From contig JACZVC010000017.1 in assembly GCA_022572885.1 (NCBI GenBank), positions 25,001 through 65,895 of the forward strand: DNA of 40,895 bases. The letters run 5' to 3'. The notes below the pieces were generated by a model, which saw nothing but the letters and a program-made list of their open reading frames with translations, was not told the origin of the DNA and did not search any database. A program made the translations under genes and the position numbers. Origin of the DNA: Pseudomonadota bacterium. GTDB taxonomy: Bacteria; Pseudomonadota; Gammaproteobacteria; Steroidobacterales; MnTg04. Of the stretch, positions 1-40,895 are shown in pieces; position 1 is the first letter of the stretch, and every line of letters starts with the position of its first letter.

Positions 1-913
1 ATGGCGACCTTTGCGGCCGCCTCTCATGGACAAAACCCGCGGACTCATACAAGTGGATGGCCGGCAACAACCGGCTGCTTGATTCAAGGTACAGGTAGGT
101 ACCGCCAAGCCGGTGGTAGCGCATAATTGATTCCTCGAGCAGGCGCCGCCCGATACCCAGGCCCTGGCTGTGTACGGTCACCGCCATTTTGCTGATCTCA
201 TAGGCGCCATTCTGCTGGTAAATCAGCGCACAGGTGCCGACGATCTCGCCCATGTAGCGTGCATAGAAAATAGCGCCACCGGGGTCCAGAATGTGTTTTT
301 GCGGATCAGACAGGATGTGCTGATCCATTTCCTCGACATAAAAATACTTTTGCAGCCACTCCGTGTTCAGTTCGAGAAACGCCGCTTTGAACTCAGGCTG
401 GAAATCGAATATTTCGACCGCGTCTGCCTTGGTCCGTTTCGCCACGGCCCGTACATCATCGACAAAGCTGTGCTCTGTCAAAACGCTTTCAAAGTTTCTG
501 AGCGCCGCGAGCAGGTCGTGCCCGGTTGCGGAAATATACTGGCTCAGGATATGCACGATCGCCGCCCAAACCGGCCTTAGCTCGCGTATCGCCGCCCGGC
601 CTTTGTCGGTCAGTGATAATTGTCGCTGCCGGCGATCGCTCTCAACGATGGTGTGCTCCAGGTAGCCTTTTCTTGCCAGGCGTTTGCTGATCTGGCTAAC
701 GGCCGAATGGCTCTGCCCGATACGATCAGCGATTTCCGTTACCGCCAGCGCTTGCTCAGCCAGTACGTGCAGGACCGGGAAAGACGCCGCATTAATATCG
801 ATGCCATTGTCCTTGTAGACCTCGTCAATACTGGCGTAGAGCCGATCGGTCACCCGCCTCAGCAAGGAGCCCAGGGTCAACTCGTTGAGTTTATCCAGTG
901 CCGGTACAGCCAT
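1..913 (-). CDS. MarR-type regulator fused to GNAT acetyltransferase (3' end cut by window)
   Basis: The frame is open from an ATG at 913 to the window edge, about 304 codons, so the C-terminus is missing. Residues about 1-145 form a MarR-type winged helix: the run VTEIADRIGQSHSAVSQISK is the recognition helix region, followed by a wing with ESDRRQRQ and LTDKGR. Residues about 160 onward are a GNAT fold: AIFYARYMGEIVGTCALIY is the central strand region and SQGLGIGRRLL is the acetyl-CoA-binding loop (Q/RxxGxG/A). Such MarR-GNAT fusions are a known family that probably couples an acetylation reaction to ligand-responsive DNA binding; the substrate is unknown. The gene lies on the same strand as tyrS, 81 bases downstream of it, with its own possible operator between them. 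Domain assignment is firm and the physiological role is unknown. Confidence 0.88.
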   Translation of the reverse strand, partial: MAVPALDKLNELTLGSLLRRVTDRLYASIDEVYKDNGIDINAASFPVLHVLAEQALAVTEIADRIGQSHSAVSQISKRLARKGYLEHTIVESDRRQRQLSLTDKGRAAIRELRPVWAAIVHILSQYISATGHDLLAALRNFESVLTEHSFVDDVRAVAKRTKADAVEIFDFQPEFKAAFLELNTEWLQKYFYVEEMDQHILSDPQKHILDPGGAIFYARYMGEIVGTCALIYQQNGAYEISKMAVTVHSQGLGIGRRLLEESIMRYHRLGGTYLYLESSSRLLPAIHLYESAGFVHERRPQRSP

Positions 914-939
914 AGAATCCAGGTTCCGTCAGTATTTAC

Positions 940-951
940 GTTAGGACTAAC
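940..951. promoter_or_regulatory. Short palindrome upstream of the marR-GNAT gene, candidate operator
   Basis: The sequence GTTAG GA CTAAC is a perfect 5-base inverted repeat with a 2-base spacer, lying 27 bases upstream of the MarR-GNAT start codon in the tyrS/marR gap. MarR-family proteins usually bind short palindromes in their own promoter, so autoregulation is a reasonable inference. I see no strong -35/-10 pair here, and a 12-base palindrome can occur by chance. Confidence 0.35.
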
Positions 952-994
952 ACATACCGACTCAAGCGGCAAACAAAAGTGGCCGTTTGCTCGC

Positions 995-2197
995 CTAGGG
1001 GGCCAAGCTGACCTTGGCAAACTTTCGTTTGCCGACCTGGATAATGTAGGTGGCGCCTGCTTTCAGCGCCAGATCGCGGTCCGTAACCTTGGCGCCGTCC
1101 ACCTGGACCGCGCCCTGCTTGAGCATACGGAACCCTTCCGAGTTGCTGGCGGTCAGCCCGGCGCCGCGCAGCACATTGGCGATGCCGAGCTCGCCATCTT
1201 CGGTCGCCAGTTCGCACTCGGTCATTTCGTCCGGTATTTCGCCGCGGCTAAACCTGGCGACAAAATCATCCCTTGCCTTTTCCGCCGCCGCGCGATCGTG
1301 AAATCGTTCTATGATTTCCATGGCAAGCTCGATCTTGATATCGCGCGGATTCCGGCCGTTGTCGGCGGCCTTCTGCAAAGCGGCTAAATCCGCGGTACTG
1401 CGAAAGCTGAGTAATTCAAAATAACGCCACATCAAATCATCGGAAACCGACATCAGCTTGCCAAACATTTCGGCGGGCGGGTCCGTTATGCCGACATAGT
1501 TACCCAGCGATTTGGACATCTTCTGGACACCATCGAGCCCCTCGAGCAAAGGCATGGTGACAACGATCTGGGGTTGCTGCCCGTACGCTTGCTGCAGTTG
1601 CCTGCCAACCAGTAAATTGAATTTCTGATCGGTGCCGCCCAGTTCGACATCGGCTTTCATCGCGATCGAGTCATAGCCTTGAACCAGCGGGTACAGGAAC
1701 TCGTGAATGGAAATGGCACGGCCGTCTTTGTAGCGTTTGCTGAAATCGTCCCTTTCCAACATCCGCGCCACCGTATGTTTACCCGCCAATTGAATCAGAT
1801 CGGCGGCCGACATTTCGCTCATCCAGGTCGAGTTAAACATGATTCTGGTCTGGTCAGGATCGAGAATCCTGAACACCTGGTCCTGATAGGTCTTCGCGTT
1901 TTCGAGAATCTCGTCCCGGCTCAATGCAGGCCGGGTCGCGTTCTTGCCGGTCGGGTCGCCAATCATTCCAGTAAAATCGCCGATCAGGAATATTACCTCG
2001 TGCCCCAACTGCTGGAACTGGCGCATCTTGTTGATCAGTACGGTGTGCCCGATGTGCAGATCGGGCGCCGTCGGATCGAACCCGGCTTTCACCCGCAGCT
2101 TGCCACCCGCTCGCAGGCGTTTCTCAAGTTCTTTCTCAACGATGACCTCATCTGCCCCTCGTTGAATGACTTCCATTTGTTCTTTGACTGAAGGCAT
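995..2197 (-). CDS. tyrS: Tyrosyl-tRNA synthetase
   Basis: Class I aminoacyl-tRNA synthetase that charges tRNA-Tyr in the cytoplasm. The protein is 400 residues. HIGH is at residues 48-51 (in DLHIGHTV), KMSKS at 226-230, and a C-terminal S4 RNA-binding domain ends the protein ([17 protein letters not shown]). The opening [19 protein letters not shown] matches the usual start of the roughly 400-residue TyrS subgroup, so I chose the ATG at 2197. A longer reading from TTG at 2269 adds 24 low-complexity residues and crosses a strong hairpin, so it is unlikely. No Shine-Dalgarno is visible before 2197, and an exact TATAAT sits six bases upstream, which suggests a leaderless transcript. The gene is divergent from the M23 peptidase gene, the arrangement I recall in Pseudomonas. 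Confidence 0.95.
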
Positions 2198-2203
2198 CAG
2201 GCG

Positions 2204-2209
2204 ATTATA
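2204..2209 (-). promoter_or_regulatory. Exact -10 TATAAT abutting the tyrS start codon
   Basis: On the minus strand TATAAT ends six bases before the chosen tyrS ATG, so transcription would begin at or near the A of the start codon. A weak -35 (GTGCAA, 3 of 6) lies exactly 17 bases further upstream, inside the hairpin at 2211-2236. With no ribosome-binding site visible, this fits a leaderless mRNA. The alternative is that the match is fortuitous and the real promoter is elsewhere. Confidence 0.4.
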
Positions 2210-2210
2210 G

Positions 2211-2249
2211 GGCTGGTGCAACCCAGTTGCACCGCCTGTCTTTTTTTTT
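2211..2249 (+). terminator. Hairpin followed by nine T residues in the tyrS/mepM divergent gap
   Basis: Arms GGTGCAAC (2215-2222) and GTTGCACC (2226-2233) pair perfectly around CCA. The stem is extended by GGC (2211-2213) with GCC (2234-2236) across a one-base bulge. After TGTC comes T9 at 2241-2249. On the plus strand this has the form of an intrinsic terminator, although no plus-strand gene ends upstream. It could stop antisense transcription through tyrS or attenuate the downstream M23 peptidase transcript. On the minus strand the same arms surround the tyrS promoter region. Confidence 0.5.
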
Positions 2250-2291
2250 GCCGGACTGGCAGCCGGCAAAGCCGCCGCTGGATGAATTTTG

Positions 2292-3809
2292 ATGAATTTG
2301 ACGCTTCTCGAAAGTCCCGTTAGTGTTAGCCGCAGCGAACATCCGGGGCCACAAGTGGACCGAATACCCAGCCAGTTAAGGCACGACTACAAATTTGTCT
2401 CCCCCGCGTCAGGTGTTTCTTTTCGGCTGCTCTGGTTTGCCACCGGTCTCGCTGTGTCGATCGGTGTTGCAATGATGCTTTTCGCTCCTGCCGAAACAGA
2501 ACCAGCCGATATTTCTGAATCGCTGACCCGCATCGTCGCAAATCGATCCGGCGACCACGTCCTGACCCTGCCCCTGTTGCTTCCCGCTGCCGGCCCCGCT
2601 GTTTCGACTTATGAGAATGACCAGCGGCTCACTGTGGCAGCCATCCTCCACAAAGACTTCCCATTGGTGAGCAACCCGGAAACAGGCACCCGAATCAGCG
2701 CTACCGGCGAAAAGCTGACCCTGACGGTCAAAAGCGGAGACACGCTGGATGGGTTATTTGGCAGGCACAATCTCAGGCGGGCCGATCTGATGGCATTGCT
2801 CGATCTGTCTGCGGCGAGATCGATGTTGCGCGACATCAAACCCGGTGATCGATTCGAAGTTACGCATAACAATGGCGATCTGCAGAGCCTCGAGCGCAGG
2901 GTTAATGAAACCACCACGGTTCGCGTAGTCCGCGATGAACAGGGATTCGCACTGCAGAAGATCGACCACCCGATCGAAAACAGGCTCGCCTATCGTCACG
3001 GAACAATAGACAGTTCACTTTTTGAAGCGGGTAAGCAGGCCAACGTTGCCGACAAGGTAATCATGAATCTGGCAGGCATATTTGCGTGGGACATCGATTT
3101 CGTTCTCGATATCCGGCGGGGAGACCGCTTTGTCGTCATCTATGAGGAAATCTGGCAGGAAGGCGAGTTCCTGCGCGATGGCGAAATCCAGGCTGCAGAG
3201 TTCATTAATAACGGCGATTCATATCGCGCGCTCCGCTACGTGGACAGTTCGGGAAAGGCTGATTACTACACACCCGATGGCCACTCGGTGCGCAAAGCCT
3301 TTATCCGGGCGCCGGTTGATTTTTCACGGGTCAGCTCGAGATTCAATCCCAGGCGCCGTCACCCGATACTAAATGTGGTACGGGCACACAAGGGCGTGGA
3401 TTATGCCGCGCCCAGCGGAACCCGGGTCAAGGCTGCGGGTGATGGTAAAGTCATTCACCGAGGCAAAAAAGGCGGTTATGGCAACACCATTATCTTGCAG
3501 CACGGTGGCAACATCACGACCCTTTATGGACATCTGTCCAGATTCGCGAGACAGGCCAGAATTGGCCGCCGCGTGAAGCAAGGCCAGGTAATCGGCTATG
3601 TCGGCAAAACAGGCCTCGCGACTGCACCGCACCTGCACTATGAATATCGATTGAATGGCGTACACCGAAATCCTCGTACGGTTTCCTTGCCAAAGGCGGC
3701 GCCGATTGCCGAAGACCAGCACGACGCTTTTTTTCAGCAGACTGGCGGGCTGCTGGCGCAACTGGATACAGTCAGGCGATCACAGGTCGCTATCGCGGCC
3801 GTTCCCTGA
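2292..3809 (+). CDS. mepM: M23-family peptidoglycan endopeptidase (MepM/OapA-like)
   Basis: A 505-residue inner-membrane-anchored zinc metallopeptidase expected to cut peptidoglycan cross-links in the periplasm. One membrane segment lies at about residues 37-58 ([20 protein letters not shown]). A LysM/OapA-like domain follows ([18 protein letters not shown], then IKPGDRFEV), then a connecting domain, then the lysostaphin-type M23 domain. The zinc-site motifs are intact: His366-x3-Asp370 in HKGVDYAAP and His447-Leu-His449 in HLHYEY. The ATG at 2292 was chosen; an in-frame TTG lies just before it. It is followed after 7 bases by anmK, so the two are probably co-transcribed. The symbol follows the E. 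coli family member and the exact substrate bond is inferred. Confidence 0.9.
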
Positions 3810-3816
3810 GCCACAG

Positions 3817-4926
3817 ATGGGTTCCAGCCTTTATATCGGTTTGCTGTCGGGTACCAGCCTCGATGCGATAGACGCCGCGCTGCTTTCTTTCGATAACGAG
3901 CTGCCAACATTAATCAGCACGGAAAGCCATGAGCTGCCGGCGAACCTTCGAAAAGAGCTGCTCCGCTTATTCGAGTACCCGGACCAGGCTGACCTCAGAG
4001 TACTCGGCAAACTCGACCGGGAACTGGGAGAATGCTTTGCCAGTACTGCCACCCGGCTGATCACGAAAGCGGCCATCGATGCCAGCGCCGTGGTCGCGAT
4101 CGGCAGTCATGGACAGACACTGTGGCACCAGCCAGGCGAAAACGGGTTCACCTGGCAAATGGGCGATCCAAACATCATCGCCGCGAAAACCGGGATCAAA
4201 ACAGTGGCTGATTTCAGGCGCATGGATATCGCGCTCGGTGGCCAGGGAGCGCCGCTGGCCCCGGCCTTTCACCGGGTTGTTTTCGCCAGCGCCGATGAAT
4301 ACCGGGTTGTGGTCAACATCGGTGGTATATCCAACCTGACGCTGTTACCAACCGAGGAGACGGTCCATGGCTTTGATGCGGGCCCGGGTAACGTATTGAT
4401 GGATGCCTGGTGCAGGCGTCATCGGGATCAAAAATTCGACTGTGACGGCGAATGGGCCACCAGTGGGACGGTTATCCAGGAACTGCTGGATTCCATGCTC
4501 GCGCATGACTTCTTTGCGAAGTCTCCGCCGAAAAGCACGGGCCGCGAGACGTTCCACCTGGCCTGGGTCGACGGGCTGATCAGCAAGCTGGAGCAATCGC
4601 CGCGCCTGCAGGATGTACAGGCGACGCTGGCGGAATTGACCGCGAGCGCTATCGGCAATGCGGTTCGCGACCATGCGGCGGACAGTACACGGGTTTTGAT
4701 CTGCGGCGGAGGCGGCAAAAACCTCCACTTGATGAAAAGATTACGGGCGCATCTGCAAGGACGTAGCGTATCGACGACTGCGGAATACGGCCTGAATCCG
4801 GGTTGGGTCGAGGCGGCCGTCTTCGCCTGGCTGGCCAAGGAAACCATCGCGGGAAGGCCGATAGATCTGCCTGCGATCACCGGTTCGAGCAAGGCCGCGA
4901 TACTGGGTGGTATTTATTCGGTCTAG
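3817..4926 (+). CDS. anmK: Anhydro-N-acetylmuramic acid kinase
   Basis: Cytoplasmic enzyme that hydrolyses the anhydro ring and phosphorylates 1,6-anhydro-MurNAc to MurNAc-6-phosphate in peptidoglycan recycling. The 369 residues equal the length I recall for the E. coli enzyme. Recognisable motifs are GLLSGTSLDAIDAALLSF near the N-terminus, IGSHGQTLWHQP, VNIGGISNLT, GFDAGPGNVLMDAW and ICGGGGKN, an ASKHA-type nucleotide-binding layout. The ATG at 3817 begins exactly at the conserved N-terminus, and a longer open frame upstream overlaps the M23 gene and is rejected. It is coupled to the M23 peptidase gene, and AmpD, which also acts on anhydromuropeptides, is encoded at 28152-28727. Confidence 0.95.
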   Translation: MGSSLYIGLLSGTSLDAIDAALLSFDNELPTLISTESHELPANLRKELLRLFEYPDQADLRVLGKLDRELGECFASTATRLITKAAIDASAVVAIGSHGQTLWHQPGENGFTWQMGDPNIIAAKTGIKTVADFRRMDIALGGQGAPLAPAFHRVVFASADEYRVVVNIGGISNLTLLPTEETVHGFDAGPGNVLMDAWCRRHRDQKFDCDGEWATSGTVIQELLDSMLAHDFFAKSPPKSTGRETFHLAWVDGLISKLEQSPRLQDVQATLAELTASAIGNAVRDHAADSTRVLICGGGGKNLHLMKRLRAHLQGRSVSTTAEYGLNPGWVEAAVFAWLAKETIAGRPIDLPAITGSSKAAILGGIYSV

Positions 4927-4937
4927 CCGCCTGTCTG

Positions 4938-5279
4938 TCAGACCGAAAAGGATGAGCCGCAACCACAGGTGCTGCTCGCATTGGGATTTCTGATTACGAA
5001 CTGTGCGCCTTGGAGATCCTCGTTGTAATCGATTTCGGCGCCAGCCAGATACTGAACGCTCAATGGATCTATCAGCAAGGTTACACCGCAGTTTTCTATC
5101 CTGGTGTCGCCGTCTTCCACGGTCTCGTCAAAAGTAAAGCCGTATTGAAAACCCGAACAGCCGCCGCCGGCCACATAGACGCGAAGTTTCAGATCCGGGT
5201 TGTCCTCTTCACGGATCAGCTCCCCGACCTTCATGGCGGCCGAGTCTGTAAATATCAATACCGCTGTTTCTGCTGTCAT
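4938..5279 (-). CDS. erpA: Iron-sulfur cluster insertion protein ErpA
   Basis: A-type iron-sulfur carrier of 113 residues that transfers clusters to apo-proteins such as the isoprenoid enzymes IspG and IspH. The three cluster cysteines of the family are present: Cys41 in [12 protein letters not shown] and Cys105 and Cys107 in TCGCGSSF. The N-terminus ([15 protein letters not shown]) and the invariant YLAGAEIDY segment fit ErpA better than IscA. It ends 11 bases from the end of anmK, which converges on it. It lies downstream of the bactofilin gene but has its own promoter-like sequence at 5306-5334, so it may be expressed independently. Confidence 0.94.
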
Positions 5280-5305
5280 CTCAATACCACAGTCTGTACA
5301 GGTTC

Positions 5306-5334
5306 TTTATAGGCCTCCGATGCCCGTTTTTCAA
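5306..5334 (-). promoter_or_regulatory. Sigma-70-like promoter for erpA
   Basis: On the minus strand TTGAAA (5 of 6 to the -35 consensus), a 17-base spacer and TATAAA (5 of 6 to the -10 consensus) lie 26 bases upstream of the erpA start. The -35 overlaps the bactofilin stop codon. An inverted repeat (GATGCC with GGCATC, 5319-5342) spans the spacer and could be a weak 3' hairpin of the bactofilin transcript or an operator. Confidence 0.6.
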
Positions 5335-5735
5335 GAGGCATCGCTGACCTTCTTCTGATACGCCAGCAAAGGCGTGGTCGTGCCCGGCCGGTGGATCAGC
5401 TTACCATTGACCTCGGCGCCAATCGACATTTCTATCAGATTGTAATACACGTTGCCGTTAACCTTCGCATTCGGCCCGAGCACGATGCGATTCCCTGCAA
5501 CCACGTCACCAATAATCGTTCCGTTTAGCACGATTTCCGGCGCGCTGACGGTTCCTTCAATAACCCCGCGTTCGCTGATGCTGACTATCGATATCGTTTC
5601 GGCGGCCGCCTTTACGTTGCCTTTGATATAACCATCGACATGAAAGCCGCCGCCGAACCTTATATCGCCCTCAACGCGGCTGTTGCAACCGATCAGCGTA
5701 TCGATTGAAGGGTTTTTCTTTTTACGACCAAACAT
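5331..5735 (-). CDS. Bactofilin (polymer-forming cytoskeletal protein)
   Basis: A 134-residue bactofilin-domain protein. The basic N-terminus MFGRKKKNPSI is followed by a right-handed beta-helix recognisable from its repeating short strands and turns (VEGDIRFGGGFHVDGYIKG, VIEGTVSAPEIVLNGTI, IIGDVVAGNRIVLG). Bactofilins polymerise without nucleotide and scaffold cell-wall enzymes or polar complexes at the membrane. A good ribosome-binding site, GGGGGA, precedes the ATG. The gene lies 26 bases downstream of the coiled-coil membrane protein gene and 51 bases upstream of erpA. Its proximity to an M23 endopeptidase and anmK suggests a cell-wall job here, which is inference. Confidence 0.92.
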   Translation of the reverse strand: MFGRKKKNPSIDTLIGCNSRVEGDIRFGGGFHVDGYIKGNVKAAAETISIVSISERGVIEGTVSAPEIVLNGTIIGDVVAGNRIVLGPNAKVNGNVYYNLIEMSIGAEVNGKLIHRPGTTTPLLAYQKKVSDAS

Positions 5736-5761
5736 TGATTCCCCCGAACATCGTAAAAGTA

Positions 5762-6502
5762 TTAACCGTTCTGCGGTTGCCAGTCAAAAGACTGACGCAC
5801 GGCTCGCGACGGCCGCCGGCTTGGCACCGGCACCACGTTAATCCGTTCCGCGACAAATCCTTCCGGTAAGACCAGTTCTCGCTCGAACTCCTGGAAATAC
5901 CTGAACGAAAATTCTATGGGCTCAAACTGCTCGCCCGGCCGGCCCAGTTGCGACAAATCGAGAGTCACGGATTTTCCGTCCTGGACGCCATCGACAGATA
6001 TTCGAACCCGGCCGGAAACGATGCGGCTGTGATTAACCGCCTGCATCAGGACCAGGTGCAAGCGGAAATATTTTTCCTCGGCAAGCTGCAGCAGACTCAT
6101 CTCCTGTATCTGCAGCCCTTCCGCCTGCGATTCGGGTGCCATGATGCCGCGATAGAAATTCAGGTCTTTCTGCCGGTCGGCAAGTTCTTGCTGAAGTTCC
6201 AGGAGTCTTTCCTCGACCTGCGAATACGCCTCTTTGTCGATTCGGTGCGATGCGTCCAGCACGGCCACTTTCTGCCTCAGCCCATCGGAAGTAACACCCA
6301 GGTCAGCGATCTGTTGTCGCAGACCACTCTCCGTCTCCACCGCCTCAAGAACAAAAAATCCGGCCTGCATTCGCCCGTATTCGAAACTGAGCCAGATTGC
6401 CCCGAACAACATGAGCAGCGCGATCGCCCAGTTGAGGCGCGACCGAAGGGGTGAATAATTTTTCACGATCAAACGTGATTTACCCACCGCCGGTTCCTCC
6501 AT
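5762..6502 (-). CDS. Coiled-coil inner-membrane protein, DUF6776-like
   Basis: A 246-residue protein of no established function. A short basic cytoplasmic N-terminus is followed by one membrane segment at about residues 23-45 (LNWAIALLMLFGAIWLSFEY). Residues about 55-120 are strongly coiled-coil (LRQQIADLGVTSDGLRQKVA, then VEERLLELQQELADRQKDL). A globular beta-rich periplasmic part follows, with FYRGIMAPESQAEGLQIQ at its start. The C-terminus is basic and proline-rich (VPVPSRRPSRAVRQ). From memory it matches the family now called DUF6776 that accompanies bactofilin and erpA in gammaproteobacteria. Close linkage to the bactofilin gene (26 bases) suggests the two products cooperate, perhaps as a membrane partner of the filament. 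Confidence 0.75.
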   Translation of the reverse strand: MEEPAVGKSRLIVKNYSPLRSRLNWAIALLMLFGAIWLSFEYGRMQAGFFVLEAVETESGLRQQIADLGVTSDGLRQKVAVLDASHRIDKEAYSQVEERLLELQQELADRQKDLNFYRGIMAPESQAEGLQIQEMSLLQLAEEKYFRLHLVLMQAVNHSRIVSGRVRISVDGVQDGKSVTLDLSQLGRPGEQFEPIEFSFRYFQEFERELVLPEGFVAERINVVPVPSRRPSRAVRQSFDWQPQNG

Positions 6503-6556
6503 CGCAGCGCCGCAGTTCGTCCTGGTGGCGCCGCGACAATAAGGTATTTACTCTTA

Positions 6557-6583
6557 TTGCTCAAGCAACGTTCACAGTACAAT
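6557..6583 (+). promoter_or_regulatory. Possible promoter for hemJ
   Basis: TTGCTC at 6557-6562 and TACAAT at 6578-6583 resemble -35 and -10 elements but are only 15 bases apart; using AATAAT at 6581 the spacer becomes 18. The elements lie about 35-60 bases upstream of the hemJ start in the gap shared with the divergent DUF6776 gene. Moderate match only. Confidence 0.3.
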
Positions 6584-6620
6584 AATGGCCATCGCTAAAG
6601 TCTGAGACAGGGGAAGTATG

Positions 6621-7037
6621 ATGATCTGGGTCAAAGCGATGCACGTGATCTTCATGGTTACCTGGTTTGCCGGCCTTTTCTACCAGGCCAGGCTCTATAT
6701 CTATCACTTGCAGGCAACCGACGAAGAAGGCCACCAGCGCTTCATCGTCATGGAGCGGCGATTGTTTATCCTCATGACGATCGGCGGCGCGCTGACTTTT
6801 ATCTTCGGATTCTGGCTGCTTGCCTTGCAACCGCTTTACCTCGAGATGCCCTGGGTACAGATCAAGCTGGCACTGGTCGCCGGCCTGGTGCTTTACCAGT
6901 GGTATCTTTGGAAAATTCACTGCGACCTGGCACAGAAAAAATGCAAGCACAGCGAACGGTGGCTCAGGGTCTTCAACGAGGTGCCGGCGATCGGCTTGAT
7001 TCTTATTATTATCCTCGCGGTCGTTCGTCCGTTTTAG
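6621..7037 (+). CDS. hemJ: Protoporphyrinogen IX oxidase HemJ
   Basis: A 138-residue integral membrane protein with four predicted helices, of the HemJ family (formerly UPF0093). It converts protoporphyrinogen IX to protoporphyrin IX in heme synthesis. The opening IWVKAMHVIFMVTWFAGLFY contains the family's conserved early histidine (His8), and WVQIKLALV carries the conserved lysine. There are two tandem ATGs at 6618 and 6621. The second is chosen because it leaves a six-base gap after the GGGGA ribosome-binding site and matches the usual N-terminus. It is divergent from the DUF6776-bactofilin genes and convergent with rppH, 9 bases away. Confidence 0.88.
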   Translation: MIWVKAMHVIFMVTWFAGLFYQARLYIYHLQATDEEGHQRFIVMERRLFILMTIGGALTFIFGFWLLALQPLYLEMPWVQIKLALVAGLVLYQWYLWKIHCDLAQKKCKHSERWLRVFNEVPAIGLILIIILAVVRPF

Positions 7038-7046
7038 CCGGACGAT

Positions 7047-7601
7047 TCATGAATAGTCCGGGCCGGCAGCGGACGCCCGCAGAGTTTCTTCGATCCACTC
7101 CGGTTGCCGGGGAAGCTTGTCCTTCCCCAGAAATTGTCCGAGTTCGGTCAGCGCCTGCGCATACACCCGCCGCTTGAAAAAAATCACTTCACGGACCGGC
7201 TGCCAGTAATCGACCCACCGCCAGCGATCAAATTCCGGCTGAGCCGTAGAATCGAAACGCAATCGCGTGCTGGTATTCGACAGCCTCAGCAAATACCATT
7301 TTTGTTTCTGGCCTACGCACAGAGGCAGACTCTGGCTACGCTGATATTTTTTTGGTAACTGGTAGCGCAACCACCCTTGCGTACAACCGAGGATACTCAC
7401 GTCCTTGTCGGTCAGGCCGACTTCCTCATGGAGTTCCCGGAACAGGGCCTGTTCAGCGGACTCCCCGGTCAAAATGCCGCCTTGCGGAAACTGCCAGCCT
7501 TTTTGACGCACGCGGCCACCGAGAAATACCTGACCGTCATCGCGACTGATTACAATTCCTACGTTGGCCCTGAATCCTTCCGAATCTATGTAATCCTTCA
7601 T
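7047..7601 (-). CDS. rppH: RNA pyrophosphohydrolase RppH
   Basis: A 184-residue Nudix hydrolase that removes pyrophosphate from the 5' end of mRNAs and so triggers RNase E-dependent decay. The Nudix box is complete: GGILTGESAEQALFRELHEE followed by VGL. The opening IDSEGFRANVGIVI and the WQFPQGGI segment are typical of RppH. The ATG at 7601 places the conserved IDSEGFRANVG near the N-terminus; an upstream in-frame start at 7676 would add 25 unconserved residues. Divergent from btuC. Confidence 0.92.
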   Translation of the reverse strand: MKDYIDSEGFRANVGIVISRDDGQVFLGGRVRQKGWQFPQGGILTGESAEQALFRELHEEVGLTDKDVSILGCTQGWLRYQLPKKYQRSQSLPLCVGQKQKWYLLRLSNTSTRLRFDSTAQPEFDRWRWVDYWQPVREVIFFKRRVYAQALTELGQFLGKDKLPRQPEWIEETLRASAAGPDYS

Positions 7602-7744
7602 ATACCCATTGAAGACAAAACTGAAACTGCTGCGATTGTTCCACATGGCGGCGTCCATAACTAGCAGCTTGTTCACCTGCGCCGCGTTGTTTAGGCTTAG
7701 CCTGTATTTTTTACCAAGACGGCAGCCGCCCCGGAGATTCGCAT

Positions 7745-8725
7745 TTGAAACCAGCGCCCAGAACCAGGATTTACCTCATCATGGCGCTGGTTCCTTTGGC
7801 CAGCGTGTTGTTTGCGCTGCTGGTAGGCTCTGTATCTCTCGAGCCACAGACCCTCTGGAGAATTCTCGATGGCAGCGCCGACGAACTGGCTCGAACCCTG
7901 GTCATCGACCTGCGCCTGCCCAGGGCCCTGGCCGCGCTGACCACCGGTGGCATGCTCGCCCTGGCAGGTTGCCTGATGCAGGTCCTGCTGCGCAACCCGC
8001 TGGCCGACCCATATATCCTGGGTGTTTCCGGAGGCGCTGCGGTCGGCGCCTTGCTGGCTATTAGCGCCGGACTCGGCGGCTTCTGGATCGGCGGCAACGC
8101 CTTTGCCGGGGCGCTTGCAGTCACGCTGATCGTCTTTGTACTGGCCCGTAGAGGAGGGGGCTGGACACCAACCCGCCTGCTCCTGGTTGGCGTCGTTTTG
8201 GCCGCCGGTATGGGCGCCCTGATCAGCCTGATCCTTGCGCTGGGGCCTGACAGCAGCCTCAGGGGCATGCTTTTTTGGCTGATGGGAGACTTTTCCTTCG
8301 TACGCCAGTGGCGTGGCCAGATGGCGCTCCTGGTCGTGGTACTGGCAATCTGCCTGGCCATGGCTCGGCCGCTGAATTTGCTGACCCGGGGCGAAAAGCA
8401 GGCAACTTTGCTCGGCGTCGAAGTCGGCCCGCTGCGGGTGACTATTTATCTGCTCAGTTCACTGCTGACAGCGGCGGCCGTAACGACCGCGGGCAGCATT
8501 GGATTTGTTGGCCTGGTGGTACCGCACCTGGTCCGGCTGATCGCCGGGTCTGATCACCGCATCGTGCTGCCCGCTGCGACTTTGCTTGGCGGTTCACTGC
8601 TGGTGGTCGCGGATACCCTGGCGCGAACCGTGGTCGCTCCGCGACAATTACCGGTCGGTGCGCTGACTGCGCTGATTGGCGTCCCGTTGTTCCTGATGTT
8701 GCTCAATTCGAAGCGTGGCACCTGA
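7745..8725 (+). CDS. btuC: Vitamin B12 ABC transporter permease, BtuC-type (FecCD family)
   Basis: A 326-residue inner-membrane permease with about ten helices. Family signatures are LRLPRALAALTTGGMLALAG, RNPLADPYILGVSGGAAVGA, GSIGFVGLVVPHLVRLIAG (the loop contacting the ATPase) and the C-terminal TALIGVPLFLMLLNS. The sequence alone fits cobalamin, heme or siderophore permeases. I assign cobalamin because the window also has BtuB under a B12 riboswitch, BtuF and a matching ATPase. TTG at 7745 is taken as the start, with GGAG six bases upstream. It stands alone: the ATPase gene is 12.5 kb away and the next gene, fbpC, converges on it with 14 bases between. Confidence 0.82.
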   Translation: MKPAPRTRIYLIMALVPLASVLFALLVGSVSLEPQTLWRILDGSADELARTLVIDLRLPRALAALTTGGMLALAGCLMQVLLRNPLADPYILGVSGGAAVGALLAISAGLGGFWIGGNAFAGALAVTLIVFVLARRGGGWTPTRLLLVGVVLAAGMGALISLILALGPDSSLRGMLFWLMGDFSFVRQWRGQMALLVVVLAICLAMARPLNLLTRGEKQATLLGVEVGPLRVTIYLLSSLLTAAAVTTAGSIGFVGLVVPHLVRLIAGSDHRIVLPAATLLGGSLLVVADTLARTVVAPRQLPVGALTALIGVPLFLMLLNSKRGT

Positions 8726-8739
8726 ATACCAGCCACCGC

Positions 8740-9795
8740 TCAAGTCGGATTTTTTTGGTCGCCGTACTTTGGAAAAGTCACTACATGATCCGCTGCAAGA
8801 CGCACCCCGATGTGTTCTCCGACACGATGGTTGTGATGGCTGGGAACCAGCGCGTAGAAGTGATCGCCGCAGTCGAGGGAAAGCGTGTACAGGATGTCCG
8901 CCCCGCGAAATTCTTTGTGGCAGACCCGCGCGGTCAGCTTGCTGTCATCATCATGGATGATATCGTCGGGCCTGAGCAAAACATCAACTACCGTGCCGGG
9001 CGACAGCTTGTCGCTGCCGCCTTTGAGCAATCCGAGCCCTATCCGGATGCCCCCTTCTTCCACCCGGCCACTGACGATAACGCCACGGCCGATAAAGTCG
9101 GCGACAAAACGGTTGGCGGGCTCGTGATAAAGCTGGTACGCGCTGTCCCACTGCATCAACTGGCCATCCAGCATCACGCCGATACTGTCGGCGATCGAAA
9201 ACGCCTCCTGCTGATCATGGGTAACCATCAGCGTCGTTGTTCCACGCTCTTTCAGCAGCTCACGGACTTCGATGCTGAGCCGGTGCCGCAACTCGCTATC
9301 GAGACTGGAAAAAGGCTCATCCAGTAACAGCAGTTTCGGGTTTGGGGCAAGCGCACGAGCCAGGGCAACCCTCTGCTGCTGGCCCCCGGACAGTTCGTGC
9401 GGATATACCTCGACCGTATTTGACAGCCCCATGGACGCGAGGGTTGCAAGCGCTTGTTCGCGCCGCTGGGCTGGCGGCAGAACATGCAGGCCGAATTCGA
9501 CGTTGTTCAACACATTGAGATGCGGCAAGAGAGAGAAGTCCTGGAACACCATGCCAATGCCCCTGAGTTCCGGCGGCACGGTAAATCCCGGTCCACTGAT
9601 GACCGTGTTGTCGGTAATAACCTGGCCTGCGATTACCGGTTCAAAACCGGCGATACATCTGAGAACCGTGGTCTTGCCGCAGCCGCTCGGACCCAGCAGG
9701 CAGCCGATTTCACCCTGCTCAATCTGAAAGCTGATTCCCTGCAAAACCTCGCGTTTGCGGTACGCCTGAACGATGTTGTCCAGTTCAAGCCTCAT
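8740..9795 (-). CDS. fbpC: Ferric iron ABC transporter ATP-binding protein
   Basis: A 351-residue ATPase that powers Fe(III) import. Walker A is GPSGCGKTT, the signature is LSGGQQQRVALARAL, Walker B is LLLLDEPFSSLD, and the switch histidine is in MVTHDQQEA. About 110 C-terminal residues form a regulatory OB-like domain (VVDVLLRPDDI, then ALVPSHHNHRVGEHIGVRL), as in FbpC and related importer ATPases. It overlaps fbpB by 11 bases, so translation is coupled. Last gene of the Fur-controlled fbpA-fbpB-fbpC operon. The T7 run at its 3' end is inside codons, so it is not a terminator. Confidence 0.92.
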   Translation of the reverse strand: MRLELDNIVQAYRKREVLQGISFQIEQGEIGCLLGPSGCGKTTVLRCIAGFEPVIAGQVITDNTVISGPGFTVPPELRGIGMVFQDFSLLPHLNVLNNVEFGLHVLPPAQRREQALATLASMGLSNTVEVYPHELSGGQQQRVALARALAPNPKLLLLDEPFSSLDSELRHRLSIEVRELLKERGTTTLMVTHDQQEAFSIADSIGVMLDGQLMQWDSAYQLYHEPANRFVADFIGRGVIVSGRVEEGGIRIGLGLLKGGSDKLSPGTVVDVLLRPDDIIHDDDSKLTARVCHKEFRGADILYTLSLDCGDHFYALVPSHHNHRVGEHIGVRLAADHVVTFPKYGDQKNPT

Positions 9796-11431
9796 GCTCA
9801 GACCTCCGAGTCAAAATCACGACCGGCAGCAAGCCTACCAGCACAATGGCACAGGCGGGTAATGCGGCCTGCTGCCATTGCCCTTCCGAGGTCATTTCGA
9901 ATACCCGGACCGCGAGCGTCTCCCAGCCGAACGGGCGGGTCATCAAAGTAATCGGCATTTCCTTCATCAGGTCAACGAAAGCCAGCGCAAAAGCGGTCAA
10001 TAGCCCGGTCTTGAGCATCGGGAAATGGACCCGCCGCAACGATGTCCATCCCGAAACGCCGAGTACCAGAACCGATTCATCAATTGCCGGGGTAATCCGC
10101 AGCATATTGGCTGCAACCGGTTGATGAGCGACCGCCAGAAAGCGCACCAGATAGGCGAGCAGCATAGTGGCAAGACCGGTCTGCAGGGTTAGCTGCGGCG
10201 CATTGGCCGCGAACAGGAAATCCAGGATGGCCTGCAGCTGGTTGTTGACGAATGCCAGCGGCACAAAGATACCTATCGCCAGCACAGTTCCGGGCATCGC
10301 GTACCCCAGCGTGGCGATCTGGCCAGCCAGGTGGCTCAATGGGTGTTTATCAAGCCGCATCGCGTAATTCAACAACAAAGCGGCCACGGTAATGGTGCCG
10401 GCCGCCGTCAACGACAGGCTGACCGAGCGCCAGGCAAAACCCCAGAATCTCAAATCCAGCCCGCCGGTGACGACATCGCGCCACGCCCAGATCAGCAGCT
10501 GGGTAAACGGCAGGAGGAAAGCCAGCGACAAGACCAGCCCGCAACAAGCGAAACCCAGCCAGCGATTGCGAACGCCAAGGCGAATGCGGCCGCCAGGAGG
10601 AGATTTTCCCGGATGGTAACGTGCCCGGTCGCGCAGCCATCGCTCTACGACGACAACGATAAAGACCCCCAGCACCAGGAACGATGCCAGCTGCAGCGCA
10701 GCCCTCACGGAAAACAGGCCAAACCAGGCGTGATAGATAGCGGTTGTCAGCGTGTCGTAATTGAATACCGCCACGGTCCCGAAATCGGCCAGCGTTTCCA
10801 TGACAACCAGCATCACGCCACCGGCTATCCACGGCCGCGCCATCGGCAGCGCTACCTTGAAAAATCCCTGTACGCCATTGAAACCAACCGACTGGGCCAC
10901 TTCAAGCACCCGTTTGCCCTGGGTCAGGAAGGCGCTGCGCGCAACCAGGTACACATAGGGATAGAGAGTCAGACTCAACACCACGATTATGCCTGCGCGC
11001 GAGCGTATCGGCGGCAGCCAGCTGCCCGGTCCCAGCCACTCACGCAAAAAACCCTGCACGGGCCCGGCGTATTCCAGCAAACCGATGGCGATGAAACCCA
11101 GCACATAGCCGGGGATCGCCAGAGGCAGCAACAGGGCCCAGGCGAAAACGCCGCGCCCTGGAAATTCGCAAATTGCCGTCAGCCACGCCAGACCGGTACC
11201 CAGTATCGTCGTGAGTATGGCGACGCCTAGAACCAGCCAGAAGGTATTGCTCAACACCCGGGGCAGGACAAATTCAAGCAAATGCGGCCAGACTTCGGTA
11301 TCCGGGTTGAAGAAAGCGCCGGCGATGACACCGACCGCCAGGATCGCCGGCAACGCGATTGCCAAAGCGACCAGAAACCACGGTCCCGGCAAGGATCGAC
11401 GCAACCAATGCGGCCGTGGGGTCACCGACAT
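9785..11431 (-). CDS. fbpB: Ferric iron ABC transporter permease, fused double domain
   Basis: A 548-residue inner-membrane protein with about twelve helices, made of two tandem permease halves as in FbpB, HitB and SfuB. Each half carries an EAA-type loop for docking the ATPase: EVAQSVGFNGVQGFFKVALP in the first half and SVLVLGVSGWTSLRRVHFP in the second. The second half also has YAMPGTVLAIG. It starts at ATG 11431, 23 bases after the binding-protein gene, and overlaps fbpC by 11 bases. With FbpA and FbpC it would form a complete Fe(III) importer. Confidence 0.92.
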   Translation of the reverse strand: MSVTPRPHWLRRSLPGPWFLVALAIALPAILAVGVIAGAFFNPDTEVWPHLLEFVLPRVLSNTFWLVLGVAILTTILGTGLAWLTAICEFPGRGVFAWALLLPLAIPGYVLGFIAIGLLEYAGPVQGFLREWLGPGSWLPPIRSRAGIIVVLSLTLYPYVYLVARSAFLTQGKRVLEVAQSVGFNGVQGFFKVALPMARPWIAGGVMLVVMETLADFGTVAVFNYDTLTTAIYHAWFGLFSVRAALQLASFLVLGVFIVVVVERWLRDRARYHPGKSPPGGRIRLGVRNRWLGFACCGLVLSLAFLLPFTQLLIWAWRDVVTGGLDLRFWGFAWRSVSLSLTAAGTITVAALLLNYAMRLDKHPLSHLAGQIATLGYAMPGTVLAIGIFVPLAFVNNQLQAILDFLFAANAPQLTLQTGLATMLLAYLVRFLAVAHQPVAANMLRITPAIDESVLVLGVSGWTSLRRVHFPMLKTGLLTAFALAFVDLMKEMPITLMTRPFGWETLAVRVFEMTSEGQWQQAALPACAIVLVGLLPVVILTRRSEHEA

Positions 11432-11454
11432 AGTGGTAATTACCTCTAGCCCGG

Positions 11455-12459
11455 CTAATGGTACCCCGCCCGGTCCATTAGCCTGACAGCATCGGCTTGC
11501 AATTCGCCGGCTGAAACGACGTCAACCGGGCTGGCTTCGAATGCTCCCCACGACACGACCAGCGGATCGGGCTCGACTGCGGGATTGGCGGGAAATTCCA
11601 TGCCGACGCTCGCGAACACAGCCTGCGCCGCCGGCTGCGAAAGCCACTCCAGAAAGGCGACCGCCTTTTCACGGCGGGGTGCAAAACGGGTTACGCCGGC
11701 ACCGGCAACATTGACATGGACACCACCGTCGCTGGCAGCGGGCCAGAACAACGCCAGCGGCAAATCGGGCTGCGCTTTCTGCAACCGACCAAAATAGTAA
11801 CTGTTGACCACACCGAGCTGGCACTGCCCCGCCAATATCGCTTTCATCAACCGCGTATCGTCCGAGAAAACGTCCGTTGCGAGGTTGTCGACCCAAGCTC
11901 GCACGACCACCTCGGTTTCCTGCTCACCGTACTGGGCGATCAACATGGCGACCAGCGACTGATTGTAGACTTTCTTCGAGGTTCGCAGACACAGGCGCCC
12001 TTTCCACTTTGGCTTTGCCAAATCGAAATAATTGACCAACTCATCCCGGGAAACGGCGGCGGGATCGTAGACTATCGTTCTTGCGCGCACAGAGATTCCA
12101 AACCATTGCTGGTCGCGATCGCGAAGATGCCCTGGAATATTGGCTTCGAGTACGGACGATTCGACCGGTTGGAACAACCCTTCCCTGGCAGAATGCCAAA
12201 GATTACCCGCGTCCACGGTTATCAGCAGGTCGGCAGGACCGTTTTTGCCTTCCGCAACCAGCCGTTGCATCAACACTTCCGCCTTGTCGGTTACGAAATC
12301 GATCTTGATGCCCGTTTCTTGCTCGTAAAGGTCAAATACCGGTTTGATCAACTGCTCGTTGCGCGCCGAATAAACGACCAGGGATGAATCGGCGGGCGGC
12401 GTACAGGCGGCCATCAGCAAAGCTCCCACCAGTACATAAAAAGCGTTGTTGGTTCTCAT
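11455..12459 (-). CDS. fbpA: Fe(III)-binding protein of the ABC transporter, predicted lipoprotein
   Basis: A 334-residue substrate-binding protein. The signal sequence ends in LLMAAC, a reasonable lipobox, so the mature protein is probably anchored by lipid at the periplasmic face rather than free. The ligand motif VNSYYFGRLQ carries Tyr221-Tyr222, equivalent to the tyrosine pair that holds Fe(III) in FbpA-type proteins. LVVYSARNEQLIKPVFDLY is the usual first strand and helix. The ATG at 12459 gives a normal signal peptide; upstream in-frame codons would cross the Fur box. First gene of fbpABC, with a promoter and Fur box directly upstream. Confidence 0.92.
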   Translation of the reverse strand: MRTNNAFYVLVGALLMAACTPPADSSLVVYSARNEQLIKPVFDLYEQETGIKIDFVTDKAEVLMQRLVAEGKNGPADLLITVDAGNLWHSAREGLFQPVESSVLEANIPGHLRDRDQQWFGISVRARTIVYDPAAVSRDELVNYFDLAKPKWKGRLCLRTSKKVYNQSLVAMLIAQYGEQETEVVVRAWVDNLATDVFSDDTRLMKAILAGQCQLGVVNSYYFGRLQKAQPDLPLALFWPAASDGGVHVNVAGAGVTRFAPRREKAVAFLEWLSQPAAQAVFASVGMEFPANPAVEPDPLVVSWGAFEASPVDVVSAGELQADAVRLMDRAGYH

Positions 12460-12479
12460 GAATTCGCCATGCCCTAAAT

Positions 12480-12498
12480 GCAAATGATTCTCATTATC
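12480..12498 (-). promoter_or_regulatory. Fur box upstream of fbpA
   Basis: The minus-strand 19-mer GATAATGAGAATCATTTGC matches the Fur consensus GATAATGATAATCATTATC at 16 of 19 positions. It lies 20 bases upstream of the fbpA start and its first six bases are the -10 element. Iron-loaded Fur would therefore block RNA polymerase directly, so the operon should be induced by iron starvation. Confidence 0.85.
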
Positions 12499-12521
12499 AT
12501 ATGAAAGTACTGTATTTACAA
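12493..12521 (-). promoter_or_regulatory. Sigma-70-like promoter of the fbpABC operon
   Basis: On the minus strand TTGTAA (12516-12521, 4 of 6), a 17-base spacer and GATAAT (12493-12498, 5 of 6) form a well-spaced promoter. The -10 is shared with the Fur box, which supports both assignments. Confidence 0.7.
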
Positions 12522-12587
12522 CACTTTTTTCGGCTTCACCAGCAAACATCGGCCGTTTTGGGGTACGCGGATCGGCAATTTTCCCAC

Positions 12588-13682
12588 TCAGGGCTCAGCA
12601 GCGGTTTTTACGCAATCCCGCCCCGCCGACTTCGCCTTGTACATTGCGACATCCGCCGCCGCCAGCAAGGCTTCCGCCACCGTTTTCAGGTCCTGTTCGT
12701 ACTCATCGGGCAGGCAACTGGAAACCCCGATGGACACGGTAATGGTTACGGCGTTATGCGGATCTATGGTAATCGGTGTTTCACTGACCGCCGCCCTGAT
12801 CCGGTTCGCCAGGTCTACGGCATCTTCGACCTCGGTCGCGGGCAACAGTAAAACGAATTCCTCGCCGCCATAGCGCGCGGCCATATCGCTTCCCCGGATC
12901 TGGCTTTCAATCCTCTGGGCGAGTTCGCGCAACGCGCGGTCACCGGCAAGATGCCCAAACTGGTCATTTATGCGCTTGAAATGATCGACATCGAGCAGCA
13001 GGCAGCATAGGCCCAACCTGTCTCTCCGCGCACGGGCCAACTCCTCTCGCAGACGATCCTGCAAATAACGACGATTGTGCCAGCCCGTCAGGACATCGGT
13101 CAGACCACTGCGCACGAGCCGCGCCCGGTTAACCATGTTTTCGAGCGCAAACGAGGCAATGGTCGCCAGGTGAGCGAGCACATCCACACCATGCTGCGGC
13201 GTAAAGCGCGTCACATCGGTGGTGCCGAAATTCAGACTCCCCATCAGGCGGTCCTGGCGGATCAACGGCAGTAACGCGACGCTCTTGAGGTGAGTGGAAT
13301 CAGGGAAAACCAACTGATGGTCGGCGGCGTTGTACGGCCCAAGCCACGGTCGGCTCAGTGAGGTGAACTGCGGCGCCAGACCCGTCATCGTATCGACATA
13401 GATAACGCCCGGCAGCTCTTCATCACGGTCCATGCTATCCATCAGCAGGTGGCGAATTTCATGATGCGGGTCGCACACCAAAAGAGTGACGTTGCTAAGT
13501 CCAAAAGAATTGGCCAACCCGGCCACCATGTGCTCCATCAGGTCCTGCAGCGACTCAGCCTGCAACAGACCAAGTTCCCTGGCCTGCGATCGCTCCCGGA
13601 TCGCGTGGTTTTTCTCAGCCTCACTCGTCAAAGCGGCTAGCTGTTCCCTGAGCTTCTTGTTCTTGGCTTGCAGGTCGCTCAT
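12588..13682 (-). CDS. Diguanylate cyclase with N-terminal coiled coil and GAF-like (DUF484-type) domain
   Basis: A 364-residue soluble protein expected to make cyclic di-GMP from two GTP. Residues about 1-45 are a heptad-rich coiled coil (LQAKNKKLREQLAALTSEAE). Residues about 50-190 look like a GAF/DUF484 sensor domain (LLVCDPHHEI, SVALLPLIRQDRLMGSLNFG). The GGDEF domain follows, with active-site GGEEF at 272-276 and an intact inhibitory I-site RGSD at 263-266. No EAL domain is present. The start ATG has AAGGAAAA upstream. It lies on the same strand as, and 128 bases before, fbpA, but the Fur promoter separates them. The signal sensed is unknown. Confidence 0.88.
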   Translation of the reverse strand: MSDLQAKNKKLREQLAALTSEAEKNHAIRERSQARELGLLQAESLQDLMEHMVAGLANSFGLSNVTLLVCDPHHEIRHLLMDSMDRDEELPGVIYVDTMTGLAPQFTSLSRPWLGPYNAADHQLVFPDSTHLKSVALLPLIRQDRLMGSLNFGTTDVTRFTPQHGVDVLAHLATIASFALENMVNRARLVRSGLTDVLTGWHNRRYLQDRLREELARARRDRLGLCCLLLDVDHFKRINDQFGHLAGDRALRELAQRIESQIRGSDMAARYGGEEFVLLLPATEVEDAVDLANRIRAAVSETPITIDPHNAVTITVSIGVSSCLPDEYEQDLKTVAEALLAAADVAMYKAKSAGRDCVKTAAEP

Positions 13683-13797
13683 TGTTTTCCTTAACCGGTC
13701 GCGAGTTTCCTGGCTCGCAGCTACCCTTTTTATCGGCTGCCTCTACACAATGCAAGCGGCCATCAACAAGCAACAAAAACTGCCGAGCAAAAATATT

Positions 13798-14346
13798 TCA
13801 GGTTCCTGGCAAGTCCACCGCTGCCATTGTCGTTTTTCCGTGTATACCTTCAACGTAGGGGACCAACCGCGTCTGCAGAAAGTCATCGATCATTTTTTGC
13901 AGCCCTGGCATCCATTTCTGGTCGAGCCCACTGATCGTTACCTTGACTTCGAGACGAGTTTCGCTGCCGTGAGGAAAAAACCGGTATTGTGCATTCAGAT
14001 AAAGGGCCCGGGGCGCGCGCCGCGAAACCCAGTGCTGAACATCGGTCTCCGTACCCGCGCCAGCCAGAAAACCCGCCGGGCCATCATCTAGCACCTGCAT
14101 CCACCAGCCCTGAACGTAGCCGGTAACGGGGTTGTACATCTGCTCGGCGCCTGCCGGCAATATCACCCGGTTGGTAAATACCATGCTCGGCTCGGCAGAT
14201 CGTGGGGACACCACCTGTCGATCGCTCGTACTGGAAAACAAGGATGGGTCGAATTTAAATTCAGCATCCACAACTGACTGCGGAAGCGATGCGTGACCAA
14301 AGCCGAGCCCCATCACCAGCAAAACCACTTTTGATCCCCAGGACAT
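13798..14346 (-). CDS. Exported protein of unknown function, possibly SRPBCC-like
   Basis: A 182-residue protein I do not recognise with confidence. Starting at ATG 14346 it has a signal peptide (SWGSKVVLLVMGLGFGHA), so it is probably periplasmic. The body alternates strands and has a final amphipathic helix (MPGLQKMIDDFLQTRLVPYV). Together with an early FTNRVILPAGAEQMYNPV segment this resembles the START/SRPBCC lipid-binding layout, a weak inference. Earlier in-frame starts exist but remove the signal peptide. It lies 115 bases upstream of the diguanylate cyclase on the same strand and 98 bases from the end of the aldehyde dehydrogenase gene, so it may be the last gene of that unit. Confidence 0.6.
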   Translation of the reverse strand: MSWGSKVVLLVMGLGFGHASLPQSVVDAEFKFDPSLFSSTSDRQVVSPRSAEPSMVFTNRVILPAGAEQMYNPVTGYVQGWWMQVLDDGPAGFLAGAGTETDVQHWVSRRAPRALYLNAQYRFFPHGSETRLEVKVTISGLDQKWMPGLQKMIDDFLQTRLVPYVEGIHGKTTMAAVDLPGT

Positions 14347-14444
14347 CGAAATCCCCGCAGCCGCAAATTCATAGGGTAGAAGGATTGCGGAGATTATGAG
14401 TGGCCAGCCAGCGTCAAACAAGCCGGATCAGCTGACCCGGATGC

Positions 14445-17115
<2,671 letters not shown>

Positions 17116-17123
17116 GGGCAGCC

Positions 17124-17984
17124 ATGTCCGACAGCGCAATACCCACTCTCAACCTGAGCTCGTCAAGCCGACTGTTCGACGGCGACCTGCAAAGCTTCGA
17201 GCATTATTCGAAAAGTTGCGACTCCAGTATGCGGTTCTCGGTTTACCTGCCACCCCAGGCAAAAAAAACCAAGGTGCCGGCATTGTTGTGGCTTTCCGGA
17301 CTAACCTGCAACGAAGAAAATTTCATGTTGAAATCCGGCGCACAAAGATATGCCGCTGAACTGGGGATTGCGCTGATCGCACCGGATACCAGCCCACGGG
17401 ACACGGGAACGGCGGGCGAGGACGAGGACTGGGCCTTCGGCAGCGGAGCGGGTTTTTACGTCAATGCCACCCGCCTTCCCTGGTCGCGGCATTTTCAAAT
17501 GTTTGACTATGTCAGCAAAGACCTGCTGGAGGTTGTCGCCGCGAATCTTCCGCTGGACATCGGGCGCGTGTCGGTCAGCGGTCACTCGATGGGTGGACAC
17601 GGCGCGCTGATCGTGGCGTTGAAAAACCCGGGCATGTTCAAGTCGGTTTCGGCTCTCTCGCCGATTTGCGCCCCGGCGAAGTGTCCCTGGGGGGTCAAGG
17701 CATTCACCGGTTATTTTGGCGAGGACCGGGAGCGCTGGCGGCAATATGACGCCAGCGAACTGATCGGCCAGACCAAGGAAAAACTGCCTTTATTGATCGA
17801 CTTTGGAGCGGCGGACGAATATCTCGAGGAACAGTTATTGCCAGGCCTCCTGGAGGATGCCTGCGTCAAGCATGACCATCCGCTGAAACTGCGTATGCAT
17901 CCAGGTTACGACCACGGCTATTACTTTGTTGCCAGTTTTATCGGCGACCATCTCAAGTATCATGCCAGCGCGCTGGCGACCTGA
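17124..17984 (+). CDS. fghA: S-formylglutathione hydrolase
   Basis: A 286-residue esterase-D-family serine hydrolase that cleaves S-formylglutathione to formate and glutathione, the step after AdhC. The nucleophile elbow is SGHSMGGHGA with Ser155, the aspartate is probably in DFGAADEYL, and the histidine is in GYDHGYYF. The LSGLTCNEENFMLKSGAQ segment is diagnostic of the family. Ribosome-binding site AGGGG lies six bases before the ATG. Co-transcribed with adhC and very likely with the gamma-glutamyltransferase-like gene 28 bases downstream. Confidence 0.95.
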   Translation: MSDSAIPTLNLSSSSRLFDGDLQSFEHYSKSCDSSMRFSVYLPPQAKKTKVPALLWLSGLTCNEENFMLKSGAQRYAAELGIALIAPDTSPRDTGTAGEDEDWAFGSGAGFYVNATRLPWSRHFQMFDYVSKDLLEVVAANLPLDIGRVSVSGHSMGGHGALIVALKNPGMFKSVSALSPICAPAKCPWGVKAFTGYFGEDRERWRQYDASELIGQTKEKLPLLIDFGAADEYLEEQLLPGLLEDACVKHDHPLKLRMHPGYDHGYYFVASFIGDHLKYHASALAT

Positions 17985-18012
17985 AAACCAGGGCTGATCG
18001 AAAGACGGACGA

Positions 18013-19554
18013 ATGCGCCCGGGCTATGAAACAACTCGAGGAGCCGGGGCAGACAACCGCAGCCCGGGCCTTGCCTTGGCCGCCGGCTCGGACTGCGCCG
18101 TTGCGGCTGCCCGCCAGATTGCAGACTTAGGCGGCAACGCCGTCGACGCAGCCATCGCCGCTGTCCTGGTCGCCGCGACAACCGAGCCTGGCGTCACCGC
18201 GCTGGGCGGCGGCGCCTACCTGACAATCTGGCCGCAGGACGGCCTCCCGGTCACCATAGACGGCAACGTGGAAATGCCGGGCCGAGACGGTATCCCCGCC
18301 GCACCCGATCTGGATGCGGTGCACATGGAGTATGGCGGTGGCATAACCACGCTGGTTGGCAACGCATCGATCGGCACGCCAGGCGCAATCGCCGCCTGCG
18401 GCCGCGCCGGAGAACAATTTGGCAAGCTGCCCTGGCAAACGCTGCTGCAACCGGCGATCGACACCGCAAGAAATGGCTTTCCGCTGAGCATGGCCTGCTG
18501 GTCATATCTGCAATATTCGGCAAAACCCATTTTTTCCCGCAGCGAGGAAGGCCGGCGGGCATTACTGACCCCCGCTGGCGGAATCAAGGCAGCCGGCGCC
18601 AGGATCTGTCTTCCGAAGCTCGCCGACAGCCTGGAGATCATCGCACGCGAGGGACCTGACAGCCTCTATACCGGCAGCCTGGGCCGCCGGATCGCCGGGG
18701 ATATCATCAAGTCCGGCGGAGTCCTGAGCGCAACCGACCTGGCTTGCTACCAGGTTATAGCCCGTAAACCAGTCATGGTGGAACTCAATGGCTGGAAAAT
18801 CGCCGGCAACCCGCCGCCGGCCGCCGGCGGAACCAGCCTGGCGGCAATGCTCCTGTTGCTGGAGAAAAATGTTGAGGCCGGCACTGATTGCCAGTCGATA
18901 CTGGTGGATGTTCAGCGGAAAATCATGCGGCTCAGAAAGGAGATGGCCGGCCTCGTCGATCCGGCGCCTGCAGCATTTGCGTATCTCGAAAAAACCGCGC
19001 GGGGAATATCGGCGCCCAACACGGTGCATGTATCCGCTGTCGACAAAAGCGGGCTGGCATGCGCGGTTACCTGGTCGGCGGGATACGGTAGCGGCCTGAT
19101 GCCGGGTGGCGCGGGAATCTGGATGAACAATTGCCTGGGCGAAACCGAGCTCAACCGTCGCGGTATCCTGACCGATCCGCCCGGTACCCGGGTCCCTTCG
19201 AATATGGCGCCGACCATTGCCAGGAACGAAAATGGCAGCGTACTCACGATCGGATCGCCGGGCGCGGAAAGAATTACCACGGCATTGCTGTATACCCTTT
19301 ACTACGTAATTTTTGAGTCACTGCCACTTGCGGAAGCCATAGAAAAACCGAGGGCGCACGTCGAGAAATCGGCTGCGGGCCTGGCTATAGCCTGCGAACC
19401 TGGCGCCACGCAAGATGACACAAATCTGCCCCTGCGACGCTTCGATGGGCTCGACATGTTTTTTGGCGGTGTGACCGCGGCAGCCCGGCTGGCGGATGGC
19501 AGCCTGATCGCGGCAGCCGACCCTCGGCGTACAGGTGCGACGCTGGTCTGTTAA
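18013..19554 (+). CDS. Gamma-glutamyltransferase-family protein without signal peptide
   Basis: A 513-residue Ntn-hydrolase of the GGT family, made as a precursor that cleaves itself before a threonine. The likely nucleophile is Thr337 in PNTVHVSAVD, which aligns with the TTHxS motif of GGT. ALGGGAYLTIW and the oxyanion region GTRVPSNMAPTI are also typical. No signal peptide or membrane anchor is visible at the N-terminus (MRPGYETTRGAGADN), so it should be cytoplasmic, unlike classical periplasmic GGT. It lies 28 bases after fghA on the same strand. It may process glutathione or a glutathione adduct, or a different gamma-glutamyl compound; family members have varied substrates. Confidence 0.82.
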   Translation: MRPGYETTRGAGADNRSPGLALAAGSDCAVAAARQIADLGGNAVDAAIAAVLVAATTEPGVTALGGGAYLTIWPQDGLPVTIDGNVEMPGRDGIPAAPDLDAVHMEYGGGITTLVGNASIGTPGAIAACGRAGEQFGKLPWQTLLQPAIDTARNGFPLSMACWSYLQYSAKPIFSRSEEGRRALLTPAGGIKAAGARICLPKLADSLEIIAREGPDSLYTGSLGRRIAGDIIKSGGVLSATDLACYQVIARKPVMVELNGWKIAGNPPPAAGGTSLAAMLLLLEKNVEAGTDCQSILVDVQRKIMRLRKEMAGLVDPAPAAFAYLEKTARGISAPNTVHVSAVDKSGLACAVTWSAGYGSGLMPGGAGIWMNNCLGETELNRRGILTDPPGTRVPSNMAPTIARNENGSVLTIGSPGAERITTALLYTLYYVIFESLPLAEAIEKPRAHVEKSAAGLAIACEPGATQDDTNLPLRRFDGLDMFFGGVTAAARLADGSLIAAADPRRTGATLVC

Positions 19555-19649
19555 GTACATGATATGGGTCAATGAACGAATCATGCTGGCCGATTAGCAT
19601 CCCATCTGAGAACATCCCGTCTATCCCCAAAAATCATCAGGTCCCGACC

Positions 19650-20339
19650 ATGCACCATGATCACGAACATTTTCTTCCCGAAAGTTTGCCGGAGGACCCA
19701 CTGCAAACCGTGGATGAGTGGCTGACTTTTGCGAAAGAAAATGCGGACCGGCCCAATCCGGACGCGATGATCCTGGCGACCAGCGGACCATCCGGAATGC
19801 CTACCTCCCGGGTGGTCCTGTGCAAGGAGCTGGTGAGAGATCCGGGTTACCTGGTTTTTTTCACCAATTACCTTTCGAAGAAAGGCCGCGACCTTGCCTG
19901 CAACCCCCAGGCATCTGCCGTTTTCCACTGGGACCAGCTGCGCCGGCAAATACGCATTGAGGGACAAGTAACGAAATCTCCGGCAGCGGAATGCGATGAA
20001 TATTTTGCCGCGCGGCCATGGCCGCGCCAACTGAGCGCCTGGGCGAGCCACCAGAGCGAGCCGATAGCATCGCTGGGCCACATGCAAAAGCAGGTTGAGC
20101 AGGCGGCAAAAAAATTGGGGCTGGAACTTGCCGCGCTGGAATCGAGTGGGCTGGCGCCCGCGGATATCCCCAGGCCGGAGCATTGGGGCGGTTACCGTCT
20201 GTGGATTTCCAGCGTGGAATTATGGGCCGAAGGCGCCGGCCGAATCCATGACCGTGGTTTGTGGACCCGTGATCTGACCGTGGTTGGCGACCACGCTATC
20301 CAGGCCGGGCAGTGGCAATCGACCCGATTGCAACCCTGA
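19650..20339 (+). CDS. pdxH: Pyridoxamine/pyridoxine 5'-phosphate oxidase
   Basis: A 229-residue FMN-dependent oxidase that makes pyridoxal 5'-phosphate from pyridoxine or pyridoxamine phosphate. Characteristic motifs are DAMILATSGPSGMPTSRVVL, VFFTNYLSKKGRDL, QIRIEGQV, SAWASHQSEPI and the C-terminal WGGYRL with RIHDRGLW and ending TRLQP. ATG at 19650 gives a family-like length; an alternative ATG at 19572 would add 26 residues with no known counterpart. Neither has a strong ribosome-binding site, so the start is uncertain. Confidence 0.93.
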   Translation: MHHDHEHFLPESLPEDPLQTVDEWLTFAKENADRPNPDAMILATSGPSGMPTSRVVLCKELVRDPGYLVFFTNYLSKKGRDLACNPQASAVFHWDQLRRQIRIEGQVTKSPAAECDEYFAARPWPRQLSAWASHQSEPIASLGHMQKQVEQAAKKLGLELAALESSGLAPADIPRPEHWGGYRLWISSVELWAEGAGRIHDRGLWTRDLTVVGDHAIQAGQWQSTRLQP

Positions 20340-20358
20340 ATTTTTCTTGGCCTGCCTG

Positions 20359-21159
20359 TCACCGAGACCGCTCAGTCGATACCTCGTCCAGAAAATCCAG
20401 CACGATTTTATTCAGCGCTGCGGCCTGATCCACCGGGGTCGCATGGCGGCTATCGCCGATCACCTCCAGGCGTGCGTTAGGCATGTGCTCAAGATACTTG
20501 CGTTTTTCCTCGACCGGCGTGTAGTCCTGATCCGCACTGATCATCAGCACCGGCATGACCAGCACGCCGAGCCGGTCCACGATCGACCAGCCCACCAACG
20601 CCTTGAGCGCTTCCACGTATGACTTCCGGTCATTGCGCGCATAGCGTCCGGCCATTTTCCCGGCGACCACGCGGTGCTTTTCTTGTGGCAGCAGGCGTCG
20701 GGTCACCAGGCGGGCCAGCAGTTTCATGCCGAACACGCGGACGATAAAAATGCGCAGATAGTATTCAAGGCGCTTGGCCGCCGTATCCAGGACAAAACTG
20801 GGCAGGCTGTTGAGAATGATCAGACTCCTGACCCGCTGCGGCTTGTCCACGCCCATCTGGAAGGCGACGGCCCCGCCCATCGAATGGCCAAACACATGGC
20901 AGCGATCGATGCCGAGGTGATCAAGCAGCTTGAACATATCGTTGGCATATTCGGCGATGCTGTGCGGCCGGGTCAGTTTGTCGCTGCGCCCAAAACCCAC
21001 CAGGTCCGGCGTAATGACTTGGTAATGAGATGCAAAGGCGGGCACTTGCTCCCCCCAGTCCAGAGCGCTGGATCCCAGCCCATGTAACAACAGCAGCGGC
21101 TCGCCGGCCCCGCTCTTATCATAGTAAAGCGAAAAACTGCTTATTCTGACTACCGGCAT
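20359..21159 (-). CDS. Alpha/beta hydrolase
   Basis: A 266-residue serine hydrolase of the alpha/beta-hydrolase fold. The oxyanion motif is LLLHGLGSSALDW, the nucleophile elbow is FGHSMGGAVAF, the aspartate is probably in ISADQDYTPV, and the histidine is in GDSRHATPVDQA. PDLVGFGRSDK is the usual second strand-loop. A cap domain with many basic residues lies between. No signal peptide. GGGAG just upstream supports the ATG at 21159. The substrate cannot be predicted. It converges with pdxH (19 bases) and is divergent from btuD. Confidence 0.85.
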   Translation of the reverse strand: MPVVRISSFSLYYDKSGAGEPLLLLHGLGSSALDWGEQVPAFASHYQVITPDLVGFGRSDKLTRPHSIAEYANDMFKLLDHLGIDRCHVFGHSMGGAVAFQMGVDKPQRVRSLIILNSLPSFVLDTAAKRLEYYLRIFIVRVFGMKLLARLVTRRLLPQEKHRVVAGKMAGRYARNDRKSYVEALKALVGWSIVDRLGVLVMPVLMISADQDYTPVEEKRKYLEHMPNARLEVIGDSRHATPVDQAAALNKIVLDFLDEVSTERSR

Positions 21160-21228
21160 TAACCACTCCCGTGTGACCAGAATCGAATAATCGTCAATAA
21201 TGACAAGACAGTGGAGCCCGCAGCAAGC

Positions 21229-21996
21229 ATGAACAAATTACTGGAATGCGAAAAACTGGATATCGTTGTGGCCGATCGCTGCCTGGTACAGCGGCTGGAC
21301 CTCGCGTTGTGTGCGGGGCAAATGACTTGCCTGCTCGGCGAGAACGGAACCGGAAAGACATCGACGCTGCACACCCTGGCGGGACTGCTGCCAATCCCGT
21401 CAGGACAGGTCCTGGTGGTCGGCAAGCCGCTGGATCAATGGCAGCGCCGAGAGCTGGCCCGGAAACTTGGTTTGCTGATGCAGGACAACGAAGACGCTTT
21501 CCCGGCCAGCGTCATGGAAACGGCGCTGATCGGGCGGCACCCGCATCTGGGCCTGTTCGCATGGGAATCCCGGCAGGATGTATTGCTGGCCGAGAGCGCG
21601 CTGAGCGAACTGGGCCTGGGCGGGCTGGAAAAAAGATCGGTCGAAACACTGTCCGGCGGTGAAAGAAGGCGCCTGGCGATAGCCACCTTGTGGATCCAGG
21701 ATACCGATATCCTGTTGCTGGACGAGCCGATTACCCATCTCGACCCCCGCCACCAGTTACAGATCTTGCGCCAGCTCCGGCAACTGGCGGATCAGGGGAA
21801 AACTGTGCTGGCCAGCCTGCACGACGTCAACCTGGCCAAGCGATTTTTCGATCACGCGCTGCTGCTAAGTGGAGACGGCAACTGGCAATCCGGGCCGACC
21901 CGTGAAGTATTGAATGTCGACAATCTGCAGCGGATTTTCCACACTCGATTCACTGCAATATCACACGCTGGAAGTGACTACCTGGTCGCAAACTGA
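21229..21996 (+). CDS. btuD: Vitamin B12 ABC transporter ATPase, BtuD-type
   Basis: A 255-residue ABC ATPase of the FecE/BtuD class. Walker A is LLGENGTGKTSTL, the signature is LSGGERRRLAIATL, Walker B is ILLLDEPITHLD, and the switch histidine is in ASLHDVNLAKRF. It has no C-terminal regulatory domain, unlike FbpC. It is the only orphan ATPase in the window and the natural partner of BtuC (7745-8725), from which it is separated by 12.5 kb. ATG at 21229 is chosen; a GTG at 21211 would add six residues. Its 3' end overlaps the convergent PhzF-like gene by 19 bases. Cobalamin specificity is inferred from the neighbouring B12 genes. Confidence 0.8.
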   Translation: MNKLLECEKLDIVVADRCLVQRLDLALCAGQMTCLLGENGTGKTSTLHTLAGLLPIPSGQVLVVGKPLDQWQRRELARKLGLLMQDNEDAFPASVMETALIGRHPHLGLFAWESRQDVLLAESALSELGLGGLEKRSVETLSGGERRRLAIATLWIQDTDILLLDEPITHLDPRHQLQILRQLRQLADQGKTVLASLHDVNLAKRFFDHALLLSGDGNWQSGPTREVLNVDNLQRIFHTRFTAISHAGSDYLVAN

Positions 21997-22781
21997 CTAT
22001 CCGGGATGCGGATTTCGCCCTGCATGTATAAAACCGCCTGCCCGGCGATACCCACCCGGTCGCCTCGCATCGTGCATCTCAAATAGCCTCCCTGCTCGGA
22101 AATCTGCCTGGCCTCGAGGCGGTCCTTGCCAAGCCGGGCTGACCAGTAAGGGGTCAAGGTGCAATGCGCAGACCCGGTGACCGGGTCCTCGTTGATCCCC
22201 GCCTGGGGTGCAAAAAACCGCGAGACAAAATCGACATCGCTACCCGGAGCGGTCACGATGACGCCGATCCTGTCGAGTTCGGCCATGCAGGCAAAATCGG
22301 GCTGCAAATCCAGCAACTGCTGTGCCGACTCGAAAACCGCGAAGTAATAACTGGCCAGCCTCGCTTCCATGGGCTCGCATCCGAGGCTCTTGACCAGTTC
22401 CGGCGTCGCGGCAATTTCAACACCCGGGTCGGATGGAAAATCCAGCTCATACCAACCGCTTTCATGGGTAACGCCGAGCGGTCCGCTGGCCGATTCAAAA
22501 CTGACCCGGTCACAGCCTGGTTCAAGAAACTCCCGGATCACCATCGCCGATGCCAGCGTTGCATGACCGCACAACGGCACCTCGTAGGCGGGAGTGAACC
22601 AGCGTATCTCGTATTCGCCGTCTCCGCCGACCAGGAAAGCGGTCTCCGACAAATTGTTTTCCCTCGCGATACTCAGCATCAGCGCATCCGGCAGCCACTC
22701 CTGCAACGGGCATACGGCTGCCGGGTTGCCCCTGAGCACCTGGTCGGTAAAAGCGTCGACCTGGTAAATCGGCAATTTCAC
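21978..22781 (-). CDS. PhzF-family isomerase/epimerase-like protein
   Basis: A 267-residue member of the PhzF / diaminopimelate-epimerase-like fold. The N-terminal half opens with YQVDAFTDQVLRGNPAAVC and carries the family's catalytic glutamate in NNLSETAFLV. TPAYEVPLCGHATLASA and INEDPVTGSAHCTLTPYW are the two signature segments. Most such proteins have no known substrate, and nothing here suggests phenazine synthesis. Its ATG overlaps the stop of the upstream phosphatase gene (ATGA), so the two form a coupled pair. Confidence 0.88.
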   Translation of the reverse strand: MKLPIYQVDAFTDQVLRGNPAAVCPLQEWLPDALMLSIARENNLSETAFLVGGDGEYEIRWFTPAYEVPLCGHATLASAMVIREFLEPGCDRVSFESASGPLGVTHESGWYELDFPSDPGVEIAATPELVKSLGCEPMEARLASYYFAVFESAQQLLDLQPDFACMAELDRIGVIVTAPGSDVDFVSRFFAPQAGINEDPVTGSAHCTLTPYWSARLGKDRLEARQISEQGGYLRCTMRGDRVGIAGQAVLYMQGEIRIPDSQFATR

Positions 22782-23533
22782 AGATACTCCTTTACCCGGT
22801 CATGCAGCGAGCCGTTGCTTGCCAGCACGGTCGTGGTTGCCAATCCTATGGCTTCAAGATCAAGGTCAGTGAAGCGACCGCCGGCTTCCTCGACAATCAC
22901 GCAAAGCGCGGCAATGTCGAGGATATTGACATCTGACTCGACGACCACATCGATACGGCCGGACGCGAGCAAGTGATAGTGATAAAAATCGCCATAACCG
23001 CGGGTGCGATTCACTTTGCCCAGCAGCTTGCCGTAAGCCGGCCAGCGCTCGCCCGCAGCCAGGCTGGCGATGTTGCCCGAGGACAACGTGGCCTGCGCAA
23101 GCTCAGCGCAATCGCTGACCGAGATTCGCTCGCCATTCAGATACGCACCCAGGCCCCTGGCCGCCCAAGCCTGCTCGCCAAACCATGGCGCATTGGAAAC
23201 ACCAACCACCAGTTCGTTTTTGAAACTCAACGCGATCTGCGTAGAAAAAAACGGGTAGTGCCGGATAAAACTCTTGGTGCCATCGAGCGGGTCCACCAGC
23301 CACAGGAAATCGCCGCCGCCGCTGCGCCCCTTCTCTTCACCATAAAATCCGTGGTCCGGATAGCGTTCGCTGATGATGCCGTGTATCGCCTGCTCCGCAG
23401 CGGTGTCCGCCTCGGTCACCGGCGTCTGATCGGGCTTGGTCTTTATATCGAGTGCTTGGCCGTAATAGCGGCTGATCACTTCCGCGGCGGCATCGGCTGC
23501 CAAACGCGCCGTTTCAAGATATTCGCTGAACAT
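22778..23533 (-). CDS. Inositol-monophosphatase-family phosphatase, HisN-like
   Basis: A 251-residue Mg-dependent phosphatase. Metal-site motifs are TEADTAAEQAI, YGEEKG, WLVDPLDGTKSFIRH and, near the C-terminus, DVNILDIAALCVIVEEAGG. The sequence resembles the HisN-type histidinol-phosphatase branch more than SuhB, but inositol phosphate or other sugar phosphate substrates are possible. ATG at 23533 starts at the usual N-terminal helix; an ATG three codons upstream is also possible. It is translationally coupled to the PhzF-like gene and is divergent from the riboswitch-controlled btuB. Confidence 0.83.
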   Translation of the reverse strand: MFSEYLETARLAADAAAEVISRYYGQALDIKTKPDQTPVTEADTAAEQAIHGIISERYPDHGFYGEEKGRSGGGDFLWLVDPLDGTKSFIRHYPFFSTQIALSFKNELVVGVSNAPWFGEQAWAARGLGAYLNGERISVSDCAELAQATLSSGNIASLAAGERWPAYGKLLGKVNRTRGYGDFYHYHLLASGRIDVVVESDVNILDIAALCVIVEEAGGRFTDLDLEAIGLATTTVLASNGSLHDRVKEYL

Positions 23534-23610
23534 CAAGCGCATCCGCAACAACAAAAAATACATATTACCTCAGGCTGACCATTGATTGGCCGACGACGAA
23601 CGGGTCCGAC

Positions 23611-23639
23611 TTGACAGCCCCCATGGCCAAACATAGAGT
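23611..23639 (+). promoter_or_regulatory. Promoter of the btuB riboswitch transcript
   Basis: A perfect TTGACA at 23611-23616, a 17-base spacer and TAGAGT (4 of 6) at 23634-23639 put transcription start at about 23646, immediately before the first conserved riboswitch elements. Its position relative to the aptamer supports the call. Confidence 0.7.
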
Positions 23640-23644
23640 TCGTG

Positions 23645-23842
23645 CTCCATCAGGTGCAGGCAGCATGGCTGCCCGGGAAGCCGGTGCGCTGGGCTAAAGA
23701 TCCAGTCATTCCGGCACTGCCCCCGCAACGGTGATCGAGGCAAGCTTCATCAACACGGTAAGTCCGTGAGTCCACTGCGTAATACGCGGGAAGGAGATGA
23801 AGCCGGCGTAAGCCACTCGTCAGTCCGGAGACCGGCCCGATG
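23645..23842 (+). ncRNA. Cobalamin riboswitch (B12 element) controlling btuB
   Basis: Conserved blocks occur in the right order: GGGAAGCCGGTG at 23675-23686, CCCCCGCAACGG at 23720-23731, GGGAAGGAGATGAAGCCGG at 23788-23805, AAGCCACTCG at about 23810 and the B12 box AGTCCGGAGACCGGCC at 23822-23837. These match the adenosylcobalamin aptamer. Binding should lower expression of btuB and perhaps pduO downstream. Outer boundaries are approximate. Confidence 0.95.
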
Positions 23843-23962
23843 GTCCACATACCGACGCCGCGGAGGGCACAGCGTCAATGGGTCGTTACCCCCACTGCTT
23901 CCTCCACGGACCGGTATTTTTCCGGTCTCGATCACCCACGGGTGCGTGGTAAGGAGCCAACA
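23843..23962 (+). promoter_or_regulatory. Expression platform between the B12 aptamer and btuB
   Basis: The hairpin GACCGG-TATTTTT-CCGGTC spans 23909-23927. A second identical GACCGG lies in the B12 box at 23830-23835, so CCGGTC could pair with either. CCACG (23904-23908) can pair with CGTGG (23945-23949), which abuts the ribosome-binding site AAGGAG (23951-23956). No U-run follows a stem, so control of translation initiation is more likely than termination. The pairing scheme is inference. Confidence 0.5.
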
Positions 23963-25774
23963 ATGAAAGCAGTATTTTTTCTAGCCGCGATGGCGGCAAT
24001 ATCCCCCCAGACCGTTGCTGCCTGTTGCGAGGACGACAAGGCACGCCTTCAGCAAATCGTGGTAACGGCTACCCGGGAAAAGCAGTCCCTGGCAAGCACG
24101 CTGGCGCCGGTCCTGGTCATCGATCGCGATGAAATAGAACTCAGCCTGGCCAGGGACCTCGCCGACCTGTTGCGTTTCCATGCCGGGCTGGAAATCTCGC
24201 GCAACGGCGGCACCGGTCAAACCACGTCCGTGTTCGTGCGCGGCACCGACAGCAATCATGTGCTGGTCATGATCGATGGCATCAAGATCAACCCGGGCAC
24301 TATCGGTGGCGCGGCGATCCAGAACATTCGCCCGCAGATGATTGAACGCATCGAAATCGTCAAAGGGCCACGCACCAGTCTGTACGGCTCGGATGCGATC
24401 GGCGGCGTGATCAACGTGATTACCCGCAAGGCGGACGGCAAAGTGGAATTCAACGCCGGCGGCGGGCGTTATGGGACCTACGACCGCGGCGTGGCGGTTA
24501 GCTGGCAGGACGAGGGCAATGCCCTGTATGCGTCGTTCAGCCGCTTCGATACCGATGGCTTCCCGGTGCGGACCGGCAGCAGCGTCGATCGTGGCTATGA
24601 CAACAACAGCGCGCGCTTGCAGGGCAACACCCGCCTGGGAAAACTGGATCTGGAACTTTCCTTCTGGCAGGCCAGTGGAACCAGCGAGTACCTGGATTTT
24701 TTCGCGCAGCCGGTCAGCCAGGACTATCGCAACCAGACTTTGTCGTTGGGGCTCGGTTTCGCCCCGGATGAAAACTGGAGCAGCCGCATCACTTTGGCGC
24801 AGCTTAGCGACGACATAGACCAGAATGACAGCATGGACTTCGTGCGCACCGAGCGCACGACACTGGACTGGTATAACAGCTTCGCAATCGGTGACAACCA
24901 GCTTCTGTCGGCTGGAATTTATTTGTCCAGGGAGCATGCAGAAAGCCTTTCCTTTGGCACCGGCTTCGATCGTGACCGGGACGATTACGCTTTCTACCTG
25001 CAGGATCAGTTCGGCTGGGACCGGCACCAGTTGTTGCTGGCCATGCGCTATGGGGATTTTGAGAGTTTTGGCGGCATCAGCACCTGGAATATCGAGTACG
25101 GGTACCTGGCCACGGATTCACTGATGCTGACCGCGTCTTTGGGTACCGGTTTCCGGGCGCCGGATGCCACCGACCTGTTCGGTTTCGGCGGCAACCCCGA
25201 TCTGCAGGCCGAGGAATCCAGGAATGTCGAACTGGGCCTGCGCTGGCAATTCACCGACTACACCAGCCTTTCCGTGCAAGCCTTCGAAAACGACATAGAC
25301 AACCTGATCCAGTTTGTGGTCATCGACCCGGCAACCTTTGCCGGCCAGAACAGGAATGTCGCGAAAGCCAGGATCTCCGGGCTCGAAATGACCTGGCGTT
25401 TTCGGAACGATGGCTGGGACCTGCGCAGCAGCCTGGTTTTCCAGGACCCGCAAAACATCAGTGACAACCAGCAGTTGCTGCGCCGCTCGAAACGCAGCCT
25501 GACCCTGGGAATAACCAGGCATTTGCAGTCGCTGGCCCTCGGCTTCAGCCTGCTGGCCACGGACCAGAGAAAAGATTTTGGCTTTCCGGCGCCGGTCGAT
25601 ATCGGCGGCTACACGCTGCTCAATTTTAACGGCCGGTTTACGATCGGCAAGCACTGGCAGTTGAGCTTGAAGGTGGAGAATCTGCTCGACAAGGAATACC
25701 AGACAGCGGCGGGTTTTAACAGCTCCAAACGGGCTGCCTTTATGGCGCTAAACTACCTGTTGCCGGCGAAATAA
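23963..25774 (+). CDS. btuB: TonB-dependent outer-membrane vitamin B12 receptor
   Basis: A 603-residue outer-membrane receptor, close to the roughly 614 of E. coli BtuB. A signal peptide covers about residues 1-20 (MKAVFFLAAMAAISPQTVAA). A TonB-box-like QIVVTATREKQ lies at about 31-41. The plug domain has VFVRGTDSNHVLVMIDGIKI and VKGPRTSLYGSDAIGGVINV. A 22-strand barrel region follows, ending with LKVENLLDKEYQTAAGF. AAGGAG lies six bases before the ATG. Control by the cobalamin riboswitch makes B12 the most probable ligand. It precedes pduO by 25 bases. Confidence 0.95.
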   Translation: MKAVFFLAAMAAISPQTVAACCEDDKARLQQIVVTATREKQSLASTLAPVLVIDRDEIELSLARDLADLLRFHAGLEISRNGGTGQTTSVFVRGTDSNHVLVMIDGIKINPGTIGGAAIQNIRPQMIERIEIVKGPRTSLYGSDAIGGVINVITRKADGKVEFNAGGGRYGTYDRGVAVSWQDEGNALYASFSRFDTDGFPVRTGSSVDRGYDNNSARLQGNTRLGKLDLELSFWQASGTSEYLDFFAQPVSQDYRNQTLSLGLGFAPDENWSSRITLAQLSDDIDQNDSMDFVRTERTTLDWYNSFAIGDNQLLSAGIYLSREHAESLSFGTGFDRDRDDYAFYLQDQFGWDRHQLLLAMRYGDFESFGGISTWNIEYGYLATDSLMLTASLGTGFRAPDATDLFGFGGNPDLQAEESRNVELGLRWQFTDYTSLSVQAFENDIDNLIQFVVIDPATFAGQNRNVAKARISGLEMTWRFRNDGWDLRSSLVFQDPQNISDNQQLLRRSKRSLTLGITRHLQSLALGFSLLATDQRKDFGFPAPVDIGGYTLLNFNGRFTIGKHWQLSLKVENLLDKEYQTAAGFNSSKRAAFMALNYLLPAK

Positions 25775-25799
25775 AACCGCGGAAACGGAGGCAGAGCCG

Positions 25800-26354
25800 A
25801 TGGGACATCGTCTGAGCAAGATCTATACGCGCACCGGCGACAAGGGAGAGACCGGGCTGGGCGACGGCAAGCGAGTCAGCAAGGACCACCTGCGGGTTGA
25901 GGCCTTCGGTTGTGTCGACGAGACCAACAGCGCCATCGGCATGGTGCTTGCGAGTGCCGGATTACCGGAGCCGGTCGTCGATTGCCTGGTCGAAGTGCAA
26001 CATGACCTGTTCGATCTGGGCGGAGAACTGTGTATTCCCGGTCACGCGGCGATAACGAGCGAGTTTGTCGCTCGCCTGGAAACCCAGCTCGATCAGTTCA
26101 ACGCCAACCTGCCGGCCCTGAAGGAATTCATCCTGCCGGGCGGCGGGCCCGCGGCGGCGACCTGCCACCTCGCGCGCACCGTTTGCCGGCGGGCCGAACG
26201 CCGCGTCGTCAGCCTGTCGGCGCTGGAAAAAAATATCCGGCCAGAAGCGATCCAGTACCTGAACCGCTTGTCCGATCTGCTGTTTGTGGTTGCGCGGGTG
26301 CTGGCCCGCCACGAACAAGGCAGCGAAGTACTCTGGAACCGCGACCGGGCTTAA
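25800..26354 (+). CDS. pduO: PduO-type cob(I)alamin adenosyltransferase
   Basis: A 184-residue ATP:cob(I)alamin adenosyltransferase that converts imported corrinoid to adenosylcobalamin in the cytoplasm. The N-terminal ATP site KIYTRTGDKGETGLGDGKRV, the VEAFGCVDETNSAIG segment, LPGGGPAAATCHLARTVCRR and the RNRLSDLLF-like YLNRLSDLLFVVAR block are all family signatures. It follows btuB by 25 bases on the same strand and is probably on the same riboswitch-controlled mRNA. It ends six bases from the convergent btuF. The symbol is by family type; there is no propanediol operon here. Confidence 0.93.
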   Translation: MGHRLSKIYTRTGDKGETGLGDGKRVSKDHLRVEAFGCVDETNSAIGMVLASAGLPEPVVDCLVEVQHDLFDLGGELCIPGHAAITSEFVARLETQLDQFNANLPALKEFILPGGGPAAATCHLARTVCRRAERRVVSLSALEKNIRPEAIQYLNRLSDLLFVVARVLARHEQGSEVLWNRDRA

Positions 26355-26360
26355 TCGAGC

Positions 26361-27233
26361 TTAGCCAATCTGCGTGATTTTCAGGCGCGCCCGATCGAGC
26401 AGGCGGCATACCTGGGCCGCGCCATCCGCCAGGCGCAGACCGGCCCGAGCCAGCAGCGATGCGTCCACCAGGTACAGATTTTCGAGCCTGACCGCGGCGA
26501 CCGAGGGGAAATCCAGCCAGATATCCAGGGGGTTCGCGCTACCTGTCCGAGCAGACAGGATGACCTGCGGGTTGCGCAGCAATACCGCCTCCATGCTGAC
26601 CACCGGCGCCAGGCTGTCAATATCTGCAAAAATATTTGTCCCGCCACACAGCGAAACCACCTCACTGATAACTTGTTTGCTGCCGACTGTAAACAGGGGC
26701 CGCTGAGCAACCTGGTAAAAAACACGGATCGGCGGTTTGCGCAGATTTTCGACCCGCAGGCGGTCGATTTTCGCAAGATATAGCTCCGCCGCGCGCCCGG
26801 CCCGCTCTGCGTGACCGGTCAGCTCCCCGATACGGCGAAGCTGGACAGCAACCGATCCCAGCCCGGTTGCCGCCAGTTCGAGCACCCGGTAACCATCACC
26901 GCGAAGTGCATCGATCAGGGTCTGTGGATTGCCGCCTGGCCAAGCCAATATCAGATCCGGTCGCAGCGCTGCCAGTTTTTCCGAATCGATCCTGAATGCG
27001 TCGCCAATTCTTGCGATGCTCAGCGCCTCCGGCGGATAGTCGCTGTATTCGACGGTCCCGACCAGCAGATCGCCGGCACCGACAGCAAATACCAGTTCAG
27101 CAAGATGCGGGGACAGGGCAACGATACGCTCTGGCTTCTCGAACTCCACGGGCTGGCGGACTTGCGCTTTCGTTTCCGGTGCGGTTATCGCCAGAAATGC
27201 CGTCCCGACCAGAACGGACAGCAGGGTCTTCAT
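26361..27233 (-). CDS. btuF: Periplasmic vitamin B12-binding protein, BtuF-type
   Basis: A 290-residue class III substrate-binding protein. The signal peptide is about residues 1-23 (MKTLLSVLVGTAFLAITAPE). The mature part opens with RIVALSPHLAELVFAVGAGD, then GTVEYSDYPPEA, LRPDLILAWPGGNP and LGSVAVQLRRIGELTGH, as in BtuF. It would deliver cobalamin to BtuC-BtuD. Although it lies beside pduO it is on the opposite strand, seven bases downstream of ampE, so it appears to be transcribed with ampD-ampE and not from the riboswitch. Confidence 0.88.
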   Translation of the reverse strand: MKTLLSVLVGTAFLAITAPETKAQVRQPVEFEKPERIVALSPHLAELVFAVGAGDLLVGTVEYSDYPPEALSIARIGDAFRIDSEKLAALRPDLILAWPGGNPQTLIDALRGDGYRVLELAATGLGSVAVQLRRIGELTGHAERAGRAAELYLAKIDRLRVENLRKPPIRVFYQVAQRPLFTVGSKQVISEVVSLCGGTNIFADIDSLAPVVSMEAVLLRNPQVILSARTGSANPLDIWLDFPSVAAVRLENLYLVDASLLARAGLRLADGAAQVCRLLDRARLKITQIG

Positions 27234-27240
27234 GCAGGGT

Positions 27241-28155
27241 TCAGACCGCCCAGCCCAGCAAGGTCAAAACGGCGATCGCGAAAACCCAGACAAACAGCGC
27301 TCTTTGCACCAGCCGGATTGCCGCACGGGCACTGCACGCCTGCGGATCCTCGTCCAGGAGGTCGCCGCGAATCTCTTCCAGCGCCCCCCGGCCGACCGCG
27401 GCAAGCAACTCTTTAGTCTTGATGTAGCTACGCAATTTGCTCCGCTTGGCTTTCGCGTACGCACGCCATGCGGAAAATGCGCCATCAAAACTTCCGGCAA
27501 TCGCATAGCCTATCGCCAACAACCGGGATGGGATCCATACCAACAGCCCGTGTATCCAGTATATGGAATCACCCGCGGCGGCGGCTTCGTCGTTTTTATC
27601 CTGCAGACGCGCAGCCTCGTAGGACTTCCGCCTGCGAAACAAGTCGGTGACCCGAAACATCCAGGCGCCGACCGGCCCGAAAACCATAAACCAGAACACG
27701 ACGGCAAAAATCCGGTTGACTGCCTGAAAAAGAACGGCCTCTTCGACCACAAGTTCCCTCTCACCCGGATCACGAGGAAAATCGCTTTCCGTCAGTTCCT
27801 TGGCGCTGCGCCCGATTTCTTCTTCATCCCCTTTGCTGCGCGCATCGCAAAAACCCCGCACCTCCTCCTGGAGATCGCGCGGCCCCAGGGAAAAAATCAA
27901 CAACAAGATCGCAAACAACAAATAGAGCAATTCATTCAAGACATCGCGAAAGCCAACGGCGACCAGCAATATCGGCAACACCGGGATCAGGATAATGGCT
28001 ATAACCGCGAGGGTTTGCAGCCAGGCGCCCATATTGCGCGACCGTGCGAGACCCCAGTCGAAGTAGGCATCCAGCCAGCGCGGCTCACGAAGATGCAACA
28101 AATGGGTAACCAGCCGTTCCAGGCATAGTCCGATAATTAATGCGATCAGGTTCAT
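27241..28155 (-). CDS. ampE: AmpE-family inner-membrane protein
   Basis: A 304-residue membrane protein resembling AmpE, the partner gene of ampD, long described as a signalling modulator of beta-lactamase induction with no proven biochemistry. Membrane segments are visible at about residues 1-15, 45-90 (TLAVIAIILIPVLPILLVAV and LLYLLFAILLLIFSLG), about 150 and at the extreme C-terminus (LFVWVFAIAVLTLLGWAV). ATG 28155 overlaps the ampD stop as ATGA, so translation is coupled. A longer in-frame opening upstream lies within ampD and is rejected. Confidence 0.85.
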   Translation of the reverse strand: MNLIALIIGLCLERLVTHLLHLREPRWLDAYFDWGLARSRNMGAWLQTLAVIAIILIPVLPILLVAVGFRDVLNELLYLLFAILLLIFSLGPRDLQEEVRGFCDARSKGDEEEIGRSAKELTESDFPRDPGERELVVEEAVLFQAVNRIFAVVFWFMVFGPVGAWMFRVTDLFRRRKSYEAARLQDKNDEAAAAGDSIYWIHGLLVWIPSRLLAIGYAIAGSFDGAFSAWRAYAKAKRSKLRSYIKTKELLAAVGRGALEEIRGDLLDEDPQACSARAAIRLVQRALFVWVFAIAVLTLLGWAV

Positions 28156-28727
28156 AGGGTCTGCGACTCTTTCTCCGGATTCTGCAAAAAACGACCCAGC
28201 AGTTTCCAATCGAAACCAGGGCCTGGATCCAGCTTGCGGCCGGGCGAAATATCGCTGTGGCCGGTAATCTTTTCCGTAGTCAGATAAGGATAGGCTTTGC
28301 AAAGTGTCATAACAACCTGGCACAGGCTTTGGTACTGGGCCATTTCAAAAGATCCGTCATCCGTCCCTTCAAGCTCTATACCAATGGAAAAATCATTGCA
28401 GGCCGCGCGACCGCAATACGCCGACTCGCCAGCATGCCAGGCTCTTCGGTCAAAGGGCACAAACTGAACCAGCCCGCCGTCTCTCCTTATCAACAGGTGT
28501 GCGGAAACTTTTTGCCGGCAGATTTCGCGGAAATACGGATGCTCATCCGGCGGTAATTCGTTGGCGAAAAACTTTTCTATCCAGGGTCCGCCAAACCGCC
28601 CGGGTGGCAGGCTGATGCAATGAATCACAATCAGTTCAGGCTGGCAGTCAGGCGGCCGCCGATCGCAATTGGGTGAGGAGACCTGTTTCGCCGCGTCCAG
28701 CAATCCGGTTTTCGAGTTGATTTCCAT
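28152..28727 (-). CDS. ampD: 1,6-anhydro-N-acetylmuramyl-L-alanine amidase AmpD
   Basis: A 191-residue zinc amidase that removes the stem peptide from anhydro-muropeptides in the cytoplasm during wall recycling, lowering the inducer of AmpR. Zinc ligands are His36 in LIVIHCISLPP and the His and Asp of GHSDISPGRKLDPGPGF. SIGIELEGTDDGSF and the RRAWHAGESAY segment are typical of AmpD. No signal peptide, which agrees with the cytoplasmic enzyme. The product sugar would be a substrate for NagZ and then AnmK, whose gene is at 3817-4926. First gene of ampD-ampE-btuF. Confidence 0.95.
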   Translation of the reverse strand: MEINSKTGLLDAAKQVSSPNCDRRPPDCQPELIVIHCISLPPGRFGGPWIEKFFANELPPDEHPYFREICRQKVSAHLLIRRDGGLVQFVPFDRRAWHAGESAYCGRAACNDFSIGIELEGTDDGSFEMAQYQSLCQVVMTLCKAYPYLTTEKITGHSDISPGRKLDPGPGFDWKLLGRFLQNPEKESQTL

Positions 28728-28841
28728 CCGCGCAGCCTAGTGTTTCACATGCATGCATTTTGCCACAGCTTGAACCGCTTGGGACGCGCGGCGACAATCT
28801 ACATCCATGGGCACGACAGCCAGCAATGGTGGACTGAACGC

Positions 28842-29588
28842 GTGAGGCTCAGCCGGATATATCACAATCAGCAACTGGGGGGCGCGCGTCACGCGATGCT
28901 CGGCGAGGCGGCGAGCCGGCATCTGATTCGTGTCCTCAGGCTCAGGCCCGGGGCAAAATTGATTGTTTTTGATGGCGGCGGTGGAGAATACCCTGCCCGG
29001 ATCAGCAAGATCACCAACGGCCAGGTCGAAGTGGCCCTGTCCGAGCCGCACCACCCGATGACCGAGTCACCGGTCGACATCACGCTGGCCCAGGGGCTGA
29101 TCAGGGGAGAACGCATGGACCTGGTCTTGCAAAAAGCAACCGAGCTTGGCGTCAGCCGAGTCATCCCGGTGGCGATGGAGCGTTGCGTAACCAGGCTGAG
29201 CCCCCGGAGGCTGGAAAAAAGAATGCAGCATTGGCAGAACGTGGTCATCGGCGCCAGCGAGCAGTGTGGCCGCACCGTCTTGCCGGTCATCGAATCTTTG
29301 CAAAGCAGCGCGGAGCTGATCGAGAACGCTACCCAAAGCGCATACCCCTTGCGCCTATTGCTGCAAACCGATTCAGCAACCCGGATCGATGACATCCGGC
29401 AGACTCCGGGCCGCCGAATTCTCCTTTGGGTCGGACCGGAAGGCGGTTTTGGCAAAAACGAAACGGCGGCGGCGGCGGCAAAAGGATTCTGCAGTCTGCG
29501 TATGGGCCCCAGGATCTTGCGCACCGAGACCGCTGGCCTGGTCGGTCTGAGCCTGTTGCAAGCCAGGTTTGGAGACTTGGCGCAATGA
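28842..29588 (+). CDS. rsmE: 16S rRNA (uracil(1498)-N(3))-methyltransferase
   Basis: A 248-residue SPOUT-class methyltransferase that modifies U1498 of 16S rRNA with S-adenosylmethionine. The N-terminal PUA-like domain starts RLSRIYHNQQL and continues HLIRVLRLRPGAKLIVFDG. The knotted C-terminal domain contains QKATELGVSRVIPV, ASEQCGRT, LLWVGPEGGFGKNE and LGPRILRTETA-like MGPRILRTETA. GTG at 28842 is chosen because it starts at the conserved N-terminus; the open frame extends upstream without homology. It converges with chpC. Confidence 0.93.
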   Translation: MRLSRIYHNQQLGGARHAMLGEAASRHLIRVLRLRPGAKLIVFDGGGGEYPARISKITNGQVEVALSEPHHPMTESPVDITLAQGLIRGERMDLVLQKATELGVSRVIPVAMERCVTRLSPRRLEKRMQHWQNVVIGASEQCGRTVLPVIESLQSSAELIENATQSAYPLRLLLQTDSATRIDDIRQTPGRRILLWVGPEGGFGKNETAAAAAKGFCSLRMGPRILRTETAGLVGLSLLQARFGDLAQ

Positions 29589-29607
29589 GGCGTTGAGGTA
29601 GCGGTGA

Positions 29608-29623
29608 ATCCTGTGCTCAGGAT
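29608..29623. repeat. Short inverted repeat between rsmE and chpC
   Basis: ATCCTG and CAGGAT pair perfectly around a TGCT loop, in the 28-base convergent gap and across the chpC stop codon. It could act as a hairpin protecting or ending both transcripts, but there is no U-run on either strand, so I do not call it a terminator. Confidence 0.4.
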
Positions 29624-30084
29624 CCCACTGCATCGACGATCATTGCTTCCAGCTTTTCCAAATCCGGCACCAGGGGATATTCATTGACCATCCGAAGCCG
29701 GCATAGGATCGGCAAATTGGCGTTTTTTTTCTCATCGGGCTCCTTACGCAGAACTCCCGGGTTGACTCTGACCAGCTGCGGAAAACCCTGGCTTACAATG
29801 CCAAAGAAGCGTCCCGGAAATGCGCTGCCGGTCGCGTGAAAAATAACGACTCTGCTACGCCGGCCCGTTTCGGGAATCTTGTCGCCGCAGCATCCTTCGA
29901 AAGAAACAGTCGGTACAAATCGGCCATCCCAGCGCAGGTCTCCCAGATACCAAGCGTAATCCGAGCCGTTGCCTTCCGGTATCGAAAAGCCGACGACTTC
30001 AGCAACACAAGCGCGTGGGACCAGCAGGCGCCTTTCCGCCAACGGAATCAGAAGACTGTATAGCTCCTGGCTGGTCTCGCTCAT
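29617..30084 (-). CDS. chpC: CheW-like adaptor of the Pil-Chp system, ChpC-like
   Basis: A 155-residue CheW-domain protein (SLLIPLAERRLLVPRACVAEV, GDLRWDGRFVPTVSFEG, RVVIFHATG). It would couple a chemoreceptor to the ChpA kinase. It is the last gene of the operon, its ATG overlapping the chpA stop (ATGA). Position after chpA and divergence from PilI match ChpC of Pseudomonas, hence the symbol. It is a second adaptor beside PilI. Confidence 0.82.
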   Translation of the reverse strand: MSETSQELYSLLIPLAERRLLVPRACVAEVVGFSIPEGNGSDYAWYLGDLRWDGRFVPTVSFEGCCGDKIPETGRRSRVVIFHATGSAFPGRFFGIVSQGFPQLVRVNPGVLRKEPDEKKNANLPILCRLRMVNEYPLVPDLEKLEAMIVDAVGS

Positions 30085-33000
30085 TGGCCCCGTTTCGCAA
30101 CCAGCGGCTCGATGGCATCCAGCAGCTGGCTTTCCTGGTATGGCTTGCCAAGATAATCATTTACGCCGAGTTCGATCGCTCTTGCACGATGTTTTTCGCC
30201 GGTACGCGAAGTAATCATAACGATGGGAATATTGACCAGGCGGTCGTCAGTACGAATCCTGGACGCTAGCTCATAGCCGTCCATACGCGGCATTTCGATA
30301 TCCAGCAAAATAACGTCCGGGATATGTTCCTGCAGCAAGGCCTCCGCATCGATACCATCCTTGGCTGTAATAACCCGCATACCGTTTCGCTCCAGAAGTC
30401 TCTGGGTAACGCGGCGAACAGTAATCGAATCATCCACCACCAGCACAAAAGTCCGCGTATCTTTTTTGCGCGCGATCGGTTGCGGACGCCGGCGCGCGGC
30501 ATCCGAGCGGACCAGCCCACCGAGATCGAGTATTAATGCGATGCTGCCATCGGCGAGTATGGTGCCACCCGATATGCCCGAGATTCCGGCCACCTGGGGT
30601 CCGACCGATTTGACCACGATCTCACGGCTGCCGAGCAGCTCGTCGGCAACCAGCGCCGTCGAATGCGAGCCCGCCCGAACCAGGATAATCGACACCGACA
30701 AATCTTCGTCGGCAAACCCGGCCGAATGACCGCCGGTAAAATGAGCGAGGTGACGCAAGCGGTACTGTCGTCCGCCATACTCGAACTCCGGGTCTTCCTG
30801 TCCAAGCAGTTCGCTGACCTGATGACGCGGCATCCGAGCGATACCTTCCACCGTCGGCAAAGGCAAGGCATAGAACTCGTCACCCACCCTGACCACCATG
30901 GCCTGCGTGATCGCCAGCGTGAACGGCAGCCGGATAACGAAGCCGGCGCCCACGCCAAGTGTAGATTCTACGTGTACAGACCCGCCCAGACGTTCCACTT
31001 CCGTGGAAACCACGTCGAGCCCAACGCCGCGGCCGGCTGTCTGCGTCACTTTGCTGGCGGTTGAAAACCCGGGGCGGAATATCATCTGCAAAACCTGCTC
31101 GGATGGCATGGATTCGTTGACATCGAGCAAGCCGCTGGCTATCGATTTCTTTCTGATCTCCTCGGCATCGATTCCCCCGCCATCGTCGGAGACCCGGATC
31201 ATCATTTCCGAGCCTTCCCGTTTCAGGGCAATACAAATATCCCCAGTCTCGGGTTTACCGGCCGCCTTGCGCGCTGACTCCTCCTCGATGCCGTGAACCA
31301 CCGCATTGCGAAGAATATGTTCAAGCGGCTGCAACATGCGTTCGAGCACCTGCCGGTCAAGTTCACCGCTGGCGCCTTCGAGCCTTAACTCGGCTTTTTT
31401 GTTCGCGTCACCGGCTGTCTGGCGCACTATCCTGTCCAATCGTTTTTCATAACGATTAAAAGGGACCATGCGAGTCCGCATCAGGCTGCTTTGCAAATCC
31501 GCGGTTAGCCTTGCCTGTTGCGATAACAGGGAATCCGATTCCTGAAATAACTTTTCGAGCAAATCCTTGATGCTGGCGACGTCGTTGACCGATTCGGCCA
31601 AGGCCCTGCTCAATTGCTGAATCATCGAATAGCGGTCAAGCTCCAGAGGGTCGAAATCACTGGTTTCCGACTCCTCCTGATGGCGATGCAAAATCTGGGT
31701 TTCGGTCTCCAGTTCCATATTGCGCACCTGGGCCCGCAGGCGCGTAATCGTGCGCGACAATTCCGCGAGGTGAAAATCGGTCGACCGCATTTGCTGATCG
31801 AGGCGTGACCGATAGATGCTTATTTCGCCAGCAAGATTCAACATCTCGTCGAGCTGATCTGCCTCTACGCGTGTGTATTCCTGGCGTTCCAGCGATTCCT
31901 TCCGCATCGGCATCGCGGACGACTGTTGCGGTACCGGAATCGCCGACAAATCTTCCGTTGCTGGCGGCTCCGCGACAGCGGTTGGCGGGGTCGCCACGGG
32001 CTGATCCTCGCTGGCTTTTTCCCGGGGCGTCGCTGCGCCTGGTTGTACTCTTGCCGCACGCACCGGTTCCCGGTCCGAAAATTCCTGTGCTTGCCGGTCC
32101 TCGGCCTGCTCGCCTTGCTGGCCTGGCGCGGTTAGCTGCGCCGCTGCTTTCCTGGCATCACTGCCGGCACCATCCATCAAGCTGGCAATCTCTTGCTGTA
32201 GATCGTTTCTGGCTGCCACCTGCTGCCCAAAGCTCACCGTCTCACGCATTGCATGCAAACCATCCAATGAGGCCTGCAGGACTTCCGCCAACGAGTCGCT
32301 AAAGCTCAGTTGATCCTGGCCGATCATATCCAGCAAAGACTCAGTCTCGTGACTGAGATTTCCCATTGCCGGTATACCGGCCATGCGTGCGCCGCCTTTA
32401 AGCGTGTGCAGGCATCGTTTCAGTTCTGCAAGCGCGGTCTGGTCAGCTGCGTCGGCGCGCAGGCCGGACAGCGCTGTCTCCGCAGTATCCAGCAGTTCAG
32501 CAGCCTCTTCACTGAAAATCGACGCGATTTCGCTGTCGAACTCGACCTCTGCTTCCTCAGCCCGCGGCTCAATTTCTTCCCCGTCGCCAGCGTCTTCCTG
32601 CTCAGCATCCAGCTTGGCTTCGAGATCGTGAAGTCGCTCGATCAGCCCGTGGTGACTGGGGAAAAAACCCGTATCCTCATCGAGATGACTGATAATCCGG
32701 TCAAACGATGCGACGACATCGTGGCAGACCTTGATGCCGGCCATGTCGAGTCCCTTGCCCATGTCGTACAGTTTGCGAACCAGGTGGTCCAGTGGCTCGG
32801 CGACCTTTACCCCTTGCATGGCCCCCGCCATTTTTGCGCTGCCATGTAAGGTATGGCAGGCCCGGTACAGCCTCTCAGTAATCGGATAGGGTGCGGCGCC
32901 AGCGACACAGGCTTGCAGGTAATCGCGAATGATCTTGAGATGGCCGGTGGTTTCCTTGACGAAAATTTTCCTGAGTACCGGGTCCATTTCCGGCTCAGGC

Positions 33001-35387
33001 ACGTCTTGCGCCGGCTCCTGACCCGCGGCCTCGAGCAGGCCGTCAATGTGCGGCGCAACCATGGTGGCATCACCGATATCATCGACAGCGGCGGCTTGTT
33101 CAATTTCCGACTCAACGGGACCAGGTTCGGCCAGGCGGACCGCCAGCGCCACCAGCCCTGCGACGTTGGTCTTGGTCTTTCTGCCAACCTCCAGTTCCTC
33201 GACCAATTCCGGCAGCACCGCGCAACTGACGGTCAGCAACCTGATCATCTCAATATCGAGCTCCAGCGTACCGTCGATGATCCGGTTCATCAGGTTCTCA
33301 ACCGCCCAGGAAAATTCGGAGATCCGTCTGGCGCCAACCATCCGGCCACTGCCCTTGAGCGTGTGGTAGGAGCGCCGCATCCGACGCAAAGCCTCATGGT
33401 TGCCGGTGTCCGCTTTCCAGATCGCCTGCTGCTTCCTGATCACCAGAATTTCGTCGCGCGCTTCCTCGATAAACAACTCGAGAAACTCGGGATCCAGCCT
33501 TTCGCCCGGATCGCCTGTTTTTAGGTCCAGCACCGGCAGTTCTTCGACAGTTAGCCTGGCCTGCTCTCTCACCTCGCCCCGTGGCCATTCTCCGGCTTGC
33601 CGGACAACGACGGTCGCATCCTGGTCCGCTTCGTCTACTGCCGGGATTCGATCCATTTCCCCGAGCGCTGCCAGCGCCTCGAGACAGTTATCGATATTGC
33701 CCAGCATGTACCAGGGGTCGCTACGGCCATTTCTCATTGTTTCCAGGTAATACTCGACGCTGACGAGTGCATCGGCGAGCAGATCCAGCCCCCTGGCGCT
33801 GATCGATTCCAGCCCAGGTTGCACGTATTGCCGAATCAGGGCGCTGATTTTCTCCGTTTGCTCGACCGCACGCGATTTTTCCAGCATCAGCAGTCCGGAC
33901 ACGACGCCGCGCATCAAGTCGGGAACCTGGTCCATCGGCTGGAACTCGCCGTGATTCAGCGCATGGCTCATCGCGTCCTTTACTCTTGCGAGATTGACCA
34001 GGCATTCTCGCAGCACCGCATCGGCAACCGGACGAAATTCGCGTGCCGCATCGCTGTCTTCACCTTCCGCTACCTGCTTTTTTTCTGGCGTCGGTAAAAT
34101 CAGCTTTAGCAACGCGTCATCCAGGTTATCCTCGACCTGGAGCAAGGCGGCGGCCATCTGCAAAAAATCAGCTTCCTCGAGTGAATCGTCGCCACTCAAA
34201 AGCACCTGCAGACGGCTGGTCTCATTCATGACCAGGGTGCGCAGATCACCCAGCCCAAGCACGCCGAGCGTATCGCTTATTTTCTTGAGCAATTCGGCCT
34301 GCGGCATCAACTCCTGCACGGATTCCATACCGGTGCGAACGAAAATATCGAGTACATCCTTTACATTGGCCAGATCTTCCTTGATAGCCGCGGCAACTGT
34401 TTTCATCAGCTTCACGCTTGGCGCAGACAGACCCTCGCGTGCCCGTTCAATTTCCTCATCGCCGGGCAGAATTTCGTCCAGTTTGAAAGCACGCTGGATC
34501 GCAGCAACGCGCGTGCCGTTACTGGTGGCGCGGCCGATGTAATACAGCAGGTTGTTGCGCAATTCGGCGGAACTGTCCCCGCCGTCGCCTTCCTCGCCAA
34601 TATCGACCAATCTTTTTATTTGTCGATCCGCCTGGCCGAGCAACCGTTTTAACGACACGCTGGTCTCCAGCCCCTGGTCGCTCAGGGCCTCGATGATGCC
34701 GCCTACAACCCACCAAAGCTGCTCTACCTCGCGGTTGCTTGCCGCCAGCTCCAGGCTTTCCGCGATCTCGGACAGGATTTCGAGTTCCTTTCCGGGATCG
34801 CTGCCGCGTATCCAGCCAAGCAAACTGTTTTGAAATCTCGGTCGCTGACGCGCTGCAACTTCCCGGATATCGAGTTGCTTATCGATAACTTTTTTGCCCG
34901 GTGAAGCTGCGGGTTGCCTGTCAGCGGTGAGATTCAGCAGCAGCAATGTCCCTTCAGACCACAGCGGTCGTCCACGAACCGAGCGGAGATCGTTGAGCAG
35001 GGGCAAGAGAATCAACGCGATATCACGGCCGCCATTGATAACCCGATCCAGGTAAACCGGTAACTGAATCATCGAGCGACTCAGCGCCTCCAACGCATCG
35101 GTTTGCGTTTTCTCTCCACGCTGGCTCTTGAGGAGATAGGCAATAACTTTTTCCATCTCCTCGGCCAGCAACGCCGCGCCATAAATTTCGACCAGACGCA
35201 GCACCCCTTGGACTACATGCAGATGCTCCGCTGCCTGCCGCAGAATCTGCTGTTGCCCGTGATCCTCGATATACTCCTCAAGGGCGACGCGCGCGCACTG
35301 CAGGGTCTCTGACAGACCCTGGCTAACCAACTCCAGGTTTTGCCGGGTTATTTCACCGCCGTACCGGTTGTCGGACACCTGATTCAA
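30081..35387 (-). CDS. chpA: Hybrid chemosensory histidine kinase ChpA
   Basis: A 1768-residue CheA-type kinase of the type IV pilus Chp pathway. Residues about 1-620 are a helical region resembling the Pseudomonas ChpA N-terminus. Three Hpt domains follow, with phospho-acceptor histidines His675 (SYHTLKGSGRMVGA), His845 (ACHTLHGSAKMAGA) and His994 (CLHTLKGGARMAGI). After a Pro/Gln-rich linker (about 1050-1150) come a dimerisation helix pair, the ATPase domain (ILRNAVVHGIEEES, DDGGGIDAEEI, GRGVGLDVV), a CheW-like domain and a C-terminal receiver with Asp1696 in LLDIEMPRMDGYE. P. aeruginosa ChpA, as I recall it, is about 2470 residues with more transfer domains, so this version is reduced. It overlaps pilJ and chpC by ATGA. 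Confidence 0.95.
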   Translation of the reverse strand: MNQVSDNRYGGEITRQNLELVSQGLSETLQCARVALEEYIEDHGQQQILRQAAEHLHVVQGVLRLVEIYGAALLAEEMEKVIAYLLKSQRGEKTQTDALEALSRSMIQLPVYLDRVINGGRDIALILLPLLNDLRSVRGRPLWSEGTLLLLNLTADRQPAASPGKKVIDKQLDIREVAARQRPRFQNSLLGWIRGSDPGKELEILSEIAESLELAASNREVEQLWWVVGGIIEALSDQGLETSVSLKRLLGQADRQIKRLVDIGEEGDGGDSSAELRNNLLYYIGRATSNGTRVAAIQRAFKLDEILPGDEEIERAREGLSAPSVKLMKTVAAAIKEDLANVKDVLDIFVRTGMESVQELMPQAELLKKISDTLGVLGLGDLRTLVMNETSRLQVLLSGDDSLEEADFLQMAAALLQVEDNLDDALLKLILPTPEKKQVAEGEDSDAAREFRPVADAVLRECLVNLARVKDAMSHALNHGEFQPMDQVPDLMRGVVSGLLMLEKSRAVEQTEKISALIRQYVQPGLESISARGLDLLADALVSVEYYLETMRNGRSDPWYMLGNIDNCLEALAALGEMDRIPAVDEADQDATVVVRQAGEWPRGEVREQARLTVEELPVLDLKTGDPGERLDPEFLELFIEEARDEILVIRKQQAIWKADTGNHEALRRMRRSYHTLKGSGRMVGARRISEFSWAVENLMNRIIDGTLELDIEMIRLLTVSCAVLPELVEELEVGRKTKTNVAGLVALAVRLAEPGPVESEIEQAAAVDDIGDATMVAPHIDGLLEAAGQEPAQDVPEPEMDPVLRKIFVKETTGHLKIIRDYLQACVAGAAPYPITERLYRACHTLHGSAKMAGAMQGVKVAEPLDHLVRKLYDMGKGLDMAGIKVCHDVVASFDRIISHLDEDTGFFPSHHGLIERLHDLEAKLDAEQEDAGDGEEIEPRAEEAEVEFDSEIASIFSEEAAELLDTAETALSGLRADAADQTALAELKRCLHTLKGGARMAGIPAMGNLSHETESLLDMIGQDQLSFSDSLAEVLQASLDGLHAMRETVSFGQQVAARNDLQQEIASLMDGAGSDARKAAAQLTAPGQQGEQAEDRQAQEFSDREPVRAARVQPGAATPREKASEDQPVATPPTAVAEPPATEDLSAIPVPQQSSAMPMRKESLERQEYTRVEADQLDEMLNLAGEISIYRSRLDQQMRSTDFHLAELSRTITRLRAQVRNMELETETQILHRHQEESETSDFDPLELDRYSMIQQLSRALAESVNDVASIKDLLEKLFQESDSLLSQQARLTADLQSSLMRTRMVPFNRYEKRLDRIVRQTAGDANKKAELRLEGASGELDRQVLERMLQPLEHILRNAVVHGIEEESARKAAGKPETGDICIALKREGSEMMIRVSDDGGGIDAEEIRKKSIASGLLDVNESMPSEQVLQMIFRPGFSTASKVTQTAGRGVGLDVVSTEVERLGGSVHVESTLGVGAGFVIRLPFTLAITQAMVVRVGDEFYALPLPTVEGIARMPRHQVSELLGQEDPEFEYGGRQYRLRHLAHFTGGHSAGFADEDLSVSIILVRAGSHSTALVADELLGSREIVVKSVGPQVAGISGISGGTILADGSIALILDLGGLVRSDAARRRPQPIARKKDTRTFVLVVDDSITVRRVTQRLLERNGMRVITAKDGIDAEALLQEHIPDVILLDIEMPRMDGYELASRIRTDDRLVNIPIVMITSRTGEKHRARAIELGVNDYLGKPYQESQLLDAIEPLVAKRGQ

Positions 35388-37441
35388 ACCTGCACTGCCT
35401 CGTCGCGGTCGTCCCCCGCATTCAATGCATCGACGAGGTTCGGTTCGACCAGCGGTGCGTCGGCTGTTTGTTTCCCCACCGCCGGGCTGTCGTTTCCGGT
35501 TTCGTCGTCCGGCAGGGTGAAACCTGCCACCGAGCGCTTGAGTTGAGTCGCCAGTTCAGCGAGCTTGCGAATCGACGCCGAAGTCGCGCTCGTGCTTTCC
35601 GCGGTTTGGTCGCTGATTTCCCTGAGTACTCCCGTATTGCGGGAGATATCGGCAGCAACCAGCGACTGTTGCCTGGCTGAATCGGAAATATTCTGTACCA
35701 GGGAAGCGATCTGGTTTGAAACCTGTTCGATTTCCTCCAGCGCCGCACCGGCGTTTTCAGCCAGCAGCGCGCCGCCAACCACATCGGTCGTGCTGCGCTC
35801 CATTGAAACAACTGCTTCATTGGTATCCGACTGGATCGTGCGCACCAGGACTTCGATCTGCTTGGTCGCATTGGTCGAGCGTTCGGCCAGACGCTGAACC
35901 TCATCGGCGACCACCGCGAATCCTCTGCCCGCCTCGCCGGCCATGCTCGCCTGTATCGAAGCGTTCAATGCCAAAATATTCGTTTGCTCGGCAATATCAT
36001 TGATCAGCTCGATAATATTGCCGATTTCCTGCGAGCTTTCTCCCAACCTTTTGATGCGCTTGGACGTATTCTGAATGGTTTCGCGAATCCTGTTCATCCC
36101 CTCGATCGTCCGGCGTACAGCATCGCCGCCTTTGTGGGCGACATCAACCGAATGGCGCGCAACATCTGCCGCACGTTCCGCGTTACCCGACACTTCCTCG
36201 ACGGAGTTGGCCATCCGGGCGATCGATTCGGTCGTGGAACCAACCTGTTGAGCCTGGGTCTCGCTGGCCGCTGCAAGATGGCTGATCGTGGCTTCTGACT
36301 GCCTGGCAGCCGCATCCACCAGGATCGAGGAATCCCTGATCGTCGTGACCAGGTTCCTCAATGCCTCGATCGCGTAATTGATGGAGTCGGCGATAGCGCC
36401 GGTAATATGCTCGGTTACCGTTGCCTGCACGGTCAGGTCGCCATCTGCAAGATTACCCAATTCATCCAGCAACCTGAGTATTGCTTGCTGGTTGCGCTCA
36501 TTCTGACGGGCATGCTCCTCGGCAACCCGCTGTATATTGGCGCTCGAGAAATAGAACCAGACCACGCCCGCCAGAAATAACAGCGCAGCTACCAGGATGA
36601 TGAAATGCAGGGCCGGGCTGGCAAGCAGCCCCCCGGCCGGACCCGCTTCGTCAACCGCGGTTGTAATTTTACCGCGCAGGCTATTGGCCACCGCGATAAG
36701 ATCGGCGCCCGCGGCCAGTGAACTGACGCTGGCGGCAACGCCCTCTGCCGCGGCCCGCAACACCGGCGCTACTGTCTGGTAGGCCAGACCGACTTCGTCC
36801 GCAGCTTGGCCGCCAAATTGCTGATCGCCCAGCAATTGTTCAACTTTAGCGGCCAGATTTTCTGCGGTGGAAGCAATCTGCGTGCTGAATTCTTCGACTC
36901 CAATCTGCCCGTCCTTATACGACTGCAGGATCACCACTGCGGAACCAGTGAGACCGGCAGCCTGTTCCAGGCTCTCCCGCTGATCCTGCCAGCGGCTGCC
37001 GAGCAGGCTCGCCGACATGCGCTTCAGTACAGTGATAAATACGCCGGCATCGATAATCGCCTGATCGACGGCGGCCGGTAATCCTTGCGCCTTATCCTGC
37101 GCAGCGAGCAGCCCGTTCATGGCAATGCTGAATGCCTGCCAGTCCCCGGATAACCCGGCTTCGATACCGGCCCCGGCAAGCTTTTCCCGGGCCGACGCCA
37201 CTGCCTCCTTGAGGTCAGCGAGTTGCCGATAGCCCGCGCTCTCGCCCTTGCCGGCGCTGCTTACGGCCTCCGCCACGGCACCGAGCCGCTGGTCCAGAAG
37301 GCTTACGCCGAGGGCCCTGGACTGGCTGGCGCTGCTTGCGCGACTGCCCATGTAGGCGGTCAACAGCGCCAACAGCAACATCAGGCCCAGCGCACCCATC
37401 AGCGCAGGCAGCCATTTAACCGAATCAAAATTGTCTGTCAT
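35384..37441 (-). CDS. pilJ: Type IV pilus methyl-accepting chemoreceptor PilJ
   Basis: A 685-residue membrane chemoreceptor. Membrane helices lie at about residues 9-31 (WLPALMGALGLMLLLALLTA) and about 279-300 (HFIILVAALLFLAGVVWFYF), enclosing an alanine-rich helical periplasmic domain. A HAMP-like region (LLDELGNLADGDLTVQATVT) and a long cytoplasmic coiled coil follow, with the receptor tip IAEQTNILALNASIQASMAG then EAGRGFAVVADEVQRLAERS. It signals through PilI/ChpC to ChpA, in Pseudomonas in response to surface contact through pili. It lies 14 bases after pilI. No methyltransferase (PilK) gene follows, unlike in Pseudomonas. Confidence 0.94.
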   Translation of the reverse strand: MTDNFDSVKWLPALMGALGLMLLLALLTAYMGSRASSASQSRALGVSLLDQRLGAVAEAVSSAGKGESAGYRQLADLKEAVASAREKLAGAGIEAGLSGDWQAFSIAMNGLLAAQDKAQGLPAAVDQAIIDAGVFITVLKRMSASLLGSRWQDQRESLEQAAGLTGSAVVILQSYKDGQIGVEEFSTQIASTAENLAAKVEQLLGDQQFGGQAADEVGLAYQTVAPVLRAAAEGVAASVSSLAAGADLIAVANSLRGKITTAVDEAGPAGGLLASPALHFIILVAALLFLAGVVWFYFSSANIQRVAEEHARQNERNQQAILRLLDELGNLADGDLTVQATVTEHITGAIADSINYAIEALRNLVTTIRDSSILVDAAARQSEATISHLAAASETQAQQVGSTTESIARMANSVEEVSGNAERAADVARHSVDVAHKGGDAVRRTIEGMNRIRETIQNTSKRIKRLGESSQEIGNIIELINDIAEQTNILALNASIQASMAGEAGRGFAVVADEVQRLAERSTNATKQIEVLVRTIQSDTNEAVVSMERSTTDVVGGALLAENAGAALEEIEQVSNQIASLVQNISDSARQQSLVAADISRNTGVLREISDQTAESTSATSASIRKLAELATQLKRSVAGFTLPDDETGNDSPAVGKQTADAPLVEPNLVDALNAGDDRDEAVQV

Positions 37442-37455
37442 TGATATATTCCGTT

Positions 37456-38037
37456 TCAGGACGTTACCGGCCCGATATCCGCCGCATTCAGAAATTCATC
37501 GCTTTCGACGAGGCTTTTCAGGCTCAGAACGGGCCAGATTTCGCCGCCTTGTGCAAAGGAGCCCCTGAGAAACCGATCGCAGCGGATCACCGTTTTTGGC
37601 TTCTCACGGTTTCTTTGGCTTTCCGGAAAGCGCCGGAACCCCAGTACCTCATCAACCAGCAGGCCGGCCGGCACATCCCGATGATTGACCGACAAGACCC
37701 TGGCGCGACGGCTGTTTGCCGCGATGCCGCCGCCAAAAAAATGGTTGATGTCAATCAGCGGCAAAAGTTGCCCGCGTATATTGACCAGCCCACGCAGCCA
37801 GTGCTTCGCCCCCGGGACCCTGGCAACGCCGGACGGCAGCGTCAGGACTTCCCGGATTTCATCCCTGGCCACCAGAAATTGTTCGTCTCCCAACCGAAAA
37901 CCAATACCGACGTATTCCTTTTCCTCAGCGGTCTGCTTCTGGCTCCCCGAAGCTGCCGCTCGCGCCCGCCTTTCCATTTCCAGCAACAACTCGAATGGCC
38001 GGTCAGTCAGCTTCTTCAACCCGGATGAATTCTTCAT
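37456..38037 (-). CDS. pilI: CheW-like chemosensory adaptor PilI
   Basis: A 193-residue CheW-domain protein connecting PilJ with ChpA. After a basic helical lead (LTDRPFELLLEMERRARAAA, which is typical of PilI) comes the CheW fold: YVGIGFRLGDEQFLVARDEI, HWLRGLVNIRGQLLPLIDIN and LLVDEVLGFRRF. ATG 38037 is chosen; a longer open frame starts inside pilH. The gap from pilH is four bases. Confidence 0.92.
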   Translation of the reverse strand: MKNSSGLKKLTDRPFELLLEMERRARAAASGSQKQTAEEKEYVGIGFRLGDEQFLVARDEIREVLTLPSGVARVPGAKHWLRGLVNIRGQLLPLIDINHFFGGGIAANSRRARVLSVNHRDVPAGLLVDEVLGFRRFPESQRNREKPKTVIRCDRFLRGSFAQGGEIWPVLSLKSLVESDEFLNAADIGPVTS

Positions 38038-38041
38038 GGTC

Positions 38042-38407
38042 TCACTTTTCGAGCACCGAACGGGCAATCGCAACAAGCTCGGAATCGGCGAAGGGTTTGA
38101 CGATGTAGTCGATGGCTCCCTGGCGCATCCCCCAGATGCGATCCGTCTCCTCTCCTTTGGTGGTCACCATGATGATCGGTATATCGGCGGTCTCAGGATC
38201 ATTGCTGAGTTGCCGGGTCGCTTGAAAACCGTTGAGTCCCGGCATGACCACATCCATCAGGATAAGGTCCGGCTTGAGTTTCTGTGCCATGCGAATTCCT
38301 TCGGCGCCATCGCCGGCCGCGGCCGTATCAAATCCGTGTTTGCGCAGCGCTTGCCGCATAACGTGCACTTCGGTGGGTGAATCATCGACTATCAGCACCA
38401 TCGCCAT
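38042..38407 (-). CDS. pilH: Single-domain response regulator PilH
   Basis: A 121-residue CheY-like receiver. The acidic pocket is LIVDDSP, the phosphorylated residue is Asp52 in LILMDVVMPGLNGF, the conserved threonine lies in IPIIMVTTKGEETD and the lysine in YIVKPF. By order and sequence it is PilH, which in Pseudomonas counteracts PilG, probably as a phosphate sink. It lies 24 bases after pilG. Confidence 0.94.
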   Translation of the reverse strand: MAMVLIVDDSPTEVHVMRQALRKHGFDTAAAGDGAEGIRMAQKLKPDLILMDVVMPGLNGFQATRQLSNDPETADIPIIMVTTKGEETDRIWGMRQGAIDYIVKPFADSELVAIARSVLEK

Positions 38408-38431
38408 ATCTTTCTCCTGTCCAGTCCCCCT

Positions 38432-38827
38432 TCAAGCGCGGACGTGGCTCGCAATCGCGCCTAGCAACTCGTCCTTGGTAAACGGCTTTGTCAGGTATTG
38501 CTGTGAGCCGACAATTCGCCCCCTGGCACGGTCGAAAAGACCGTCCTTGCTGGAAAGCATGATGACCGGAATCGACCTGAAAACCTTATTGTGTTTGATC
38601 AGCGCGCAAGTCTGGTAGCCGTCGAGGCGTGGCATCATAATGTCCACGAAAACGATATCCGGTTGGTGATCGGCAATTTTGGAAAGGGCGTCGAATCCGT
38701 CCACCGCGGTAAACACCTCGCACCCTTCCCTGGATAGCAAAGTCTCGGCTGTTTTTCGTATGGTTTTGCTGTCATCGATAACCAGCACCTTGAGGCCAAC
38801 AAGATTCGGTCGATTTTCCTCAGCCAC
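38432..38827 (-). CDS. pilG: Single-domain response regulator PilG
   Basis: A 131-residue CheY-like receiver. Acidic pair VIDDSKTIRKTAETLL, phospho-acceptor Asp62 in IVFVDIMMPRLDGYQ, and LTKPFTKDEL are typical of PilG. In Pseudomonas it drives pilus extension and cAMP signalling. The start is GTG at 38827, with AGGAG nine bases upstream. First gene of pilGHIJ-chpAC, divergent from gshB as in Pseudomonas. Confidence 0.93.
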   Translation of the reverse strand: MAEENRPNLVGLKVLVIDDSKTIRKTAETLLSREGCEVFTAVDGFDALSKIADHQPDIVFVDIMMPRLDGYQTCALIKHNKVFRSIPVIMLSSKDGLFDRARGRIVGSQQYLTKPFTKDELLGAIASHVRA

Positions 38828-38898
38828 TAGCGCTACTCCTGTTCGCTGCCACCTGCCGGTCCATTCTGGAGGTGTGAAAAAATCTTTGCCAATCCGAT

Positions 38899-38911
38899 CA
38901 GTGAATCACTG
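38899..38911. promoter_or_regulatory. Palindrome in the pilG/gshB divergent gap
   Basis: CAGTGA and TCACTG flank a central A, a perfect 13-base dyad, 72 bases upstream of pilG. It may be an operator for a regulator of the pil-chp operon, but no promoter elements can be set beside it with confidence. Confidence 0.3.
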
Positions 38912-38939
38912 TGTTGATGGGGGTTTTAACATATTGGGA

Positions 38940-38967
38940 CCGCTGCCGTCATCCAGACGGCAAGCGG
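38940..38967. repeat. Inverted repeat in the pilG/gshB divergent gap
   Basis: CCGCTGCCGTC pairs with GACGGCAAGCGG around ATCCA, giving an 11-base-pair GC-rich stem with a single bulged A. No T-run follows on either strand. It lies 113 bases from the pilG start and 87 from the gshB start. It could be a leader hairpin, a stop for opposing antisense transcripts or a binding site. Confidence 0.45.
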
Positions 38968-39053
38968 CTCAGTGAGGCCGCCCTTTGCTATTATGCGGGT
39001 ACTGGCGTGGCAGTAGAATACCCCGTCCAAACGGGCCGGAGAAGCAAAAGAAT

Positions 39054-40028
39054 ATGAACAAGAATCCAGTCAGGCTCGGCGTCGTCATGGACCCGATCGC
39101 CGATATCAAACCTTACAAGGACAGTACTTTCGCCATGTTGCTGGCCGCGGCCGCCCGTGGCTGGATCTTGCATTACATGGAGCAGGCTGACCTGTGGGTG
39201 GAAAACGGCAAGGCGATGGCCACGGCCAGCCTGCTGGCTGTGCGCGACCAGCCAACCGACTGGTTTACCCTGGGCGAAAGCAAGGACATGGAATTGGGCG
39301 ATCTCGATGTCATCCTGATGCGCAAAGACCCGCCGTTCGACATGGAATACATCTATACCAGCTATATACTCGAACTGGCGCAGGATCAGGGCGCCCTGGT
39401 GGTCAATGATCCCGCCAGCCTGCGCGATGCCAACGAAAAGGTTTATATGTCGTGGTTTCCGCAGTGCTGTGCGGAAACTTTGATTACCCGGTCGATCGCC
39501 CGCATCCGGGAATTTGCCAAAACCCATGACAAAATCGTTGTCAAACCGCTGGATGGCATGGGGGGGCGATCGATTTTTATAGTCGCTAGTAATGATCCCA
39601 ATACCAACGTAATAGCCGAAACCCTGACCGATTTCGGTCAGCAATTCACGATGGCACAGCGGTTTTTGCCGGAAATCAACGAAACCGGCGATAAGCGGAT
39701 CTTGCTGATCGATGGTGAGCCAGTGCCCTACGCGTTGGCCCGTATTCCGGCGGAGGGAGAAGCCCGGGGAAATCTTGCGCTCGGCGCCAGTTCCCAGGGC
39801 GTGCCGTTGAGCGAACGCGATTACTGGATATGCGCCCAACTGGGCCAGACCCTGAAAGAAAAGGGACTGCTGTTTGTGGGACTGGATGTGATCGGCGACT
39901 ACATGACCGAAATCAACGTGACCAGCCCGACTTGCATCAGAGAACTCGACGCAGAGTTTGATCTGGATATCGGCGGCCTGATCATGGATGCGATTCAGTC
40001 AAGGCTGGCAGAGGGGCCCAAAAATTAG
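39054..40028 (+). CDS. gshB: Glutathione synthetase
   Basis: A 324-residue ATP-grasp ligase that joins gamma-glutamylcysteine to glycine. Recognisable segments are LGVVMDPIADIKPYKDSTFA at the N-terminus, LMRKDPPFDMEYIYTSYIL, DKIVVKPLDGMGGRSIF (ATP-binding loop) and LLFVGLDVIGDYMTEINVTS. ATG 39054 begins at the conserved N-terminus with GGAG upstream; the longer open frame from 38985 is not conserved. Divergent from pilG. It supplies the glutathione used by AdhC and FghA. Its 3' end overlaps or abuts apbE. Confidence 0.96.
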   Translation: MNKNPVRLGVVMDPIADIKPYKDSTFAMLLAAAARGWILHYMEQADLWVENGKAMATASLLAVRDQPTDWFTLGESKDMELGDLDVILMRKDPPFDMEYIYTSYILELAQDQGALVVNDPASLRDANEKVYMSWFPQCCAETLITRSIARIREFAKTHDKIVVKPLDGMGGRSIFIVASNDPNTNVIAETLTDFGQQFTMAQRFLPEINETGDKRILLIDGEPVPYALARIPAEGEARGNLALGASSQGVPLSERDYWICAQLGQTLKEKGLLFVGLDVIGDYMTEINVTSPTCIRELDAEFDLDIGGLIMDAIQSRLAEGPKN

Positions 40029-40895
40029 ACGCCTGCTGATTATCGGCGCCGCGCTGCTAGTGGTCTCCTGCGAGCCGGGATCGCCGGTCTGGCACAGCGC
40101 ATTCCCCGCTTTCGGAACGCAAATCGAGATTTCCATCGCCGGCGTGCCGGAGACCCGCGCACGCCAGGCAAGCGATAGGATCAGAATCTTGTTCGAGGCG
40201 CTGCATCATCGCTGGCATCCCTGGGCCGATGGCGAACTCGCCAGGTTAAACGCGCAACTGATGGCCACCGGGTCGGCGACCGCCGATGCCGAGCTGCTCG
40301 AGATGGTCCGGCAGGCGATGGCTTATACAAGGCTCAGCGGCGGCCGCTTCAACCCGGCCGTGGCTGCGCTGGTCAGGGAATGGGGGTTTAACCAGGCGGC
40401 GCCGATCTCGGCTCCACCGGACCCGGCAAAATTGCTGGAATTACTGGCGGCGATGCCCAGCCAGCAGCATATAGACTGGTTGCCAGGCCGCCTCGTGTCG
40501 CCGACCGGGGGCTGGGCAATCGATCTGGGTGGATTCGCCAAAGGGCTCGCCGTCGACCGCGCGATAAAACTGCTGCGCGAAGCCGGTATCGAAAACGCCA
40601 TCGTCAATGCGGGCGGCGATCTGCGCGCAATGGGTCGACGCAATGAGCGCGCCTGGCGCATAGGAATTCGCCATCCCCGCCGCCCGGGCGTGATCGCCGG
40701 CATTGATATCGACGGCGATGAAAGCGTTTTTACCTCGGGCGATTACGAACGTTTCTTCGAATACCAGGGGGTTCGCTATCACCATATTCTTGACCCGGAG
40801 ACAGGCTATCCCGCGATCGGCACCGTGTCGCTGACCGTCATCGCCGGCAACGGCGCACTCGCCGATGCATCGGCAACGGCGCTGTTCGTCGCGGG
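39988..40895 (+). CDS. apbE: FAD:protein FMN transferase ApbE (3' end cut by window)
   Basis: The frame is open to the window end, about 302 codons. ApbE attaches FMN from FAD to a threonine of flavoproteins such as NqrB/NqrC or RnfG at the periplasmic side. Motifs are FPAFGTQIEISI, the NPAVAALVREWG segment, AIDLGGFAKGLAVDRAI, NAGGDLRAMG, SGDYERFFE, YHHILDPETGYPA and ADASATALFV. A lipoprotein signal ends in LLVVSC. The start is uncertain. ATG at 39988 overlaps gshB by 41 bases and lacks a ribosome-binding site. A rare ATT at 40024, seven bases after GAGGGG, would give a normal signal peptide beginning RRLLIIGAALLVVSC. Confidence 0.9.
   Translation, partial: MRFSQGWQRGPKIRRLLIIGAALLVVSCEPGSPVWHSAFPAFGTQIEISIAGVPETRARQASDRIRILFEALHHRWHPWADGELARLNAQLMATGSATADAELLEMVRQAMAYTRLSGGRFNPAVAALVREWGFNQAAPISAPPDPAKLLELLAAMPSQQHIDWLPGRLVSPTGGWAIDLGGFAKGLAVDRAIKLLREAGIENAIVNAGGDLRAMGRRNERAWRIGIRHPRRPGVIAGIDIDGDESVFTSGDYERFFEYQGVRYHHILDPETGYPAIGTVSLTVIAGNGALADASATALFVA

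Follow-up and report, generated by a model that had tools for sequence, protein, structure and literature searches.

The way in which bactofilins hold their client proteins has been described as poorly understood (PMC12448750). In Hyphomonas neptunium and Rhodospirillum rubrum, the N-terminal cytoplasmic tail of LmdC is described as binding BacA with a KD of about 15 uM (PMC10945521), and in Caulobacter crescentus PbpC, which also binds BacA by an N-terminal cytoplasmic tail, is reported to be recruited by its first 13 residues (KD 4.9 uM; PMC12448750). In Helicobacter pylori, according to PMC9507126, the bactofilin CcmA has two non-enzymatic membrane proteins, Csd5 and Csd7, as interaction partners within a complex that includes wall enzymes. 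Our literature searches returned no paper joining any two of bactofilin, erpA and anmK, and none for the combination of bactofilin, co-occurrence, coiled-coil and gammaproteobacteria, with an earlier mention possible in papers on bactofilin and Pseudomonas aeruginosa; for bactofilin, client and cytoplasmic tail one paper was retrieved.

Gene order and predicted architecture

The window analyzed here is a stretch of 40,895 nucleotides from a gammaproteobacterial genome. The features relevant to this study are as follows:

5762..6502, minus strand: gene for a 246-aa DUF6776 protein (PF20567) with one membrane helix and a presumably cytoplasmic N-terminus
6449..6472, minus strand: tail motif LIVKNYSP, residues 11-18 (15.0 bits), proposed bactofilin-docking peptide
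6380..6436, minus strand: membrane helix core, residues 23-41 (sequence and AlphaFold2 model)
6140..6358, minus strand: long, coiled-coil-like helix, residues 49-121 (model and hydrophobic periodicity)
5783..6115, minus strand: predicted periplasmic Ig-like beta-sandwich, residues 130-240 (model and fold search)
5331..5735, minus strand: bactofilin gene (PF04519, 134 aa, product starting with MFGRKKK)
4938..5279, minus strand: erpA (iron-sulfur insertion protein), which comes third in the DUF6776-bactofilin-erpA string
3817..4926, plus strand: anmK (AnmK profile), neighbor on the other strand
2289..3809, plus strand: M23 peptidase gene (LysM_OapA, Csd3_N2 and M23 domains), a relative of MepM/ShyC
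2385..2393, plus strand: DYK of the M23 cytoplasmic tail (comparison with tails of relatives)
995..2269, minus strand: ORF that we take to be tyrS, a neighborhood landmark found as the same neighbor in relatives

The ORF coordinates agree with the original prediction that the bactofilin gene lies 26 bp after a membrane-protein gene; another 51 bp separate bactofilin from erpA. The anmK and M23 genes are convergent with this string, and both belong to a conserved block with tyrS; because they lie on the opposite strand, they do not form one operon with the DUF6776-bactofilin pair. A scan of the locus for promoters and terminators gave signals near chance.

The membrane protein, earlier called uncharacterized, is in fact a member of a named Pfam family, DUF6776 (E 1.2e-45, residues 75-223 matching profile positions 1-149, 155.6 bits against a cut-off of 27). 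Its P. aeruginosa representative is presumably PA0663, a tag that our searches met in one paper. As regards function the earlier term holds: none is described for PF20567, and the one paper retrieved that names the family does so in a table listing hypothetical proteins of P. aeruginosa (PMC12864544). The predicted layout comprises a cytoplasmic tail, one membrane helix, a long helix and an Ig-like periplasmic domain; in the AlphaFold2 model (mean pLDDT 88.8) these correspond to a membrane helix at residues 18-46, a helix at 49-121 and beta strands at 130-240. Together with the Pfam match, the model bears out the view of a single-pass protein with a periplasmic domain. The strongest hydrophobic period of the long helix is 3.50 residues, the value typical of coiled coils, with a power no higher than the 99% level of shuffles, so that a coiled coil is likely, not proven. 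The periplasmic part matched Ig-like beta sandwiches in a fold search (Z 9.9, rmsd 2.3 over 97 residues), which are common folds, with Foldseek TM-scores of 0.23-0.31 by query length; the MreC periplasmic fold is not among the matches listed, which excludes nothing. Solved structures searched with the DUF6776 sequence gave nothing below E 0.12, and a profile search detected no M23 domain in the protein, i.e. the C-terminal domain expected of an LmdC-type protein is absent.

The bactofilin is supported by its PF04519 match (E 2.8e-21, 76 bits, cut-off 27.9) and by sequence matches to the solved bactofilins 2n3d and 6ria, and its N-terminus MFGRKKK resembles a membrane-targeting sequence of Pseudomonadota, judged by the consensus given in PMC12448750. 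A second bactofilin of the same genome (G000:C9) was considered as a partner of an M23 peptidase and set aside, since inspection by eye found no M23-like frame among the listed surrounding ORFs of at least 150 aa.

Co-occurrence with bactofilin and the cytoplasmic tail

In 232 genomes of the class sampled, taken to be Gammaproteobacteria, DUF6776 is present in 134 and a bactofilin of any kind in 151: 123 genomes have both, 11 DUF6776 only, 28 bactofilin only and 70 neither (Fisher p 1e-24, without a correction for kinship). The co-occurrence on which the original prediction depended is thus found in 123 of the 134 DUF6776 genomes; a wider sample has DUF6776 in 210/370 genomes of the class. The two genes are adjacent by their listed positions in 109 of the 123, lie together inside the fetched stretch in a further nine, and are 2.4-4.5 kb apart in the remaining five. 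The cultured Thiohalophilus thiocyanatoxydans DSM 16326 (L223) is among the carriers of both genes. Since they are adjacent in most sampled genomes that carry DUF6776, we regard the pairing as more than chance. One genome (G329) has two DUF6776-bactofilin pairs, which we considered as a duplicated module and rejected: both stand beside erpA, and the genome is marked as 3% contaminated. By eye, neither of its DUF6776 tails has the motif described below.

The tail motif, (L/F)(V/I)(V/I)(K/R)xHxP, lies directly before the DUF6776 membrane helix. With leave-one-family-out scoring and the shuffled 95% level as threshold, it is recognized in 91/144 bactofilin-positive DUF6776 proteins versus 1/19 bactofilin-less ones, and the sole match among the latter (L010) sits upstream of the start codon of its protein. 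A position filter, set post hoc once this match had been seen, changes the counts to 90/144 with bactofilin beside versus 0/19 from bactofilin-less genomes, which is the pattern expected of a client with a docking tail (motif with bactofilin, missing without it). Kinship is strong in the bactofilin-less set, whose 19 proteins fall into 11 families, seven of them having come from a search among relatives of genomes already known to lack bactofilin; taking one value per family, the difference between 94 and 11 families has p 2e-6. In the subset below 190 domain bits the motif is present in 16/44 versus 0/16 proteins (score p 5e-7).

The tree-conditional probability that all 19 proteins lack the motif, given the bactofilin-positive leaves, is 1e-4 or 3e-4 depending on the root assumption. 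This calculation replaced a first simulation, which reached the observed difference in 0/5000 draws and gave P 0.21 for 0/19, because its fitted stationary motif frequency (0.15) was far below that observed. A strict test of independent pairs has only three supported pairs, of which on average 2.1 agree and 0 oppose (median p 0.5). Family f79 includes both states: its members with bactofilin have the tails RIVIKK, RIVVKK or RIVIQQ (scores 4.8-5.0, just over the 4.47 level), those without it RSVIGG and RTVIDE. A recognizable motif in place is missing from 54 of the 144 bactofilin-positive proteins, and of the three further proteins from the order to which the window belongs one passes (L125, 9.4) and two fail (L040, -2.3; L126, 2.8). 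The bactofilin-less proteins diverge more outside the tail as well: at 24 conserved non-tail positions the residues are kept at 61% in bactofilin-less versus 76% in bactofilin-positive proteins, and at 58% in low-scoring bactofilin-positive ones.

Alternative readings and neighboring wall enzymes

General synteny could account for the pairing if the DUF6776/bactofilin/erpA and anmK/M23/tyrS neighborhood were frozen in the class and its proteins did not interact. Indeed, the conserved gene order reaches well past the pair, 7 of the 11 genomes without bactofilin still have DUF6776 next to erpA, and an erpA-linked bactofilin without DUF6776 occurs in 5 of 14 fetched bactofilin-only genomes (28 in all). 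These cases indicate that neither protein strictly needs the other, and the seven genomes make synteny alone no proof of partnership. However, synteny gives no reason to expect the tail motif to go missing along with bactofilin over and above the overall divergence of DUF6776, and we consider this explanation unlikely. It is highly unlikely that the motif is merely topogenic, i.e. a positive-inside signal: it is basic and ends about three residues ahead of the membrane helix, but the 19 bactofilin-less proteins should need such a signal too, and of 514 other frames with a membrane-like stretch at the N-terminus only 13 reach this level.

The original prediction saw in DUF6776 a possible link from bactofilin to the nearby M23 peptidase (LysM/OapA-like) and AnmK. 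The identity of both neighbors is confirmed by Pfam (ORF 2289-3809: M23 E 1.9e-32, Csd3_N2 E 3.9e-9, LysM_OapA E 4.3e-6; ORF 3817-4926: AnmK E 4.2e-136), but they lie outside the DUF6776 string, and their block with tyrS is also present in bactofilin-less genomes. AnmK, which goes with this block, was set aside as part of a module. The M23 protein stays below the NCBIfam equivalog cut-offs (ShyC 332 bits against 700, ShyA 190.9 against 700, MepM 176.1 against 341) and is therefore a relative, not a confirmed ortholog. GTG 2355 is a more likely start for it than 2292, because the tail conserved in relatives begins about there. This tail has its own motif, D-Y/F-K/R, counted in proteins matching with at least 300 bits in frames of at least 420 aa with a membrane stretch (named contigs L184-L263 left out): it occurs in 14/34 bactofilin-positive versus 5/35 bactofilin-negative genomes (p 0.016), or 14/30 versus 5/26 by family (p 0.047). 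At first look DYK appeared only with bactofilin, and was taken as strong evidence; the larger sample overturned this, since five of 25 further usable M23 proteins from bactofilin-less genomes carry DYK, so that we now count the evidence as weak and the motif appears to track bactofilin only loosely. Thus, in spite of the neighborhood and the precedent of bactofilin plus M23 in the LmdC system (PMC10945521), recruitment of this peptidase by DUF6776 seems very unlikely, and the link to M23 and AnmK found no support in the form proposed.

DUF6776 might instead have a periplasmic wall carboxypeptidase (M14) as its main partner, for which bactofilin would be the positioning scaffold. In 14 loci, on 11 contigs of distinct length, the gene immediately after DUF6776 is an M14 gene (PF00246 confirmed in 5/5 scanned genes). 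An M14 gene is present in 12/13 loci where DUF6776 and bactofilin are spaced by more than 600 bp, and in two loci (L231, L254) accompanies DUF6776 with no bactofilin within the fetched stretch. Among the sampled genomes, however, this coupling is limited to families f117, f50 and f83, no M14 gene was seen beside the DUF6776 of the window, and the periplasmic wall role of M14 is putative; we regard this reading as quite unlikely.

A candidate docking protein and its relation to known systems

From the distribution of the motif we infer that the tail of DUF6776 most likely serves to dock the protein on bactofilin, in the manner of LmdC and PbpC. This tail (LVVKxHxP type) would bind the polymer of the bactofilin encoded with it on the inner surface of the membrane, the membrane helix and the long, probably dimeric coiled coil would carry the Ig-like domain into the periplasm, and this domain may hold or position an envelope partner, for which a wall hydrolase is the foremost candidate. 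On balance, DUF6776 is probably a non-enzymatic, tail-bound client or anchor of bactofilin whose Ig-like domain positions such a partner; a role towards wall enzymes is suggested more weakly. Of the original prediction there remains the membrane partner of bactofilin, to which co-occurrence, adjacency and, above all, the tail motif missing from the 19 bactofilin-less proteins point. A broader scheme, to which we give little credence, would make DUF6776 the membrane hub of a class-wide gammaproteobacterial module, in which bactofilin filaments gather DUF6776 (by LVVKxHxP) and a MepM-like M23 (by its DYK tail) and DUF6776 positions wall trimmers such as M14, in a wall-remodeling complex analogous to the Helicobacter shape complex and built from other parts. 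A docking role, if true, would give a function to a family present in over half of the sampled class genomes, and the eight-residue motif, missing where bactofilin is missing, is a defined candidate for a direct binding test.

As described, LmdC shares with DUF6776 a short cytoplasmic tail, one membrane helix, a coiled coil, a periplasmic domain and a bactofilin-adjacent gene. The periplasmic domain of LmdC is an M23 peptidase, whereas DUF6776 has the Ig-like domain instead, and the LmdC tail is described as a beta-hairpin, whereas the DUF6776 motif is one strand-like stretch. On direct inspection, the tails of six M23 proteins encoded beside another type of bactofilin (e.g. LTITITDVNGSKHYT) do not reach the level set for the DUF6776 motif; L025, one of the six, does so in a second scan, in which the scored residues extend into the membrane helix. 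PbpC is, like DUF6776, described as a bitopic membrane protein, but it is a wall synthase, and its periplasmic part is unrelated to that of DUF6776. Csd5 and Csd7, as described, are like DUF6776 in being non-enzymatic membrane proteins.

Gene order and its conservation

Open reading frames and profile matches confirm that the DUF6776, bactofilin, M23 and anmK genes are real and that DUF6776 lies 26 bp ahead of bactofilin, as originally noted.

Genes of the window
5762-6502, minus strand, DUF6776 protein (open reading frame and profile match)
5331-5735, minus strand, bactofilin, 26 bp after DUF6776
4938-5279, minus strand, erpA, 51 bp after bactofilin
2289-3809, plus strand, M23 peptidase, convergent with the DUF6776/bactofilin/erpA string
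3817-4926, plus strand, anmK, convergent with the same string

A gene that is presumably tyrS is divergent from the M23 gene. The window's genome also encodes a second, distant bactofilin (L294:5064-5594, G000:C9); no M23 gene was seen among its neighbours, which look like an exporter of the LysE type and a protein similar to threonine synthase.

Among 232 genomes of the class, which is taken to be Gammaproteobacteria, DUF6776 occurs in 134 and bactofilin in 151 (both 123, DUF6776 only 11, bactofilin only 28, neither 70). The two genes are close together in 118 of the 123 (109 from listed places, 9 from fetched stretches) and 2.4-4.5 kb apart in the other five. A larger draw found DUF6776 in 210 of 370 genomes, and a phylum draw gave matches in 25 of 150, 17 inside the class and eight outside (one strong match, E 1.8e-22; three below cut-off). 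Bactofilin lies within the fetched stretch in 75 of 80 named contigs picked for DUF6776 similarity, some of which are identical with class-genome contigs. Three genomes carry divergent second DUF6776 copies (L018, L019, L039) in stretches devoid of erpA and bactofilin.

The order DUF6776/bactofilin/erpA, then anmK/M23/tyrS, is itself widely kept. Bactofilin is gone and DUF6776 still adjoins erpA in 7 of the 11 DUF6776-only genomes (erpA was not found in the fetched stretch of the remaining four), and 5 of the 14 bactofilin-only genomes fetched, of 28 in all, have an erpA-linked bactofilin without DUF6776. Directly upstream of it lies a presumably argC-like frame in four of these five (L023, L030, L032, L034); none was seen in L028. 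DUF6776 and bactofilin can thus each do without the other, and adjacency by itself is no proof of partnership.

The DUF6776 protein and its N-terminal tail

An AlphaFold2 model built from 57 sequences (mean pLDDT 88.8, pTM 0.52) predicts a 17-residue tail devoid of secondary structure, then a single membrane helix, a long helix of 73 residues and a domain of beta strands. A fold search places this last domain among the Ig-like ones; the best match has Z 9.9 and an rmsd of 2.3 across 97 residues, with ties among many unrelated Ig-like domains; because this periplasmic domain is Ig-like, an adaptor role would be more natural than an enzymatic one. The top hydrophobic period of the long helix, 3.50 residues, is not above the shuffled 99% level.

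On the premise that a bactofilin-binding tail should decay after bactofilin loss, we compared 163 DUF6776 proteins: 144 whose locus includes a bactofilin, and 19 whose genomes gave no PF04519 match (11 from the first draw, seven from kin searches, one from the larger draw). A width-8 motif was trained on bactofilin-positive tails and scored with one family left out each time; it reads L/F, V/I, V/I, K/R, x, H, x, P, its last position lying some three residues ahead of the membrane helix. It exceeds the shuffled 95% level in 91/144 bactofilin-positive vs 1/19 bactofilin-less proteins, or 90/144 vs 0/19 with a position filter, which was set afterwards, the single bactofilin-less match lying upstream of its own start codon. 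Family means differ likewise (94 vs 11 families, p 2e-6), as does the subset below 190 domain bits (16/44 vs 0/16; p 5e-7 for scores).

Over a tree built from the periplasmic part, the presence or absence of bactofilin switches at least 8 times, and the probability of the motif being absent from all 19 is 2.8e-4 or 9.6e-5 depending on the root assumption, with rates fitted on bactofilin-positive leaves. A stricter pair test gave three supported pairs, which is too few, and none opposing (median p 0.5). In the closest comparison, family f79, members with bactofilin have RIVIKK, RIVVKK or RIVIQQ, barely above the level, and those without have RSVIGG or RTVIDE; this counts as one event, since the two bactofilin-less species group together. 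Within the window's own order, the window (15.0) and L125 (9.4) pass, and L126 (2.8) and L040 (-2.3) fail. Beyond the tail, bactofilin-positive proteins retain 24 conserved positions at 76%, compared with 61% for bactofilin-less proteins and 58% for those bactofilin-positive ones that score low.

Bactofilin-less genomes also show erosion where the long helix ends, in its FYRG stretch (residues 104-120, window about 6143-6193). F116 falls from 0.95 kept to 0.37 there although it is periplasmic.

Wall enzymes near DUF6776 and bactofilin

An M14 zinc carboxypeptidase gene directly follows DUF6776 in 14 loci from 11 distinct contigs (L013-L017, L129, L231, L244, L249, L250, L254, L255, L258, L260), two of them without bactofilin in the stretch; PF00246 was confirmed in all five M14 genes scanned. 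M14 is found in 12 of the 13 loci whose DUF6776-bactofilin gap exceeds 600 bp. The predicted link to wall enzymes is a lead, not a result.

Although related to ShyC, ShyA and MepM, the window's M23 protein scores under the NCBIfam cut-off for each. Its start is suggested to be GTG 2355, because the N-terminal tail there aligns with those of relatives (e.g. VNYNSFLTRDYK), whose starts are likewise deduced. Positions 2355-2400 would encode the cytoplasmic, DYK-containing tail of this MepM-like peptidase, and such tails are near-alike within some clades (VDYNSFLTRDYKSL). The motif D(Y/F)(K/R) occurs in 14/34 genomes with bactofilin vs 5/35 without (p 0.016, or p 0.047 when families are counted), an association that is suggestive at most.

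Proposed docking and known systems

The most likely reading, which we consider fairly probable from the tail comparison, is that DUF6776 docks on the bactofilin polymer via its tail and would present its Ig-like domain in the periplasm. Six bactofilin-only loci (L024, L025, L026, L029, L033, L035) have a bactofilin of different type with an adjoining M23 gene, and resemble the LmdC pairing in position and architecture only; some of their M23 tails are ITITD..G.KHYT-like, others basic and different. DUF6776 itself is not an LmdC, since it lacks the M23 domain. As precedents, the N-terminal tails of LmdC (PMC10945521) and PbpC (PMC12448750) bind BacA with micromolar affinity; the non-enzymatic Csd5 and Csd7 (PMC9507126) are a further precedent.
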